In this document: piece by piece, positions 1 to 64,000 of the stretch
How the letters are laid out: each line of letters opens with the position of its first letter
Position numbering within the stretch: position 1 is the first letter of the stretch
Notes under the pieces: model-generated
What the model saw: the letters and a program-made list of their open reading frames with translations, nothing else
Database searches by the model: none
What the model was told of the DNA's origin: nothing
Program-made: the position numbers and the translations under genes
Origin: Bradyrhizobium algeriense
Lineage (GTDB): Bacteria > Pseudomonadota > Alphaproteobacteria > Rhizobiales > Xanthobacteraceae
Direction of reading: 5' to 3'
Assembly: GCF_003062295.1 (NCBI RefSeq)
Contig: NZ_PYCN01000008.1
Location: forward strand, 62,001-126,000
DNA: 64,000 nucleotides

Positions 1-561
1 CAGCTGGCGCGCAATCTCCTTGTTCGACAAACCTTCGGCCACCAGTCGTATGATTTCGCGCTCGCGGGGCGTGAGCACCCTCAGCATTTTTTCGATTTTG
101 GCGCCGTCTACTTCCTTCCCGTTTGGCGCGAGGTCTGGGGACGGTTTCGGTCGCGCACTGGTGCGCTCCGTCATCAGCCTCAGGGAACGCAGAATGGTGT
201 CGGGGTTTGCGTAGCTCGAAATTGCACTGCAAGCGCCGGCCGCGATTGCCGCGGTGAGATCGTCGTCTCCGGGTTCGGCAAAGAACACCAGCCGAGTGGG
301 AAGATTCTCGGCTTTCGCAATGGCGAGGATCTCGGATACCGTCAGGTCAGGCAACGTGTTAGCAACGAGCGCAACGTCGGGTGCCAAATTCCGAATTGCA
401 TCGAGGCAGCTTGTTCCGCGGCTACACGACGCAACAATCTCGAAGTCGTCCTGTGCCGCGAATACCGACATCAATCCCTGCAGAACGATTGGTTGTCGAT
501 CTGCGATCACCAGCCGGATGCAGCGTGTGAATGTTTCTTGGTCCAGGGACACATCTAACAT
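1..561 (-). CDS. LuxR/NarL-type response regulator with degenerate receiver, 3' end cut off
   Basis: The reading frame starts at an ATG at 561 and runs off the left edge after 187 codons. The N-terminal part (about residues 13-125) has the receiver fold pattern, and the last visible residues (LTPREREIIRLVAEGLSNKE) are the start of a LuxR-type helix-turn-helix, so the protein is a DNA-binding regulator. The receiver is unusual: the phospho-acceptor Asp position is Ala (ALVANTLPD where families have LLDxxLPD), the second residue of the N-terminal acidic pair is Arg (IADRQP), and the conserved Lys is Ser (AISSYANP). Classical phosphorylation is therefore unlikely; it may be a constitutive or ligand-controlled pseudo-receiver. 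No kinase gene lies next to it inside the window. Family assignment is secure, regulatory target unknown. Confidence 0.85.
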   Translation of the reverse strand, partial: MLDVSLDQETFTRCIRLVIADRQPIVLQGLMSVFAAQDDFEIVASCSRGTSCLDAIRNLAPDVALVANTLPDLTVSEILAIAKAENLPTRLVFFAEPGDDDLTAAIAAGACSAISSYANPDTILRSLRLMTERTSARPKPSPDLAPNGKEVDGAKIEKMLRVLTPREREIIRLVAEGLSNKEIARQL

Positions 562-939
562 AGGCTTGGCCTCGCCTGCCCAGCGCGGTGCCTTAATCCT
601 CTTGCTACCCCAACGCCAAGTCTAAATTGTCTGGCGCCGGCAGCCCGGGCTACCCGCCGCAATCTCCGAACCGGAAAACTCATTCCGCAAAGGGAAGGCG
701 AAAAAGCTGCCATCAGTTTGCGTCTTGGTGCGCCGCGAGATGCGTCCAATCCACTTAGAACTCTCAAATATTGTGCGTTCAGAATGAACCTTTTTTGTAT
801 CTCACCGCAAGCCCGAGTTCTAACTTGATTGAACTAGACGCGAATATGACTGATTGTGCATGTCGCAGTTGCATCTGGCAAGCTTGGTCACAGTGCACCG
901 GTATTGAACATTTCTCGCTTTGTCCGTATTCTTATGTTT
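562..939. other. Intergenic region without a supported gene
   Basis: About 380 bases separate the divergent regulator and the small gene at 940. The sequence is more AT-rich than its surroundings, which fits a promoter region for both neighbours. The only open frames are short, and I see no conserved protein in them. No RNA gene was recognised. Confidence 0.5.
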
Positions 940-1092
940 ATGGATCGCGAGCGGGAAGAATTGGCAGTCCATGAAAAGTTGGCGCGCTGTAAACAGCTTG
1001 CCAAACAGTACGTTGGTGAACCAACGGCAACTCACCTTCGGGAATTAGAGGCAGAGTTACTGGCTCAGCTTCACCGATTGGAGGAGGATTAA
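940..1092 (+). CDS. Small charged hypothetical protein (50 aa)
   Basis: The protein begins MDREREELAVHEKLARCKQL and is made of two predicted amphipathic helices with heptad-like leucines near the end (LRELEAELLAQLHRLEED). It is cytosolic by composition, with no signal or membrane segment. I chose the second of two close ATGs (934 and 940) because the charged helical stretch begins there; the upstream ribosome binding site is weak. Small proteins of this style are common in Bradyrhizobium, but I cannot assign a function. A short GC-rich hairpin follows the stop. The evidence for expression is only the open frame and the protein-like composition. Confidence 0.5.
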   Translation: MDREREELAVHEKLARCKQLAKQYVGEPTATHLRELEAELLAQLHRLEED

Positions 1093-1115
1093 GGCCGCCC
1101 ACGTTTCGGCCTCTT
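1092..1115 (+). terminator. Possible rho-independent terminator
   Basis: A 6-bp GC-rich stem (AGGCCG / CGGCCT, nine-base loop) overlaps the end of the small gene that stops at 1092 and is followed by a pyrimidine-rich stretch, but the T run is interrupted. Weak evidence. Confidence 0.35.
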
Positions 1116-1509
1116 CTTCACGGCGCCGCCCCGGACAGCTGTCAGTCGACATGGATAGCAGTAGGGCGGGTTTCCGACCAAGTTCATCAAGTTGGTCCGT
1201 GCTCACATAAGCAAGTGGCTATCATCGCTGGGCCTGCACCCTGCTACGGAACTGAGAGCTGTGGCCGGCCGAGAGACAAAGCCTAGACCCGACGGCGACC
1301 GTTCGTAGGCAGCTTATCGAAGCCCGCTCACGCTGGCCAGCCAAGCCGCGGCCTCCTGGTGGTGCTCAAACACCGGGGCTGGCAGACCTGCCTCCGGGCT
1401 GGGGTGTCTGGGAAGAAGGAGCGGAGGCGGCCGTAGTAGGCTGGCGTGAGAGTTCGTTCCTAAATTGTCCGCGTAGTTCTACCAAGACCCCAGGTCTCGG
1501 CAGATGTTC
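1116..1509. other. Intergenic region with a possible coding remnant
   Basis: No complete gene is visible. On the minus strand, a frame ending at a TAA at 1314-1316 reads through about 40 codons with protein-like composition (ending PVFEHHQEAAAWLASVSGLR) but lacks a plausible start. It may be the tail of a decayed gene. Nothing else was recognised. Confidence 0.3.
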
Positions 1510-1755
1510 TCACCGGTCGACGCTGGCGAGCCGACGTTCTGCTCCCTGCTTATCCGGCCGCACGTCGGCGCCGCGATGGCCGCAAGCCGAGCAGACGAAT
1601 AGGGTCTCCAGATCGGACAGCCGCAGGCTCTCGGGCCAGCAGTCAGCATCCATCACAACCGAATGCGAGCACTTGTAATCGCCGCAGAACACATGCAGTC
1701 GGCGAGGGCCGGACTGCCGCATTTGCCCAAGGGTAATCGTCTGCTCGAGTCGCAT
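1510..1755 (-). CDS. Small zinc-ribbon-like hypothetical protein (81 aa)
   Basis: The start used is the ATG at 1755 (MRLEQTITLGQMRQSG); an upstream in-frame ATG at 1824 would add 23 residues that look less conserved. Cysteines at 24, 29, 55 and 58 form a CxxxxC ... CxxC pair, with the core VFCGDYKCSHS and LFVCSACGHRGADVRPD, the pattern of a small metal-binding ribbon. The last 12 or so residues after VRPD look like an added tail, perhaps from a mutated stop. Proteins with this core are widespread in Bradyrhizobium and relatives from what I recall, with no known function. It stands alone, downstream of murI on the same strand with a 247-base gap. Confidence 0.6.
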   Translation of the reverse strand: MRLEQTITLGQMRQSGPRRLHVFCGDYKCSHSVVMDADCWPESLRLSDLETLFVCSACGHRGADVRPDKQGAERRLASVDR

Positions 1756-2002
1756 GCGCGAAATTCTGCCAAGAGTCGCAGCCAGCCTGAATATGGCATC
1801 CGGCATAGATTGCCTGAGTGGCACGGTCCGGCGGGGCTCATCCGGAAAGGTGGCCCGGTGTCGCCTACCAGTGGGTCTTGCAGTTTCGTGTGGAGGAACT
1901 TTTGATATGCCGCGACAATAATCGAGACCATCGCCGGTGCTTTCTCTGCTTCAGCGGTGCCTTCTCGACTCTTCTTTTTTGAATACACGCCCACAGGCGC
2001 CT

Positions 2003-2791
2003 TTATGCCAGGACGCGGCCGCCGAAAAACGGCATCAGTGCCTGGCTCAGCCTGTGTGGCCGCTGGGAGGTGAAGATCATCTCGGCCCCGGCCTGATCGC
2101 TTTTCCGGCCTGGAGATCCGAGCAGGTCGGACACGCGCCGGGCGATGGCGGGTGCCGGATCGATCCAGTCGACCGGCCATGGCGCGAGCCTTGTCAGGCG
2201 GTCGAGCAGCAGCGGATAGTGGGTACAGGCCAGCACGACGGTGTCGGTGCGATCATCGCCATTTCCGACAAAGCAGGGGGCAAGCTCGGCTGCGATATCC
2301 TCGTCGCGGACGTCGTTGCCGCTGAGGGCGGATTCGGCGAGCGAGGCGAGCTCCGCCGATCCCACCAGCGTCACTTCGCAGCCTTGCGCGAAATCATCGA
2401 TCAGGCGGCGGGTGTATTCACGCTTGACGGTGCCCCTGGTGCCGAGCACCGAGACGCGTTTGGTCCTCGAGCTGGCGCAGGCCGGCTTGATCGCAGGCAC
2501 GGTGCCGACGAACGGCACGCTATAGGCGCTGCGCAGATGCGACATCACGAGCGTCGAAGCGGTGTTGCAGGCAATCGCCACCAAAGCGGGGGAGTGCCGC
2601 GCGATCAACTCGCCGACCAGCGGCACCACGCGGGCGATGATCTCTTCCTCGCCGTGATGGCCATAGGGAAAGAACGCATCGTCGGCGACATAGACGTAGT
2701 GCGCGTCGGGCCGGGCGCGGACGATCTCGCGCAGGACCGTGAGGCCGCCAAGGCCGGAGTCGAAGACGAGGATGGTGGGCGGGGCTGACAC
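2003..2791 (-). CDS. murI: Glutamate racemase
   Basis: This 262-residue protein interconverts L- and D-glutamate in the cytosol, supplying D-Glu for peptidoglycan precursors. The diagnostic motifs are all present: DSGLGG at residues 11-16, the first catalytic cysteine in IACNTAS (Cys75), and the second catalytic cysteine in LACTHYP (Cys189). Length matches the family. The gene is monocistronic here, with 270 bases separating it from purB upstream on the same strand. Nothing odd in the sequence; the assignment is firm. Confidence 0.96.
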   Translation of the reverse strand: MSAPPTILVFDSGLGGLTVLREIVRARPDAHYVYVADDAFFPYGHHGEEEIIARVVPLVGELIARHSPALVAIACNTASTLVMSHLRSAYSVPFVGTVPAIKPACASSRTKRVSVLGTRGTVKREYTRRLIDDFAQGCEVTLVGSAELASLAESALSGNDVRDEDIAAELAPCFVGNGDDRTDTVVLACTHYPLLLDRLTRLAPWPVDWIDPAPAIARRVSDLLGSPGRKSDQAGAEMIFTSQRPHRLSQALMPFFGGRVLA

Positions 2792-3061
2792 GCTGCGACC
2801 TTAGCCGATCTGCGGTTACCGTTGGGTTGCTTTATGGGGTGCCGGCCTGGCCACGGAGGTTGTCGGCGGCGGATGGGACAATTTGGAACCATTTAAATCG
2901 GCTTGGCAAGGCCGGTAAACTGCTGGGCCGGCGCCGAGGACAATTCAAGGAACCCACGGGCAGGCTCGTCCGATGTGCGAAGGAAGTCCCGCCAAGCGGT
3001 TGCACCGGTTGGAAATTCTCCAACTTGCAACGGCGTTTTTCCCTTCGCGCCGGCGGAACGA

Positions 3062-4369
3062 TCAGCTCTCGCCGAACACGCGCTTGAAAATCGTGTCGAC
3101 GTGCTTGAAGTGATAGCCGAGGTCGAACTGCTCTTCGATCTCGGCATCGCTCAGATGCTTCGTCACGTCAGGATCTTTCTTGAGCAGTGTCTGAAAATCG
3201 CCTTCACCGCGCCAGACCGGCATGGCGTTGCGCTGGACGTATTTGTAGGCGTCCTCGCGGCTCGCGCCCTTTTGCGTCAGCGCGATCAGCAGCCGTTGCG
3301 AATGCACCAGCCCCCCGAGGCGGTCGAGGTTCTTCTGCATGTTGGCGGGATAGATCAAGAGCTTCTCGATCAGCCCGGCGAGGCGCATCAGCGCGAAGTC
3401 GAGCGTCACGGTGGCGTCCGGCCCGATCATGCGTTCGGCCGAGGAGTGCGAGATATCGCGCTCGTGCCAAAGCGCTACGTTTTCCATCGCCGGCATCGCA
3501 TAGGCGCGCACCATGCGGGAGAGCCCGGTGAGGTTTTCCGACAGCACCGGGTTGCGCTTGTGCGGCATCGCCGACGAACCCTTCTGGCCCTCGGAGAAGA
3601 ACTCCTCGGCTTCCAGCACCTCGGTGCGCTGCAGATGGCGGATTTCGATCGAGAGCCGCTCGACCGAGGAGGCGATCACGCCGAGCGTCGCAAAATACAT
3701 CGCGTGGCGGTCGCGCGGGATTACCTGGGTCGAGATCGGCTCGGGCACCAGCCCCATTGCTTTCGCAACATGTTCTTCGACGCGCGGGTCGATCTGGGCA
3801 AAAGTGCCGACGGCGCCTGAAATTGCGCAGGTGGCGACCTCCTTGCGGGCGGCGACCAGGCGCTCGCGGGCGCGGGAAAATTCCGCGTAGGCATAGGCGA
3901 GCTTGAGCCCGAACGTCACCGGCTCGGCATGGATGCCGTGGGAGCGCCCGATGGTCGGGGTCATCTTGTGCTCGAAGGCACGCTTCTTCAGCGCCGCCAG
4001 AACCTTGTCGATATCCGATATCAACAGGTCCGCGGCGCGGGTGAGCTGCACGTTGAGGCAGGTGTCGAGCACGTCGGAAGAGGTCATGCCCTGGTGGACG
4101 AAGCGGGCCTCGGGGCCGACGATTTCGGCCAGATGGGTCAGGAAGGCGATGACGTCGTGCTTGGTCTCGCGCTCGATCTCGTCGATCCGCGCCACGTCGA
4201 AGGTGGCATCTTTGGCCTTGGCCCAGATCGTCTTGGCTGCTTCCTTGGGGATTGTGCCGATTTCCGCCAGCGCATCAGCCGCATGCGCCTCGATCTCGAA
4301 CCAGATCTTGAAGCGGGTCTGGGGCTCCCAGATGGAGGCCATTTCCGGGCGGGTGTAGCGGGGGATCAT
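3062..4369 (-). CDS. purB: Adenylosuccinate lyase
   Basis: PurB catalyses two fumarate-releasing steps, SAICAR to AICAR and adenylosuccinate to AMP, in purine synthesis. The 435-residue protein begins MIPRYTRPEMASIWEPQTRF, typical of the bacterial enzyme, and contains the fumarase/aspartase superfamily signature SSAMPHKRNP with the flexible catalytic-serine loop just before it. The ATG at 4369 is preceded by GGAG at good spacing; a TTG directly upstream is not needed. It resembles pcaB at 41434-42789, another member of the same superfamily, but the TRPEM start and the overall sequence identify it as PurB. Confidence 0.96.
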   Translation of the reverse strand: MIPRYTRPEMASIWEPQTRFKIWFEIEAHAADALAEIGTIPKEAAKTIWAKAKDATFDVARIDEIERETKHDVIAFLTHLAEIVGPEARFVHQGMTSSDVLDTCLNVQLTRAADLLISDIDKVLAALKKRAFEHKMTPTIGRSHGIHAEPVTFGLKLAYAYAEFSRARERLVAARKEVATCAISGAVGTFAQIDPRVEEHVAKAMGLVPEPISTQVIPRDRHAMYFATLGVIASSVERLSIEIRHLQRTEVLEAEEFFSEGQKGSSAMPHKRNPVLSENLTGLSRMVRAYAMPAMENVALWHERDISHSSAERMIGPDATVTLDFALMRLAGLIEKLLIYPANMQKNLDRLGGLVHSQRLLIALTQKGASREDAYKYVQRNAMPVWRGEGDFQTLLKKDPDVTKHLSDAEIEEQFDLGYHFKHVDTIFKRVFGES

Positions 4370-4519
4370 CAAGGACTCCAGGCAGTGTGCGGGGTCGCAA
4401 GGCGGATCCCGGCCGAATTGTTTTTACGCCGCGCTTTAGCAGATCGGGTGCCGGGAAACCACCCGTGTGGGCCTGGCCGGGGGAAAACTGTCGGGCTCCG
4501 ACCCGCCGGCAGGCCGCTG

Positions 4520-5185
4520 CTAAAGGCTGGCCAGCCCGCACTCGACGGCCAGGCGGACGAGTTGCGCGTCGGTTCGCATGCCCGTCTTGGTCTTGATCAG
4601 ATAGTGATAGTTTTGAACGGTCTTGATGCTGAGATTGAGGTTGGAGGCGATCTGCTCCGCCGTCGCGCCGGCAGCCAATTGCCTGAGGATCTCGATCTCC
4701 CTTTCTCCCAACTGGTCGAGCACCGATCCTGACGGGGAGAGGCTTTCCATCGCCAGGACGTGCGCGATGTCGTCGCTCATCGCGTGTTCGCCGCGCGCCA
4801 CGGCACGGATCGCCTTGATGAGCGCGGCCGGTTCGCTGCTCTTGGTCACATAGCCGCTCGCCCCGGCACTGAAGGCGGCCTTCACCAGCGCCGCCTCGCT
4901 ATGCATGCTGAAGACCAGGATGCGTGAGCCGGAGTGCCTCAACCGGATGTTCCGGATGGCCTCGAGGCCGCTGGCCCCGGGCATCGATATGTCCATGACC
5001 ACGATGTCGGGGGCATGGGTCTTGAACGCACGGTAAGCGTTGACGGCGTTGTCGGCCTCGGCGACCACGCGGAAGTCGCTTTGGTGCTCCAATACACGCC
5101 GGTAGCCCTGCCGGACGACAGGATGGTCGTCGACCAGCAGGATCGAAATGCCCTTGGCCTGTCTGGTTGAATCAGGATCGATCAT
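4520..5185 (-). CDS. NarL/FixJ-family response regulator
   Basis: A 221-residue two-domain regulator. The receiver (residues about 14-130) has an intact acidic pair (Asp19-Asp20), phospho-acceptor Asp65 in VVMDISMPG and Lys115 in GYVTKSS. A LuxR-type helix-turn-helix follows (about 155-215, LGEREIEILRQLAAGATAEQ). It lies 9 bases downstream of the sensor kinase gene at 5195-6577 on the same strand, so the two form an operon and very likely a cognate pair. The pair resembles MoxX/MoxY-type systems in architecture, but no methanol oxidation genes are in this window, so the signal and targets are unknown. Confidence 0.92.
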   Translation of the reverse strand: MIDPDSTRQAKGISILLVDDHPVVRQGYRRVLEHQSDFRVVAEADNAVNAYRAFKTHAPDIVVMDISMPGASGLEAIRNIRLRHSGSRILVFSMHSEAALVKAAFSAGASGYVTKSSEPAALIKAIRAVARGEHAMSDDIAHVLAMESLSPSGSVLDQLGEREIEILRQLAAGATAEQIASNLNLSIKTVQNYHYLIKTKTGMRTDAQLVRLAVECGLASL

Positions 5186-5194
5186 GCTCTGGCG

Positions 5195-6577
5195 TCAAGC
5201 GGCGAGCGGTATAGTGGCGGCCACGCTTACGCCACGCCGCGCGCGCGCGATCGAAAGCGAGCCGCCAAGCGCTGTCACTCTCTCACGGATTCCGGTCAGG
5301 CCGAAGCCTGTGGACTGTGCCACCTTGGCCGCATCCCCGCCGCCGTCGTCCTCGACGCGGATCAGCAGCGCATTTTCCGTCCCTGTCCGCCGCTCGATCC
5401 GGAGCACGATTTCGCGCGCGGCGCTGTGGCGCAACGAATTGGTCAGGCATTCCTGGGCGACGCGGTAGGCGGTCGCGGCAACGGTGCCGCGCACGTCGGC
5501 GAGGTCGCCCTGCAGGTCGAGCTGGATCATCGGCTGCGTCGCATTCTGTGACCGCCAGCTGTCGACCAGGCTGACGAGGCAGGCTTCCAGTCCGAGTTCC
5601 TCGGCGGGTGGATGGCGCAAACGATTCAAGGTATCCCGCAGGCAGGCCATGATGCGGTGGGTGGCTTGCGAGATCATCCGCGCATCCTGCGCGACATCGC
5701 TCGCGACGTTGCTCTTGGCCTGTTCCCGCGCGCCGGTCGCTTCGATGATGCTGGCGAAGGCGAGAATGGCAGAAAGGTTCTGTCCGAACTCATCGTGCAA
5801 CTCGCGGGCAAGCGCCCGCCGCTCGTCGTTGCGGATTTCAAGCAGGCGCCGGGTCAGGACGGCGCGTTCTTCCGTGGCCTGCGCGAGGCGCTCTCCGAGA
5901 TCGCCGACGGCTTGCCCGATCATGGCGAGTTCCATCGACCGGAAACGCGGCAGCGATGTCCGGTATTGTCCGTGCGCCATGCGTTGCAATGCCGCGACAA
6001 TCTGCTGCGCCGGCGCCAGCGTATGCGCGATGGCGAGCGATGCGAAGAAGGCGATGGCCAGGGCCATCAGCAGTGCGACGTGGATGTTATCCACGATGTG
6101 TTGCCAGGCCAGCGATATCGCGGCGTCCGGATCGGCGATGGCCGAGACGGTGCCTGCGGTAACGTTACGCGTGCTGATTGACCGGGCCACCGCCGCGTGG
6201 GTGCCAAACAAGGTCTGCACGGCCGCGGCGAACCAGAGCGGCGGCGGCTGGCCGATCCCCTTGCTCTGGCCGCAGAGCGGATTCTCGAACGCGCCCACCG
6301 GCTCGAACCGGACGCAAATTCCCGGCGAAATCAGCTTCATCGTCTCGATGGTGCGCCAGTCGGACACCGGCATGAGATGTTCGCGCGTTCGGTTGCTGCG
6401 CAACAGCAACTCGCGCCAGTACAGCGCTTCCAGCGCCTGGGAGACCCGTTCTGCGGATGAGGCCGTGGCTCGATCGACGCTGCGATAGGCGTCGATGGTG
6501 GCCCAGATGGTCGCAGCCCCCAGACACAAGGCGACGACGACGAGCAGGCGGGCGACGAGTTGAAGCACGAGGCGCAT
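5195..6577 (-). CDS. Membrane sensor histidine kinase, HisKA_3 (NarX/UhpB/MoxY-like)
   Basis: A 460-residue kinase, partner of the regulator directly downstream. The start is taken at the ATG at 6577, which has GGAGTGA upstream and places a hydrophobic segment at the N-terminus (MRLVLQLVARLLVVVALCLG). Two membrane segments (about residues 5-27 and 163-187) enclose a periplasmic sensing region of roughly 135 residues. A HAMP-like linker follows, then the HisKA_3 dimerisation helix with the phospho-accepting His261 in ALARELHDEFGQNLSAI, and a C-terminal HATPase_c domain with the DDGGGD and GFGLTGIRERV boxes. The extracytoplasmic domain resembles the LapD/MoxY N-terminal type by topology. Signal unknown. 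Confidence 0.9.
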   Translation of the reverse strand: MRLVLQLVARLLVVVALCLGAATIWATIDAYRSVDRATASSAERVSQALEALYWRELLLRSNRTREHLMPVSDWRTIETMKLISPGICVRFEPVGAFENPLCGQSKGIGQPPPLWFAAAVQTLFGTHAAVARSISTRNVTAGTVSAIADPDAAISLAWQHIVDNIHVALLMALAIAFFASLAIAHTLAPAQQIVAALQRMAHGQYRTSLPRFRSMELAMIGQAVGDLGERLAQATEERAVLTRRLLEIRNDERRALARELHDEFGQNLSAILAFASIIEATGAREQAKSNVASDVAQDARMISQATHRIMACLRDTLNRLRHPPAEELGLEACLVSLVDSWRSQNATQPMIQLDLQGDLADVRGTVAATAYRVAQECLTNSLRHSAAREIVLRIERRTGTENALLIRVEDDGGGDAAKVAQSTGFGLTGIRERVTALGGSLSIARARRGVSVAATIPLAA

Positions 6578-6789
6578 GCGATCACTCCACGGCTTGTCGA
6601 TGACGGTAACAGCACCGCTATTTCGTTCCAATTGCAAGCCGGTGGTGCCGCGCAGATTGGGAAATTTTCCCGGCAACCCGCGGGCATATGTCTTTGGACC
6701 GCGCCTGCGGCCTCTGATCTAACGAGTGGCGAGGGGGCCTTTTGGCGGGTGGGCTTCGGCGCAGCAGCCCTCAAGGGAGCTAACGCAGC

Positions 6790-7572
6790 ATGAGTGCCAT
6801 TGGTGCCGAGACCGCATTATCAGGCACGGCCACGCCGGAACGCGGCGTCCTGCTGCTCTGGATGATCTTTACCGGGCTTTCGGTCTTTGCCGTCTTCCTG
6901 CTGTGGCGGTACGGGTTGATCCATCTCATGGTCGCCTCCGACCGCACCTATATTTCGAGCCTGATCGCCGTTCTCTACCTCATCACCTGCGGCCATTGCT
7001 TCTGGCGAACGCGCGCGATCGCGCGGGAAGGCGAGGTCGCAAGAGGCTGTCGCGCCGTGCTGTCGGCGCCTGATGGCGCGAAGGCGCTCGGCGCCGATGC
7101 GCGCGGCCTGCCGGGCGGGTTGGTCAGCGATCACATCCGCAGCCTGGTGACGAAGGCCAGGGCGCAAGCCGCCGGCCGCATCGACCAGACGCTGCTGTTG
7201 CGGACGCTGGCCGACCGGTTGAGGGGCTCCAACGGGTTTGGTGCATTCGTTTCCGACACGCTGATGAAGCTCGGACTGCTCGGCACGATCGTCGGCTTTA
7301 TCATCATGCTGGCGCCGATCGCCACGCTGGACGCGGCCGACAAGGCCGCGATGAAAACATCGATGGGCCTGATGAGCGACGGCATGGCGGTGGCCATGTA
7401 CACGACGCTGGCGGGCTTGATCGGCTCCATCCTGGTCCGCATCCAATATTACATGCTCGATGCCGCGACCCAGCGGGTGTTTTCCGATGCCGTCATGCTG
7501 ACCGAGACCCACGTCACCCCGGTATTGGAAAGCCGCCTTGTATTGGAAAGCCGTCTTGGAACGCCGCCATGA
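6790..7572 (+). CDS. MotA/TolQ/ExbB-like proton channel family protein
   Basis: A 260-residue inner-membrane protein with four predicted membrane segments (about residues 19-40, 55-73, 158-178 and 195-218). The second half has the MotA/TolQ/ExbB core pattern: MKLGLLGTIVGFIIML, then a small-residue helix with GMAVAMYTTLAGLIGSIL. Family members form pentameric channels that use the proton gradient to drive a partner protein. AGGGAG lies upstream of the ATG. It is the first gene of a three-gene operon: its stop overlaps the next start (ATGA). The partners are not recognisable TolR, ExbD or MotB, so I do not give a tol, exb or mot symbol. The last residues come from an 18-bp tandem duplication. 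Function unknown. Confidence 0.85.
   Translation: MSAIGAETALSGTATPERGVLLLWMIFTGLSVFAVFLLWRYGLIHLMVASDRTYISSLIAVLYLITCGHCFWRTRAIAREGEVARGCRAVLSAPDGAKALGADARGLPGGLVSDHIRSLVTKARAQAAGRIDQTLLLRTLADRLRGSNGFGAFVSDTLMKLGLLGTIVGFIIMLAPIATLDAADKAAMKTSMGLMSDGMAVAMYTTLAGLIGSILVRIQYYMLDAATQRVFSDAVMLTETHVTPVLESRLVLESRLGTPP
7523..7558 (+). repeat. 18-bp tandem duplication at the end of the channel gene
   Basis: The unit TATTGGAAAGCCGCCTTG is followed directly by a copy with one base changed (GTC for GCC in the middle). It keeps the frame and gives the C-terminal pair LESRLV-LESRLG, so it looks like a recent in-frame slippage event. Confidence 0.85.
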
Positions 7573-8243
7573 TGGATGACTTCGGTCTCTATCCGCGCGA
7601 GGAGCCGTTCGACCCGCTCGGCGTGATGCTGTTCAAGGCGCTGCAGGTGATCGCCTTCCTGTTCTTCCTGGCTTTGCTTGCGATCTCGCCGGACGCGAAG
7701 GATGGCAAGATCGATTCCAAGGCCGAATTCCTCATCACGATGGATTGGCCGGACAATCATCCTGACGACTTCGATCTGTTCGTGCAGGACCCTGCCGGCA
7801 ACATCGCCTGGTATCGCCGTCGCGAAGCCGGTTTCCTCACCCTCGACCGCGATGATCGCGGCGGCGCCAACGACTTCATCGTCGTCGCCGGCAAGAAGAT
7901 CCTGTCGCCGATCCGGGAGGAGATCGTCACGGTGCGCGGCATCGTCCCCGGCGAATACACCGTCAACGTCTCGCACTTTCAGGCCATCACCGGGCAGCCC
8001 GTCGCGGTGAGCGTCAAGGTTCAGAAACTCAATCCAACCGCGCAGGTGATCTTCGACAACAAGCTGACGCTCGACCACACCGGCGACGAGAAGACGGCGG
8101 TGCGGTTCTGGCTCGACGCCGCAGGCAAGGTGGTCGACGTCCAGCAGCGGCAGAAGTCGTTGATGGAGACGTTCCGCAACGTTCGCTCCAACGGCGCGGA
8201 TCTCGATCCGAAAACCGGCGTGAGGATGCCGCGCCGTGAATAG
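7569..8243 (+). CDS. Single-pass membrane protein, probable partner of the channel protein
   Basis: A 224-residue protein with one predicted membrane helix (about residues 19-42) and a large region beyond it, expected in the periplasm. That region contains DWPDNHPDDFDLFVQDPAGN, reminiscent of beta-sandwich domains that present D-x-D loops (YfaP/DUF2135-like), then mostly beta-type sequence. Topology, size and gene order match the second component of motor systems (ExbD, TolR, MotB), but I see no ExbD/TolR or OmpA-type domain, and the helix lacks the buried Asp normal for a proton path; the nearest acids are just before it (REEPFDP). It overlaps the upstream gene by 4 bases and the downstream one by 8, implying translational coupling. 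No function can be assigned. Confidence 0.75.
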   Translation: MMDDFGLYPREEPFDPLGVMLFKALQVIAFLFFLALLAISPDAKDGKIDSKAEFLITMDWPDNHPDDFDLFVQDPAGNIAWYRRREAGFLTLDRDDRGGANDFIVVAGKKILSPIREEIVTVRGIVPGEYTVNVSHFQAITGQPVAVSVKVQKLNPTAQVIFDNKLTLDHTGDEKTAVRFWLDAAGKVVDVQQRQKSLMETFRNVRSNGADLDPKTGVRMPRRE

Positions 8244-8844
8244 CCTTCAATCCGTCATCCTGACGCTCTCTCTCAGCTACGCGCTGATCGGCGCGCTGTT
8301 GCTGATTGTCCTCGTCTATGCGCGTGTGCCCTGGTCGGCCAAGGCGATCGCCGTGGTGATAACGAGCGCGTTTTACATTGCGAGCTTTGTCGGGGTGCGC
8401 GGACTGCTGGGTTGGGCCAGCGTCGACAGGCTTCCTGTCGCCTTCAAATTGCTGCAGGCCCGTATCGTCGAGCCGCACTCGCTGGACGGCGATCCGGGCT
8501 CGATCTATCTCTGGGTCGAGACGCTCGACGACGGCAATCGGCCGAGCGGCGTCCCGCGGGCGTACCGCATTCCCTACAGCGACAGGCTTGCGGAAAAGAC
8601 CGACAAGGCGGCGAGCGAGATCGCCGCTGGCCGTGCACAGGGCGGCCGCGCCGCCGATTTTGGCGATGGCGGCGGCGGGCTGCTCCAAGCCGCCCGCGAG
8701 TACATCACGCCCAGCATGATCCTGGACACGTCGGGCGGCGATCCCTCGACGGGCGGGGGATTGCTTGCGACGCCCCGCGATGGCGACGAGGTGTCGTTTA
8801 CGCCACTACTGCCGCCGCGAATGCCGCCGAAGGACGAGCCATAG
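8236..8844 (+). CDS. Hypothetical two-helix membrane protein, third gene of the channel operon
   Basis: A 202-residue protein starting at GTG 8236, inside the end of the preceding gene. Two predicted membrane helices (about residues 7-29 and 34-58) are followed by a soluble region, likely periplasmic or cytosolic depending on orientation. The region contains a short beta-rich part (IYLWVETLDDGNRPSGVPRA) and a long glycine- and proline-rich, probably disordered tail (GDGGGG, GGDPSTGGG, TPLLPPRMPPK). I do not recognise a family. Tight overlap with the two upstream genes suggests one complex. A promoter and operator for the next transcription unit begin 35 bases after the stop. Confidence 0.7.
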   Translation: MNSLQSVILTLSLSYALIGALLLIVLVYARVPWSAKAIAVVITSAFYIASFVGVRGLLGWASVDRLPVAFKLLQARIVEPHSLDGDPGSIYLWVETLDDGNRPSGVPRAYRIPYSDRLAEKTDKAASEIAAGRAQGGRAADFGDGGGGLLQAAREYITPSMILDTSGGDPSTGGGLLATPRDGDEVSFTPLLPPRMPPKDEP

Positions 8845-8878
8845 GCTTCCGGCGATGGTCCCCGACAATCACAGATTA

Positions 8879-8922
8879 TTGACTGACAGATATTGAAATC
8901 TGTCAGCGAGACATGCTATATC
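8879..8922 (+). promoter_or_regulatory. Palindromic operator and promoter upstream of the TetR gene
   Basis: A perfect palindrome, CTGACAGAT-N6-ATCTGTCAG, spans 8883-8906. A promoter is built into it: TTGAAA at 8893-8898 as -35, an 18-base spacer and an extended -10 (TG-n-TATATC) at 8914-8922. A second -35-like TTGACT lies at 8879-8884. A 9-bp half-site with dyad symmetry over the -35 region is what a TetR dimer uses to repress its own promoter. The TetR gene begins at 9174, after a short leader ORF. Autoregulation is inference; the palindrome and promoter boxes are directly visible. Confidence 0.75.
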
Positions 8923-8994
8923 CATTGCCGACGCCAAGATCAGGCGTCACCCGGCTCGATGGTTTGAGCCCGGGTACTTGCAAAGGACTACGCT

Positions 8995-9108
8995 ATGACG
9001 ACCCATCTCATTCAACTGACTGCCCAAATCCAGCGCTGGCTCAACCAGAGCGTTGCCCGTCATCTGGCCGCCCAGGCCGAGCGGCTGGAACCGGCGACGA
9101 AACATTAA
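8995..9108 (+). CDS. 37-codon leader ORF upstream of the TetR gene
   Basis: An ATG at 8995 preceded by AAAGGA at 7-base spacing opens a 37-codon frame starting MTTHLIQLTAQIQRWLNQSV and ending in EPATKH. It forms one amphipathic helix rich in Gln, Arg and Ala. It lies between the operator/promoter at 8879-8922 and the TetR start at 9174 and should be on the same transcript. The Shine-Dalgarno site is better than that of tetR itself. It may be a small functional protein or a leader peptide; nothing in the sequence suggests attenuation such as a run of rare codons. Confidence 0.6.
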   Translation: MTTHLIQLTAQIQRWLNQSVARHLAAQAERLEPATKH

Positions 9109-9173
9109 CCCGCCAAGGTGATTGCCTAAGGGGATAAGATGACCACCCGTCCCATCGTTTCGCAGGTGCGCGC

Positions 9174-9770
9174 ATGAACGAAGTCGTGGTTCTGACCCCC
9201 GAACGGATTCTGGAGGTAACCGAGGACGTTCTGCGCCGCTACGGGCTGGCCAAGGCCACCGTGGTGGATGTTGCCCGGGCGCTGGATGTCAGCCACGGCA
9301 GCGTCTATCGCCATTTCCCCAGCAAGGCCTCGCTGCGCGAAGCGGTGGCCAAGCGATGGCTCGACCGTCTCAGCGCGCCGCTCCTGAAGATCGCAGAAAC
9401 TTCCGGCCCGGCGCCCGCACGGCTGGAGAAGTGGCTGCGCACGATGTTTTCGATCAAGCACAAGCGGCTTGGCGACGATCCCGAGATGTTTGCGACCTAC
9501 CTGGCGCTGGCCCGCGAGGCCTGCCAGTCGGTGAACTGCCACAAGGACTGCTTGGTCGACCAGATCGCCCTGATCCTGTCCGACGGCGTGAAGCAGGGCG
9601 CGTTCGAAGTTGCCGACGTCAAGGTGACGGCGCGCGCGATTTTCGATGCCACCAGCCGCTTCCACCATCCCGCGCATGCGGAGGAATGGAACGAGCCGAG
9701 TGCCCCGGCGCGGATCGACGCGTTGCTCGCGCTGCTGCTCAAGGGTTTGGAAACGCCGCGCAGGCGGTGA
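9174..9770 (+). CDS. TetR/AcrR-family transcriptional regulator
   Basis: A 198-residue dimeric repressor. The N-terminal helix-turn-helix (about residues 9-55) has the family signature LDVSHGSVYRHFPSKASLRE; the rest is the helical ligand-binding and dimerisation domain, which contains cysteines in QSVNCHKDC. A near-ideal operator lies 270 bases upstream over its probable promoter, so it is likely autoregulated. Which other genes it controls is unclear: the membrane operon ends 35 bp before the operator, and the beta-lactamase-fold gene downstream is on the other strand. Ligand unknown. Confidence 0.93.
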   Translation: MNEVVVLTPERILEVTEDVLRRYGLAKATVVDVARALDVSHGSVYRHFPSKASLREAVAKRWLDRLSAPLLKIAETSGPAPARLEKWLRTMFSIKHKRLGDDPEMFATYLALAREACQSVNCHKDCLVDQIALILSDGVKQGAFEVADVKVTARAIFDATSRFHHPAHAEEWNEPSAPARIDALLALLLKGLETPRRR

Positions 9771-9856
9771 CGATCGTTCTGTATCCGGGCTGTAGGGTCA
9801 AACCCTTCTTCCCGAGAGCCGCGAGTTGTCCTCCGCGTCTCCTCTTTCGTATCCCG

Positions 9857-11791
9857 TCAGTTGATCCGCTGACCCGTGATCTGCCAGGGTCCCGGATTGA
9901 GCACCAGGCGCATCGGGCCGGCCCCGTCGCGCAGGAAGGCAAGGCGGGTGTGGTCGCCGCCATCCACGAAGAACTCGTTGCTCGACATCGGGACGACCGT
10001 GATCGCTGCACCTTTCTCAAAATCGAGGACCGGCAGGTCTCCGCTTGCCTCGATCAGGAGGTGGCCATCCTTGTTGACGACTTGAAGATCGGCTGCTCCT
10101 TGCAGTCGGATCCGGGCGCGGACGAGCGACACCTCGATCGGCCCGTCCTGTCCCTTCCGTATGATCCTCAGGCGGACCTTGGTGTTGACCGGTCCGCGCA
10201 TCTTCTCGATCGCCTGATTGAGGGAAATGCCTTGGATCGCCGCGTCGTCGAGATGTGTGATGATGTCACCTGCCATGATGCCGGCCTTGGCGGCGGGCAT
10301 GCCCCGGATCGGAGACACTACCTTGAGCTGGCCATTCTCTGTGGCGACGTCGACGCCGAGGCCGCCGAACTCGCGGGGCACCTGCATGTCGCGTGAGCTG
10401 GGCGATCCGAGCCGATAGGTTCCCGCATAAGCCGCGAGCGTGTCCGAGTCGATCCTCACCGGGGCCGCGGCGGCGTCCGGGACGCCCTGGTCAGGAACGC
10501 GGAAGGCTCCATAGGTGAGATTGCGAAACGGACGGTTGAATGGACCGCCCATACTTGGTGCAACCTGGATCAACTGCAAGGCGATCAGTTGCTCCGCCGG
10601 GTCGATCCAGAAATAGGTGCCCGAGGTGCCCATCCAGTTGAAGCTGCCAACCGATCCAGGCACCATGCTCCACGCGGCATCGCTGCGGACCGCAAAGCCA
10701 AGTCCCCAGGTCGAGCCACCCTGGGGCCCGACGATGCCGCTGCCGGCGAAGCGGATGTCTGATGGTAGCGCGTTCGTGGTCATCAGCTTCACGGTTGCGG
10801 GCGAAAGGATGCGGACTCCGTCGAGTTCGCCGCGGTTGAGCAGCATCTGGCAAAACCGCAGATAATCGGCGGCCGTCGACACCAGTCCACCACCGCCCGA
10901 GAACAGTTTGGTCGGCTTGGTGACGTCAGCCATCACGCTGTCCGGCGGCCCGCTGATGGCGGGCGGATCAACCAGGCGGGAAAGCTTGGCTTCGGGCACG
11001 TGAAAGCCGGTGTCGACCATCTCCAGCGGTCTGAACAGCCGTGCCTCCAGGAATTGGTCGAACGGTTGACCGGAAGCCACCTCGATGACACGCGCGAGTA
11101 CATCGACGGAGAGACCGTAGTCCCAGACCTCGCCCGGCTGGTGAGCAAGTGGAAGTTTGGCCAGACCGGAGACGAAATCGGCAAGCGTTTTGTCCCGGCG
11201 GTACACGCCGGTCATGCCATAGAGGCTTCTGTACAGTTGGTCCACCTTCGTGCCACCCACACCGTAGACCAGCCCGGCGGTATGGCGCAGCAGGTCCTCA
11301 ACTGTCATCGGGCGCTTCTGCGGCTCGTACATGAGATCTGTCTTGCCGCTCGCCGGGTCTTTCGTCTCGACGCCGACCATCATGTCCTTGAGTTCGGGAA
11401 GATAGCGATGGACCGGGGCGGTGAGGTCGAGCTTTCCTTCTTCGACCAGCATCATGGCGGCAACGCTGGTGACCGGTTTGGTCATCGAGGCGATCCAGAA
11501 GATCGCATCGGGCTGTAGCGGGATCGTCTTGGCCCGGTCGCGAAAGCCTACAGCTCGCAGATACGCGACCTTGCCATTGCGCGCGATCGCTGCAACCGCG
11601 CCCGAGAAGGCGCCGGCATCGACCTGCGACTGTTGCCAGGCCGCGATCCGCGCCAACCGCGATGACGAGAAACCGAGTGCTTCCGGGCCGCCCGCCGGCG
11701 CGACGGCGTAGGCGCGGGCGGCGGTAGCAAGGCCGAGAGTGACGAGACAGGGGATCGACAAAGCCGCGAGAAGGCGATGCAGGCGCTTCAT
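9857..11791 (-). CDS. Secreted beta-lactamase-fold serine hydrolase with C-terminal PDZ domain
   Basis: A 644-residue protein with a signal peptide (about residues 1-28, cleaved after ARA). Residues about 40-430 form a class C beta-lactamase/penicillin-binding-protein-like serine hydrolase: the nucleophile is Ser102 with Lys105 in ASMTKPVTS, and Tyr225 in WDYGLS is the second motif. Family members include esterases, D-aminopeptidases and LACTB-like proteases, so true beta-lactamase activity is not implied. A PDZ domain follows (about 465-565; KAGIMAGDIITHLDDAAIQG), then a C-terminal beta-rich region. The PDZ addition suggests peptide or protein recognition in the periplasm. It appears to be a single-gene unit with no clear partner. 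Confidence 0.88.
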   Translation of the reverse strand: MKRLHRLLAALSIPCLVTLGLATAARAYAVAPAGGPEALGFSSSRLARIAAWQQSQVDAGAFSGAVAAIARNGKVAYLRAVGFRDRAKTIPLQPDAIFWIASMTKPVTSVAAMMLVEEGKLDLTAPVHRYLPELKDMMVGVETKDPASGKTDLMYEPQKRPMTVEDLLRHTAGLVYGVGGTKVDQLYRSLYGMTGVYRRDKTLADFVSGLAKLPLAHQPGEVWDYGLSVDVLARVIEVASGQPFDQFLEARLFRPLEMVDTGFHVPEAKLSRLVDPPAISGPPDSVMADVTKPTKLFSGGGGLVSTAADYLRFCQMLLNRGELDGVRILSPATVKLMTTNALPSDIRFAGSGIVGPQGGSTWGLGFAVRSDAAWSMVPGSVGSFNWMGTSGTYFWIDPAEQLIALQLIQVAPSMGGPFNRPFRNLTYGAFRVPDQGVPDAAAAPVRIDSDTLAAYAGTYRLGSPSSRDMQVPREFGGLGVDVATENGQLKVVSPIRGMPAAKAGIMAGDIITHLDDAAIQGISLNQAIEKMRGPVNTKVRLRIIRKGQDGPIEVSLVRARIRLQGAADLQVVNKDGHLLIEASGDLPVLDFEKGAAITVVPMSSNEFFVDGGDHTRLAFLRDGAGPMRLVLNPGPWQITGQRIN

Positions 11792-11912
11792 CCGGGCGTC
11801 CCTTTTCAGCTTGGCGAGAGCGATGGGCGGCGCAAAGGATAGCTCTCGTATCGCAAAACATGTGTTGCACTAAACCGCGCGGTTCGGAAGCTAAATGCAA
11901 CTCAAAGTGCGG

Positions 11913-13388
11913 CTACGCCGCGGCAGGCGGTCCGAACCAGGTGGTTAGGACATCAGCGAGCCCCGGTTGGGTCAGGTCGCCGACCCAGGCCACATATCCG
12001 TCGGGCCGAATTAATACGGCATCGGGAGCCGTGACCGCGCCAAGCACCGGAAGCTCCCACGGACCATCGTACTCAGCCGCAACGAACTGAACCCGATCCG
12101 CCCATGGCGTGATGTCGAGGCCGCCGGGTGCACCGAGGTTGAGCAGCACCGGCCGGGCACCGTGGAGCAGGGTGAAAACCCGCAGCGGACCGTTGGCGGT
12201 GACCAGGTCGAGATCGGGCATGCGGCGTCCGAGCAGCTTGTGTCCCTCGCCGAGGTCGTAGTGAATGTCCAGACCGGATATCTCCCCGGCGAGCCGCCTG
12301 CGAGGCTCGTCCATGCCGAGGAGTTCGGAAACGGTGTCGCCCAGGGCTTTGCTGCGCTCGTCCCTACGACGAAGCGCGACCTGCGCCATCGTGTTGCGCA
12401 AGACGCGGGCGGTTACGGGAAAGCGCTCGGCGTGATAGCTATCGAGAAGGCTTTCCGGTGATATCAGCTTGACCACCTGGGCCAGCTTCCATCCCAGGTT
12501 CACCGCATCCTGCACACCGGTGTTGAGGCCCTGTCCACCCATCGGGGGATGCACATGCGCGGCGTCGCCGGCCAGCAGGACGCGCCTCTCGCGATACGCC
12601 GCGGCTTGCCGCGTCATATCGGTGAAGCGGGAGATCCAGGTCGGACTGTGGATGCCGTAGTCGGTCCCGTAGACGGCGATCAGCGCCTCGCTGACATCGC
12701 GCATCGTGGGTTCGCTGGTGGATCCGACGTCCCGCTCGGTCAATACGACCCGCGCCCCTCCATTCTCCGTCCTGCCGATGCCATGGGTGCCGAACGCGTC
12801 CTGGTGAAACCCCCATTTCGGCTCTTCGGTCGTCTCGACTTCGGCGATCAGCCAGCTCGTCGTCGGATCCCACCCGGGAAACGCGATGCCGGCTGCCTTG
12901 CGAATCACGCTGCGGCCGCCGTCGCACCCGACGAGATATTCCGCCCGGAGCGACTGGCCGTCGGAGAGCGCGACGTCGACGCCGGTGTCGTCCTGCGCGA
13001 TATCGGTCACCTCACGTCCGCGATAGATCGGCACCTTCAGTTCGCCGATCCACTCGGCCAGGATGCGCTCGATGTGGTTCTGCCACAGCCCGAGAAGGTA
13101 GTTGTGCCGGGTGGGAAAGTCGCTGATGTCCAACGTGATCATGTGGAAATGCACGACCTCATGGGTCTGTCCCTGCGACAGGAACCGATCGGCGATCCCG
13201 CGCTGGTCGAGCATCTCGATGGCGCGTGCGTGCAGACCGCCTGCGCGAGAGCCGGCGAGTTCCTGATTGGCGCGCCGCTCGACAATGGCGACGTCGATGC
13301 CCGCCAACGCTAACTCGCCTGCCAACATCAGTCCTGTCGGACCTCCGCCGACGATTACCACCGCATGCCTGGTCTTTGCCGCACCCAT
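11913..13388 (-). CDS. FAD-dependent aromatic monooxygenase (PheA/TfdB family)
   Basis: A 491-residue flavoprotein hydroxylase using NAD(P)H and O2. The start at 13388 is preceded by GGAGGG. Motifs: the FAD-binding GxGxxG-type VVIVGGGPTGLMLAGELA at the N-terminus, the DG motif CDGGRSVIRKAAG near residue 160, and the second FAD motif LAGDAAHVHPPMGGQGLNTG near 280, followed by a thioredoxin-like C-terminal domain typical of phenol hydroxylase, MhpA and Rox-type enzymes. Close relatives act on phenolic compounds or on antibiotics such as rifampicin and tetracyclines; the substrate cannot be told from sequence alone. The gene is convergent-divergent with unrelated neighbours. Confidence 0.9.
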   Translation of the reverse strand: MGAAKTRHAVVIVGGGPTGLMLAGELALAGIDVAIVERRANQELAGSRAGGLHARAIEMLDQRGIADRFLSQGQTHEVVHFHMITLDISDFPTRHNYLLGLWQNHIERILAEWIGELKVPIYRGREVTDIAQDDTGVDVALSDGQSLRAEYLVGCDGGRSVIRKAAGIAFPGWDPTTSWLIAEVETTEEPKWGFHQDAFGTHGIGRTENGGARVVLTERDVGSTSEPTMRDVSEALIAVYGTDYGIHSPTWISRFTDMTRQAAAYRERRVLLAGDAAHVHPPMGGQGLNTGVQDAVNLGWKLAQVVKLISPESLLDSYHAERFPVTARVLRNTMAQVALRRRDERSKALGDTVSELLGMDEPRRRLAGEISGLDIHYDLGEGHKLLGRRMPDLDLVTANGPLRVFTLLHGARPVLLNLGAPGGLDITPWADRVQFVAAEYDGPWELPVLGAVTAPDAVLIRPDGYVAWVGDLTQPGLADVLTTWFGPPAAA

Positions 13389-13706
13389 TTCGTCCCTCCG
13401 TAGCAACTGGCTTCGGTGGGCGTTTCTACGGGAAGGCCGGGGTCTTGAAGCAAGCCCCTTACGCGCTACATATTGAAGTGGGAGAGATTGGTATTCTGCT
13501 TGCCGGTTATTGCCGCGGGTGCCAGCCCTCAGCTCAGGATAGCGAGGGGACTACCCACTCATTTGTATCGCGCCGCCGGCTGGATCTGATCAGCCTAATG
13601 GCCTTCCGGCGCCCCCAGCCTGATTGCACCTCACAAGCGGCCTGTTGTTTGGTATCCCTCAAGACACGCGCAAGCACGGGCGCGATGATGGATGCGGAGG
13701 GAAAAC
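13389..13706. other. Intergenic region without a supported gene
   Basis: About 320 bases between the divergent monooxygenase and phosphoesterase genes. It should hold the promoters of both. I found no convincing ORF, RNA gene or strong palindrome. Confidence 0.5.
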
Positions 13707-14447
13707 GTGCGGCTTGCCATCTTTGCGGATATTCATGCCAACCGGCAGGCGTTCAGCGCGTGCCTCGAATTCGCGCGCGCCCGCGGCGCGGAACGCATCG
13801 TCTGCCTCGGCGACGTCGTCGGCTATGGCGCCGATCCGGAATGGGCGGTCGATACCGTGATGGGTCTGGTCGAAGACGGCGCCATCGCCGTGATCGGCAA
13901 CCACGATCACGCCATCAGCACCCCATCGGAGACCATGAACGCCGCGGCGCAAGCCGCGATCGAGTGGACGCGCGGCAGGCTGAGCGTGGCGCAGCGGCGT
14001 TTTCTCGCCGCGTTGCCGCTGACCCGGCGCGAAGACGATCGCCTCTATGTGCATTCCGAAGCCTCACACCCGTCGCAATGGCGCTATGTGCGCGATACGC
14101 CGGACGCCGCGCGCAGCATCGCGGCCACCGATGCCCATGTCACCTTCTGCGGCCACATCCACCGGCCGGCGCTCTATTCGATGTCATCGGCGGCGAAGAT
14201 GACGTGCTTCATCCCCACATGCGATGTGCCGGTGCAATTGCTCGGCGGCCGGCGCTGGCTCGCCGTACTCGGCTCGGTCGGGCAGCCGCGGGACGGCGAC
14301 CCGGCGGCTTCGTTCGCGATGCTCGATACGACGTCGCGCGAGATCACCTATTGTCGCGTACCTTACGATGTCGAGGCGGCGGCGGACCGGATCCGCGCCA
14401 ACGGCTTGCCGCACTGGCTGGCCGATCGCCTGCTCGTGGGGAAATGA
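13707..14447 (+). CDS. Calcineurin-like metallophosphoesterase
   Basis: A 246-residue cytosolic enzyme with the full set of dimetal phosphoesterase motifs: FADIHAN near residue 5, LGDVVGYG near 37, GNHDHA near 65, and GHIHRP near 150. These bind two metal ions that cleave phosphomonoesters or diesters. I chose the GTG at 13707, since GGAGG sits 6 bases upstream; an ATG at 13692 would add 5 residues. Its stop is 7 bases before the Ser/Thr kinase gene, so the two are co-transcribed. A phosphatase next to a protein kinase suggests it reverses the kinase's phosphorylation (PrpE/ApaH-like protein phosphatase role), but this is inference. Confidence 0.9.
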   Translation: MRLAIFADIHANRQAFSACLEFARARGAERIVCLGDVVGYGADPEWAVDTVMGLVEDGAIAVIGNHDHAISTPSETMNAAAQAAIEWTRGRLSVAQRRFLAALPLTRREDDRLYVHSEASHPSQWRYVRDTPDAARSIAATDAHVTFCGHIHRPALYSMSSAAKMTCFIPTCDVPVQLLGGRRWLAVLGSVGQPRDGDPAASFAMLDTTSREITYCRVPYDVEAAADRIRANGLPHWLADRLLVGK

Positions 14448-14454
14448 GGGAGTG

Positions 14455-15864
14455 GTGAAGCCTTTGATCGAGCAGGGCGCGCAACTTGACGGCTTCACCA
14501 TCGGCGAGCGCGTCCACCAGGGCGGCATGGCGACGCTGTGGACGGTGACGCATCCCGGCATCAACGTTCCACTGTTGATGAAGGTCCCGCGGGTTGCCGA
14601 GGGCGAGGACCCGGCAGCCATCGTCAGCTTCGAGATGGAGCAGATGATCCTGCCGCGGCTGGCGGGCCCGCACGTGCCGGGCTGCTTCGGCACCGGCGAT
14701 TTCGACCGGCAGCCCTACGTCGTCATGGAGCGCATCCCCGGCAAGACGCTGTATGGCCGGATCGACCAATTGCCGATTCCTTACGAAGAGGCGAGGGCGA
14801 TCGGGGGAAAGATCGCCACCGCGCTGGCCGATCTGCACCGGCAGAACGTCATTCACCACGACATCAAGCCGTCCAGCATCATGTTTCGCCCCTCCGGCGA
14901 ATGCGTGCTGATCGATTTCGGCCTGTCGCATCACAACCAGTTGCCGGACCTGTTGCAGGAAGAATTCCGTCTGCCCTACGGCACCGCACCCTATATGGCG
15001 CCGGAGCGTTTGCTCGGTGTTCGCGACGATCCGCGCAGCGACCTGTTTTCGCTGGGTGTGCTGTTGTATTTCTTCACCACCGGCGAGCGGCCGTTCGGCG
15101 AGAGTGAAACGCTGCGCGGCATGCGGCGAAGGCTGTGGCGCGATCCCTATCCACCGCGCAAGCTTCAGCCGGACTATCCGCCATGGCTGCAGGAAATCGT
15201 GCTGCGGTGCCTCGAGATCGAGCCGGTATGGCGGCATCCGACGGCTTCGCAACTGGCGTTCGAACTGGCCCATCCCGAACAGGTCAAGCTGACCGCGCGG
15301 TCGGAGCGGATGAAGCGCGATCCGCTCTCCACGGTGTGGCGCCGTCGCTTCAATCGCGGCCTGACGCTGCCGCGGCCGAAATCCGATGTCGCAGCTCAGC
15401 TCGCTTCTGGACCGATCGTAGTCGTTGCGCTCGATACCGAGGAGGGGTCGGGACCGCTCAACGAATGCCTGCGCCGCACCGCCGCCCAGCTTCTCTCGAC
15501 ATCGCCGTCGGCGCGGCTCGCCTGCCTGAACGTGCTCAGGCTCGGCCGCGTCACCATCGACCGGACGCTCGACGAACAGGGCAACAACAAGCATATCGAC
15601 CGCCTGGTCGCGCTGCGGCACTGGGCGCAGCCGCTGGAGCTGGATGAAAGCCGGCTCACGGTGCATGTGCTGGAGGCGGTCGATCCCGCCGCCGCGATCC
15701 TGGAGTTCACCAGGATCAATCATGTCGATCACATCGTGATCGGCGCGCGGCAGAATTCGATGCTGCGCACGCTGCTCGGCAGCGTGTCAGCCAAGGTCGC
15801 CGCCGAGGCTGCCTGCACCGTGACGGTGGTGCGGCCGCCACCGTCGGCGTCTGTGCCGGCGTAA
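14455..15864 (+). CDS. Ser/Thr protein kinase fused to a universal stress protein domain
   Basis: A 469-residue protein using a GTG start (14455, alternatively 14452) with GAGGG just upstream. Residues about 10-270 are a eukaryotic-type kinase: Gly loop GERVHQGGMATLW, ATP Lys43 in LLMKVP, catalytic loop VIHHDIKPSSIMF with Asp136 and Lys138, DFG at 154-156 and APE in YMAPERL. The catalytic-loop Asn that binds magnesium is replaced by Ser141, and the HRD Arg by His135, so activity may be altered. Residues about 315-465 are a UspA-like domain ending in GARQNSMLRTLLGSVSAKVA, close to the ATP-binding Usp motif. It has no membrane segment. It is co-transcribed with a metallophosphoesterase, a likely antagonist. 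Confidence 0.9.
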   Translation: MKPLIEQGAQLDGFTIGERVHQGGMATLWTVTHPGINVPLLMKVPRVAEGEDPAAIVSFEMEQMILPRLAGPHVPGCFGTGDFDRQPYVVMERIPGKTLYGRIDQLPIPYEEARAIGGKIATALADLHRQNVIHHDIKPSSIMFRPSGECVLIDFGLSHHNQLPDLLQEEFRLPYGTAPYMAPERLLGVRDDPRSDLFSLGVLLYFFTTGERPFGESETLRGMRRRLWRDPYPPRKLQPDYPPWLQEIVLRCLEIEPVWRHPTASQLAFELAHPEQVKLTARSERMKRDPLSTVWRRRFNRGLTLPRPKSDVAAQLASGPIVVVALDTEEGSGPLNECLRRTAAQLLSTSPSARLACLNVLRLGRVTIDRTLDEQGNNKHIDRLVALRHWAQPLELDESRLTVHVLEAVDPAAAILEFTRINHVDHIVIGARQNSMLRTLLGSVSAKVAAEAACTVTVVRPPPSASVPA

Positions 15865-15889
15865 TCAGCCTTAGCGTCGGATCAGACGG

Positions 15890-16273
15890 TCAGTCGAGGC
15901 TCTGGACGGGCGGCAGCGTTGTTTTGGCGGCGCGCGGCGGATTCGGCACCGGATAACTGGTGGCGCGGCCGGCCCGTTCGGTCTGACCGGCGGAACTGGG
16001 TGCGGCGCCTACGGCTTCGGCCCTGGCGCCGCGCACGCTGTCCCTTGAAGACTGCCTGCGGTGCCGCGACGAGCGCGAGCCTTCCAGTCCCCACGACCGC
16101 GATATCGAAGGCCCGGCCGTATAACCGACGAAGGCGCCGGCGACGGCGCCGACCGGGCCCAGCACGACGGCGCCGGCTAGCGCGCCCAGTGCGGTGTCGC
16201 CCGCGCGTTGCGCGAGCGCGGCGGAGGGTGCGAGGAGCAGGAGAATTGCGGCTGTCGTGTAGGCCTTGATCAT
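15890..16273 (-). CDS. Secreted small glycine/alanine-rich hypothetical protein
   Basis: A 127-residue protein with a clear signal peptide (MIKAYTTAAILLLLAPSAAL, cleaved after LAQ). A short glycine-zipper-like hydrophobic stretch (GALAGAVVLGPVGAVAGAFV) is followed by a basic, serine- and arginine-rich tail that is probably disordered. Glycine zippers are seen in small envelope proteins that insert in membranes. It converges with the kinase gene, 25 bases from its end. No specific function can be given. Confidence 0.75.
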   Translation of the reverse strand: MIKAYTTAAILLLLAPSAALAQRAGDTALGALAGAVVLGPVGAVAGAFVGYTAGPSISRSWGLEGSRSSRHRRQSSRDSVRGARAEAVGAAPSSAGQTERAGRATSYPVPNPPRAAKTTLPPVQSLD

Positions 16274-16409
16274 ATTCGCGTCCCATCCATGAAAGGCCGC
16301 AATGCTGATCCGCCTTTATGGCGAGATGCGTGACGCTTTGTGGCCGGAGCATGGACTTTCCAGGTTCCATGGCTCGCCGCGCGCCTGCTGTGGCTTTCCT
16401 GCCGGCTCG

Positions 16410-16640
16410 CTATGTTTTTCGGTGACGTGCGCGCTCCAGAATGTCGCGAACCCCTGACGGATTTCGAATGCAGCGGAACCCGTAGCGGCCGGTGTAATCC
16501 GTATCGGGAGAGCGGGTCGAGCGCCCCGACGCGAAATTCAGATGGCCGGCGCCGCGGCCGATGTCCGATATCTCGAATGCCGCGTCCATGTCTTCAAAGC
16601 GCGTCGCCGTCACGCTCCGTTTGCCCCAGGCCGTTCGCAC
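16410..16640 (-). CDS. Small ORF in frame after rpe, doubtful
   Basis: A GTG-started frame of 76 residues, in the same frame as rpe and separated from the rpe stop only by sense codons: the whole stretch 16410-16679 is open. Its end (DTDYTGRYGFRCIRNPSG) looks like the C-terminus of formylglycine-generating-enzyme-type domains (GFRC-hR), but the typical RGGSW motif is not visible, so this could be a remnant or chance similarity. Weak evidence for a start. Confidence 0.25.
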   Translation of the reverse strand: MRTAWGKRSVTATRFEDMDAAFEISDIGRGAGHLNFASGRSTRSPDTDYTGRYGFRCIRNPSGVRDILERARHRKT

Positions 16641-16679
16641 GATCAGCGCGCGCCGGTTGGCGCGAGAGACTTGTCCGCG

Positions 16680-17381
16680 TCAGACCGCTTCGCCGCGCGC
16701 CAACGCCGCCGCGTGACGGATCGCGGAAATATTGGTCTTGTAGGCATCCAATGTGCCGCCCTTGAATACCGCCGAGCCTGCGACCAGCGCATTGGCGCCG
16801 GCAGCGGCCAACTGTCCGGCGACATCTGGGCCTACGCCGCCATCGACCTCGATGTCGATCGGGCGTCCCGCGGTCATCGCCCTGATGTCGCTGACCTTGC
16901 CGAGCGCCGACTTGATGAAGGCCTGGCCACCGAATCCGGGATTGACCGACATGACCAGCACCAGATCGATCAGGTCAATGACATATTCGATCGCGCTCGC
17001 CGGCGTGCCCGGGTTGAGTGAGACGCCGGCCTTCTTGCCGAGCGCGCGGATCGCCTGCAGCGAGCGATGCAGATGCGGGCCGGCCTCGGCATGGACGGTG
17101 ATGTGATCGCAGCCGGCTTTTGCAAACGCCTCCAGATAAGGGTCGCAGGGCGAGATCATCAGATGGGCGTCAAAGATCTTCTTGGTGTGCGGGCGCATCG
17201 CCTTGATCACATCAGGGCCGTAGGAAATGTTGGGCACGAAATGCCCGTCCATCACGTCGAGATGGATCCAGTCGGCGCCGGCCGCATCGACAGCGCGGAC
17301 TTCCTCGCCCAGCTTGGCGAAATCCGCCGCCAGGATCGACGGCGCGATGACAAGGGGACGCGACGCAAATTGCTGAGACAT
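16680..17381 (-). CDS. rpe: Ribulose-phosphate 3-epimerase
   Basis: A 233-residue TIM-barrel enzyme that interconverts ribulose 5-phosphate and xylulose 5-phosphate in the pentose phosphate pathway and, where present, the Calvin cycle. Signatures: [16 protein letters not shown] at the N-terminus, [17 protein letters not shown] with the metal-binding His and catalytic Asp, [14 protein letters not shown], and EVDGGVGPD with the second catalytic Asp. Length is normal. It is not next to cbb genes here, so a housekeeping role is the simplest reading. Confidence 0.96.
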
Positions 17382-17636
17382 GTGCGCTTTCCCAAAACTC
17401 TTCGAGGGGCAGGATGGCTCCGCGTAACATGCAGGGCGGCCGGGGGCAATGCGACCGCCAAGGCGTCCTGTGGGCGGGAAAAATCTGCCGGAGCGGGCAG
17501 CTATTGCCGGGTTTACGGATCGGAACGGATGCGGGAAAGCCCGGTTTTATTGGGATTTTCTGCATGGCACGGCGCTTGCTGAGGAACATGCACGACCTAT
17601 CGGCCGCGACCGGCGCGGCGTTGTTGGAGTTTTGCC

Positions 17637-18389
17637 ATGTTCCTTGCTTTGGGCGCCGCGTCGTCGGCGATCGATGCCCTCAAGGCGCTGACGTCGTCGA
17701 AGTCGTCGTCCGCGCAATCCACCGGCCGCAGCCAGGACGCCAAGAGCCTGTTCGATCTGATGTCCTCGGGTTCGTCGGCTTCGGTCGGCTCGGGCACGGG
17801 TTCCGGATCCGGCGGCGGCGGTTCGCAGATATCGCCGCAGACCATGAGCGCGCTGCTCGACGCGCAGAGCCAGTCCTCGACGGGGTCGACGACCACGGCT
17901 TCCAAGAGCCGCTCCGCCGCGCTGAAGGATCTGTTCGCGCAGATCGATGGCGACGGCGACGGCAAGATCAGCAAGGAAGAATTCGAAACTGCGCTCGGCG
18001 CCGGCGGCACCAACCTCGCGAACGCCGACAGCGTGTTCGGCAAGCTCGACAAGGACGGCGACGGTTCGGTCAGCCTCAAGGAGCTGGCATCGGCGCTGAA
18101 GGGCGGCAAGAAGCATCTCCATGCCGCCAGCGAGTCCGACGGATCGAATTCCGATCCGCTCTCGCAGGCGCTGCAAGGCGCTTCCACCACATCCGTCACC
18201 AACAGCGACGGTTCAGTGACGACGTCGCTCACCTATGCGGACGGATCCAAGGTAACGATGACGTCGGCCGCAGGCAAAAGCTCATCCACTTCAGCGGCTT
18301 CGTCCTACAATTTCATCGAGCAGATGATCCAGCGGCAGGCCCAGCAGATTGCATCGGCCGCCACTTCATCGCTCTCGGTGAGCGTCTGA
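17637..18389 (+). CDS. EF-hand calcium-binding protein
   Basis: A 250-residue protein with two canonical EF-hand loops: residues 104-115 (DGDGDGKISKEE) and 138-149 (DKDGDGSVSLKE), each with Asp at 1, 3 and 5 and Glu at 12. They are flanked by long Ser/Gly/Thr-rich low-complexity regions (about 40-90 and 160-225). The C-terminus is a predicted helix rich in Gln and Ala. There is no classical signal peptide, although the first 18 residues are somewhat hydrophobic; non-classical export is possible. GGAG precedes the ATG. The role is probably calcium sensing or buffering, target unknown. Confidence 0.88.
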   Translation: MFLALGAASSAIDALKALTSSKSSSAQSTGRSQDAKSLFDLMSSGSSASVGSGTGSGSGGGGSQISPQTMSALLDAQSQSSTGSTTTASKSRSAALKDLFAQIDGDGDGKISKEEFETALGAGGTNLANADSVFGKLDKDGDGSVSLKELASALKGGKKHLHAASESDGSNSDPLSQALQGASTTSVTNSDGSVTTSLTYADGSKVTMTSAAGKSSSTSAASSYNFIEQMIQRQAQQIASAATSSLSVSV

Positions 18390-18424
18390 ACACGAGACCC
18401 GGAGAGATTCCTTCGGACTGCGAT

Positions 18425-19420
18425 CTAACCGAAGCGATCGCCCCACGCCGGTAGCGCACCCAGAAAGGGTAGCGCGGTCGCACTATGGACGCCGCGCGCG
18501 ATCGCGCGCGCAACCGTGTTGGCGGCCACCATGCCGAGTTCGGTGAGGCCGAACCGCGGATCGATCGGTTTCTTGCCGGTCGCTGCGGCATACACCACGT
18601 CGCCATCCGTCGTGGCATGGACGGGATAGATGGCGCGCGCCATGCCGGTGTGCGCGATCATCGCGAGCCGTTTGGCCTGCGCTTTTGTCAGTATGGCGTC
18701 CGTGACCACGACCACCAGCGTGGTGTTTTCCGAAGACGCCGCAGCCGCGCCGCCCTTGAGCCGCGCGCTCAGCATATCAGGCGTGAATGCCGGCGGCAGT
18801 CCGCGCCCGCCAAATTCGTTGGCGGTTTCGAACGGCGCCGCCCAGAACCATGGCCCGTCGCCGACAGTGACGCTGCCGACGGCGTTGACGACGGCAAGCG
18901 CCGCGACGGTGACGCCGCTTTCGGTCTGCGCGGAAGCCGAGCCGAGGCCGCCCTTGAAATTGGCTGTCGTCGCGCCGAGGCCGGCGCCGACGCTGCCCAG
19001 CGCGAAATCGCCGCCTGCGGCACACGCCGCGGCGTAGCCGAGATCGCGATAGGGCGGGAAGCGTCCCCATGCCTTGTTGCCGCCGTTGAGCAGATCGAAG
19101 CAGATCGCGCCCGGAACGATCGGAATGACCGCCTCGCGGATTCTTAAACCGCGGCCCTGTTCGGCGAGCCATGCCTGTATGCCGCCCGCGGCATCCAGTC
19201 CGAGCGCCGAGCCGCCGGAAAGCGCGATGGCGTCGATCGCCTCGACCGTACTTTCGGGCTTGAGCATCGCGTCATCACGGGTGCCCGGGCCGCCGCCGCG
19301 CACGTCGATCGAGGCGACCGCGGGAGTATCGAAAATGATCGCGGTGACGCCGGAGGCGATGGCCGCGTCGTGGGCGTGGCCGACGCGAACGCCGGAAATA
19401 TCGGTGAGCAGGTTTTTCAA
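18425..19420 (-). CDS. P1-family (DmpA/S58-type) aminopeptidase or acyltransferase
   Basis: A 331-residue N-terminal-nucleophile hydrolase. Family members cleave themselves into two chains, exposing a Ser or Thr that acts on N-terminal residues or beta-peptides. Seen here: the start NLLTDISGVRVGHAHD, DVRGGGPGTRD near 39-49, ALSGGSALGLDAAGGI near 66-81, and the probable cleavage site Asn232-Thr233 in ENTTLVVVVTD, making Thr233 the likely nucleophile. No signal peptide, so cytosolic. It follows the hybrid kinase gene at 69 bases on the same strand and might be read through from it. Substrate unknown. Confidence 0.88.
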   Translation of the reverse strand: MKNLLTDISGVRVGHAHDAAIASGVTAIIFDTPAVASIDVRGGGPGTRDDAMLKPESTVEAIDAIALSGGSALGLDAAGGIQAWLAEQGRGLRIREAVIPIVPGAICFDLLNGGNKAWGRFPPYRDLGYAAACAAGGDFALGSVGAGLGATTANFKGGLGSASAQTESGVTVAALAVVNAVGSVTVGDGPWFWAAPFETANEFGGRGLPPAFTPDMLSARLKGGAAAASSENTTLVVVVTDAILTKAQAKRLAMIAHTGMARAIYPVHATTDGDVVYAAATGKKPIDPRFGLTELGMVAANTVARAIARGVHSATALPFLGALPAWGDRFG

Positions 19421-19489
19421 GGCGTCGGTCCGTGGGGGCTGCAGCCGTCTGGAGTTCCATCCACGGATATATCAGCCGCCGGGAATGCT

Positions 19490-22264
19490 TCAACTGGCAA
19501 GCGCGAGCCGGATCATCCGGGCAAGCTCGGATTTGCGATAGGGTTTTGCCAGCAGCAGCACGCCGGAATCCAGGCGGCCATGATGGACGATGGCGTTCTC
19601 GGTATATCCCGATGTGAACAGGGTCTTGAGGTCCGGCCGCCGCTTCAGCGCTTCGTCGACGAGCTGACGGCCGTTCATGATGCCGGGCATGATCACGTCG
19701 GTGAAAAGCAGGTCGATGGCGGGGACCTCGTCGATGAAGCGCAGGGCGTCGGAAGCGTTGGAGGCCTCCAGCGTGGTGTAGCCCAGGCTCTCGATCTGCG
19801 TCATCACGTAGCGCCGCACCAGCGTATCGTCCTCGACGACGAGGACCGTTTCGTTGCCGCCCTCGACATGCGCCGAGACCAGCGCTTCCGCCGTGGTCTG
19901 CTGCAATCCCGTCGCCCGCGGCAGGTAGATCTTGACGGAGGTGCCGTGGCCTTCCTCGCTGTAGATCTTGACGTGACCGCCCGACTGCTTGACGAAGCCG
20001 AACACCATGCTGAGGCCAAGGCCGGTGCCCCGGCCGACCTCCTTGGTCGTGAAAAACGGTTCGAATACCCGTTCGAGCAGTGCGGGCGAGATTCCGGAGC
20101 CGGTGTCGCTGACCGCAATCATCACGTAATTTCCGGTCGTGACCTCGTCGTGCATGCTCGCGTAGTTGTCGTCGAGGAAGACGTTGCTGGTCTCGAGCGC
20201 GAGCTTGCCGCCGTTGGGCATGGCATCGCGCGCATTTATTGCCAGATTGAGAACGGCCGTCGTCAGCAGGTTTGGATCGGCCAGCGCGGTCCATGCATCT
20301 TCCGCCAATAGCGGCGTGATTTCGATGTTTTCGCCAAGCGTCGGGTGCAGCAGCTTTGCCGACTCCAGCACCAGCGCATTGACGTCGACTTCAACCGGCT
20401 GCAGCGGCTGCTTGCGGGCAAAGGCCAGCAGGTGCTTGGTCAGGTTGGCCCCGCGTTCGGCGGCTTCGTCGATCAGCTTGGCGATGGCGGCGAGCTGGGG
20501 CTGATCGGCGACGGCTTCTTCCAGGATGCCGATGGTGCCCGTGATCACGGTCAGGATGTTGTTGAAGTCGTGCGCGACGCCACCCGTGAGCTGGCCGACC
20601 GCATCCATCTTCTGCGCATGCCGCAACTGGGCTTCCGCGGCCTGCTTTTCCGTCAGGTCGCGGCCGATGAAGAAATGGCGGCGGACCGGCTCCGACCAGT
20701 TTCCGGTCCAGTTCAGCGCGACCGCCTTGCCCTCCTTGCTGACATAGCGCGTCTCGAAATTGCGCTTGCTTTGCCCCCGTCGCCCCGCCCGCATCTCCCT
20801 GCGGGTGTGTTCGAGATCGTCGGGGTGGATGAATTCGATCGCGCTGCGTCCGACCATGTCGGAGGGATGATAGCCGAGGATGGCGGTGACGCTCGGGCTG
20901 ACCTGGATGAAATTCCCCGCGGAATCGGTCACGAAGATCAGGTCGTTCGATGACTCGAAGATGCGCCGCCGCTCCTCGATTTCCTGGCTGAGCGCCTGCT
21001 GGGTCCGCTTGCTCTCGGTGATGTCGTGCGCAGCTTTGGAAACGCCGACAATCTTGCCGGACGTGGTGCGGATGGGAGAAATGCTCAGCGAAACGTCGAC
21101 GGTGCTGCCATCCTTGCGCATGCGCGACGTCTCGTAATGTGCAATCGGCTCGCCTCGGCCGATCCGTTCAATAATATTGCGTATCTCGTCGCGCCGGTCC
21201 GGCGGAACAATGAGACTAATGTGCCTGCCGATCGCCTCCGCGGCCGTGTAGCCGAACAGGCGTTCAGCGGCTCCGTTCCAACTCGTGATGGTGCCGTCCA
21301 GCAGTTTGGTGATGATGGCGTCGTTGGACGATTCCACGACAGCGCTAAAAAGGCTGTCGCGCTCGGTGCGAAGGTCTCTTTCAGAGGCGGCTTGCAAACG
21401 CAATGATCCGAGCAGGCGGGCGAGCTTCGCCTGCAGGCCGACATTGTCGACGAGCAGGACGGCGAGCACGAAGCTCGCGGCAGAAAGGCCATAGATGCGG
21501 CCGAGATAGAAGCTGACGTCGAATCGCGCCACGTTCAGGATCGCCGACAGGGCGATGTCGAACAGCCAGGCGCACATCACCACCATCAGCCAGACGTCGA
21601 GGACGAAGTGCGGCCTGCGGAGCCACAATACCACCAATGCAGCCAGGCTGAGGCACCATACGGTCGAGACCACTCCGAGCATGATGGGCGTGTAATGGCC
21701 GCCGCTCAGCAGGATCGGCAGACGGTCGTGCTGGGCGGTGACGAGCCAGGTGAATGCGGCCATCGCGGCACTGACCGCAACGATGCTCGCAACGACGGCC
21801 GCGCCGGTCGAGCCCTGTACCTTCGGCTCGTTGTCCTTTGCCTTCAGCAAGGCATAGCCGAGGACGAGCAACGGAAAACCGCCGTGCCAGATCATGCAGA
21901 GCCAGACGGTGGTCTGCGTTCCCGCGCCGAGCAGGCCGCCGGGCGCGAACAGTCCGGGAAAGGTCAGCGCGTGGGCGATGGCTGCCAGCGCGGTGAACAA
22001 ATATCCGCTGGCGAGCAACAGCATCGCCCGCGAACGGGAAATCGAAAACTGCGAAAACAGCAGGATGGCGGTGATCAGGTCGTTGATGGCGAGCGCGGAC
22101 TGATAGCTCGCAACGAATGCCGGGATCGGGGTGAGCGGCACGCCGGCAAATGGCACGGCGCAGGCGAACAGCACCGCCGAGACGCCGACCACGGCGAGCG
22201 CGGCCACACGATCGCGGCGCGTCGCCGGCATGGTCGAAAGAAAGATGTTGCGCTCGTTACCCAT
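19490..22264 (-). CDS. MASE4-like membrane hybrid histidine kinase with two PAS domains and receiver
   Basis: A 924-residue sensor. The ATG at 22264 is chosen because an upstream in-frame start would add 21 poorly ordered residues. Residues about 15-270 contain around seven membrane helices of MASE4-like type. Two PAS domains follow (about 300-410 and 430-540, each ending in a DIT/DLT-E-K segment), then a HisKA helix with His565 in TGGVAHDFNNILT, an HATPase_c domain (about 680-790) and a C-terminal receiver with the Asp in LLFTDVIMPG and Lys in LLLAKPYRK. This is the architecture of PAS-type hybrid kinases that pass phosphate to an unlinked regulator. It is third in a same-strand series of sensor genes, but about 265 bases separate it from the second. 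Confidence 0.9.
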   Translation of the reverse strand: MGNERNIFLSTMPATRRDRVAALAVVGVSAVLFACAVPFAGVPLTPIPAFVASYQSALAINDLITAILLFSQFSISRSRAMLLLASGYLFTALAAIAHALTFPGLFAPGGLLGAGTQTTVWLCMIWHGGFPLLVLGYALLKAKDNEPKVQGSTGAAVVASIVAVSAAMAAFTWLVTAQHDRLPILLSGGHYTPIMLGVVSTVWCLSLAALVVLWLRRPHFVLDVWLMVVMCAWLFDIALSAILNVARFDVSFYLGRIYGLSAASFVLAVLLVDNVGLQAKLARLLGSLRLQAASERDLRTERDSLFSAVVESSNDAIITKLLDGTITSWNGAAERLFGYTAAEAIGRHISLIVPPDRRDEIRNIIERIGRGEPIAHYETSRMRKDGSTVDVSLSISPIRTTSGKIVGVSKAAHDITESKRTQQALSQEIEERRRIFESSNDLIFVTDSAGNFIQVSPSVTAILGYHPSDMVGRSAIEFIHPDDLEHTRREMRAGRRGQSKRNFETRYVSKEGKAVALNWTGNWSEPVRRHFFIGRDLTEKQAAEAQLRHAQKMDAVGQLTGGVAHDFNNILTVITGTIGILEEAVADQPQLAAIAKLIDEAAERGANLTKHLLAFARKQPLQPVEVDVNALVLESAKLLHPTLGENIEITPLLAEDAWTALADPNLLTTAVLNLAINARDAMPNGGKLALETSNVFLDDNYASMHDEVTTGNYVMIAVSDTGSGISPALLERVFEPFFTTKEVGRGTGLGLSMVFGFVKQSGGHVKIYSEEGHGTSVKIYLPRATGLQQTTAEALVSAHVEGGNETVLVVEDDTLVRRYVMTQIESLGYTTLEASNASDALRFIDEVPAIDLLFTDVIMPGIMNGRQLVDEALKRRPDLKTLFTSGYTENAIVHHGRLDSGVLLLAKPYRKSELARMIRLALAS

Positions 22265-22529
22265 TGTCGTCTCCAGCAAACTGGCAACGAACGCGCCATG
22301 GCAATAGCTTCCAACGCGCGAAAACAATGCATCCGGCGCGGTCGGACATCCGGCCGATTCCTGAAGGCCGCTGGAATCGCACCTCCAGAGGCTACGCTAG
22401 CGACGCCCCCGCGGGAATCAACTCAAGGTTCATATTACCGGACGATGCCTGGAGAGGAACTCGGCCGGGGCCGCCGCGGCGCGCTAGATCAGCGCAACGG
22501 CTTTGCTGCCGGGCCGCCACGCGCTGCGG

Positions 22530-24032
22530 TTACCGCCCCGCGCGTCGCAGGCCATTGCCGTCGGCGGTAGCCTCGATCAGCGAAACCGGATCGGCGGTAA
22601 ACTGCCGATGCGGCAAGGGGACCGAGAGGCAACAAACGAGGCCCTCCCGGCGCCAGTCGAATTCGGCATGGCCACCGAGCTGCGACTCGATGCTGGCGAT
22701 CACGCTCCTGGTTCCGAACCCTCGCGATACCGGCTTCTCGACCGGCGGCCCGCCGGTCTCCACCCATATGATCTTGAGAAGGCCCGCCTGGTCTTCCCAG
22801 CTCACCGACAGCCGGCCCAACAGCGCCGACAGGGCGCCGTACTTCGCCGAATTGGTGACGAGTTCGTGCAGCGCCAGCGCGACGGTCTGGGCCGTCGCCG
22901 GCTCGAGCTGGACCTCCGGACCGGACAAGTCGATCTGTTCGCCGGTGGAATAGGGCGCCAGCTCCTCGTCGATCAGTTTTCTTATTTCGGCGCCTTGCCA
23001 GCTCGACAACGAGAGCACGGTGTGCACCCGCGCCAGCGCGTTGATCCGCCCTTCGACCGAACGGATATAGGTCTTCACGTTCTCGCCGCGCGTCAGCCGG
23101 ACGATGGATTGCGCCAGCGCCAGCGCGTTCTTGGCACGGTGGTCGACCTCCCGCGCCAGCAGGTTCTGCCGCTCCTCGGCCTGTTTGCGCTCGGTGATAT
23201 CGACGGTGACGCCGCTGACGCGGATAACACGGCCGCCCTTGTCGGTGGTTGCCGCCGCCGTGCCCGCGCACCAGCGCATCTCGCCATTCGGCCGGATGAT
23301 GCGGAATTCCGCTTCGTATGATTTCGCGCCTCGGGCGAAGCTCGCCCACGCCTCGTGCAGTTCATGAACGTCGTCGGGGTGAAACAGCGCCTGGATATTG
23401 GCCGGCGTCAGTTCGAACTTGTGGGGATCGATGCCAAGGATCTGATACTGGCCTTCATCCCACATCCAGTCGCCATTGACCCAGTCCCAGTCCCAGGATC
23501 CCATCTTCCCGGCGGCTATCGCGAGACTGCGGCGCTGCTCGCTTTCCAAAAGCCTCGCGTGCGATTCCTCCAGTTCGGCGGTGCGGGCGCGAACGCGATC
23601 TTCGAGCTCGACGTTGAGGCGCTCGAGCTGGCGCGTCTTGCGATAGAGCTCCGCAAACACCTTGATCTTGGCGCGCAGCACCTCCGGTACGACGGGCACC
23701 GGAACATAGTCGACCGCACCCATTTCGTAGCCGCGCAGCCGGTCGATGTCGCTGACCTGTATCGCGGAGATGAATATCATCGCCGTCTTCTGGAAGCGGG
23801 GATGTTCGCGGATCATCGCGGCGAGTTCGAACCCGTCCAGTTCCGGCATGCAGACATCGACCAGGATGATGGCGACGTCGTTCTTGAGCAGGAACTCGAG
23901 CGCTTCGCGTCCGGACGAAGCCTTGACCAGGTTCTCGCCGAGTTCCTTCAGGATGACCTCATAGGCGAGCAGCTTCGCTGGCTGGTCGTCCACCAGAAGA
24001 ATGTTTACCTTGTCTTGGTCCATCATCTGCAT
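22530..24032 (-). CDS. Receiver-PAS-HWE histidine kinase
   Basis: A 500-residue soluble protein: N-terminal receiver (about 8-125) with Asp14-Asp15 and phospho-acceptor Asp59 in LVDVCMP; a coiled coil (130-165); a PAS domain (165-285, ending VDITERKQAEE); and an HWE/HisKA_2 kinase with His298 in REVDHRAKNALALAQ and the late HATPase box. The receiver's conserved Lys is Val112 (VDYVPVPVVPE). The gene begins 7 bases after the stop of the giant HAMP-repeat kinase, so the two are translationally close and very likely work together: the receiver here may accept phosphate from it. Either of two close ATGs (24032 or 24023) could be used. Confidence 0.9.
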   Translation of the reverse strand: MQMMDQDKVNILLVDDQPAKLLAYEVILKELGENLVKASSGREALEFLLKNDVAIILVDVCMPELDGFELAAMIREHPRFQKTAMIFISAIQVSDIDRLRGYEMGAVDYVPVPVVPEVLRAKIKVFAELYRKTRQLERLNVELEDRVRARTAELEESHARLLESEQRRSLAIAAGKMGSWDWDWVNGDWMWDEGQYQILGIDPHKFELTPANIQALFHPDDVHELHEAWASFARGAKSYEAEFRIIRPNGEMRWCAGTAAATTDKGGRVIRVSGVTVDITERKQAEERQNLLAREVDHRAKNALALAQSIVRLTRGENVKTYIRSVEGRINALARVHTVLSLSSWQGAEIRKLIDEELAPYSTGEQIDLSGPEVQLEPATAQTVALALHELVTNSAKYGALSALLGRLSVSWEDQAGLLKIIWVETGGPPVEKPVSRGFGTRSVIASIESQLGGHAEFDWRREGLVCCLSVPLPHRQFTADPVSLIEATADGNGLRRAGR

Positions 24033-24039
24033 ACGCCGG

Positions 24040-27000
24040 TCAGCGGTGTAGCCACATTCGAATGGCGAGCAGCAACTGCTCGGTATTGACGGGTTTTGCG
24101 AGATAGTCCGAAGCGCCGGCTTCGAGACATTTCTCGCGGTCGCCCTTCATCGCCTTGGCGGTCAAGGCAATGATCGGAAGGCGGCCAAAGGACGGGTTTT
24201 GCCGGATAACGCCAATGGTCTGATATCCGTCCATCTGCGGCATCATGATATCCATCAGCACGATTGCGATATTCGGATTGGACTCGACCAGCGCAATGGC
24301 TTCATTGCCGGTCGTAGCTGTCAGCACCTTCATGCCGCGCCGTTCTAATACGCTCGACAGCGCAAAGATGTTCCGGGCGTCATCGTCCACCAGAAGTGCG
24401 GTTTTGCCAACGAGATCCTCATCGGAGCTATTGAGCTTTTCGAGCATTCTCTGCTTCTCGGCTGGCAATTCCGTGATCACACGGTGCAAAAACAGCGACG
24501 TTTCGTCGAGCAGGCGTTCCGGCGATTCGACGCCTTTCACCACGATGCTCCTCGCCATGGTGTGAAGTTCCGCATCCTCCTCGGCTGAAAGTTCCCGCCC
24601 CGTGAACACCACGACGGGCACGTTCGATAGCGCGTCGTCGTTGCGAAGCCGGTCGAGCACCTCGAAGCCGCTCATGTCGGGCAGCCGCAGATCCAGCACG
24701 ACGCAGTCGCACGGCTGGTTCCGCATTGTCGAGAGCGCATCGGCGCCGGTGTCGGCGGTGAGAATCTCGATGTCGTCGTGACCGAGCAGTTCGGTGATGC
24801 TCATCTGTTCGGCGGCATTGTCTTCCACGATCAGAAGGCGCTTGCGGCGAGGTTTTGCGTATTCCCTGATTTGCGACAGCGCCGCGCTGACGCCCTCCGT
24901 CGTCGTCGGCTTGTTGACGAAGGAGAACGCGCCGCGCGCCAGCGCATGCTGGCGGTCTTCGTCGAGCGTGATGATCTGCACCGGAATGTGCCGCGTCAGC
25001 GGATTGTGCTTGAGCTGGCTCAGCACGGTCCAGCCCAGCATGTCCGGCAGGAACACGTCGAGCGAAACCGCGGTGGGCTGGAACTGCTTGGCGAGTTCGA
25101 GCGCTTCCGCACCGCGGCTGGCGACCAGCACCTTGAAGCCCTTGTCGCGCGCCAGATCGATCAGCACCCGCGCATAATGCAGATCGTCTTCGACGATCAG
25201 CAGGATGGTATCTCCTGGTTCGAGGTTGAGCCGGTCATCCGGCAATTGTTCGATGACCCGCTCCTGTGCTGCGACCTGCAGCGCCGGCGCACCAGCGAAC
25301 GGCGACGAGGCAGGGGCCCGGGGCGCGACCGTGGGGCCGGAATATGTCAGCGGCAGATAGAGCACGAAGGTGCTGCCTTTGCCTGGGGCGCTGCGCAGAT
25401 GAATTTCGCCGCCGAGCAGGCTCGCGAGTTCGCGGCTGATGGCAAGGCCGAGGCCGGTGCCGCCGTATTTGCGGCTGGTGCCGGCGTCCGCCTGCTGGAA
25501 CGCCTCGAAGATCAGTTTCTGTTTCTCCAGGGGGATGCCGATGCCGGTGTCGGTCACCTCGAAGGCGACGACGGCGGGTGCGTGATTGAGGATAGGGTGC
25601 TCGGCGCTCCAGCCGCCGACGGCGGCCGATACGGTCATCTTGACGCCGCCCTCCGCGGTGAACTTGAACGCGTTCGACAGCAGGTTTTTCAAAACCTGCT
25701 GCAGACGTTTCGAGTCGGTCACCATGCTGCGGGCGAGATTCTCGTCGACCTCGACGCTGAACGAAAGCTGGCGGTTCTCGGCTTCGTGGCGGAACGGGCG
25801 GCCGACGGTCTCCAGAAGGCTCGACGTCAGGATCTCCTCGGCATCGACCGTCACGGTGCCGGATTCGATCTTCGACAGATCGAGAATGTCGCTGATCAGG
25901 TTGAGCAGGTCGGTGCCGGCGCCGTGGATGGTGCGGGCGAATTCGACCTGTTTTGCCGACAAATTGCCGTCCGGATTTTCGGTGAGCTGCTGGCCGAGGA
26001 TCAGGATGCTGTTGAGTGGCGTGCGCAGCTCATGCGACATGTTGGCGAGAAATTCGGACTTGTACTTCGAGGTCAGCGACAGCTCGGTCGCCTTTTCTTC
26101 GAGCGCGCGGCGGGCCTGTTCGATTTCCTGGTTCTTTCTTTCCACCTCGACGTTGCGCTCGGCAAGCTGCTGGGCCTTCTGTTCGAGCTGTTCGTTGGTC
26201 TGCTGCAGTTCCTTCTGCTGGGTCTGCAATTCGCCGGCGAGCTGTTGGGACTGTTTCAGCAGGCCCTCGGTCTGCATCGTGGCCTCGATGGAGTTGAGCA
26301 CGATGCCGATAGAGTCGGTGAGCTGTTCGAGGAAGGTCATCTGCGAGGTCGTGAACGAACTGATCGAAGACAGTTCGATCACCGCCTTGACCTGGTTTTC
26401 GAACAATACCGGAAGCACGACGAGATTCTTCGGAATGACGCGCAGCAGCGCCGAATTGATCGGCGCCGTATCGGTCGGGATGTCCGACACCAGCCGCTGG
26501 CGCTTGTCCATCGCGCACTGGCCGATCAGCCCTTCGCCGAATTGAACGACCAGCGGGTGGGGATTGGCGCTATCGCCCGCATAGGCGGAGAGCAGGCGCA
26601 ATTGCGGGCTATCGGCATTCTCGGTCTGATAGATCGCGCCCATATGCGCGTTGACCAGCGGCGCCAGTTCGGTCAGCAGCAACCGGCCGACGGTCGTGAG
26701 GTCGCGCTGCCCCTGCAGCATGTTGGTGAAGCTGGCGAGGTTGGTCTTCAGCCAGTCCTGCTCGGTATTGACCTGCGTCGTCAGGCGAAGGTTGCCGATC
26801 ATGGTGTTGATATTGTCCTTGAGTTCGGCCACTTCGCCGCGGGCGTCGACCTGGATCGAGCGGGTCAGGTCGCCCTTGGTCACGGCGGTCGCCACCTCGG
26901 CGATGGCGCGCACCTGCGAGGTCAAGTTGGCGGCGAGCAGGTTGACGTTGCCGGTGAGGTCCTTCCAGGTGCCGGCGGCGCCGGGCACGTTGGCCTGGCC

Positions 27001-30000
27001 GCCGAGCCGTCCCTCGACGCCGACTTCGCGCGCCACGCTGGTGACCTGATCGGCGAAGGTCGCGAGCGTCTCGGTCATGTTGTTGATGGTGTCGGCGAGC
27101 GCTGCGACTTCGCCCTTCGATTTCACGGTCAGGTTCTGCTTCAGGTCGCCGTCGGCAACCGCGGTCACCACCTTGACGATGCCGCGCACCTGTTCGGTCA
27201 GGTTGGCGGCCATGAAGTTCACGGTGTCGGTGAGGTCCTTCCAGGTGCCGGCGACGCCCGGGACCTGCGCCTGACCGCCGAGCTTGCCCTCGGTGCCGAC
27301 TTCGCGCGCCACGCGCGTCACTTCGCCGGCAAAGGCGTTGAGCTGGTCGACCATCGTGTTGATGGTGTTCTTCAGTTCAAGGATTTCGCCTTTCACGTCG
27401 ACCGTGATCTTGCGCGACAGGTCGCCGCGGGCCACAGCGGTGGTGACTTCGGCGATATTGCGGACCTGCGTGGTGAGGTTGGCCGCCAGCAGGTTGACGT
27501 TGTCGGTCAGATCCTTCCAGGTGCCGCCAACGCCGGGCACCACGGCCTGTCCGCCCAATCGTCCCTCGGTGCCGACCTCGCGCGCCACGCGCGTCACTTC
27601 GGCGGCAAACGAGCGAAGCTGCTCGACCATCGTATTGAGGGTGTCTTTCAGCAGCAGGATCTCGCCGCGAACGTCGACCGTGATCTTCTTCGACAGGTCG
27701 CCACCGGCGATTGCCGTGGCGACCTCGGCAATGTTGCGGACCTGCGCGGTCAGGTTCGAAGCCATGAAGTTGACGTTGTCGGTGAGGTCCTTCCAGGTGC
27801 CGGCCACTTCAGGCACCTGCGCCTGGCCGCCGAGCTTGCCCTCGGTGCCGACCTCGCGCGCCACGCGGGTAACTTCGGAGGCAAAGGCGTTGAGCTGGTC
27901 CACCATCGTGTTGACGGTGTTCTTCAGTTCCAGAATCTCGCCCTTGACGTCGACGGTGATCTTCTTCGAAAGGTCGCCCTTGGCCACCGCCGTGGTCACT
28001 TCGGCGATGTTGCGGACCTGGCCGGTCAGGTTGCCGGCCATCGAGTTGACGTTATCCGTCAGGTCCTTCCAGGTGCCGGCGACGCCGGGCACGTTGGCTT
28101 GACCACCCAATCGTCCCTCGGTGCCGACCTCGCGCGCCACGCGCGTCACTTCGCCGGCGAAGCGATTGAGCTGGTCGACCATCGTGTTCAGCGTTTCCTT
28201 GAGCTGCAGGATCTCGCCGCGCACGTCGACCGTGATTTTTCGCGAGAGGTCGCCGCCAGCAATCGCGGTCGCCACTTCCGCGATGTTGCGCACCTGAGCG
28301 GTGAGGTTGCCCGCCATCGAGTTCACGGAGTCGGTCAAATCTTTCCAGGTGCCGGCGACGCCGGTCACCTGGGCCTGGCCGCCGAGCTTGCCGTCGGTGC
28401 CGACTTCGCGCGCGACGCGGGTCACTTCGCTCGCAAAGGCGTTGAGCTGGTCCACCATCGTATTGAGCGTTTCCTTCAGCTGAAGGATTTCGCCCGAGAC
28501 GTTGACCGTGATCTTCTTCGACAGGTCGCCCTTGGCCACCGCGGTCGCGACGTCGGCGATGTTGCGGACCTGAGCGGTGAGGTTGCCGGCCATCGAATTG
28601 ACGTTGTCGGTGAGGTCCTTCCAGGTGCCGGCGACGCCGCGCACGTTGGCCTGGCCGCCGAGCTTGCCTTCGGTGCCGACTTCGCGCGCCACACGCGTCA
28701 CTTCGCCGGCAAAGGCGTTGAGCTGGTCGACCATCGTATTGATGGTGTCTTTCAGCTCCAAAATTTCGCCGCGGACGTCCACCGTGATCTTCTTCGACAG
28801 GTCGCCATTGGCGACTGCGGTCGTCACTTCGGCGATGTTGCGGACCTGCGCCGTCAGGTTGGAAGCCATCGAGTTGACGCTCTCGGTGAGATCCTTCCAG
28901 GTGCCGGCGACGCCGCGCACGTTGGCCTGGCCGCCGAGCCGTCCCTCGGTGCCGACTTCGCGGGCGACGCGCGTCACTTCGCCGGCAAAGGCGTTGAGCT
29001 GGTCGACCATCGTGTTGAGCGTTTCCTTCAACTGAAGGATTTCGCCCGACACGTTCACGGTGATCTTCTTGGAAAGGTCGCCGCCGGCGATGGCGGTCGC
29101 GACGTCGGCGATGTTGCGGACCTGCGCCGTCAGGTTGGAGGCCATGAAGTTGACGTTGTCGGTGAGGTCCTTCCAGGTGCCGGCGACGCCGGGGACCTGG
29201 GCCTGACCGCCGAGCTTGCCTTCGGTGCCGACCTCGCGGGCGACGCGCGTCACTTCCGAGGCGAACGAGTTGAGCTGGTCGACCATCGTATTGATGGTGT
29301 CCTTCAGCTCCAGGATTTCGCCGCGGACGTCGACCGTGATCTTGCGCGAGAGGTCGCCGCGGGCCACCGCCGTGGTAACGTTGGCGATGTTGCGTACCTG
29401 CGCGGTGAGGTTGCCGCACATCGCATTGACGGAGTCGGTCAGATCCTTCCAGGTGCCGGCGACGCCGGGGACGATCGCCTGGCCGCCGAGCTTGCCGTCG
29501 GTGCCGACTTCGCGCGCCACGCGGGTCACTTCGGAAGCGAAGGATCGAAGTTGATCCACCATCGTGTTGATGGCTTCCTTGAGCTGCAGGATCTCGCCGC
29601 GGACGTCCACCGTGATCTTCTTCGACAGGTCGCCATTGGCGACCGCGATGGTGACCTCGGCGATGTTGCGGACCTGGCCGGTCAAATTGTTGGCCATCGA
29701 GTTGACGCTCTCGGTCAGGTCTTTCCAGACGCCCGTCACTTCCGGGACCTGGGCCTGGCCGCCGAGCTTGCCCTCGGTGCCGACCTCGCGCGCCACGCGC
29801 GTCACTTCCGAGGTGAACACGGAAAGCTGCTTGATCATCGTGTTGACGATGTTGGCCGACTGCAAGAATTCGCCGCCAAGTGGGCGGCCGTCGACGTCGA
29901 GCTGCACGGTCTGTAGTAGATTGCCTTGGGCAACGGCGGCGACCGCGCGCGTGACTTCGCGGGTCGGCCACAGCAGGTCATCTATCAGCGTGTTGACGGA

Positions 30001-30327
30001 TCCCTCCATGTCCGCCCACGATCCGCTCGACAGGTCGAACTTGACGCGCTGCCGCGTCTTGCCTTCGCGCCCGACCACCTGGCCGACGTGCTCCAGTTGC
30101 TGCGCCATTCGCTGGTTGGCGGCGACGATTTCGTTGAAGGTGTCGGCGATCTTGCCCTCGATGCCGAGGTGATCGCCGGTCATCCGCACCGAGAAATCAC
30201 CCGCGCGCATTGCCTGCAAGGCGTGCAGCAGATCCTGCATCGGATCGGACGTGCCGTTGGTGGTGGCTGGTTGGGATTTGGTGACCCGGCGAACGGAGGG
30301 TGATGCCCCAGGGGAAAGGTCACTCAT
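24040..30327 (-). CDS. Giant hybrid histidine kinase with 11 HAMP-type repeats, GAF and three receivers
   Basis: A 2095-residue cytosolic sensor, start at ATG 30327 with GAGGAAA upstream. After a short disordered N-terminus come two divergent HAMP-like units, then 11 repeats of about 92 residues (about residues 130-1180), each with TWKDLT, NLTx[20 protein letters not shown] and [21 protein letters not shown] domain (about 1205-1345), a glutamine/glutamate-rich coiled coil (1354-1420), a HisKA helix with His1432 in [11 protein letters not shown], HATPase_c (about 1540-1670) and three receivers (near 1705, 1828 and 1975) with intact Asp and Lys follow. Poly-HAMP kinases of this kind are known from Nik1/Hik1 osmosensors. 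No membrane segment is seen. It heads the cluster with the HWE kinase gene 7 bases downstream. Confidence 0.93.
26800..29800 (-). repeat. Tandem DNA repeat of about 276 bp encoding the HAMP array
   Basis: Eleven WKDLT-containing units recur with a period near 276 bases. Stretches such as GTCCTTCCAGGTGCCGGC reappear nearly unchanged on the plus strand in each unit, so the array is repetitive at the DNA level as well as the protein level and should be prone to unequal recombination. Confidence 0.85.
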
Positions 30328-30530
30328 GGTGTTTCCTCGGCCAGTTCGCGCGCAAATCACTTAGGCTGAAATGCGATTTCACAGATAGAACCGCTGCCCC
30401 ACCGGCAGATCAAGTTGGAATAACGGTTAAGGTCGAGAAATCAATGACATGGAACTCAAGCCCAGCTTGCACAATGCGGCGGGAACCCAATTGTTCCCGC
30501 GATCGGAAAATTATCTGGAACCCAAAATGA

Positions 30531-30556
30531 AAACGCCCCGGCAAGCCGGGGCGTTT
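30531..30556 (-). terminator. Rho-independent terminator after the binding-protein gene
   Basis: A 12-bp perfect inverted repeat AAACGCCCCGGC / GCCGGGGCGTTT lies 22 bases past the stop of the gene at 30579-31697. Read on the minus strand it is followed by TTTTCATTTT. The hairpin is symmetric and could also act on the other strand. Confidence 0.85.
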
Positions 30557-30578
30557 GAGGTTCTGATCGACGAGGGGC

Positions 30579-31697
30579 CTATGACCCCTTCGGATTGATC
30601 TCGGTGTAGTTGCCCTTGGCGTCCCACTTGTAGACGACGTAGTCGATGACCTTGATGTCGCCCTTGGCGTCGAAGCCCAGCTTGCCGAGCACGGTGTCCC
30701 ATTCGCCGGCCTTGATGGTCTCCATGACCTTCTTCGGATCGGTGGTCTTCGCCTTTGTCACCGCCTGCGTCCAGACCTGCATCGCGGCGTAGGTGTAGAG
30801 GGTGTAGCCTTCGGGATCGATGTTCTTGCCCTTGAACTTCTCGACGATCGCTTTCGCAGTCGCCTTGTTGCGCGGGTCGGGACCGAAGGTGAACAGCGTG
30901 CCTTCGCCGGCCGGCCCCGTGATCGAGGCGAATTCCTTGTCGTTCAGGGCGTCGCCCGCCATCAACACCGTCTTGAGGCCCTGGTCGCGCATCTGGCGCA
31001 GGATCAGGCCGGCTTCCTGATGGTAGCCGCCGACATAGACCAGATCGATATTGTCGCGCTTCAGCCGCGACACGATCGCGTTAAAGTCCTTGTCGCCCTT
31101 GTTGTAGGACTCGTACATCTTCTCGGTAAAGCCAGCCTTGTTGAGCGCCTTCTTGGTTTCGTCGGCGAGGCCTTTGCCGTAGGTGGACTTGTCGTTGAGG
31201 ATGGCGACGTTCTTGCCCTTGTAGTTCTTGACGATGTAGTCGGCGGCAACCAGGCCCTGCTGGTCGTCGCGGCCGCAGACGCGCGCCACGTTCCACAGCT
31301 TGCGCTCGGTGAACAGCGGGTTGGTCGAGGCCGGCGTAATCTGCAGCACGTTGCCGTCGGCGTAAGCTTCCGACGCCGGGATCGACGACGAGGAGCAGAA
31401 GTGACCGGCAACGAACGGGATTTTGGCGCTGGCGAACTTTTCCGCCACCGAGCGCGCCTGCTTGGGATCGCAGGCATCGTCGCCGACCTGCAGCGCCAGC
31501 TTCTTGCCGAGCACGCCGCCGGCGGCGTTGATGTCGGCCACCGCCTGTTCGGCGCCGTTCTTCATCTGCCGGCCGAATGCGGATTCGCCGCCCGTCATCG
31601 GGCCCGCCACGGCGATGGAGATGTCCTGCGCCAGCGCGGTTGTCGACAGCGCCAACGATGCGCCCAATGCCAGGCCGATGAGTTTCAGTGATTTCAT
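30579..31697 (-). CDS. Branched-chain amino-acid-type ABC transporter substrate-binding protein
   Basis: A 372-residue periplasmic protein of the LivJ/LivK (Peripla_BP_6) family. The ATG at 31697 has AGGAT upstream and gives a clean signal peptide (MKSLKLIGLALGASLALSTT, cleaved near ALA-QD). The mature start DISIAVAGPMTGGESAFGRQ is typical, as are the ligand-pocket region FVAGHFCSSSSIPAS and ITPASTNP. It is last in the livHMGF order, 180 bases after livF, and is followed by a strong terminator. Members bind Leu/Ile/Val, other amino acids or small acids, so substrate is not certain. Confidence 0.93.
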   Translation of the reverse strand: MKSLKLIGLALGASLALSTTALAQDISIAVAGPMTGGESAFGRQMKNGAEQAVADINAAGGVLGKKLALQVGDDACDPKQARSVAEKFASAKIPFVAGHFCSSSSIPASEAYADGNVLQITPASTNPLFTERKLWNVARVCGRDDQQGLVAADYIVKNYKGKNVAILNDKSTYGKGLADETKKALNKAGFTEKMYESYNKGDKDFNAIVSRLKRDNIDLVYVGGYHQEAGLILRQMRDQGLKTVLMAGDALNDKEFASITGPAGEGTLFTFGPDPRNKATAKAIVEKFKGKNIDPEGYTLYTYAAMQVWTQAVTKAKTTDPKKVMETIKAGEWDTVLGKLGFDAKGDIKVIDYVVYKWDAKGNYTEINPKGS

Positions 31698-31879
31698 GAG
31701 ATATCCTCGCAGGTCAGTCGATTTCAGGAAGCACCCGGCGGGCCGGGTACGAAAATCACGCCCATTGTCGGCTGATTTTACGGCGAAGTCATCGGCAATT
31801 TTCAGGCAAATCCACGGTCGGTTCGCAGCATCTTGCCGCAGCACGCGCCTGGGTAGGTGGGAGGCAGGTGGAAATGTGA

Positions 31880-32626
31880 CTACTCCCGCCGGCCGCCCTC
31901 CAGATAGGCGGCACGGATTTCCGGGCGCTGCAGCAATTCGCTGCCGGTTCCTGACAGGGTGATCAGGCCGTTGACCATGACATAGCCGCGATGGGCCAGT
32001 TTCAGCGCATGGTTGGCGTTCTGTTCGACGATCAGAACGGTCAGGCCGTCCTGCCGGTTCAGGGTCCGGATCGCATCGAAAATCTGCCGTGCGATCAAGG
32101 GAGCCAGCCCCAGCGACGGCTCGTCCAGCATCAACAGGCGCGGCCGGCTCATCAGGGCGCGGCCGATCGCCAGCATCTGCTGCTCGCCGCCGGACAGCGT
32201 GCCGCCGCGCTGGGTCATGCGTTCCTTGAGCCGCGGGAACAGCGCGAAGACGCGTTCCAGGCCGCTCGCCCGATCGGCCTCGCTGCTATCGGTCGCGTCA
32301 GCGCCCATCTGCAGGTTTTCCGCCACGCTCATGCGCGGGAAGATGCGGCGGCCCTCGGGGGATTGGGCGATGCGCAACCGCGCGATCTCATGCGTCGGCA
32401 CGTCCGTAATGTCGTGGCCGTCGAACTCGATCCTCCCTGCGCGGGCGCGGGGCCGGCCGAAGATCGTCATCATCAGGGTCGACTTGCCGGCCCCGTTGGA
32501 CCCGATCAGGGCGACAATTTCGCCGGCGTTGATGTCGAGATCGACGCCCTTCAGCGCCTCGATCTTGCCGTAAGCCGCGCGCAGCGAGCGGATCGCGAGC
32601 AGGGGTATCTTCGATGGCGCGGTCAC
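31880..32626 (-). CDS. livF: ABC transporter ATP-binding protein LivF
   Basis: A 248-residue ATPase. Walker A is GSNGAGKST, the signature motif LSGGEQQML, Walker B LLMLDEPSLGLAP. The C-terminal pattern ILIVEQNANHALKLAHRGYV is typical of LivF. Its start overlaps livG's stop by 4 bases, so the two are translationally coupled and form the nucleotide-binding heterodimer of the transporter. Confidence 0.95.
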   Translation of the reverse strand: MTAPSKIPLLAIRSLRAAYGKIEALKGVDLDINAGEIVALIGSNGAGKSTLMMTIFGRPRARAGRIEFDGHDITDVPTHEIARLRIAQSPEGRRIFPRMSVAENLQMGADATDSSEADRASGLERVFALFPRLKERMTQRGGTLSGGEQQMLAIGRALMSRPRLLMLDEPSLGLAPLIARQIFDAIRTLNRQDGLTVLIVEQNANHALKLAHRGYVMVNGLITLSGTGSELLQRPEIRAAYLEGGRRE

Positions 32627-33456
32627 GTTCCGCTCTCCATCACGGCGATGGCTTCTTCCTCATCCGTGCCGAGATAGGCCGCGATCACCTTGGGATCGTC
32701 GCGGATATGCCGCGGCGTGCCTTCGGCGATCTTGACGCCGTGATCCATCACGACGACGTGGTCGGAGATTTCCATCACCACGCTCATGTCGTGCTCGATG
32801 AGCAGGATCGAGGTGCCTTGATCGGCGCGGATCGAGAGCAGCAGTTCGCTTAAAGCGGCGCTTTCGCGCGCGTTGAGGCCGGCCGCCGGCTCGTCGAGGC
32901 AGAGCAGCGCGGGCTGGGTGCACATCGCACGCGCGATCTCCAGACGCCGCTGGTCGCCATAGGGCAAATTGCCGGCGGCATCGTCGGCGCGGTCCAGGAG
33001 CCCGATGCGGTCGAGCCAGGTCCGCGCCAGATCGATCGCGGCCTCCTCGGCCTTGCGCCAGGACGGCACGCCGATCAGCCCGAGAAACGTCAGCCCGGAG
33101 GCGCGCATCAGCGCATTGTGCTGCGCCACCATCAGGTTCTCCAGCGCCGTCATGCCGGGAAACAGCCGGATGTTCTGGAAGGTGCGTGCGACCTTGGCCA
33201 GCTTGGAAATCCGGAAATCGTTCAGCCGTTCGAGCTGGATGGCGTGGCCATTATCATGCGCGAGCCGCATCGCGCCTGACGTTGGCTTGTAGAAGCCGGT
33301 GATGCAGTTGAAGACGGTGGTCTTGCCGGCGCCGTTCGGCCCGATCAGCGCGGTGATCTTGCGCCGCTCGGCATTGAAGGAGAGTTCGTTGACGGCGACG
33401 ATGCCGCCGAAGCGCATCGACAGGCTATCGACGGACAGGATCTGGTCGCCGCTCAT
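32623..33456 (-). CDS. livG: ABC transporter ATP-binding protein LivG
   Basis: A 277-residue ATPase with Walker A GPNGAGKTT, a signature segment LPYGDQRRLEIARAM (the LivG-type LPYGxQRxLE variant of LSGGQ) and Walker B LLCLDEPAAGLN. The characteristic LivG insert after Walker A (FYKPTSGAMRL, RTFQNIRLFPGMTALEN) is present. It overlaps livM and livF by 4 bases each. Confidence 0.95.
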   Translation of the reverse strand: MSGDQILSVDSLSMRFGGIVAVNELSFNAERRKITALIGPNGAGKTTVFNCITGFYKPTSGAMRLAHDNGHAIQLERLNDFRISKLAKVARTFQNIRLFPGMTALENLMVAQHNALMRASGLTFLGLIGVPSWRKAEEAAIDLARTWLDRIGLLDRADDAAGNLPYGDQRRLEIARAMCTQPALLCLDEPAAGLNARESAALSELLLSIRADQGTSILLIEHDMSVVMEISDHVVVMDHGVKIAEGTPRHIRDDPKVIAAYLGTDEEEAIAVMESGT

Positions 33457-34772
33457 CCGTGTCCCTCCTTGACGAGGTCGGACGAGATCGCCTGATTGCG
33501 CTCGAGGAACACGGTCGGCGCGCGATGGCCGATCAGGCCGCGCGGCCGCCAGATCATCAACAGCACCATCGCCATGCCGAACACCAGCATGCGATACTGG
33601 TCGAGCCCTCGAAACAGCTCGAAGCCGCCGATCATGGCAAGTGCTGCGAGCGCGACGCCGAGTTGCGAGCCCATGCCGCCCAGCACCACGATCGCCAGCA
33701 CCAGCGCCGATTCATGGAAGGTGAAGGATTCCGGGCTGATGAAACCTTGTCTGGTCGCGAAGAACGCGCCGGCGAAACCGCCGAACATTGCGCCTGTCGC
33801 AAACGCGGTCAGCTTGGTCGTGGTGGTGTTGATGCCGAGCGCGCGGCAGGCGACTTCGTCCTCGCGCAGTGCCTCCCAGGCGCGTCCAATCGGCAGCCGC
33901 CGCAGCCGGATCGTGACCCAGTTGGTGAGCAGCGCCAGCGCCAGGATCAAATAGAACAGGAACACGATGCGGTGCGTCGGCGAAAATTCGATGCCGAGCC
34001 TGGCCGCAAGCCCGTCGTCGCCGGGCGTGAGCGGGATGCCGAACAGGGTGGGGCGGGGAATGCCGGTGACGCCGTTCGGCCCGCCGGTCAGGCTCTGCCA
34101 GTTGATGATGACGAGGCGGATGATCTCGCCGAAGGCCAGCGTGACGATAGCGAGATAATCGCCGCGCAGCCGCAGCACGGGAAAGCCGAGCAACACGCCC
34201 CAGAAGGCAGCGAGGATGCCGGCGAGCGGCAGGCATACCCAGAACGACAATCCGAAATTGGTCGCCAGCAGCGCATAGGAATAGGCGCCGACGGCGTAGA
34301 ACGCGACATAGCCGAGATCGAGCAGGCCGGCGAGGCCGACCACCACGTTGAGCCCCCATCCGAGCATCACGTAAGTGAGCACGAGGATGGCGAGGTCGAG
34401 AATGTAGCGCTCGTCGTAGAACAGGACCGGCACCAGAAACGTGAACACCAGCAGCACCGGCGCGACCATGCGTCCGGCGAATGAAAGCGCTGACTTCACT
34501 GAAGCGGGGACAACCCTGACGGTCTCGACCGGTCCCCACCATTGCCGCAGCAGCTCGACGAGGATGCTGCCGCCGAACACGGCCGCGACCATGGCGGCGA
34601 GGTCGCCGAAGCGCGTCCAGTAGGTCAGTTGTCCGTCTGATCCCGCTTCGGTGCGTACGCCGATCATCAGCGAAAACAGCACCAGCGCGACCAGCGCACT
34701 GATCAGCGCTTTCTTGAAGATGAAGGCGGCGCCAGGTGCGCGCGAGGTTTGGGCGGCGGGGGGTGCGCTCAC
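33453..34772 (-). CDS. livM: ABC transporter permease LivM
   Basis: A 439-residue inner-membrane permease with about ten hydrophobic segments. I use the GTG at 34772 (VSAPPAAQTSRAPGAAFIFK), 11 bases after the livH stop, because a longer open frame upstream overlaps livH and has non-membrane, arginine-rich composition. The BPD_transp_2 core is clear: GWGLNVVVGLAGLLDLGYVA, LRGDYLAIVTLAFGEIIRL and WEALREDEVACRALGINTT. An N-terminal extra helix precedes the core, as in many rhizobial LivM proteins. With LivH it forms the membrane channel. Confidence 0.94.
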   Translation of the reverse strand: MSAPPAAQTSRAPGAAFIFKKALISALVALVLFSLMIGVRTEAGSDGQLTYWTRFGDLAAMVAAVFGGSILVELLRQWWGPVETVRVVPASVKSALSFAGRMVAPVLLVFTFLVPVLFYDERYILDLAILVLTYVMLGWGLNVVVGLAGLLDLGYVAFYAVGAYSYALLATNFGLSFWVCLPLAGILAAFWGVLLGFPVLRLRGDYLAIVTLAFGEIIRLVIINWQSLTGGPNGVTGIPRPTLFGIPLTPGDDGLAARLGIEFSPTHRIVFLFYLILALALLTNWVTIRLRRLPIGRAWEALREDEVACRALGINTTTTKLTAFATGAMFGGFAGAFFATRQGFISPESFTFHESALVLAIVVLGGMGSQLGVALAALAMIGGFELFRGLDQYRMLVFGMAMVLLMIWRPRGLIGHRAPTVFLERNQAISSDLVKEGHG

Positions 34773-34783
34773 GCGGCGGCCCG

Positions 34784-35701
34784 TCAAACTTTTTCGACTT
34801 CGGGCCGGCCGAGCAGGCCGGTCGGAAGGAAGACCAGAACCACGATCAGGATCGAGAACGCGGCGACGTCCTTGTATTCGACCGAGAAATAGGCCGACCA
34901 CAGCGTCTCGATCAGCCCGATCAGAAGCCCGCCCAGCATCGCGCCGGGCAATGAGCCGATGCCGCCGAGGACCGCGGCGGTGAACGCCTTGATGCCGGCG
35001 ACAAAGCCCATGAAGAAATCGACCAGCCCGTAATAGAGCAGGTACATCATGCCGGCGACGGCGGCGAGCGCGGCCCCGATCACGAAGGTCATGGAGATGG
35101 TGCGGTCGACGTCGACGCCGAGCAGCGAGGCCATGGTCTGGTCCTGCTCGCAGGCGCGCATGTCGCGCCCGAGCCGGGTGCGCGATACCAGCCAGGTGAA
35201 CAGCGCCAGCAGCACCACGGTGGTGATGACGACGATGATCTGGACGTTGGAAAGCTGCACCACGAAGCCTTCGGCGCCCTCGTGCAGGGTATAGCCGCCC
35301 GTGATGATCGGCGGCACCGGTTTGACGCGCGCGCCCTGCGCCACCTGGGAATAATTGGTCAGCACGAATGACATACCGATTGCGGAGAGCATCGGCGCCA
35401 GGCGGAACGAGTGCCGCAGCGGCCGGTAGGCGATGCGTTCCACCGTCCAGCCATAAAGCGCCGTGATCGCCATCGACACCAGCAGTACCACCAGCAGGAT
35501 CAGGGGGATGGCGGTCAGGCCGAACGAGACCAGGATCAGGAAGGTGATCAGGGCGATGAAGCCGCCGATCATGAAAATATCGCCATGGGCGAAATTGATC
35601 ATGCCGACGATGCCGTAGACCATGGTGTAGCCGATGGCGATCAGGCCGTAGATCGAGCCGAGCACGAGGCCGTTGATCAGTTGCTGGGCGAAATAATCCA
35701 T
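34784..35701 (-). CDS. livH: ABC transporter permease LivH
   Basis: A 305-residue permease and first gene of the operon. It has about eight membrane segments and LivH signatures: NGLVLGSIYGLIAIGYTMVY, GMINFAHGDIFMIG near the N-terminus and TMASLLGVDVDRTISMTFVI in the loop that contacts the ATPases. Genes livH, livM, livG, livF and the binding protein run in one direction from 35701 to 30579 with short gaps or overlaps up to livF. The promoter should lie in 35702-35970, which is shared with the divergent small gene. Confidence 0.95.
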   Translation of the reverse strand: MDYFAQQLINGLVLGSIYGLIAIGYTMVYGIVGMINFAHGDIFMIGGFIALITFLILVSFGLTAIPLILLVVLLVSMAITALYGWTVERIAYRPLRHSFRLAPMLSAIGMSFVLTNYSQVAQGARVKPVPPIITGGYTLHEGAEGFVVQLSNVQIIVVITTVVLLALFTWLVSRTRLGRDMRACEQDQTMASLLGVDVDRTISMTFVIGAALAAVAGMMYLLYYGLVDFFMGFVAGIKAFTAAVLGGIGSLPGAMLGGLLIGLIETLWSAYFSVEYKDVAAFSILIVVLVFLPTGLLGRPEVEKV

Positions 35702-35974
35702 GCGCTGCCGTAGTTAGAGCCGCGACGCGGCGAGAGCTCCGGCAGCCCGATGCGACGCGTCGTGTCGTTTTCTAACAGGTGGGAACCGGGGGCGGCAACA
35801 GCGCCGGCTGCGGCTTATTTGGCTTGTACAGAGCTAGTTTTTCAGCACGGGTTCCCGCTTCACAGTGCTGCCACGCCTTTGCCGCGCAATGATCGCAGCG
35901 GAACCGGCGTTCCCTTGCAACGAATGTCATGCCTTTCCGTTCACCCGGCTATGGTCAACAACGGAGATCCCCCA

Positions 35975-36142
35975 ATGACCAATCAGAACAACCCGGGTCA
36001 GCAGAACCAGAACCCGGGTCAGAAGCCCGGTCAGCAGCAGCAGGGTGGCGGCCAGAAGCCGGGCCAGCAGCAGCAGGATCCGGGCCGTGAGAAGCCGAAT
36101 CCCAACCGTCAGGGGAAGCAGATGCCTGATCAGGACAGCTAG
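35975..36142 (+). CDS. 55-residue low-complexity protein rich in Gln, Gly, Pro and Asn
   Basis: The ATG at 35975 follows GGAG at 8 bases. The protein is built of repeats of NPGQ / KPGQQQQ (for example NQNPGQKPGQQQQGGG) and ends in KQMPDQDS. It is hydrophilic, lacks hydrophobic residues for a core and must be intrinsically disordered. A strong terminator follows at once, so it is a compact single-gene unit. Proteins of this composition occur in Bradyrhizobium genomes as unannotated small proteins; some resemble stress- or desiccation-related hydrophilins (high Gly, high hydrophilicity). That role is only a guess. Confidence 0.65.
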   Translation: MTNQNNPGQQNQNPGQKPGQQQQGGGQKPGQQQQDPGREKPNPNRQGKQMPDQDS

Positions 36143-36164
36143 CCGGACGGGTGAGTGAGTGAAG

Positions 36165-36195
36165 AAGGCCCTGCCGAAAGGCGGGGCTTTTCTTT
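36165..36195 (+). terminator. Rho-independent terminator
   Basis: Stem AAGGCCCTGCC / GGCGGGGCTT (with two G-T pairs) closed by a GAAA tetraloop and followed by TTCTTTT. It lies 22 bases after the stop of the 55-residue protein. Confidence 0.88.
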
Positions 36196-36348
36196 TGTGG
36201 CGCTCGGCCCGCCACCGTCATGGCCGAACTCGTGTGATGAACCCTCGGGTCAAGACGGGGGCAAATGGTAAACAAATGGTTTAAATTGCCGCCCGGATTT
36301 TGCGGGCGTTAGGTCGCCGTCGCCCCGTTGGGGGCTGGGGGAGGCGGC

Positions 36349-36855
36349 ATGATCGGATACTGGCGGATCAGCACATTCAACGGCGCGCTGCTGGCGGCCT
36401 ATTTCATTCCGGCGTGGACCATCACAGCCTTCAAGATCGTCGTGTCGCCGATCCACGGTCTCTATGAGCGGCCGAACATTTCGCTGGCGCTGTTCGTCAG
36501 CGACCACCTGCAGCTCAGTGGATTGGCCACCGTTCGCGTCGCCTGGCTGCTGGCGCTCGGCCGGATGACCGTGGTGGCGTTCCTTGCGGCCTTTCTGGTT
36601 TTCATCACCCGCGCGTCGGCCCGCCGGAGCGGCGGCTGCGAGGAAGCGCTCGGCATGGCACTGTTGATCGGTAGCGTAATGAGTTTTGCCGGCGTGCTGA
36701 TGGCCTCGCAGGCCGGCGAGACTTCAGCGCTTCGGCTGCATGCGGCCGAGCTCATGATGATGCTCGGCACGGTCATTGTCATGCTGATCGAGCGGCCCGC
36801 GCCGCCGCAGCAGGCCGGCGCTGCGCCCACCGGGCTATCCCTTCAGCGAAGCTAG
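36349..36855 (+). CDS. Hypothetical four-helix membrane protein
   Basis: The start MIGYWRISTFNG (ATG 36349) has GGGGGAGG upstream. The 168-residue protein has four predicted membrane helices (about 10-28, 67-88, 102-122, 130-148) and a short Pro/Ala-rich tail. I do not recognise a family. It converges with the MFS gene: the two stop codons overlap in the tetranucleotide CTAG at 36852-36855, so their 3' ends share transcripts. Confidence 0.7.
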   Translation: MIGYWRISTFNGALLAAYFIPAWTITAFKIVVSPIHGLYERPNISLALFVSDHLQLSGLATVRVAWLLALGRMTVVAFLAAFLVFITRASARRSGGCEEALGMALLIGSVMSFAGVLMASQAGETSALRLHAAELMMMLGTVIVMLIERPAPPQQAGAAPTGLSLQRS

Positions 36856-38108
36856 TTCGGCGGCGAGCCGCTCTTTGCAGCGCGGCGATACAGGACGAAC
36901 AGAGACGCCAACAGCACGACAGCCGACAGGCCGAGCGACCAGTGAATGCCGATCGCTGCGCCGGCGAGGCCCACGGTGATGCCGCTGAAGGCCCGCATGC
37001 CGAGGCCGGCCATGTTGAACAGGCCGACAACGCGGCCGCGGATGTCGGCGGGGGCATTTATCTGCACCAGCGCCTGCGCCATCGTGTTGAACGACAGCTC
37101 GAAGAAACCGGCGGCGAACAGCAGCGCGATCGCCAGCGTATAGATTCCAACGGACGCGAACGCGAGCAGGGACAGGCTCCACAGAATGGCGAGCACGATG
37201 GCTATCCGGGGATCAGGCTTCAGCCGTCCCCACGCTTCGAGGCCGATGCCCGCGAGCAGCGCGCCGGCCGCGTCGGCGGCCAGCAGCACGCTGTAGGACA
37301 CGCCGGGGTCGCCATGCCCGAGGTCGCCGGCAAAGCCCGGCATCTGGGCGTGGTAGGCGTTGCCGATCATGAAGGAGGTCAGCCCGGCGAGCAGCGTCAT
37401 CGAGGTCAGGACACGCTGCGTGCCGATGTCGCGGATGGTCTGCACGATGTCGGCAAGGCCGCGGACGGGGATGCGTCGGGGGGCGGCGTCCTTGGCTCTC
37501 GTGGGCGCCCAGAACAGCCAGAGCAGCATCGGCAGATAGAACAGCGTGTTGAAAATGATGCCGTGGGATGGGCCGAGCGCCAGCATGATGACGCCGCCCA
37601 CGGCCGGACCGACCAGGATGCCAAGATAGCGCGCCGTCGCGTTCAGCCGCACCGCGCTCGGCAGATTGGCCGGGCCCACGATGTCGTAGAGCAGCAACTG
37701 GTTCGGCGTCTGCCACAGCACGCCGGCGCAGCCATGGATGACCAGCAGCAGCATCGCGTGCCACATCTCAAGCGTGTCGGTGATGAAGAAAAATCCCCAT
37801 CCCGCCGAGGCCACGATGAACAGCAGCATCCCGCACTGGATGATACGGCGCGGATCGAACCGGTCCGCCAGCGAGCCTACGGCGACCGAAAACAGCAGGA
37901 ATGGAAGCCAGTGCGACAGCACCGCGAAGCCGGCCAGCGCAGGCGAGTGGAATTTCTGAAAGACCACCCAATAGCTGATCACGTGCTCGATATTGTCGGC
38001 CATCATGGCCAGCACATAGGCGATGAACTGGGCGCGATAGGGCGCGGACTTCATGGCCGCGAACGAGCCGGAAGCCGCCACGGGTTTCGTCGAAGGTTCG
38101 GAGTTCAA
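36852..38108 (-). CDS. MFS transporter, EntS/MFS_3-like
   Basis: An integral membrane protein of about 418 residues with 12 predicted helices. Seen: the start region YRAQFIAYVLAMMADNIEHV, the loop 2-3 motif VGSLADRFDPRRII (MFS motif A, G-x-L-A-D-R-x-x-x-R) and a matching loop in the second half (IRGRVVGLFNMAGLGMRAFS). The family exports siderophores or drugs. I start at TTG 38108, which has AGGTGA upstream; an ATG at 38165 or at 38054 is also possible. Substrate cannot be told from the sequence; the neighbours do not help. Confidence 0.85.
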   Translation of the reverse strand: MNSEPSTKPVAASGSFAAMKSAPYRAQFIAYVLAMMADNIEHVISYWVVFQKFHSPALAGFAVLSHWLPFLLFSVAVGSLADRFDPRRIIQCGMLLFIVASAGWGFFFITDTLEMWHAMLLLVIHGCAGVLWQTPNQLLLYDIVGPANLPSAVRLNATARYLGILVGPAVGGVIMLALGPSHGIIFNTLFYLPMLLWLFWAPTRAKDAAPRRIPVRGLADIVQTIRDIGTQRVLTSMTLLAGLTSFMIGNAYHAQMPGFAGDLGHGDPGVSYSVLLAADAAGALLAGIGLEAWGRLKPDPRIAIVLAILWSLSLLAFASVGIYTLAIALLFAAGFFELSFNTMAQALVQINAPADIRGRVVGLFNMAGLGMRAFSGITVGLAGAAIGIHWSLGLSAVVLLASLFVLYRRAAKSGSPPN

Positions 38109-38219
38109 GATATCACCTGGGCAGGACTTCACCGGCTCGGCGCTGCAATGCTGCCGGGCCGGCATTTTGCTCGCGCCGATACACGCTCGTGCTTCGGCGC
38201 TCAAGACACTTGGGCGTGC

Positions 38220-39101
38220 TCAGGCGAAATAGTTGTCCTGATCGAGATCGGCGATGAGCCCCGGCTGCTCCGGCTTCCATCCCAGCGCCGATCTGGTCCG
38301 CGCGCTCGAGGCCGGCATGTCCATCGCGGCGAATCTCGCGATCCAGCCGAAATGCGCAGGTGCCTCGTCACGCGTTTTGGAAATGACGGGCACGCCGAGC
38401 CTGCGGCCGATCACTTCAGCGATCTTTTTGAACGGCACGCCTTCGTCGGCGACCGCGTGATAGGGGCCGCCCTCGACGCCCTGTTCGAGCGCAAGCCGAT
38501 AGAGGCGGGCGGCATCGCGCCGATGCACGCCAGGCCAGCGGTTCGCTCCATCACCGACATAGGCCGCGACGCCTTTCTCGCGTGCGATATCGATCAGGCG
38601 CGGGACGAAACCGTGGTCGCCGTCGCCATGGGTCGATGCCGCCAGGCGCACCGCTGATACGCGCACGCCGCGCGCCGCGATGGTAGCGGCCGCCGCCTCG
38701 GAGGCGCGCGGAGAATCGGGAGCGGGCATGTCGGCCTCGGTCGCGATCCGGCCCGGAGCCAGCGACCCAAACCCTGATGTCACCAGCATGGGCCGCCCGG
38801 ATCCCTCCAGCACCGCGCCCATCGCTTCGATGGCACGCCGGTCTTCCGCGCAGTTCTCCAGAAATCTCGAGAAGTCATGGTTGAAGGCGGTGTGGATGAC
38901 AGCGTCCGCCTTGCGCGCGCCGTCGCGGAGGCTTTCCAGATCTTCGAGCGAGCCGCGATGGATCTCGGCGCCCATGGCCGCGAGCGACGCGGCACTCGCA
39001 TCGGAGCGGGTGAGACCAAGTACCTGATGGCCCGACGTGACGAGTTCGCGGACGATGGCGGAGCCGACAAAGCCGGTCGCGCCGGTAACGAAGATGCGCA
39101 T
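38220..39101 (-). CDS. NAD-dependent epimerase/dehydratase-type SDR
   Basis: A 293-residue extended-type short-chain dehydrogenase. The ATG at 39101 follows GGAGA and starts directly with the Rossmann motif [17 protein letters not shown]. The sequence [10 protein letters not shown] follows the second strand, and the usual YxxxK is not obvious: the corresponding region is [10 protein letters not shown], so it may be an atypical, non-catalytic or NmrA-like member. Similar proteins are often annotated as nucleoside-diphosphate-sugar epimerases acting on unknown substrates. It is divergent from an MmyB-type regulator 98 bases away, an arrangement in which the regulator often controls the SDR. Confidence 0.88.
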
Positions 39102-39198
39102 GCGAAAGTCTCCAAGGATGTTGGAGACTGATATCGCCCGCGCTGTCATCATGTTAAAGTAGTGATGTTATCGTGGTATAGTCGCTAACAGGATCAAC

Positions 39199-40071
39199 GT
39201 GCCGGTCGAAACCAACAATCCGCTGGGGACCTATCTCAGGGATCGCCGCGCTCGGCTTGATCCGGCTGCCTTCGGTTTTGCGGTGGGGCGCAGGCGGACG
39301 CCGGGATTGCGGCGGGAGGAAGTCGCCCAGCGCGCCAACATCAGCCCGACCTGGTACACATGGCTGGAGCAGGGGCGCGGCGGCGCTCCCTCGGCGGACG
39401 TGTTGAACCGGATCGCTGCGGCGCTGATGCTGACCGACGTCGAGCGCGAACATGTCTTCCTGCTCGGGCTCGGCCGTCCACCCGAGGTCCGCTACAGGGC
39501 CGCCGCGGGCGTCACGCCCCGTTTGCAACGGCTGCTCGATGCGCTTGACGTCAGTCCGGCCCTGATCAAGACCGCCACCTGGGATGTCGTCGCATGGAAT
39601 CGCGCTGCCGCAGCGGTGCTGACCGACTATGGCGCGCTCCCTCCGGGCCAGCGCAACATCCTTCGCCTCATCTTCTGCGATCCCCGCGTCCGGGCCGCGC
39701 AATATGATTGGGAAAGCGTCGCCCGCTTCGTGGTCGGAGCATTCAGGGCAGATGCGGCGCGCGCCGGCGCCGTGTCCGAAGTCGGCGAGCTCGTGGACGA
39801 GCTTTGCAAGCGCAGCCCCGAATTCGCAGCGCTATGGCGTGACAACAACGTTCATGTTCACGGCGAGGGCGTCAAACGCCTTCGGCATCCGATCCTCGGG
39901 CAGATCACGATGGAGTATTCCGCGTTTGGTGTGGATGGCCGGCCGGACCTCGGCATGATCGTCTATAACCCCGCCACGAGTTCAGACGCCGATCGCATCA
40001 GATCGCTCGTGACATCGCTGCCGGTGCTGTCGGAGCGGGCGCCTTCCCAGCTAACCCTTCAGCAAACCTAA
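39199..40071 (+). CDS. XRE-family regulator with MmyB-like ligand domain
   Basis: A 290-residue regulator starting at GTG 39199. Residues 8-85 hold an XRE-type helix-turn-helix with the family hallmark TPGLRREEVAQRANISPTWY and LEQGR. The rest (about 105-275) is the MmyB-like domain (PAS-related, fatty-acid-binding in characterised members) with TWDVVAWNRAAAAV, RNILRLIFCDPRVR and the late HPILGQITMEYSAF. It is divergent from the SDR gene, its most likely target. Its last 21 bases overlap the 3' end of pcaC on the other strand. Confidence 0.93.
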   Translation: MPVETNNPLGTYLRDRRARLDPAAFGFAVGRRRTPGLRREEVAQRANISPTWYTWLEQGRGGAPSADVLNRIAAALMLTDVEREHVFLLGLGRPPEVRYRAAAGVTPRLQRLLDALDVSPALIKTATWDVVAWNRAAAAVLTDYGALPPGQRNILRLIFCDPRVRAAQYDWESVARFVVGAFRADAARAGAVSEVGELVDELCKRSPEFAALWRDNNVHVHGEGVKRLRHPILGQITMEYSAFGVDGRPDLGMIVYNPATSSDADRIRSLVTSLPVLSERAPSQLTLQQT

Positions 40072-40443
40072 TTCCGCGATGATCGCGTTCGCTTCCTTGA
40101 CCGCGTGGTTGGCCGCCGGCACGCCGCAATAGATAGCCTGCTGCAGCAGGATTTCCTTGATGTCGTCGGGCGTGAAGCCGCCCTCAGTGAGTGCTGCGCG
40201 CACATGCAGGCGGAATTCGTCCCACTGTCCCAGTGCGACCATGGTGCCGATCACGAGCACGCGGCGGGTGCGGTGGTCGAAATGCGGCCGGGTCCAGATG
40301 TCGCCCCAGGCGTAGCAGGTGATCAGGTCCTGGAAGTCGGTATTGAACGCGTTGCGGTTCTTGATCGACTTGTCGACCCATTCATCGCCGAGAACTTTTC
40401 GGCGCTGGGCCATGCCGTCGTCGCGGCGTTGATTGTCGTCCAT
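40051..40443 (-). CDS. pcaC: 4-carboxymuconolactone decarboxylase
   Basis: PcaC converts gamma-carboxymuconolactone to beta-ketoadipate enol-lactone in the protocatechuate branch. The 130-residue, single-domain protein has the AhpD-like CMD fold: NTDFQDLITCYAWGDIWTRP, RRVLVIGTMVALGQWDEF and IKEILLQQAIYCGVPAANHA with the catalytic-region Cys and His. Length and sequence match stand-alone PcaC. It is the third pca gene in the order pcaB-pcaD-pcaC, but 194 bases and a palindromic repeat element separate it from pcaD, which could affect its expression relative to the others. Confidence 0.94.
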   Translation of the reverse strand: MDDNQRRDDGMAQRRKVLGDEWVDKSIKNRNAFNTDFQDLITCYAWGDIWTRPHFDHRTRRVLVIGTMVALGQWDEFRLHVRAALTEGGFTPDDIKEILLQQAIYCGVPAANHAVKEANAIIAELGLLKG

Positions 40444-40463
40444 CAGTGGTCTCCTCCATCGTC

Positions 40464-40565
40464 GTCATTCCGGGGCGATGCGAAGCATCGAACTACGGTG
40501 CGCAATTGCGCACCTGAGAATCTCGAGATTCCGGGTCTGGTGCTGGCGCACCATCCCGGAATGAC
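40464..40565. repeat. 100-bp palindromic repeat element, copy 1
   Basis: Bounded by terminal inverted repeats GTCATTCCGGGG / CCCGGAATGAC and containing the perfect palindromes GGTGCGCAATTGCGCACC and GAATCTCGAGATTC. The second copy is at 45872-45971 (about 85% alike, with one interior hairpin arm differing). It sits between pcaD and pcaC. It has no coding capacity and resembles REP/MITE-type elements. Confidence 0.9.
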
Positions 40566-40637
40566 AGCGTCTCCGTTGTCGCTTCGCTCCCTTGCGCAAA
40601 CGCTTCGCGTTTGTCGCAGGCAATGACGTCGTTCGAG

Positions 40638-41420
40638 TCAGCGTTGCGTCAGAAAGCCGATCACCGCATCGGTGAAGGCGTGCGGCTGCTCGACGTTGGA
40701 AATATGCGCCGCATCGAGGATGGTCATGCTCGCGCCCGGAATTCGGCTGCGCATGAATTCGGCGTCCGCGATCGTCGTCGACATGTCGTGGCGCCCGGCG
40801 ATGATCAGCGTCGGGCTTTTGATTTTCGGCAGCAGCTCGCGCTGGTCGAGCGTCGACAGCGCCTCGCAGCAGGCGATGTAGCCCTCGACCGGCGTGGTCA
40901 GCATCATCGCCTTCATGTTGGCCGCGATCTGCGGCTCGCGCTCGCGAAAATCCGCCGTCAGCCAGCCCGCCATCACGGCGTCGGCGACCGCGGCGATGCC
41001 GCCTTCCTTTACCGCCTTGATGCGGTCGTGCCAGCGTGTCGGGTCCGGGTAGTGGCAGGTGGTGTTGGCCAGCACGATCTTGCCGAATCTGTCTGATGCG
41101 TTAGCCCCCAGCCATTGCCCGACCATGCCGCCCATCGACAGGCCGCACCAATGCGTTCTCGCGATGTTGAGGTCGTCGAGGATCGCCAGCACGTCGCGGC
41201 CGAAACGTTCCAATGAATAGGGCCCGGGTGGTACGTTCGATTTGCCATGGCCGCGCCGGTCATAGCGGATGACGCGGAACACCTGCGTCAGCGCCTTCAT
41301 CTGCGGCTCCCACATCTGCATCGTTGAGCCCAGCGAATTCGACAGCATCAGCGTCGGTCCGCCGTCGCGGCCTTCGACGGATACGTTGAGCAGGCACCCG
41401 TCGGCGTCGATCATCGGCAT
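40638..41420 (-). CDS. pcaD: 3-oxoadipate enol-lactonase
   Basis: PcaD hydrolyses beta-ketoadipate enol-lactone to beta-ketoadipate. The 260-residue alpha/beta hydrolase has the oxyanion region LSNSLGSTMQMWEPQ, nucleophile Ser95 in WCGLSMGGMVG, an acid in AGRHDMST and the catalytic His in DAAHISNVEQP. These are typical of PcaD. It starts 13 bases after pcaB ends on the same strand. Confidence 0.94.
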   Translation of the reverse strand: MPMIDADGCLLNVSVEGRDGGPTLMLSNSLGSTMQMWEPQMKALTQVFRVIRYDRRGHGKSNVPPGPYSLERFGRDVLAILDDLNIARTHWCGLSMGGMVGQWLGANASDRFGKIVLANTTCHYPDPTRWHDRIKAVKEGGIAAVADAVMAGWLTADFREREPQIAANMKAMMLTTPVEGYIACCEALSTLDQRELLPKIKSPTLIIAGRHDMSTTIADAEFMRSRIPGASMTILDAAHISNVEQPHAFTDAVIGFLTQR

Positions 41421-41433
41421 AGGGATTCTCCGG

Positions 41434-42789
41434 TCACTTGTCGTCCAGCGAAGCGAGCAGGCGGTCGATCAGGGCCTGCGAGGCGCCCTGATAGGCCATC
41501 GGCTCGAACAGTGTTGCGATTTTTTCGGCGCCGAGCTGCGCTGCAACTTTCAGGTCGTTCGTCAAGACATCGCGCAGATGCTTCTTGTCCGCGACCGCCT
41601 TCTTGCTCGCCGCTTCGATCAGATGATGCGCGTCGCTCTTGCCGATCTTTTCGGCCAGCGCCATTGTCACCGCTTCGGCCATGATCAGTCCGTCCGTCGT
41701 GTCGAGATTGCTGCGCATGCGCGCGGCGTCGACTTCCAGCCCCTCGGCGATATCCACAATGGCCGCCAGCCCGCCCGAGGTGACCAGCATCAGCGTCGGC
41801 AGCGTCGGCCATTCGGCGTGCCAGGGGCCGGCGCTACGCTCGTGGTCCTGCACCTGCGCCGCAAAAATCGTCGCCGCGAGACCGGGCGCCATGGTGGCTG
41901 CGGCAAGCGCACTGGCGGCCGCCACCGGATTGCGCTTGTGCGGCATGGTGGAGGAGCCGCCGCGGCCTTCGCCCGAGGGCTCGAACGCTTCGCCGACATC
42001 GGTCTGCATCATCAGCGAAACGTCGCGAGCGATCTTGCCGCAAGTGCCGGCGATGATGGCGAGCACGGAGGCCGCTTCCGCGATGCGGTCGCGGTGGGTG
42101 TGCCAGGGCGCATCCGGCAGCGGGAGCTTGAGCTCCGCTGCCAGTCCTTCTGCGACCTTTAGTCCGTTGTCGCCCAGCGCCGCGAGCGTGCCGGCCGCGC
42201 CGCCGAATTGCAGCGCCAGCGTCTCGCTGCGCAAGCGCTGCAGCCGCAGCTTCGAGCGGTGCAGCGCCGCGGCATATTCGGCGAGCTTCAGCCCGAACGG
42301 CATCGGCAGCGCATGCTGCAGCCAGGTGCGGGCGACTACCGGGGTATGGCGGTGTCGACGCGCCAATCCGGCAAAGCCTGCGATCGCGCGGCTGATGTCG
42401 GCGAGCAGCGCGTCGATGCCGGCGCGAAGGCCGAGCATGGCGCCGGTATCGATGACGTCCTGACTGGTCGCGCCCCAATGGACATAACGCGCCGCCTCGG
42501 CATCCACCTTGGCGACATTGGCCGTCAGCGCCTTGACCAGCGGGATGGCGAGGTTACCGGAGCGGGTGGCGGCGTCGGCCAGCGCGACGAGGTCGAATGA
42601 TTCGGCCCTGCACGCATTCGTGATCGGTCCCGCCGCGCTTGCCGGAATGACCCCCAGCGCGGCTTCAGCGCGCGCCAGCGCAGCCTCGAAATCCAGCATG
42701 TTTTGCAAGGCCGCCACATCGTCGCAGATCGCGCGCATGGCGGCGCTCGACAGCATCGGGGCAAGCAATGGGGAGACTGCGGTGCTCAT
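41434..42789 (-). CDS. pcaB: 3-carboxy-cis,cis-muconate cycloisomerase
   Basis: PcaB lactonises beta-carboxymuconate to gamma-carboxymuconolactone. The 451-residue protein belongs to the fumarase/aspartase superfamily, with signature GGSSTMPHKRNPVAAASAL. The start at ATG 42789 (MSTAVSPLLAPMLSSAAMRA) matches family N-termini; an upstream in-frame extension is not protein-like. It is first in the pcaB-pcaD-pcaC run and divergent from coxG. The dioxygenase genes pcaH/pcaG are not in this window, so the pathway entry must be encoded elsewhere. Confidence 0.95.
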   Translation of the reverse strand: MSTAVSPLLAPMLSSAAMRAICDDVAALQNMLDFEAALARAEAALGVIPASAAGPITNACRAESFDLVALADAATRSGNLAIPLVKALTANVAKVDAEAARYVHWGATSQDVIDTGAMLGLRAGIDALLADISRAIAGFAGLARRHRHTPVVARTWLQHALPMPFGLKLAEYAAALHRSKLRLQRLRSETLALQFGGAAGTLAALGDNGLKVAEGLAAELKLPLPDAPWHTHRDRIAEAASVLAIIAGTCGKIARDVSLMMQTDVGEAFEPSGEGRGGSSTMPHKRNPVAAASALAAATMAPGLAATIFAAQVQDHERSAGPWHAEWPTLPTLMLVTSGGLAAIVDIAEGLEVDAARMRSNLDTTDGLIMAEAVTMALAEKIGKSDAHHLIEAASKKAVADKKHLRDVLTNDLKVAAQLGAEKIATLFEPMAYQGASQALIDRLLASLDDK

Positions 42790-42946
42790 CTGCTCGCGAC
42801 CTAACCATCCCGGCCTGTCGCTGCCAATGCCCTTATCGGTTTGGCTCTGCTGCACTTGCGAATATGCATCGCTTATCGCCCTTCCTTTTGGCCCGGGCGT
42901 GCTTTACTTGGGGATATCAGGCTGAAGCGATCCAGGAGGCACTCCC

Positions 42947-43393
42947 ATGGCCATGACGATGAACGGCGAAGTCCAGCTTGCGGCGTCGCGCGAGGCCGTG
43001 TGGGCCAAGCTGAACGATCCGGAAGTGCTGAAGGTCTGCATCCCCGGCTGCGAGGAGCTGGAAAAGACCGAGGACAACGGCTTCCGCGCCACCGCCAAGA
43101 TGAAGGTCGGGCCGGTCTCCGCCCGCTTCAAGGGCAAGGTCAATTTGAGCGATCTCGATCCGCCCAATGGCTACAAGATCTCGGGCGAAGGCGAGGGCGG
43201 CGTCGCCGGCTTTGCCAAGGGGGGCGCCACTGTGGCGCTCGCCGAAAAGGATGGTGGTACCCTGCTGAGCTATACGGTCGAGGCCCAGATCGGCGGCAAG
43301 CTCGCCCAGCTCGGCCAGCGCCTGATCAACGGCGCGGCCAAGAAACTGGCCGACGAGTTCTTCGCCAATTTCGCCAAGGCCGTGCAAGGATGA
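42947..43393 (+). CDS. coxG: CoxG-type SRPBCC protein
   Basis: A 148-residue helix-grip protein of the CO-dehydrogenase subunit G family: GEVQLAASREAVWAKLNDPE, CIPGCEELEKT and VGPVSARFKGKVNLSDLDPP. AGGAGG lies before the ATG. It is short compared with CoxG forms that carry a hydrophobic C-terminal anchor; here the end (FANFAKAVQG) is soluble. In aerobic CO dehydrogenases CoxG helps tether the enzyme to the membrane or deliver electrons; in related hydroxylase clusters its role is unclear. It opens the molybdenum-enzyme cluster but is 191 bases from coxS. Confidence 0.9.
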   Translation: MAMTMNGEVQLAASREAVWAKLNDPEVLKVCIPGCEELEKTEDNGFRATAKMKVGPVSARFKGKVNLSDLDPPNGYKISGEGEGGVAGFAKGGATVALAEKDGGTLLSYTVEAQIGGKLAQLGQRLINGAAKKLADEFFANFAKAVQG

Positions 43394-43504
43394 TCAAGGC
43401 TGACCAAGGCTGATTCTGCGTGGGCCGAACCCGGTCGAGCAGGCGTCAAGTCACTCAGGCCATGCCCCAGGCGAGGGGCTCCTGAGGTTGCTCATTACCG
43501 GGAT

Positions 43505-43521
43505 GGCCCATATTATGGGCC
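43505..43521. promoter_or_regulatory. Perfect palindrome upstream of coxS
   Basis: GGCCCATA-T-TATGGGCC lies 64 bases before the coxS start. Its symmetry and position suggest an operator, but I could not place a good -35/-10 pair around it (TATAAA occurs at 43532-43537). No matching regulator is encoded nearby. Confidence 0.45.
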
Positions 43522-43584
43522 TTGAAATGACTATAAACGCCTGCTTTGCCGGCATATCCGGCGGTGCAGCTCAAGAGAGTGGTG

Positions 43585-44070
43585 ATGGCCAAGATTTCCC
43601 TGATCGTGAACGGTAACCCCGTAAACGCCAATATCGATCCCCGTACCCTCCTGGTCCAGTTGCTGCGGGAAAATCTGCGGCTGACGGGCACCCATGTCGG
43701 CTGCGACACCTCGCAATGCGGCGCCTGCGTCGTGCATCTCGACGGCAAGGCGGTGAAGTCCTGCACCACGCTCGCTGTCATGGCCGACGGCCACGAGGTC
43801 CGCACCATCGAGGGCCTGGCCGCCGACGGCGCGCCGCTGCATCCGATGCAGGAAGCTTTTCGCGAGCATCATGGCCTGCAATGCGGCTTCTGCACCCCCG
43901 GCATGATCATGACGGCGGTCGATCTGGTGCATCGCAAGGGCCACGATCTTTCGGACCACGTCATTCGCGAGGAGCTCGAAGGCAATCTGTGCCGCTGCAC
44001 CGGCTACCAGAACATCGTTGCCTCGATCGCCGCCGGCGCCAAGGCGATGGCCAAATCTGATCTTGCTTGA
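43585..44070 (+). CDS. coxS: Molybdenum hydroxylase [2Fe-2S] subunit
   Basis: A 161-residue iron-sulfur subunit of the xanthine oxidase/CO dehydrogenase family. The plant-type cluster uses Cys40, 45, 48 and 60 ([16 protein letters not shown]); the second cluster uses Cys100, 103, 136 and 138 (CGFCTPGMI and LCRCTGYQ). It passes electrons from the molybdenum site to FAD. The ATG at 43585 is chosen over an upstream one because the domain begins [13 protein letters not shown]. It is followed by coxM after 51 bases, with no large-subunit gene between. Confidence 0.93.
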
Positions 44071-44121
44071 GGCCGATCTCGCTTAATTGATTTCATCGCG
44101 ACCGCGATCAGGAAGTTCTCA

Positions 44122-44925
44122 ATGTACGAATTCAAATATCATCGTCCGGCGACCGTGCGGCAGGCCGCCAATCTGCTGGTGAAGAACGAAGACGCCAAGG
44201 TGATCGCCGGCGGCCATACGCTGGTGCCGGTCATGAAGCAGCGCCTCGCCAGCCCGCCGCACCTGGTCGACCTCTCCCATATCGAAGGGCTCGACGCCAT
44301 CGAGATGAAGGGCCGTTCGCTGGTGATCGGCGCGACCGCGAGGCATGCCGAAGTCGCGACCTCGTCGATCGTCGCCGAAGCCATCCCGGCGCTGGCCGAA
44401 CTCGCTGGCGGAATCGGCGATCCCGCGGTGCGCCACAAGGGCACCATCGGTGGCTCGCTCGCCAACAACGACCCGACCGCGGATTATCCTGCAGCGGTGC
44501 TCGCGCTCGGCGCCACTATCGTCACCAACAAGCGCCGCCTCAAGGCGGAAGAGTTCTTCCAGGGGCTGTTCACGACGGCGCTCGAGAGCGACGAGATCAT
44601 CACCAAGGTGATGTTCCCGCTGGCGAAGAAGGCGGCCTACGTCAAATTCCGCAACCAGGCTTCGCGTTACGCGCTGGTCGGCGTGTTCGTCGCCAAGCGG
44701 CCGTCGGATGTGCGCGTCGCCGTCACCGGCGCGGGCTCGGACGGCGTGTTCCGCGCCACCCAGTTTGAAGAGGCGCTGAAGAAGCGTTTTTCGCACAAGG
44801 TGCTCGACGGCATCTCGGTGTCGTCGGAAGGGCTGAACAGCGATCTGCACGGCAGCGCCGAATATCGCGCGCACCTGATCGGCGTCTTGACGCGCCGCGC
44901 CGTCGAAGCCGCGACGGCGAAGTAA
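44122..44925 (+). CDS. coxM: Molybdenum hydroxylase FAD-binding medium subunit
   Basis: A 267-residue FAD subunit (CoxM/XdhB type) with the FAD motifs AGGHTLVPVMKQRL (residues about 29-42) and TIGGSLANNDPTADYP (about 108-123), and the C-terminal CO_deh_flav_C region. It oxidises the iron-sulfur subunit and passes electrons onward. Order coxS-coxM-coxD is normal except for the missing large subunit. Confidence 0.93.
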   Translation: MYEFKYHRPATVRQAANLLVKNEDAKVIAGGHTLVPVMKQRLASPPHLVDLSHIEGLDAIEMKGRSLVIGATARHAEVATSSIVAEAIPALAELAGGIGDPAVRHKGTIGGSLANNDPTADYPAAVLALGATIVTNKRRLKAEEFFQGLFTTALESDEIITKVMFPLAKKAAYVKFRNQASRYALVGVFVAKRPSDVRVAVTGAGSDGVFRATQFEEALKKRFSHKVLDGISVSSEGLNSDLHGSAEYRAHLIGVLTRRAVEAATAK

Positions 44926-44962
44926 GTTTGCCGATTACCGGCGTATCGAGATTGGTTTTCCC

Positions 44963-45868
44963 ATGAGTGCATCGGCGCTGCCCAAATCCGTCGATGGCAT
45001 GCTCGAGCTGTTGACCTCGCGCGGCTATCTGGCCGAGCGGTCGCTGGCGACGGTGGCCTATCTGTCGCTGCGCATGGGCCGGCCGCTGTTTCTCGAAGGC
45101 GAGGCCGGCGTCGGCAAGACCGAAATCGCAAAGGTTTTGTCCGCCGCGCTCGGGCGAAAACTGATCCGCCTGCAATGCTACGAGGGGCTCGACGTCGCCT
45201 CCGCCGTCTACGAGTGGAGCAGCGCGGCGCAGATGATCGCGATCCGGCTGGCGGAAGCCGCCGGCGACACCGACCGCGAGCAATTGTCCTCGGATATTTT
45301 CGCCGAGCGCTTTCTGATCAAGCGTCCGCTGTTGCAGGCGCTGGAGCCTGACGTCGCCGGCGCGCCGGTGCTTTTGATCGACGAACTCGACCGTGCCGAC
45401 GAGGCGTTCGAGGCGTATCTTCTGGAGATCCTCAGCGACTTCCAGGTCACGATCCCCGAATTCGGCACCATCAAGGCGCCGCATCCGCCGATCGTCATCA
45501 TTACTTCCAACCGCACCCGCGAGATCCATGACGCGCTGAAGCGCCGCTGTCTCTATCACTGGGTCGACTATCCCGAGGCCGAGCGCGAGCTTGCGATCGT
45601 CAAGTCGCGCGTGCCTGATATTTCCGCAAAGCTGTCGCAGCAGGTCGTCCGTTTCGTGCAGGCGCTGCGCGACCAGGATTTCTACAAGTCGCCGGGGGTG
45701 GCCGAGACCATCGACTGGGCCACCGCGCTGACCGAACTCGACGCCCGCTCGCTGACGCCGCAAATGGTCGGCGATACGCTGGGCGCGCTGTTGAAATACC
45801 AGGACGACATCGCGCGCATGCAGGGCGACACGCTGCAAAAGGTTTTGAAGGAAGCGACGAGCGATTAG
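44963..45868 (+). CDS. coxD: CoxD-like MoxR AAA+ ATPase
   Basis: A 301-residue AAA+ ATPase: Walker A GEAGVGKTEI (about 46-55), Walker B VLLIDELDRAD, sensor region IITSNRTREIHDALKRRC. In Oligotropha/Afipia carboxidovorans CoxD acts in inserting sulfur and copper into the CO dehydrogenase active site, with CoxE. It lies 37 bases after coxM and 128 bases before coxE, which holds a repeat element. Confidence 0.92.
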   Translation: MSASALPKSVDGMLELLTSRGYLAERSLATVAYLSLRMGRPLFLEGEAGVGKTEIAKVLSAALGRKLIRLQCYEGLDVASAVYEWSSAAQMIAIRLAEAAGDTDREQLSSDIFAERFLIKRPLLQALEPDVAGAPVLLIDELDRADEAFEAYLLEILSDFQVTIPEFGTIKAPHPPIVIITSNRTREIHDALKRRCLYHWVDYPEAERELAIVKSRVPDISAKLSQQVVRFVQALRDQDFYKSPGVAETIDWATALTELDARSLTPQMVGDTLGALLKYQDDIARMQGDTLQKVLKEATSD

Positions 45869-45871
45869 GTC

Positions 45872-45971
45872 GTCATTCCGGGGCACGCGAAGCGTGAACT
45901 ATGGTGCGCAATTGCGCACCTGAGAATCTCGAGATTCCGGGTTCGATGCTGACGCATCGCCCCGGAATGAC
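45872..45971. repeat. 100-bp palindromic repeat element, copy 2
   Basis: Same element as at 40464-40565: terminal GTCATTCCGGGG / CCCCGGAATGAC and the same two perfect interior palindromes. It starts 4 bases after the coxD stop and ends 25 bases before coxE, so it lies inside the cox transcription unit. Confidence 0.9.
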
Positions 45972-45996
45972 GAGAGAGTGGAAGCCGGGTTCGACC

Positions 45997-47202
45997 ATGA
46001 CCACCATCGATCACCTCAATCCGCCGACCGGCCACATGGCCGACAATGTCGTCGGCTTCGCCCGCGCGCTGCGCGCGGCAGGGATTCCCGTCGGCCCCGG
46101 CGCCGTTATCGACGCGCTCAATGCGCTGCAGGCGATCGAGATCGGCCACCGCGCCGATGTCTACGCCACGCTGGAGGCGATCTTCGTCAAGCGGCATGAG
46201 CATATGCTGATCTTTGCCCAGGCGTTCGACCTGTTCTTCCGCGCCGCCGAAGACTGGAAGCACATGCTGGATTCGGTGCCATTGCCCGATCACGCCAAAA
46301 AGAAGCCACCGCCGGCCTCGCGCCGCGTGCAGGAGGCGCTGGCGCAGCCGTCGATGCGCGACGAGGCCGAGCAGGTGCAGGAGCAGGAGCTGCGGCTGTC
46401 GGTCTCCGACAAGGAGATCCTGCAGAAGAAGGATTTTGCGCAGATGAGCGCGGCGGAGATCGCCGAGGTCACCCGCGCCATCGCCAATATGAAGCTGCCG
46501 CAGGCCGAGTTGCGCACCCGCCGCTACCAGCCGGACGCCAAGGGCCTCAAGCTCGACATGCGGCGAACCCTGCGCAGCAGTCTGCGCACCGGCGGCGAGA
46601 TCATCGACATCAGAAAGCTCGGCCTGATCGAGAAGCCGGCGCCGATCGTGGCGCTGCTCGATATATCAGGGTCGATGAGCGAATATACCCGGCTGTTCCT
46701 GCACTTCCTCCATGCCATCACCGACGCCCGCAAGCGCGTCTCCGTGTTCCTGTTCGGCACAAGGCTGACCAATGTGACGCGCTCGCTGCGGGCGCGCGAT
46801 CCGGATGACGCGCTGGCGAGCTGTTCGTCCTCGGTGGAGGACTGGGCCGGCGGCACAAGGATCGCCACCTCGCTGCACAGCTTCAACAAATTGTGGGGCC
46901 GGCGGGTGCTCGGCCAGGGCGCCATCGTGCTCTTGATATCAGACGGGCTGGAGCGCGAGGCCGACGCCAAGCTCGCGTTCGAGATGGACCGGCTGCATAG
47001 GTCCTGCCGCCGCCTGATCTGGCTCAACCCGCTGCTGCGTTACAGCGCCTTCGAGGCCAAGGCCCAGGGCATCAAAATGATGCTGCCGCACGTTGACGAA
47101 TTCCGCCCGGTGCATAACTTGACCTCCATGGAAGGGCTGATCGCGGCGCTTTCGGCGCCGCCCCCGCCGCACCACATGAGCCGCATCCGTTCAGCAGCTT
47201 GA
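45997..47202 (+). CDS. coxE: CoxE-like VWA-domain protein
   Basis: A 401-residue protein whose second half (about 210-390) is a von Willebrand A domain with the MIDAS motif DISGSMS and LISDGLEREADAKLA. VWA proteins pair with MoxR ATPases (here CoxD) in metal or sulfur insertion. The N-terminal half (GFARALRAAGIPVGPG ...) is typical CoxE. The ATG at 45997 is used because an earlier in-frame start would lie in the repeat element. Confidence 0.92.
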   Translation: MTTIDHLNPPTGHMADNVVGFARALRAAGIPVGPGAVIDALNALQAIEIGHRADVYATLEAIFVKRHEHMLIFAQAFDLFFRAAEDWKHMLDSVPLPDHAKKKPPPASRRVQEALAQPSMRDEAEQVQEQELRLSVSDKEILQKKDFAQMSAAEIAEVTRAIANMKLPQAELRTRRYQPDAKGLKLDMRRTLRSSLRTGGEIIDIRKLGLIEKPAPIVALLDISGSMSEYTRLFLHFLHAITDARKRVSVFLFGTRLTNVTRSLRARDPDDALASCSSSVEDWAGGTRIATSLHSFNKLWGRRVLGQGAIVLLISDGLEREADAKLAFEMDRLHRSCRRLIWLNPLLRYSAFEAKAQGIKMMLPHVDEFRPVHNLTSMEGLIAALSAPPPPHHMSRIRSAA

Positions 47203-47213
47203 AAGGGCCCCAC

Positions 47214-47543
47214 ATGCTCAACCGCGACGAAGACATTCTGCAGGCCGCCGAGAACTGGCAGAAGGCGGGCCACGGCGTGGCGCTGGCGACCGTGGTCGAG
47301 ACCTGGGGCTCGGCGCCCCGGCCGGCCGGCTCCAGCCTCGTCATCAACGATGACGGCACGTTTCTGGGCTCCGTCTCCGGCGGCTGCGTCGAGGGCGCGG
47401 TCGTCACCGAGGCGCTGGACGTGATCGCCAGCGGCAAGCCAAAAATGCTGGAATTCGGCGTCGCCGACGAGACCGCCTGGAATGTCGGCCTGTCCTGCGG
47501 CGGCACCATCCGCGTTTTCGTCGAGAAGGTGGGCCAGTCGTGA
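47214..47543 (+). CDS. XdhC/CoxI N-terminal domain protein
   Basis: A 109-residue protein equal to the N-terminal half of XdhC: ATVVETWGSAPRPAGSSLVI and SVSGGCVEGAVVTEAL, with the SC-type cysteine in GLSCGGTIRVFVE. XdhC binds molybdenum cofactor, promotes its sulfuration and delivers it to the apoenzyme. It follows coxE by 11 bases and overlaps the next gene by 4, which encodes the remaining Rossmann domain. So the usual one-chain XdhC is split in two. Equivalent to CoxF/CoxI-type proteins in CODH clusters. Confidence 0.88.
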   Translation: MLNRDEDILQAAENWQKAGHGVALATVVETWGSAPRPAGSSLVINDDGTFLGSVSGGCVEGAVVTEALDVIASGKPKMLEFGVADETAWNVGLSCGGTIRVFVEKVGQS

Positions 47544-48244
47544 AACTCGAAACCCTGACAGAGGTCAATGCCGAGCGCGCCGCGCGCCGGCCGGTCATCG
47601 TGGTCACCGATACCGCCAATGGCGAGCAGCGGCTGGTGAAGGCCAAGGACATCGCCGTCGATCCGCTGGGCGCTGAACTTGCCAAGCAGCTCCGCATGGG
47701 CAAGAGCGGCATGATCGAGAGCGGCGGCAAGAAGCTCTTCCTCAACGTCTACGCGCCGACCGCACGCCTCGTCATCGTCGGCGCGGTTCATATCAGCCAA
47801 GCCTTGGCGCCGCTGGCACGTTCGCTCGACTATGACGTGACGGTGGTCGATCCGCGCACGGCCTTCGCGAGCCCCGAGCGTTTTCCCGACGTGCCGCTGA
47901 TCGCGGAGTGGCCCGACGTGGCGCTGCCGCCGCTCAATATCGATCATTACACGGCGTTCGTCGCGCTGACGCACGATCCCAAGATCGACGATCCGGCGCT
48001 GCTGCATGCCTTTGAACGCGACTGTTTCTATATTGGTGCGCTGGGTTCGCGAAAGACCCATGCCAAGCGCGCCGAGCGGCTGAAGGCGCAGGGCGCATCG
48101 GACGCCGATATCGCGCGCATCCATGCGCCGATCGGGCTTTCGATCGGCGCGGTATCGCCGTCGGAGATCGCGGTCGCGATCATGGCCGAGATCACCGCCG
48201 AGCTGCGGTTGCCGAAGGAAACCGCGAAGGTACAGGCAGCATGA
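47540..48244 (+). CDS. XdhC Rossmann-domain protein
   Basis: A 234-residue protein starting at GTG 47540, matching the C-terminal XdhC_C Rossmann domain: RLVIVGAVHISQALAPLARS, VVDPRTAFASPERFP, ALTHDPKIDDPAL, YIGALGSRKTHAKRAERL and the end IGLSIGAVSPSEIAVAIMAE. It should work with the upstream half protein in Moco maturation. It overlaps the following MoeA/MobA-like gene by 4 bases. Confidence 0.9.
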   Translation: MKLETLTEVNAERAARRPVIVVTDTANGEQRLVKAKDIAVDPLGAELAKQLRMGKSGMIESGGKKLFLNVYAPTARLVIVGAVHISQALAPLARSLDYDVTVVDPRTAFASPERFPDVPLIAEWPDVALPPLNIDHYTAFVALTHDPKIDDPALLHAFERDCFYIGALGSRKTHAKRAERLKAQGASDADIARIHAPIGLSIGAVSPSEIAVAIMAEITAELRLPKETAKVQAA

Positions 48245-49845
48245 AGTTCGGTCCCGCCAGTCCGGAAGACGCGATTGGCGGCGTCACCGTGCATACGCTG
48301 CGGCAGGGGTCGCTGGTGCTCAAAAAAGGCACCACGATCGGCCCCACTGAGGTTGAGGCGCTCAACAAGGCCGGCGTCAAGGAAATCGTCGTGGTGCGGC
48401 TGGAGGCGGGCGACGTCTCCGAAGACGAAGCCGCGGCCAGCATTGCGCAGGCCGTTGCCGGCGAGGGCGTCAATGTCGAGCGCGCCTTTACCGGCCGCTC
48501 CAATCTGTTCGCCGCACAGGCTGGCGTGCTGGTGGTCGATCGCGCCGCGGTCGACCGCATCAACGGTGTCGACGAAGCCATCACCTTTGCAACGCTCGCG
48601 GCTTTCAAGCCGGTGGTCGAAGGCGAGATGATCGCAACGGTCAAACTCATTCCGTTCGGCGTCGAAGCGAAACTGCGCGATGCCGCCGTTGATGTCGCGG
48701 GAAAGGGCACACTGCGGATTGCGCCTTATGTCATCAAGAAGGTCGGCGTGGTTTCGACCCTGTTGCCGGGGCTTTCGCCAAAGGTGATCGACAAGACCCT
48801 GCGGGTGACGGCGGAGCGGCTGGCGCCCGCCGGTGCCAGCATCATTGCCGAGCGCCGCGTGCCGCACGATGAGGCTGATCTCGCGGCATCGATCAAGGAA
48901 TTGCTAGGCCTCGGCGCTGAGCTGGTGATCGTGTTCGGCGCCTCCGCGATCGCCGACCGCCGCGACGTGATCCCGGCCGCAATCACCGAAGTCGGCGGCG
49001 CGATCGAGCATTTCGGCATGCCGGTCGATCCCGGCAATTTGCTGCTGATCGGCAGCGCTGGCGGCGTGCCGGTATTGGGCGCGCCGGGCTGCGCGCGCTC
49101 GCCGGTCGAAAACGGCTTCGACTGGGTGCTGATGCGGCTTCTCGCCGGCTTGAAAGTCACGCGCGCGGAACTGACTGGCATGGGCGTCGGCGGCTTGTTG
49201 ATGGAAATCGTCACGCGGCCGCAGCCGCGCACCGTTGCTGACCTCGAAGCCAACCGCAACGTCACGGCAATCGTGCTCGCCGCCGGTCGCTCGACGCGGA
49301 TGGGCGGTCCCAACAAATTGCTGGCCGAAATCGACGGCAAGAAGCTGGTGCGGATCGTGGCCGAGCAGGCGCTGGCGTCGAAGGCGACCGAAATCATCGT
49401 CGTCACCGGCCATCAGGCCGATCTCGTCGAGCAAGCGCTGGCGGGCCTCAACGTAAAGTTCGTCCGCAATCCGGATTTCGCCGGTGGCCTGGCGTCCTCG
49501 GTCAAGGCCGGCATATCAGCGGTGCCGGAAAATGCCGACGGCGCCGTCGTCTGTCTCGGCGACATGCCGCTGATCTCCGCAAAACTGATCGACCAGTTGA
49601 TCGAAACCTTCGCGCCGGACCGCGGCCATCTGATCGCGGTGCCCGTCAGCGACGGCCGCCGCGGCAATCCCGTGTTGTGGTCGCGGCGCTTCTTTAAAGA
49701 ATTGATGACGCTGGACGGCGACGTCGGCGCCCGCCATCTGATCGCCAAGCACACTGAGGCCGTCGCCGAAGTCCCGGTCGATGGTCAGAGCGCGTTTCTC
49801 GATATCGACACGCCGCAGGCGCTGGAAGCCGCGCGGCGGGGTTGA
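48241..49845 (+). CDS. Bifunctional MoeA-like / MobA-like molybdenum cofactor protein
   Basis: A 534-residue fusion. Residues about 1-340 belong to the molybdopterin-binding MoaB/MogA/MoeA superfamily (LGLGAELVIVFGASAIADRR, MPVDPGNLLLIGSAGGVPVLGAPG). Residues about 343-534 form a MobA/MocA-type nucleotidyltransferase (VTAIVLAAGRSTRMGGPNKLL, VVTGHQADLVEQAL, VCLGDMPLIS, DIDTPQALEAARRG). MocA adds CMP to molybdopterin, giving the cytosine dinucleotide used by CoxL-type enzymes. The fusion therefore likely joins metal insertion or binding with dinucleotide formation for the enzyme of this cluster. Its start overlaps xdhC by 4 bases; it is the last gene of the run. Confidence 0.9.
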   Translation: MKFGPASPEDAIGGVTVHTLRQGSLVLKKGTTIGPTEVEALNKAGVKEIVVVRLEAGDVSEDEAAASIAQAVAGEGVNVERAFTGRSNLFAAQAGVLVVDRAAVDRINGVDEAITFATLAAFKPVVEGEMIATVKLIPFGVEAKLRDAAVDVAGKGTLRIAPYVIKKVGVVSTLLPGLSPKVIDKTLRVTAERLAPAGASIIAERRVPHDEADLAASIKELLGLGAELVIVFGASAIADRRDVIPAAITEVGGAIEHFGMPVDPGNLLLIGSAGGVPVLGAPGCARSPVENGFDWVLMRLLAGLKVTRAELTGMGVGGLLMEIVTRPQPRTVADLEANRNVTAIVLAAGRSTRMGGPNKLLAEIDGKKLVRIVAEQALASKATEIIVVTGHQADLVEQALAGLNVKFVRNPDFAGGLASSVKAGISAVPENADGAVVCLGDMPLISAKLIDQLIETFAPDRGHLIAVPVSDGRRGNPVLWSRRFFKELMTLDGDVGARHLIAKHTEAVAEVPVDGQSAFLDIDTPQALEAARRG

Positions 49846-49848
49846 TTT

Positions 49849-49932
49849 GTAGGGTGGGCAAAGCGCAGCGTGCCCACCATCCTTTCACGATCGCGAAGAA
49901 GCGGTGGGCACGCTTCGCTTTGCCCACCCTAC
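49849..49932. repeat. 84-bp inverted repeat between the Moco gene and the DUF4189 gene
   Basis: Arms GTAGGGTGGGCAAAGCG (49849-49865) and CGCTTTGCCCACCCTAC (49916-49932) with a second pair (GCGTGCCCACC / GGTGGGCACGC) inside, forming one long hairpin. It starts 4 bases after the stop codon. The GGTGGGCA-type hairpin belongs to a repeat class I recall from Bradyrhizobium intergenic regions. It may also act as transcription terminator or mRNA stabiliser. Confidence 0.9.
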
Positions 49933-50002
49933 GAAGCTTCCGTTCACCAAGTTGAAACTCCCCGCGGCTAGATTCTTCCCCGTTACCTCGGGGGAGGGGC
50001 AT

Positions 50003-50395
50003 TTGATCGTTTCGACCGTGGCGGCACAGCGCCGCGCGCTCTTTATCCTTGCGCTGACGCTGATACTGGGCATCTCGGGCTTCATCACCAGGGCATGGGC
50101 GGCCGGCGCCTTCGCCGTCGGCAAATGCGGCGCCTACGGCCAGGCCTATGACTATCCGGCCGAGGCCGCCGCGCGTGCCGCGGCGCTGAAACAGTGCAAG
50201 GGCAACTGCACCGCGCTCACCATGAATCGGGCCTGCGCCGCGCTCGCGGTCGACATGACCAATCCGTGCGGTCCCCACGGCTATGCCGTAAAACCCAAAA
50301 TTTCGAGCTCGCTCAACGCCGCGACAAAGAAGTGCTACGAATTCGGCGGCAAGGAATGCGTCATCCGCGCCTGGGCCTGCGACGCCAAGGGGTGA
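50003..50395 (+). CDS. Secreted DUF4189-like small protein
   Basis: About 130 residues from a TTG start at 50003, which follows GGGGAGGGG at good distance. A signal peptide (RRALFILALTLILGISGFIT, cleaved after RAWA) precedes the DUF4189 pattern: FAVGKCGAYGQAYDYPAEAA, ALKQCKGNCTALT and CYEFGGKECVIRAWACD. Six or more cysteines likely form disulfides in the periplasm. No function is known for this family. It converges with the cyclase gene. Confidence 0.8.
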   Translation: MIVSTVAAQRRALFILALTLILGISGFITRAWAAGAFAVGKCGAYGQAYDYPAEAAARAAALKQCKGNCTALTMNRACAALAVDMTNPCGPHGYAVKPKISSSLNAATKKCYEFGGKECVIRAWACDAKG

Positions 50396-50430
50396 GCTTG
50401 GCAAGCGCGGCGAAAATCAAGCCATGCCCC

Positions 50431-53400
50431 TCAGGTCAGTTCGTCGAGCAATGCCCTTGTGGCTCTTAGATCGGCGGTTTCGAAGCCCTCAGTGAAGGCG
50501 CCGAAAGCGGGCGTGAGTAGCGCGCAGGCATCACCGTGTCGCCCCTGATCATGCCAGAGGCGCGCCAGGTCGCGGGTGGCGCGGAGTTCGAGCGATCTGG
50601 CCCCTTGTGCGCGGGTTATCGCTATGGCCCGCGCAAAGCAGGCTTCGATCTCAGCGGCCGATGCACCTTGCACCTGCTTGAGCTCCCCCTCGATGCGGTC
50701 GAGCTCGCCCTCCCACATGTGTTCGTCGTTGGCCGCGACGAGGGCCTTCGCCTCGGCTATGACGCGCAGCCCCAATTCGGCCTGCCCAGCTCGCGCATAG
50801 GCCGCAGCGAGCATGCAGAGATACCGGGCTTGATACCACCCGACGCCGAGCGCTGCGCGATCGGCTGCATTCTGGCGCATGAGCGCGATACCGGCCTCGG
50901 TGGCGCCTTCTTGCACCATCGCCCAGCCGCGAAGAATCAGGCCATTGACGCGCCAGTAACCCAGGTTGTGCCGATCGGCCAGCCCAACGATCGCTTCTGC
51001 ATGGGTTCGGACGCCCGGGACATCGCCGAGCAGTTCATCCAGGCCGGCCCCTGCGAAGTTGTGGACGTGCGCAGTGAGGTTCGCCTGATCCAACTCGGCC
51101 GCGCAGCGGAACGCCTCATTACTCGAACGGCGCGCCTGATCGGGTAATCCCAGGATCCAGAGGACCAGCGCAAGATAGGTGAGGGCCGAGACCTTCGGGT
51201 CATGAACGTAGTGCACCGGCTGCGATCGGTGCTGGCGCGCGTCGTATAGCTGCAGGATCGCCTCGAACTCGGACCGTGCCTTGAGAAACGCACCGGAGTG
51301 CATGGCCGTGATCCCGGCCAAGCGGTGGCTGGCAAGGCGAACCAGCGGATTCGGCAGGCGTTCGGATACATGCCGAGCCTCATCGGTCAGTCGCCGCATC
51401 GTTCGATGGTCGCCGCGTACGAAGTAATAGACGAACTCGCCGCTTAGCGTCGCGACGAGAGGCTCCGCCTCGCCGAGGCGCTCGCAGAGAACGCGTGCCC
51501 GGCTGTAGGCTGCGCCCGTTTGCGCTGCGGAATAGCCGTGCACGGCGATCAGGGGGGTGCCGATCGCGATCTGAAATTCGAGTTCCTTCCGATCCCGTTC
51601 GGGGCTTTCCGGAAGCACCTTCAATGCTTCCAATCCCCGGGTCAGATGCCGGATGGCTTCGAGATTGGCCGAGCGTTCGGCAGCTCGCTCGCCCGCTTTC
51701 AGCCAATAGCCGATGGCACGCTCGGTCTTGCGAGCTTCCGTCAAATGATGCGCCAGGAGTTCAGGCTCACGCGCGACCCGCTCGGGAAAGCGCCGCTCCA
51801 CGACTTCGGCGATGCGCGCATGTAGCTGCTGCCGATCGCTGCGCAGAAGTGTGCTGTAGGCGGCATCCTGCACCAGAGCGTGCTTGAAGGTGTAAACGGA
51901 CTCCGGCGGCGCTTCGTGTTGAAACACCAGTTCAGAAGCGACGAGCCGAGCCAGTTCGTTTTGCAGCTCCCGCTCGTTTTGGGTGGCGACGGCGCCGAGC
52001 AGCTCGTAGGAAAACTCGCGCCCGATGGCAGCTCCGGTCTGCGCTACCTGTTTGGCAGCTGGCCCGAGCCGATCGAGCCGCGCCAGGAGCGACGCGTGCA
52101 GTGTCGCGGGCAGGGCGAGCGCTGATGTGGATGCCCCTATGAGTGCGCCTTCTGCGTTGCCTCCGCCAGCGCGGGCCTCCAAAGCGGCTTTCGTCAACTC
52201 TTCGACAAAGAGCGGCACGCCGTCGGTGCGCGTGACGATCTGTTCCACCGTATCAGTGGGCAGAGCCTTGTTGCCAGCGACCCGCTGTACCAGCAGCGCA
52301 CCCTGGCGCCGGTCCAGCCGGCTGAGTGCGATCATCGTCACGTGCGATCGTCCGCTCCAAGGCGGCGAAAACTCAGGGCGGAAGGTGATCAACTGGAGCA
52401 CCGGCAGGCTTGCCACGCGATCTATTACACGATCCAGCAACTCACGCGAACTGGGGTCGATCCAGTGCATATCCTCGTAAATGATCAAGACCGGCTGGTG
52501 CTGGGTCAAGGCTACGAGTTGCCGGAGCAGCGCCTCGAACGTCTCCTCCTTCTTTCGCTGCGGATTGAGTTCGCATGGGGCGTACAGATCGTCGCTGGGA
52601 ATGTTCAGCAATTCGGCAAGGAGGATCACGTCCGCGATTGGCGTCAAACTCTGTAAGAGCAGCGCCTCCAGCTTGTGGAGCCTGGCCCCGGGTGTGTCTT
52701 CCCGCTCAAACCCGGCGGCTCGTTCGAGCTGCACGATTGTCGGATGGAGAGCGCTGTTTTGGTGGTATGGCGAGCAGAAGTAGCGCAATCGCATGTGCGG
52801 CTCATCGAACAGGTGCTCTTCAAGCGCAACGCTCAGGCGCGACTTTCCAATGCCTGGCTCGCCCGTCAGCAACACGACCTGCCCTTCACCTTGCTTCGCC
52901 TGTGTCCAGTGCCGGAGCAGCCGCTGAATCTCCTCCTCGCGTCCGACGAGCGGGGCGAGCGCGGCGGCCGAATGCAAAGCCTCGAACCTGCTTTCGACTG
53001 CGCCTTCGCCTCGCACGCGCCACGCGGCCACTGGCGCGACGAAGCCTTTTAGCTCCACCTCGCCGAGTTCCTCGTACTCAAAGATCTCGCCTGTCAGCTT
53101 GCGCGTGCTTGCGGCGATTACGACGCTGCCTGGTTCCGCCAGGGCTTGCAGGCGCGCCGCGAGGTTGGGTGTCTCACCCACGACGCCGCGCTCCTGGGCT
53201 TCGCCCGCACCGACAAGATCCCCCACAACGACGAGGCCTGTGGCGATGCCCACCCGCACCTGAAGTCTCCCGCCCGGCGCAACCGGCACCGGCCGCGCGG
53301 TCGTCACAATTTCCAGACCCGCGCGAATCGCCCGCTCCGCGTCGTCCTCATGTGCCTGCGGGTAGCCGAAGTAGGCCAAGACACCATCGCCCATATACTT

Positions 53401-53766
53401 GGCGACGAAGCCATCGAAACGGTCCACAACCGTCTCAACGTCTTTGTGGTAGTCGCCGATCACCTCGCGCAGGTCTTCCGGATCGAGTCGTGACGCGAGC
53501 GCGGTTGAGCCGACAAGGTCGCAGAACATGACCGTGAGTTGCCGACGCTCGGCACCTTGGGACGTCGGCCTGGCGGGCGTGCCGACCGCTGACGATCGTT
53601 CCTGAAAAGCAGCACCGATCAAAGGAGCGCCACAGTTGCTGCAGTAACTATTGCCACTCGGATTCTCGCGGCCGCAGGCGCCACAACACTGTTGCAGCGG
53701 CGATCCACAGTTCCCGCAGAACCGGCTGCCATCCTGATTGGCGCTTCCGCAGCTCGGGCACTCCAT
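50431..53766 (-). CDS. Zinc-ribbon / class III adenylate-guanylate cyclase / AAA / TPR regulator
   Basis: An 1111-residue soluble protein. Domains: double zinc ribbon (four CxxC pairs: Cys3/6, 17/20, 28/31, 42/45); class III nucleotide cyclase (about 72-245) with metal-binding Asp83 in MFCDLVGST and Asp127 in KYMGDGVLAYFG; AAA ATPase (about 280-560) with Walker A LLTGEPGIGKSR and IIYEDMHWIDPSSRE; then a long TPR-like region to the end. Proteins of this layout are numerous in rhizobia and may be cyclic-nucleotide-producing or purely regulatory STAND-type proteins. It is flanked by convergent and divergent unrelated genes. Codon use is less GC-biased than in the cox genes. Confidence 0.9.
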   Translation of the reverse strand: MECPSCGSANQDGSRFCGNCGSPLQQCCGACGRENPSGNSYCSNCGAPLIGAAFQERSSAVGTPARPTSQGAERRQLTVMFCDLVGSTALASRLDPEDLREVIGDYHKDVETVVDRFDGFVAKYMGDGVLAYFGYPQAHEDDAERAIRAGLEIVTTARPVPVAPGGRLQVRVGIATGLVVVGDLVGAGEAQERGVVGETPNLAARLQALAEPGSVVIAASTRKLTGEIFEYEELGEVELKGFVAPVAAWRVRGEGAVESRFEALHSAAALAPLVGREEEIQRLLRHWTQAKQGEGQVVLLTGEPGIGKSRLSVALEEHLFDEPHMRLRYFCSPYHQNSALHPTIVQLERAAGFEREDTPGARLHKLEALLLQSLTPIADVILLAELLNIPSDDLYAPCELNPQRKKEETFEALLRQLVALTQHQPVLIIYEDMHWIDPSSRELLDRVIDRVASLPVLQLITFRPEFSPPWSGRSHVTMIALSRLDRRQGALLVQRVAGNKALPTDTVEQIVTRTDGVPLFVEELTKAALEARAGGGNAEGALIGASTSALALPATLHASLLARLDRLGPAAKQVAQTGAAIGREFSYELLGAVATQNERELQNELARLVASELVFQHEAPPESVYTFKHALVQDAAYSTLLRSDRQQLHARIAEVVERRFPERVAREPELLAHHLTEARKTERAIGYWLKAGERAAERSANLEAIRHLTRGLEALKVLPESPERDRKELEFQIAIGTPLIAVHGYSAAQTGAAYSRARVLCERLGEAEPLVATLSGEFVYYFVRGDHRTMRRLTDEARHVSERLPNPLVRLASHRLAGITAMHSGAFLKARSEFEAILQLYDARQHRSQPVHYVHDPKVSALTYLALVLWILGLPDQARRSSNEAFRCAAELDQANLTAHVHNFAGAGLDELLGDVPGVRTHAEAIVGLADRHNLGYWRVNGLILRGWAMVQEGATEAGIALMRQNAADRAALGVGWYQARYLCMLAAAYARAGQAELGLRVIAEAKALVAANDEHMWEGELDRIEGELKQVQGASAAEIEACFARAIAITRAQGARSLELRATRDLARLWHDQGRHGDACALLTPAFGAFTEGFETADLRATRALLDELT

Positions 53767-53950
53767 GCTCGCCCTCCCGCTCGGAACGTCACAACAGTTT
53801 ACACTAATATGCGTCTGGCGGCGAGCATCGTCAAAACTGGCGCGTACGCGTCGACCTCTCCCCTGGGGAGAGGTGCGACTTCCGCTGCGGAAATATTCAA
53901 GCTACGCTTGGCGCGAACAGTCCCAATCCCGTCATCGGCGCAAATCAATC

Positions 53951-54361
53951 ATGCAATTCGACACCAAGATCGCGGTCATCATCCGGACCGACCTTGAAGC
54001 CTGGCAAAAACTCAACGTCGCTTCGTTCCTGGCCGGCGGCATTGCCGCAGCCTTTCCCGAATCTATCGGCGAGCCCTATGGCGACGGCTCCGGCACGAAA
54101 TATCTGTCGCTGATCGGCCAGCCGATCCTGATCTACGGCGCCGACCGGCCGGCACTCACCCGCGCGCTCGAACGGGCGCTGGCGCGAAACGTCACGCCCG
54201 CGGTCTATACCGAGGACATGTTCAAGACCACGCATGACGCCGCCAACCGCGAGGTGGTCAGGGCGGTGATCCGCGCCGAGCTCAACCTGGTAGGCCTCGC
54301 GATGCGCGCCGAGCGCAAGGTGATCGACAAGATCGTCGACGGGCTGAAGTTTCACAGCTAG
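53951..54361 (+). CDS. DUF2000 family protein
   Basis: A 136-residue protein: MQFDTKIAVIIRTDLEAWQK, FLAGGIAAAFPES, KYLSLIGQPILIYGADRPAL, end KVIDKIVDGLKFHS. DUF2000 proteins have a peptidyl-tRNA hydrolase 2-like fold, function unknown. The ATG at 53951 is at the family start. The 3' end of this gene recurs twice downstream (55580-55699 and 56947-57033), and its last 16 bases recur again at 63268-63283, which marks it as a hotspot for insertions or duplications. Confidence 0.9.
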   Translation: MQFDTKIAVIIRTDLEAWQKLNVASFLAGGIAAAFPESIGEPYGDGSGTKYLSLIGQPILIYGADRPALTRALERALARNVTPAVYTEDMFKTTHDAANREVVRAVIRAELNLVGLAMRAERKVIDKIVDGLKFHS

Positions 54362-54641
54362 CGGGTGGAGCAAGCCTGAGCTGTTGGTCCGACATTGTGC
54401 CATGGCGGCCTCGTTGAAGGGGGACCTCAAAGCAGCCGCCGCGCTAACTGCTGAGTTGACTTGGTAAAATCAATCGTCGGACCGGACATCGTTGGTGCAG
54501 TGCTCGCCGCGCCAAACAGTCGAGCTCATCGCAAGACGCTGATCTGCCCGCCCAACCCGGCGCTGCAATTTAAGAGAAAAACCGAGGAACACTTGCCGTG
54601 ACAGGCTTGTTCGTTCGTCGGGGCAGCACGAGGAGGCTACC

Positions 54642-55508
54642 ATGAGGACACCTCAGCTCTCCGCATTAATGTTAGCTGTTCTTACCTTCAGCGCTGGCGC
54701 CGCGGAACCTCAGAAGCTGTGGGAGGCGAGTGGCTTCAAGAACCCCGAATCGGCAGTATTCGACCGGGCTGCGGGGGCCATCTATGTGTCGAACGTCAAC
54801 GGCGATCCGATGAAAAAGGATGGCAACGGCTTTGTTTCAAAGCTCGGTTCGGATGGAAAGGTCGTAACAATCGAGTGGGTCAAGGGACTCGATAGTCCGA
54901 CGGGGCTCGCGCTCGGCAATGGCAGGCTGTACGTCGCAGATGTGGACCGGATTGCGGAAATCGACCTCGCCAAGGGCGAAGTCCTGAACCGGTTCGAGGC
55001 ACCCGGATCCAAGTTCTTGAACGACCTCGCGGCTGACAAGAGTGGACGGATTTACGCTTCCGATATGGTGTCAAACAGCATTTGGGTGCTCGACGGCGGC
55101 AAGCTGTCTCTGCTGACGCAGGATGACACGCTCGAAAATCCGAACGGGCTCCTCGTCGAGGACGGCCGGCTTGTGGTTGCGTCATGGGGCAAGATGGCGC
55201 CGGACTTCTCAACGAAGGTTCCCGGCCGCATGAAGGCGGTCGATCTGGCGACGAAGAAAGTGTCCGATCTGGGTAGCTCGACACCAGTCGGCAATCTCGA
55301 CGGCGTCGAACCCGATGGCAAGGGCGGCTATCTTGCCACCGATTGGATGACCGGCGGGCTGTTCCGCATCGCGAGCAATGGCACAGCGACGCGCCTTCTT
55401 CCACTCGCGAAGGGGAGCGCCGACCTCGGGATGGGACCGGACGGGATTGTCATGATCCCGATGATGATGGAGGGCACTGTTGTGGCTTACAGAGTCGATA
55501 CACGCTGA
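54642..55508 (+). CDS. Secreted SMP-30/gluconolactonase-like beta-propeller protein
   Basis: A 288-residue protein with a signal peptide (about 1-20, cleaved after AGA). The rest is a six-bladed beta-propeller of the SMP-30/strictosidine-synthase-like type, with repeating blades (FLNDLAADKSGRIYASDMVS, ENPNGLLVEDGRLVVASWGK, GNLDGVEPDGKGGYLATDWM) that hold the metal-ligand Asn and Asp positions of lactonases. AGGAGG lies 6 bases before the ATG. It could be a lactonase or a binding protein. It lies between two copies of the DUF2000 3' end. Confidence 0.85.
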   Translation: MRTPQLSALMLAVLTFSAGAAEPQKLWEASGFKNPESAVFDRAAGAIYVSNVNGDPMKKDGNGFVSKLGSDGKVVTIEWVKGLDSPTGLALGNGRLYVADVDRIAEIDLAKGEVLNRFEAPGSKFLNDLAADKSGRIYASDMVSNSIWVLDGGKLSLLTQDDTLENPNGLLVEDGRLVVASWGKMAPDFSTKVPGRMKAVDLATKKVSDLGSSTPVGNLDGVEPDGKGGYLATDWMTGGLFRIASNGTATRLLPLAKGSADLGMGPDGIVMIPMMMEGTVVAYRVDTR

Positions 55509-55579
55509 GAATACGAATGCGGCTGGCCTGAGCCGGGCGCGGCGCCTGATGAACTGCGACCCGACCCACGATAGTCGAG

Positions 55580-55699
55580 ATCACCCATGACGCCGCCAAC
55601 CGCGAGATGGTCAAGGGCGTGATTCGCGCCGAGCTCAATCTCGTCGGGATCGCGATGCGCGCCGAGCGCAAGGTGATCGACAAGATCGTGGACGGCTGA
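55580..55699 (+). pseudogene. Remnant of a DUF2000 3' end, copy A
   Basis: Forty codons from 55580 read ITHDAANREMVKGVIRAELN and continue to KVIDKIVDG, matching residues about 98-131 of the gene at 53951-54361. A missing G (GACGGCTGAAG for GACGGGCTGAAG) ends the frame early. About 85% identical, so it comes from a diverged relative rather than a fresh copy. No 5' part is present. Confidence 0.85.
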
Positions 55700-55763
55700 A
55701 GTTTTACACCGAGCAATATCGGGGGATCGTCACGTGTATCGACCGTTGCTCAGGTGGTCGCGT

Positions 55764-56813
55764 TCATAGGTGCGAAAGCCTCGTGCGTGGTTGCCGCGCG
55801 CGAAGGATGCCGAACGGGTCTTCCCGTTGGGCCAGCTTCCGATAGGTGGCCAGATCATCTTCCTGGAGCGCCGGTCCCTCGCCACGTCGCCCAACAGAGC
55901 CCACGCGTGGTCCCAACGACAGCGAGGTGCCAGCACCCGCATAAAGGTATCGGTCACCGTAAGCCCGCTTCAACGCCGAGAAGGTCGGCTCACCGGTGCA
56001 GTGGCCCGGGGCGATGTTCTCTACCTTGAACGTGTCCTTGAGCGCTGACACGGCTTTGGCAATGACCTCGTCTGATGCAACGACGAGGTGGAAGCCGCCG
56101 GCGATCAAGCGAATTCTGGGATTGATTGATGTCGCGGCCTCGACGATCTTTTCGATCCCGGGGTGCGCGCAGCCGACCACGAGCACGACGCCGTCCGCCG
56201 TGTTGACGGCGAGGGACAGCTCCTTCAGTTCCTTTGTGCCGGGGGCATCCGACACAAGTGCTATTAACGTGATGCCTGGGGCGATTTCCGTTGTCTTGTC
56301 GATCGGCTCGATATTGGCTCGCTGCCAGGCGGTGCCGAATTTCATGACTTCCGGCGGCTTGCCGTCGTAGTAGCGCATCTCCGGCGGCAAGGATTCGTCC
56401 TTTCGGTAGAAGCTCGATGGCAGCGACGAGCCATAAATTCCGAATCCTTCCCTGGGTGCGTAGATCTTCACCGTCGGATTCACGCTCAGAACATGGTTCA
56501 GGCCAGCCATGTGATCGGAGTGGCGGTGTGACAGCACCACGAAGTCGATGCTGGTGAGGTCGATGTTCTTCGCCTTGATGTTCGCTGCGAAGATGTCGGA
56601 GTCGTTGCCTGTGTCGAACAGGATTCGTTTGCCGGAGATTTCCACGAGCGCTGAGAAGCCCCAATCCTTTTTCATCGCCGTATCGGTGCCGAAAGCGTCG
56701 TAGAGGATTGTGATCTGGCCGGCGGGCTCAGCCGCCGCGATCCGCGTCGGAGCAACCGGGACGGCGGCGATGGCAAGAGCGGCCGCGAGAAACAAATTTG
56801 TGCGAAGTCCCAT
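55764..56813 (-). CDS. Secreted metallo-beta-lactamase-fold hydrolase
   Basis: A 349-residue protein. The ATG at 56813 is preceded by GAGGAGGAA and gives a signal peptide (MGLRTNLFLAAALAIAAVPV). The MBL motif SHRHSDHMAG lies near residue 95, LVVGCAHPG near 215 and a later His in APGHCTGE near 270. The architecture resembles the dihydropterin-type (Mja1/ribofuranosylaminobenzene 5'-phosphate synthase-like) subgroup. True beta-lactamase activity is unlikely. The C-terminal 40 residues after SLSLGPRVGS are arginine-rich and unlike the usual end, perhaps new sequence where the remnant DNA joins. Confidence 0.85.
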   Translation of the reverse strand: MGLRTNLFLAAALAIAAVPVAPTRIAAAEPAGQITILYDAFGTDTAMKKDWGFSALVEISGKRILFDTGNDSDIFAANIKAKNIDLTSIDFVVLSHRHSDHMAGLNHVLSVNPTVKIYAPREGFGIYGSSLPSSFYRKDESLPPEMRYYDGKPPEVMKFGTAWQRANIEPIDKTTEIAPGITLIALVSDAPGTKELKELSLAVNTADGVVLVVGCAHPGIEKIVEAATSINPRIRLIAGGFHLVVASDEVIAKAVSALKDTFKVENIAPGHCTGEPTFSALKRAYGDRYLYAGAGTSLSLGPRVGSVGRRGEGPALQEDDLATYRKLAQREDPFGILRARQPRTRLSHL

Positions 56814-56946
56814 GGAAGTTCCTCCTCTTCGAGGCCCCCATTGCACCTGCTTGATCAGCGCATTGAAAATTACGCCCTGTTTCCGGAGGTGTCACTACAA
56901 ATGGCGTCCACCCCAGCGTTGCTGCCATACAGCGCCTGCCGACCGT

Positions 56947-57033
56947 GCCCGGCTCAATCTGGTAGGCCTCGCCATGCGCGCCGGGCGCAAGGTGATTGAC
57001 AAGATCGTCGACGGGCTGAAGTTTCACAGCTAG
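56947..57033 (+). pseudogene. Remnant of a DUF2000 3' end, copy B
   Basis: Twenty-eight codons to a TAG at 57031 read LNLVGLAMRAGRKVIDKIVD then GLKFHS, the exact end of the DUF2000 protein with one change (G for E). At DNA level it matches 54275-54361 at about 93%. It starts inside the gene, with no 5' part. Confidence 0.88.
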
Positions 57034-57066
57034 CGCGTGGGGCCGATAAATTCAAAACGGCCGGCC
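57015..57066 (+). repeat. 50-bp repeat, left copy
   Basis: GCTGAAGTTTCACAGC, then GCGCGTGG, CCGATAAATTC and CGGCCGGC in the same order and nearly the same spacing as at 63268-63317. The two copies flank the 6.2-kb block with the GNAT, sulfite dehydrogenase, dodecin, cyclase and TRAP genes. Confidence 0.8.
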
Positions 57067-57106
57067 GACGCGGCTTTGAAGGCCTCGTGCAGGGATGTGA
57101 GCAGGG

Positions 57107-57625
57107 ATGATCAGGAGGGCTGAGGAACGAGACGCGTCCAGTCTGGCTGCGGTGAGCATCGAAGTCTGGGTGAACACGTATCTCCGGGATGGCGTCAGTC
57201 CGTTATTCGCGGACTATGTGCTTTCGGAATTCACGGCGCAGAAGTTTCGTAACGCGATCGGCGATCCCGATCTGGCGATCTGGGTATCGGAGAACCGGAC
57301 GGGAATTGATGGTTTCGTGACTGTTTGTTCGACGGCCGCGCCGCCGCAGGCCGATTGTTCGCCGCTGGAAATCACCACCCTGTATGTTCAACCGAGGCAC
57401 CAGGCGGGCGGAAGGGGCGGCGCGCTGTTGCGTCATGCCCTGGACCACTGCCGGAACATGGGCGGCGAAAACGCCTGGCTGAAGGTCGAAGCCAAAAACC
57501 GCCGGGCCATCGGCTTCTATCTCCGGCATGGTTTTACCAGGATCGGCTCCACGGATTTTGTGATCGGCGATCAGGCTTACGAAAACCATGTGATGAGAAC
57601 GAACCTTCGGCATCCCGTTGACTGA
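57107..57625 (+). CDS. GNAT-family N-acetyltransferase
   Basis: A 172-residue enzyme with the GNAT fold: N-terminal IRRAEERDASSLAAVSIEVW, the central LEITTLYVQPRHQAGGRGGALL (acetyl-CoA pyrophosphate loop, a variant of Q/R-x-x-G-x-G/A) and the late AIGFYLRHGFTRIGSTDF. It resembles the RimI-like or phosphinothricin-type group, but the acetyl acceptor cannot be predicted. Confidence 0.88.
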   Translation: MIRRAEERDASSLAAVSIEVWVNTYLRDGVSPLFADYVLSEFTAQKFRNAIGDPDLAIWVSENRTGIDGFVTVCSTAAPPQADCSPLEITTLYVQPRHQAGGRGGALLRHALDHCRNMGGENAWLKVEAKNRRAIGFYLRHGFTRIGSTDFVIGDQAYENHVMRTNLRHPVD

Positions 57626-57758
57626 CCTGCGACGGCGCGGGCTACGAACTCGCCATCTTGCGGCACGGCTGCAAAACGCAAATACTCCCCCTAGTTGGAT
57701 TCCCGGAGGGGAGTTCGGCCAAGAAAGCCCGGGGGCGGGCAACAAGGGAGAAGACGTC

Positions 57759-59051
57759 ATGGCGCGGGAAACCGGCGGCAGTGCGGCTGATGGCAATGGC
57801 TTCGATACCAGCCGGCGCAGATTTTTGGGCAGTTCAGGTCTTGTGGCGCTGGGCGCGGCAATCGGCGGCGGCCTGCCGCTGTCGCGCAACGGCATAGGCA
57901 TTCCGGAGGCCCACGCGCAGGCCGCCGCGCCGGCCGCGGCCAAGGGACCGCAATATCTGAAATTCCCCGGCAAGCACGAAGGCCTCGTCGTGCTCGGCGA
58001 AAAGCCGCTGGTCGCCGAGACGCCGGAAAGCCTGCTCGACGACGACACCACGCCGATCGAAAAATTCTATATCCGCAACAACGGGCAGATCCCCGAGGAG
58101 ACCAAGGATCCCGACGCCTGGAAGATTACCATCGACGGCGAGGTCAACAACAAGATCGAGATCACGCTCGGCGAACTGAAATCGAAATACAAGGCCGTGA
58201 CGCGGCGCATGGTGCTGGAATGCGGCGGCAACGGCCGCGCGGGATTCTCGCCGCCGGCGCGCGGCAACCAGTGGACCAATGGCGGGGCAGGCTGCGCGGA
58301 ATGGACCGGCGTGCCGCTCGCCGACCTGCTCAAGAAGGCCGGCCTCAAGCCATCAGCGAAATACACCGCGCATTATGCGGCCGACCTGCATCTGTCGGGC
58401 GACGCCAGCAAGCCGACCATCTCGCGCGGCGTGCGGCTGGAGAAGGCGATGGACCCGAACACGTTGATCGTATGGGCCATGAACGGCAAGCCGCTGCCGA
58501 ACATTCATGGCGGGCCGGTGCGTTTGGTTGTGCCGGGCTGGGCGGGTTCGGCCTCGCAAAAATGGCTGACGCGCATCACCATCCGCGACAAGGAGCACGA
58601 CGGCCCCGGCATGACGGAGTTTTCCTATCGGCTCGCGATCAAGCCGATGGTGCCCGGCGGCAAGGCCGATCCGGCGAATTTCCGCATTCTTGAGTCGATG
58701 CCGGTGCGCTCCATCATCACCAATCCCGCGAATGGCGCCAAGTTCGCCGCCGGCACCAAGGAGCTGAAACTGCGCGGCGCCTCCTGGGCCGGCGATCTCA
58801 CCGTCAGGCAGGTGGATGTCTCGACCGATTTCGGCGCGAACTGGCAGCGCACCACGCTGGAAAAGCCGAAGAACAAATATGACTGGCAGCGCTGGACCGC
58901 GACCATCAAGCTGCCGAGCGACGGCTATTTCGAGATCTGGGCGCGCGCCACCGATTCCAGGGGCGCGATGCAGCCGCATCAGGCCGGCTTCTGGAATCCG
59001 CAAGGCTATGGCGGCAACGCCATGCACCGCATCGCCGTGCTGGTCGGATGA
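57759..59051 (+). CDS. sorA: Sulfite dehydrogenase molybdopterin subunit (SorA/SoxC-like)
   Basis: A 430-residue periplasmic enzyme. The ATG at 57759 follows AAGGGAG and gives a twin-arginine leader (SRRRFLGSSGLVALGAAIGG). The Moco-binding domain contains Cys155 in VLECGGNGRAGF, which ligates molybdenum; the C-terminal Mo-co dimerisation domain (about 310-430) follows. It oxidises sulfite to sulfate, passing electrons to the cytochrome encoded next, which overlaps by 4 bases. SoxC is the close alternative, but no other sox genes are here and the partner is a single mono-haem cytochrome, as for SorAB. Confidence 0.9.
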   Translation: MARETGGSAADGNGFDTSRRRFLGSSGLVALGAAIGGGLPLSRNGIGIPEAHAQAAAPAAAKGPQYLKFPGKHEGLVVLGEKPLVAETPESLLDDDTTPIEKFYIRNNGQIPEETKDPDAWKITIDGEVNNKIEITLGELKSKYKAVTRRMVLECGGNGRAGFSPPARGNQWTNGGAGCAEWTGVPLADLLKKAGLKPSAKYTAHYAADLHLSGDASKPTISRGVRLEKAMDPNTLIVWAMNGKPLPNIHGGPVRLVVPGWAGSASQKWLTRITIRDKEHDGPGMTEFSYRLAIKPMVPGGKADPANFRILESMPVRSIITNPANGAKFAAGTKELKLRGASWAGDLTVRQVDVSTDFGANWQRTTLEKPKNKYDWQRWTATIKLPSDGYFEIWARATDSRGAMQPHQAGFWNPQGYGGNAMHRIAVLVG

Positions 59052-59398
59052 TGCGGCGTTTTGCGTGGCTCGCTTTGGCCGGCATGCTCTTGATAGTGCC
59101 GGCCATGGCGCAAACGGGTTTCACGCCGCGCGACGAAAGCCCGGAGGAGTTCGCCGCGGGCGCCGGTCGCGACGAGACCTTCTACGCCTGTACCGCCTGC
59201 CACGGTTTTCGGCTGGTGGCGCAGCAGGGCATGACGCGCGCGCAGTGGGAGGATTCGATCAACCTGATGATCCGCCGCCACAACATGCCGCCGCTCGACG
59301 ACAAGGACCGCGAAAGGGTGCTGACCTATCTCGAGACGGCCTATCCGCCGCGCGCGCCGGCGGGCCGGGGAGGCTGGGTGAACCCATTTGCGAAGTGA
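59048..59398 (+). CDS. sorB: Sulfite dehydrogenase cytochrome c subunit
   Basis: A 116-residue c-type cytochrome with signal peptide (about 1-21, cleaved after AMA) and a haem site CTACH (Cys48, Cys51, His52); Met80 in RRHNMPPLDD is the likely sixth ligand. It overlaps sorA by 4 bases, as expected for the SorAB pair. It carries electrons from SorA to the respiratory chain. Confidence 0.9.
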   Translation: MMRRFAWLALAGMLLIVPAMAQTGFTPRDESPEEFAAGAGRDETFYACTACHGFRLVAQQGMTRAQWEDSINLMIRRHNMPPLDDKDRERVLTYLETAYPPRAPAGRGGWVNPFAK

Positions 59399-59480
59399 AT
59401 GCCCGGATATCTGGCTATGCTCTTGACGCAGCCGCGCGCCAGGCCAGAATGGCTGGCAGCTTGCGCCGGGAGGCGGTCAT

Positions 59481-59702
59481 ATGAGGTTTTTGATTACTGC
59501 GCAGGATACGGCGGGAAACGTGACCCTCAACCGGGGGTCGGTTCCGGCTGCGTTGAAGAAAGCCGCGGAACTGATATCGGACGGCTGCTGGAACGTCGAA
59601 ATCGTAACGCCCGATGGGGCCACCTATCAGCCCGGCGAGTTCGATCAGTTGAGGGACCGGGTTGGCGCCGCGGGCCCCGACAGGTCGCTGACGACGCAAT
59701 AG
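59481..59702 (+). CDS. Small hypothetical protein (73 aa)
   Basis: A frame starting MRFLITAQDTAGNVTLNRGS with GGAGG a few bases upstream, continuing through AALKKAAELISDGCWNVEIV and TPDGATYQPGEF. It is a soluble alpha/beta mini-protein by pattern. Similar small proteins are common in Bradyrhizobium; no function is known. Confidence 0.7.
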   Translation: MRFLITAQDTAGNVTLNRGSVPAALKKAAELISDGCWNVEIVTPDGATYQPGEFDQLRDRVGAAGPDRSLTTQ

Positions 59703-59837
59703 CGGACATCTATTTTTCAGCGCTCTCAATGTCAGCTATTTGATGCGCGGGCACGCAAGTCCGTACCGAAACGTGCGTCGGTTTCTTGACGCACTCTGCT
59801 CGTCCTCACTCTGTTCGTCCTGCTGAGTTGCCAGGAA

Positions 59838-60062
59838 TTACCCCTCCAGGGTAAATCCAACCCGCAGGGTGACCTGGTAATGGCGCACGGATCCATCCTC
59901 GATGTGGCCTCTCGTTTGTACCACTTCGAACCATTTCATGGAGCGAACGGTCTTTGATGCGCGGGTTATGGCGTTCTGAATGGCATCTTCGATGCTTTTC
60001 TCGGAGGATCCGACGAGGTCCAGGATCTTGTAAACGTGATCCTTCATTTCGGTGTTTGGCAT
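59838..60062 (-). CDS. Dodecin
   Basis: A 74-residue flavin/CoA-storing protein that forms hollow dodecamers. The family pattern is clear: [40 protein letters not shown] and [10 protein letters not shown]. The Trp in KWFEV stacks on the flavin and the Gln in YQVTL contacts it. It is monocistronic. Confidence 0.93.
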
Positions 60063-60246
60063 GGCGAAGCTCCGTTGGAATGTCAGCGGGGCAATCTGGG
60101 TTCACCGCCTCCGCTGTGGCATTTGATCCGACTGTGAGCCAACTCCATGCCCTCATCCGAGTTCCGACGACTTAGTTATGATGGGCGAGGGCCACATGAT
60201 GTGAAGTCCACTTCGGCTCTGGAACGGACACGCGCAACGGTCACGC

Positions 60247-60275
60247 GACGTCCGCTCGTTTCCAGAGCGGACGTC
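60247..60275. repeat. Short hairpin between the dodecin and cyclase genes
   Basis: Arms GACGTCCGCT and AGCGGACGTC with a nine-base loop. No T run follows on either side, so a terminator role is unsupported. The surrounding 60063-60349 region holds no gene that I can support. Confidence 0.45.
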
Positions 60276-60349
60276 ACGCTGCGCCTGGGCGTGATCGTGG
60301 TCTGCGATATCAGACAGCACCAAGCCTTGCCGAAATCGAAGAACCGCCG

Positions 60350-61303
60350 CTACCGCACCGCGATCGGCGACACCGTCGAGCCCGAGCCGCCCTGAATCTT
60401 GAGCGGCTGCATCACGAAGGCGAACTCGCCGACGCCCTTCTGCGCGAGCTCGTCGAGCTTGAGGTTCTCCAGCAAATGGATGCCGTTCACCACGAGCGCG
60501 ACCTGGTGCACCGGAAGCGACAATTGCTTGTCGGGGTTGGGCGCGACCTCGACCGGCCAGTTGTCGGCGCCGAGCAGCATCGGGTCCTTTGCGGCAAGCC
60601 AGAGCGCGGCCGGCACGCCGATGCCCGGGCAGGATTTCACGTAGCGAGGATTGTCCTTGCCGTAGAGCTTGCCCCAGCCGGTGTGGATGATGACGGCGTC
60701 GCCGGGCTGCAGCGTCAGGTTTTGCTTCTTCAGGGCGCCCTCCAGATCGTCCACGGTGATTTCGTAATTGTCGCCAAGCATCTCGACGCCCTTGAAGCCC
60801 GCGACGTCGATCAGGACGCCGCGCGTGAACAGCGCGCCGACATTGTGGATACCGAACTTCTTGAAGCCGGTGCGATCGACGTTCTCGGCGACCTTCTGGC
60901 AATTGTACCAGCTGTTGAGATGGGTCTGGTGCGCAAAACCGTCGAACTGGGTGCCGACCTGGCCGAGCTCGGTGATGATGATCTCCTCGTTCGAGCCGCG
61001 CATGTTGGAGAACTCGTTCATGAACGTGCGCTTGGCGTGCACGTCGAAGCGCCGCGTTCCGAAGAACGCCATGCTGGGGCCGAGCACATGCGCGAGTTCG
61101 ATCACCTCGCCGGTCTTGATCAGCTTGGCGGCGTTCATCACGGCCGCGGGCTTCTGGTGATTGCCCGAACCGCGCTCGTCGGCCGCGCCCCATTTCGACG
61201 GACAGCGCTGGCTTTCCTCCGGAACGGTCCAGGTCGGCGCTTGCGCGTAGGCGGCGGCGGAAAACGCAAGCGCGATCGCCGCACCCAATGTGAATGCTTT
61301 CAT
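60350..61303 (-). CDS. Secreted cyclase-family (kynurenine formamidase-like) protein
   Basis: A 317-residue protein. The ATG at 61303 gives a signal peptide (MKAFTLGAAIALAFSAAAYA). The cyclase fold follows: VIELAHVLGPSMAFFGTRRF, then the metal-site region GQVGTQFDGFAHQTH and PGDAVIIHTGWGKLYG. In formamidases the site is HxGTHxDxPxH; here the first His is Val, the His after GT is Gln and the Pro is Ala, so metal binding must differ. Substrate unknown. Confidence 0.85.
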   Translation of the reverse strand: MKAFTLGAAIALAFSAAAYAQAPTWTVPEESQRCPSKWGAADERGSGNHQKPAAVMNAAKLIKTGEVIELAHVLGPSMAFFGTRRFDVHAKRTFMNEFSNMRGSNEEIIITELGQVGTQFDGFAHQTHLNSWYNCQKVAENVDRTGFKKFGIHNVGALFTRGVLIDVAGFKGVEMLGDNYEITVDDLEGALKKQNLTLQPGDAVIIHTGWGKLYGKDNPRYVKSCPGIGVPAALWLAAKDPMLLGADNWPVEVAPNPDKQLSLPVHQVALVVNGIHLLENLKLDELAQKGVGEFAFVMQPLKIQGGSGSTVSPIAVR

Positions 61304-61577
61304 CTGTATCCTCCCAAGTGAGGCGCTCTGAGACGGCACCCCGGGGCAAATAATGCGGGTCTTATACAGGCGGTTTCAAGTCCGATCACGTGCCTGAGAC
61401 GATGTGCCATCGAGGGTTGCATCGCGCAATGGCAGCAGGTCGCAAGGCTGCAGTGCACTAATTGGTCAGTTTCGCGCTTCCACGCACGTCTCGAAGTTCG
61501 TTATGATGAGGTCCGAATGGTCCCGGAAGGGCTTTGCCCCGGCCAATGGACCCGCAATTCAAGGGAGTGAGCCCATC

Positions 61578-62666
<1,089 letters not shown>

Positions 62667-62703
62667 AGCGCGCGTCATCGATGTCCGATCGCCGGGGGCC
62701 ACC

Positions 62704-63144
62704 GTGAACAACATGCCGCGCGTTTCGGTGGCCGCCATATTCGCTCTGGTGGCGGCATGTGTCGTGACGTTGATATCGACGGCCGCGCTTGGGGCTTGCA
62801 AGACGACGCTGCACGGAGAACTCGTGGCGTATGATGATCCAAAGCGACTCTTTCCCGTCGTTCCTCAGAAGTGGCTATCTTTTTGGCTCGGTGAGATGGT
62901 GCAAGAGAACGGCCGCAGGGTGGAGAAGAACTTTCAGTCGTTCGGATTCCCGAATACCAAGACGACTTTTCCTATTCCATTCGCGCTAAATATCGATTCG
63001 CCAAAAGACTGCCCAGTGGAACTTAATCTATACGTGACCGGCTCCGACCACCTCGGCTTTCACTATGAATTTCCGCTGAACGGCTCGAAAAAAATCAACC
63101 TTGAGAAGTTTGAGAGCATTCGCGTTTTTCCGCCGAGTTTCTGA
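62704..63144 (+). CDS. Secreted hypothetical protein (143-146 aa)
   Basis: A protein with a signal sequence (VSVAAIFALVAACVVTLIST) ending in LGAC, which could be a lipobox, so it may be a lipoprotein. The mature part is a beta-rich domain of about 110 residues with no family I recognise. GTG at 62704 or ATG at 62713 may start it. The codons are clearly more AT-rich than those of sorAB and dctP nearby, suggesting recent acquisition. Confidence 0.65.
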   Translation: MNNMPRVSVAAIFALVAACVVTLISTAALGACKTTLHGELVAYDDPKRLFPVVPQKWLSFWLGEMVQENGRRVEKNFQSFGFPNTKTTFPIPFALNIDSPKDCPVELNLYVTGSDHLGFHYEFPLNGSKKINLEKFESIRVFPPSF

Positions 63145-63206
63145 ATGCATGAAAACTTTCAAGCATTTTCGTGCTGGCTCGGCGGCCTTTCAGATGTCCA
63201 GCAAAT

Positions 63207-63265
63207 GTAGCCCGGATGAGCCAGCGGGTTGCGCGAATGCACGGGCCGTTGGCTCATCCGGCTAC
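63207..63265. repeat. 59-bp inverted repeat
   Basis: Arms GTAGCCCGGATGAGCCA and TGGCTCATCCGGCTAC with one extra base in the left arm. It abuts the right copy of the 50-bp repeat (63268). Confidence 0.85.
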
Positions 63266-63267
63266 CT

Positions 63268-63317
63268 GCTGAAGTTTCACAGCCGGCGCGTGGACCGATA
63301 AATTCGGAGCGGCCGGC
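63268..63317 (+). repeat. 50-bp repeat, right copy
   Basis: Matches 57015-57066: GCTGAAGTTTCACAGC, GCGCGTGG, CCGATAAATTC, GCGGCCGGCG. The first 16 bases equal the last coding bases of the DUF2000 gene. Confidence 0.8.
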
Positions 63318-63325
63318 GATGAACC

Positions 63326-63637
63326 CTACATTCCAATAAATCCACGCAGCTTTTTGACCGTTTCAGCGGCGTCCTCGGCTTCCTCGGTCGTCAGGACGAT
63401 GATCTCGCCAGTACGCTCGTGCAAGACGCTGTGATGGATGGCCGCGCCTGAAAGGCCGTCGACGTTCGACTTCACCGCGATGTCGTCGATATTGGAGAGC
63501 GGGAATTCGACGGGCTTTCTGTTCCACAGCAGTATTTTTTGCTGCAGCGTGGCCTTGCCGGAATCCTTGTCGAGCGTAAGCGTCGTTGAGCCTGCTTTCA
63601 AGACGAGCTTGCCCGGAGCTTCTTCGATACTAGCCAT
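63326..63637 (-). CDS. Hypothetical PH-like small protein (103 aa)
   Basis: A soluble beta-rich protein (KLVLKAGSTTLTLDKDSGKA, LWNRKPVEFPLSNIDDIAVK) ending in a helix (EEAEDAAETVKKLRGFIGM), the layout of a small PH-like domain. Starts at ATG 63637, with AGGGGA upstream. No function known. Confidence 0.7.
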   Translation of the reverse strand: MASIEEAPGKLVLKAGSTTLTLDKDSGKATLQQKILLWNRKPVEFPLSNIDDIAVKSNVDGLSGAAIHHSVLHERTGEIIVLTTEEAEDAAETVKKLRGFIGM

Positions 63638-63869
63638 GGCAGGTCCCCTCGCTGGTTCCCTACATTCACATGTCAGATATCGGGTGATGCACCGATAGAC
63701 GGTTGTATCGCCGGAAATTTTCGCAAGATTTACGGGCCGTGTCGAGCGGCAAATTGACGCCAGCGCCAGACGTACGGCGTTGGGCGGCTTCCGACATGGT
63801 CATCCGGCGACGGCTAGATCGCACCAGCAGACATTTGCCGGGACGTCGAATCAACCGGCTATCCCGGGC

Positions 63870-64000
63870 TCACTCGACGAGTTTCCAATATGAGTCTTTT
63901 CGAACCACTTTGCCGGCGCGGAAGGTGTAGAAGTCGCAACCTTGGACTTCCAGCTTCTTGCCATCCCGACCGGTGCCGGTGAGGCACCATTTCGAAATGC
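63870..64000 (-). CDS. C-terminal part of an NTF2/SnoaL-like protein (5' end outside window)
   Basis: The last 43 codons of a gene entering from the right edge, ending at TGA 63870-63872. The visible end reads WCLTGTGRDGKKLEVQGCDF and continues to YTFRAGKVVRKDSYWKLVE, the last two strands of the NTF2/SnoaL fold. Role unknown. Confidence 0.65.
   Translation of the reverse strand, partial: ISKWCLTGTGRDGKKLEVQGCDFYTFRAGKVVRKDSYWKLVE

Follow-up and report, generated by a model that had tools for sequence, protein, structure and literature searches.

Introduction

The MotA-MotB, TolQ-TolR and ExbB-ExbD complexes are 5:2 motors, which have been described in one account as 'generic ion transporters' (PMC12505986). 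In another account, an aspartate of the axle subunit is presented as the conserved ion-binding residue of ion-driven motors (PMC9389320). Here, we analyze three overlapping genes in a 64,000-nucleotide stretch of the Bradyrhizobium algeriense genome (contig NZ_PYCN01000008.1), the whole of which is called the window below. The membrane proteins encoded by this trio seem to be related to the motors of the bacterial flagellum and of nutrient uptake. Literature searches on motors, TerD, lanthanides and PQQ returned no description of the trio among the titles and abstract beginnings of the matches listed, and the term DUF2135 (PF09906), a domain family relevant to one of the three products, was not found in the literature searched.

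Results

Organization and conservation of the locus

Gene A (6790..7572, forward strand, ATG start) encodes a MotA/TolQ/ExbB-type channel subunit of 260 amino acids. It is followed on the same strand by gene B (7569..8243, ATG start) for a putative axle-type subunit of 224 amino acids and by gene C (8236..8844, GTG start) for a third membrane subunit of 202 amino acids. A and B overlap by 4 bases and B and C by 8 bases, exactly as given in the initial annotation of this DNA. Divergent from the trio lies the gene for a sensor histidine kinase (5195..6676, reverse strand), which is UhpB/NarX-like at scores under the cut-offs of those models and is adjoined by a response regulator gene named by eye (4520..5185, reverse strand). 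The kinase may regulate the trio, to which its gene is adjacent in 64 of the 67 named contigs having long flanks.

The named contigs are the best 80 of 533 contig matches, and 77 of those 80 are labelled Bradyrhizobium. In the same scan, B of the bradyrhizobium strain BTAi1 lies at about 5,573,560-5,574,219 of NC_009485.1. The order A-B-C was kept in all 67 with long flanks, and dN/dS values of the trio were between 0.08 and 0.27 in the 14 pairwise comparisons giving a value; hence, the trio is conserved beyond chance expectation. In the same gene order it recurs across many genera of the class and in a few outside. Its distribution is patchy: in the class sample 58 of 385 genomes have B, and in the family sample 21 of 149. 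Among 22 family loci, A and C were each found in 20; one of the misses is a contig end and one a partial B. The conserved order that the initial annotation had proposed as a check was seen in the named contigs and in many genera, but some B copies stand alone: within the DNA stretch examined, both A and C are absent around the extra copies of L272, L273 (two) and L274. A search of plasmids found seven matching Azospirillum records at 30-33% identity; in the one record that was inspected, the matching region carries no annotation.

The channel subunit and the axle helix

Threonines in two channel helices have a role in MotA/TolQ/ExbB channels. Protein A matches the Pfam profile PF01618 (E 3.6e-8, 33.7 bits versus a cut-off of 22.9), contains the GLLGTIVGF core, and has four hydrophobic stretches at about residues 17-50, 53-72, 153-185 and 198-218. 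T166 and T206 sit in its channel helices, where they align with threonines of five ExbB/TolQ-type paralogues from the same genome, and D197 lies at the start of helix 4. These matches make A a homologue of MotA, TolQ and ExbB, in line with the earlier reading of the core motif, and both of its channel threonines are retained.

For protein B, AlphaFold2 predicts a single helix at residues 16-39 followed by a beta-sandwich (mean pLDDT 82.9). This MotB-like topology, with the sandwich probably in the periplasm, agrees with the one-helix protein with a large periplasmic part that was initially proposed. The claim that the domains of MotB, ExbD and TolR are missing also stands: an ExbD/TolR or OmpA-like domain gave no Pfam match, and HHalign to ExbD was non-significant. 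When only the helix region was aligned, position 19 was placed on the ExbD Asp, at non-significant probabilities (0.2-5.8%); the full-length B of the near group aligned to another part of ExbD (0.3%), away from the Asp.

An axle-type Asp at the helix start is absent from the B protein of the window, which has V19, K23 and Q26 in the helix and D15 just ahead of it. Position 19 is Asp in all 20 remote relatives and in 17 of 26 near relatives, while it is Val in all members of the rhizobial clade seen. Because most relatives carry Asp at this position, the Asp-less axle helix is, according to the alignment, a derived state. The earlier statement that the helix holds no Asp is thus correct for residues 16-39, but it missed this derivation and overlooked K23 and Q26. 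These two residues are invariant among 14 aligned B sequences, the combination V19/K23/Q26 is present in 80 of 80 named contigs (best 80 of 533), and the clade that shows it is monophyletic in the tree with a support of 0.97.

The partner subunit changed in the same clade. Position 197 of A is acidic in 8/8 clade rows and in 80/80 named contigs (best 80 of 533) versus 0/17 others; K23 (protein B) and D197 (protein A) are fixed jointly. The alignments suggest that charges were swapped along the putative ion path in the rhizobial clade. A second loss of Asp19 of B, in L039, is accompanied by no acid at A197. As the tree places the swap in a single event, it cannot serve to show that A and B covary independently.

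The sandwich domain of protein B and the third subunit

Profile-profile comparison by HHalign related B to DUF2135 (PF09906), which we take to include YfaP of E. coli. The probabilities were 95.6-96.8% with seven of nine DUF2135 loci, chosen by a motif that B also has, and 94.1-96.1% with all nine. Control profiles against DUF2135 gave 0.4-0.5% for reversed B, 0.1-0.5% for A, 0.1% for C and 5.5-12.8% for TerD; the last control rose to 12.8% with the nine-locus profile. Motifs common to B and DUF2135 are W, D-x-D-L, DP-x-G and PG-x-Y. The B protein of the window had no PF09906 match in the Pfam search, and among eight relatives of B four matched at 12.6-21.5 bits (cut-off 22) and four gave no match. 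By profile comparison, the periplasmic sandwich of B is related to DUF2135. It differs from this family in two ways: taken singly, B sequences do not reach the Pfam cut-off (at best 21.5 of 22 bits), and the sandwich of B is attached to a motor-type axle helix.

When residues 44-206 of the B model were compared to the PDB using VIA-align, structures named as TerD or a homologue scored Z 11.3 (3ibz), 9.8 (2qz7) and 9.3 (2kxt). The other rows of the top six were 2qng (unknown function), 9a6r (an integrative model) and 7jtk (radial spoke), and the rows below begin at Z 6.3. The predicted sandwich appears to have a TerD-like fold. Only the fold is claimed, because neither HHalign (0.3-1.2%) nor column shuffles (z 1.2-3.1, 60 shuffles) revealed a sequence relation to TerD; membership by sequence was set aside. 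Foldseek of B against the PDB found nothing at E 0.001, with TM-scores of the top rows mostly 0.1-0.3. Other candidates were set aside as well, namely a single match of the B profile to PDB sequences (E 0.31) and weak matches to PF04151, PF08661 and LapB under their cut-offs.

The predicted structure of protein C comprises helices at residues 4-28 and 33-55, a folded part to about residue 139, a low-confidence linker of only about 45 residues, and a strand at residues 186-190. After this strand comes a conserved C-terminal LPxK-type motif, in which PxK is invariant. Thus, the two helices first noted for C were recovered, but its tail, initially described as disordered, ends in a predicted strand and an invariant motif. 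The best match of C to the PDB (Z 6.3; helical pairs and OB-type barrels) is under the level that the tool regards as meaningful, and therefore no fold is claimed for it. B and C had been called unrecognised partners, and neither has a family over cut-off in Pfam, NCBIfam, PADLOC or PHROG; B, however, is DUF2135-like with a TerD-like fold.

Genomic association with PQQ-dependent alcohol oxidation

The genome context of the trio points to PQQ-dependent alcohol oxidation, since it lies in or beside clusters for PQQ biosynthesis or quinoprotein alcohol dehydrogenases in several families. In L275, pqqB, pqqC and pqqE are directly ahead of A-B-C with a PQQ alcohol dehydrogenase (PQQ-ADH) gene beyond, and in L091 pqqE is directly ahead of A; the trio is found beside pqqE in two genera. 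A PQQ-ADH gene occurs within the stretch of 11 of 54 loci versus about 1.2 expected, and such neighbours span eight families and either strand. In the class sample, the PQQ alcohol dehydrogenase model TIGR03075 was over its cut-off in 22 of 31 near-group genomes versus 69 of 354 others (Fisher 6e-9), and in the family sample PqqE was over its cut-off in 21/21 B-bearing versus 72/128 other genomes (p 3.5e-5); the genomes are related in both samples, hence the p-values overstate independence. PQQ-ADH over cut-off was missing from 9 of the 31 near-group genomes, and PqqE over cut-off from 13 of 49, including some near-complete ones with PQQ-ADH beside the trio. The link is weak in the remote group, of whose 27 genomes only 9 had PQQ-ADH over cut-off. 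No PQQ genes adjoin the trio in the genome of the window or in the further stretches from its genus (L113-L115, L118). Among the PQQ-linked NCBIfam matches in this analysis there was no channel-type family. One account of Methylomicrobium alcaliphilum states that MEALZ_3990 and MEALZ_3991, named MotA/TolQ/ExbB, fall with La alongside the MxaFI genes (PMC6277846).

Discussion

The channel character of A, the topology of B and the order of the trio remain as first annotated, whereas the relation of the B domain, the meaning of the missing Asp and the tail of C have to be seen differently. The trio resembles the known 5:2 motors in that A shares their Pfam family and has channel threonines that align, and in that the adjoining partner gene encodes one N-terminal helix with an Asp at its start in most relatives. 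Unlike those motors, B bears a DUF2135-like sandwich and no ExbD- or OmpA-like domain according to Pfam, a third conserved membrane gene is present, and the B proteins of the rhizobial branch have no axle Asp.

We see an about even chance that the trio encodes an ion-driven motor of the 5:2 type that serves periplasmic PQQ enzymes. A and B would form an inner-membrane complex analogous to MotAB and ExbBD. We infer that five A would surround two B, that ion flow would move the DUF2135-like domain of B in the periplasm, and that the machine would serve PQQ-dependent alcohol oxidation there, most likely by supplying cofactor, metal or substrate to the quinoprotein dehydrogenases. C, the third membrane subunit, would be coupled to the A-B complex. 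To our knowledge, some transport and maturation steps of PQQ-dependent alcohol oxidation are still open. For most members of the protein family, the ion carrier would be the Asp that opens the axle helix, like its counterpart in MotB and ExbD. The rhizobial branch, to which the window belongs, has Val in place of this Asp; moreover, Lys and Gln became fixed further up the helix, and an acid did so where helix 4 of A begins. Together, these changes suggest that the ion path may have been rebuilt and not simply lost. The proton drive of the initial annotation is unproven, and the absence of the proton-carrying residue of known motors makes it the claim most in doubt for this branch.

It might be asked whether the rhizobial complex is a motor at all. 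K23 and D197, fixed together as they are, could make a permanent bridge, with the trio serving as a sealed channel or as an envelope scaffold that does not move, and the exchange for Val of the conserved ion-binding residue of motors, as described in one account (PMC9389320), in all clade members seen fits such a loss of function. The low dN/dS of A and B, the retention of both channel threonines and the polar residues K23 and Q26 kept in the B helix argue against it, and we regard it as somewhat unlikely. It is less probable that we are dealing with a general envelope motor of the Tol-Pal kind, whose genes came to lie near PQQ genes by shared transfer or life style. The patchy occurrence of B and the weak PQQ link of the remote group would be explained in this way, but hardly the position beside pqqE in two genera or the PQQ-ADH neighbours on either strand in eight families.

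Quite unlikely, in our opinion, is an energiser of the ExbB-ExbD-TonB kind for an outer-membrane receptor importing PQQ or a PQQ-linked compound. A TonB-dependent receptor gene is located just upstream of A in L276, a receptor that is 44% identical to it is encoded near the trio in L092, and both match the PqqU model, far under its cut-off; moreover, several genomes with the trio have PQQ-ADH and no PqqE over cut-off. Against such a role, the search of 57 loci found no similar receptor at the others, and C has no family match and only a short linker. More specific, and a long shot, is the idea that the motor of the rhizobial branch still works, its ion-binding carboxylate having moved from the two axle helices (Asp19 of B) to the five wheel subunits (Asp/Glu197 of A), with Lys23 on the axle. 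Such a motor would drive a periplasmic arm, DUF2135-like and possibly able to bind metal, and through it PQQ enzymes would receive cofactor or metal. This arrangement would invert the known 5:2 layout; it would be similar to F-type ATP synthase, where many ring carboxylates face a fixed basic residue. Finally, there is next to no chance of a Zorya-like anti-phage system, and a defence system of another kind was likewise rejected: A is, like ZorA, a MotA-type channel outside the flagellum and weakly matches several ZorA models (best PADLOC E 9e-6), but these scores are short, weak and under the NCBIfam cut-offs, as for any MotA-type protein, and B and C have no PADLOC family.

If the preferred explanation of an ion-driven motor serving PQQ enzymes is true, the 5:2 motors would gain a new branch, marked by a periplasmic arm of a new type and by a clear metabolic context in PQQ-dependent alcohol oxidation. 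In this regard, the loss of the axle Asp, the gain of Lys in the helix and the gain of an acid on the partner subunit may be seen as evolution's own experiment on the residue that is central to models of how such motors turn.

Gene organisation and distribution of the trio

The three overlapping open reading frames encode a channel subunit A (6790-7572, 260 aa), an axle-type subunit B (7569-8243, 224 aa), which overlaps both neighbours, and a third membrane subunit C (8236-8844, 202 aa). In the 8.9-Mb assembly of 336 contigs, seven proteins including A match PF01618 over the cut-off, with A scoring weakest among them, and B occurs in one copy. Neither B nor C has an over-cut-off family in Pfam, NCBIfam, PADLOC or PHROG, and no description of the trio was found in literature titles or abstract openings among the matches listed.

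B is present in 21 of 149 genomes sampled from the family, 58/385 from the class, 16/398 from the phylum and 5/150 from the order to which G747, a member of a different class, belongs. Within the class sample, the 31 genomes whose B scores at E below 1e-35 are termed the near group and the other 27 with B the remote group. Among 22 family loci with B, A and C were each detected in 20, the exceptions being a contig end (L012), a partial B (L029) and a B alone (L030). A was likewise detected in 52 of 54 longer stretches (53 loci plus the window); the other two are a contig end (L094) and a locus with weak B (L112). C accompanies B throughout the 20 near-group stretches (L073-L092; approximately 670 bases further downstream in L083) and the 13 family stretches (L113-L125). 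Of 20 remote-group stretches, nine match the C profile, and flank clustering revealed a related small gene (cluster 7) in six more, including L104 with the order A-C-B. Four additional B copies (one each in L272 and L274, two in L273) lack both A and C within the fetched DNA. The genome of L273 (G512) has four B matches; directly after the full B gene, a second B-like protein (L273:3218-3754) lacks the axle helix and by eye has a signal-peptide-like start.

In the best 80 of 533 contigs from a genome-contig scan (named contigs; 77 labelled Bradyrhizobium), all three genes are present in 79, and all 67 with long flanks among these best 80 show the order A-B-C. Next to A, 64 of the same 67 have a divergent pair of genes for a histidine kinase and a response regulator (window 4520-6676); L092 likewise has relatives of both close to its trio and to a PQQ alcohol dehydrogenase (PQQ-ADH, TIGR03075). 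The dN/dS values of the trio genes against five named relatives range from 0.08 to 0.27 in 14 of 15 comparisons, the remaining one, for C, giving no value.

Features of the subunits

A has four hydrophobic stretches, a MotA-like count. In an alignment of A with five ExbB/TolQ-type paralogues from the same genome (two further PF01618 matches were left out), its motifs GLLGTIVGF and AMYTTLAGL fall on GLFGTVWGI and ALLATAIGL, and thereby T166 and T206 coincide with the paralogues' threonines. L068-L070, three members of a different class, have lysine in place of the first channel threonine.

The AlphaFold2 model of B (26 sequences, pLDDT 82.9) comprises a helix (16-39) and a beta-sandwich. In VIA-align, the top six rows were 3ibz (TerD, Z 11.3), 2qz7 (TerD homologue, 9.8), 2qng (unknown function, 9.8), 9a6r (integrative model, 9.5), 2kxt (TerD of Klebsiella, 9.3) and 7jtk (radial spoke, 9.2), with rmsd 3.1-4.4 across 120-145 residues; the following rows had Z 6.3, and Foldseek alone gave no match at E 0.001. 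Sequence comparison revealed no relation of B to TerD. Judged by sequence, B is DUF2135-like. HHalign against DUF2135 profiles from seven motif-picked loci gave 95.7% (near group), 95.6% (remote group) and 96.8% (both together); with all nine loci the values were 95.2, 94.1 and 96.1%. Controls against the seven- and nine-locus profiles, respectively, reached 0.5 and 0.4% for reversed B, 0.1 and 0.5% for A, and 5.5 and 12.8% for TerD; C gave 0.1%. When single B proteins of eight relatives were scanned against Pfam DUF2135 (cut-off 22 bits), four scored 12.6-21.5 bits and four gave no match.

The model of C (pLDDT 79.7) has a pair of helices, one small domain and a final strand (186-190); all 25 aligned members share Pro197 and Lys199 close to the end of the protein. 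Downstream of C, ten loci (L080, L082, L083, L084 at 7665-8357, L086, L090, L091, L092 at 10172-10882, L275 and L276; L277 is the same place as L090) carry a conserved fourth gene of approximately 235 aa, whose product in most cases looks by eye like a lipoprotein. It had no match in the 13 family stretches, and two members scanned had none in NCBIfam. In the window, 9857-11791 encodes a 644-aa protein that by eye resembles a serine hydrolase destined for secretion and bearing an additional PDZ-type segment.

Charge swap in the rhizobial clade

Position 19 of B, near the helix start, is Asp in 20/20 remote and 17/26 near sequences of a 46-sequence alignment. HHalign of the helix region sets it on the ExbD Asp, a match that is not significant; according to PMC9389320, the Asp at the corresponding place in MotB is the conserved residue that binds the ion, and TolR has a counterpart. 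Eight of the 26 near sequences, the window included, instead carry Val19, Lys23 and Gln26 (V-K-Q), as does B in all of the best 80 of 533 contigs. The ten V-K-Q members of a 54-sequence B tree group as a single clade (support 0.97) that arises within Asp-bearing sequences. Five columns of A (157, 191, 194, 197, 203) fully separate this clade from the others, with L039 set aside. A197 immediately precedes the glycine that aligns with the PG of ExbB's helix. It is acidic (Asp or Glu) in 8/8 clade rows versus Gly, Ser, Thr, Val or Lys in 17/17 others, and Asp in all of the best 80 of 533 contigs. In L039 (A 2102-2854, B 1423-2109), B has Ala19 with Lys26 further up the helix and A197 is Ala, not an acid; this Asp loss is separate from that of the V-K-Q clade.

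Hence, an acid was lost from the axle and one gained at the channel mouth in the same lineage; as this is one event only, we infer rather than observe a causal tie. To our knowledge, such a charge swap has no earlier report.

Genomic association with PQQ

Clustering of flanking genes placed PQQ-dependent alcohol dehydrogenases in 11 of the 54 stretches (L078, L079, L081, L085, L087, L092, L093, L094, L119, L121, L123; eight families represented), against approximately 1.2 expected by position alone with a generous gene count. Of four scanned with NCBIfam, L081, L121 and L092 exceeded the TIGR03075 cut-off and L093 reached 340.8 bits versus 480. L074 has over-cut-off neighbours for a PQQ-linked ABC substrate-binding protein (TIGR03863) and a PQQ-linked beta-propeller (TIGR03866). 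L275 carries pqqB, pqqC, pqqE, A, B and C on a single strand, with a short pqqC-pqqE gap, PqqB, PqqC and PqqE over cut-off, and an over-cut-off PQQ-ADH past C on the opposite strand; in L091 A is directly preceded by pqqE. L276 has a TonB-dependent receptor gene just upstream of A, and L092 has one with 44% identity to it close to the trio. Genes resembling by eye those for cytochrome c and XoxJ-type proteins, along with PQQ-linked ABC transporter genes, were seen close to the trio in L074, L078, L079, L088, L121 and L123; the two candidates of L078 had no NCBIfam match at E 1e-10.

At the genome level, over-cut-off PQQ-ADH occurs in 22/31 near-group genomes versus 69/354 others of the class sample (Fisher 6e-9), and PqqE in 21/21 B-bearing genomes versus 72/128 others of the family sample (p 3.5e-5), both p-values being optimistic because the genomes are related. 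However, several observations count against the link: over-cut-off PQQ-ADH is absent from 9/31 near-group genomes and PqqE from 13/49 chosen for the test, the remote group has PQQ-ADH in 9/27 genomes, and the window's genome carries its PQQ-ADH and PqqE genes on contigs other than that of the trio.

Proposed role

Judged by analogy, A and B would form an ion-driven motor, with the sandwich of B as its periplasmic arm and C as coupling subunit; a motor-like assembly appears quite likely. Generic ion transporters carrying assorted domains of unknown function are described in PMC12505986, so the new partner domain in B would be a variant on a known theme. The motor would work for the PQQ system, candidate steps being cofactor export or loading, metal insertion or receptor energising. 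The whole reading, of an ion-driven motor with coupling subunit serving PQQ, has in our judgement an even chance of being correct. In the window's own branch the trio may have become a frozen scaffold, or its ion path may have been rebuilt. For the family, service of the trio to the PQQ system seems somewhat more probable than its opposite.
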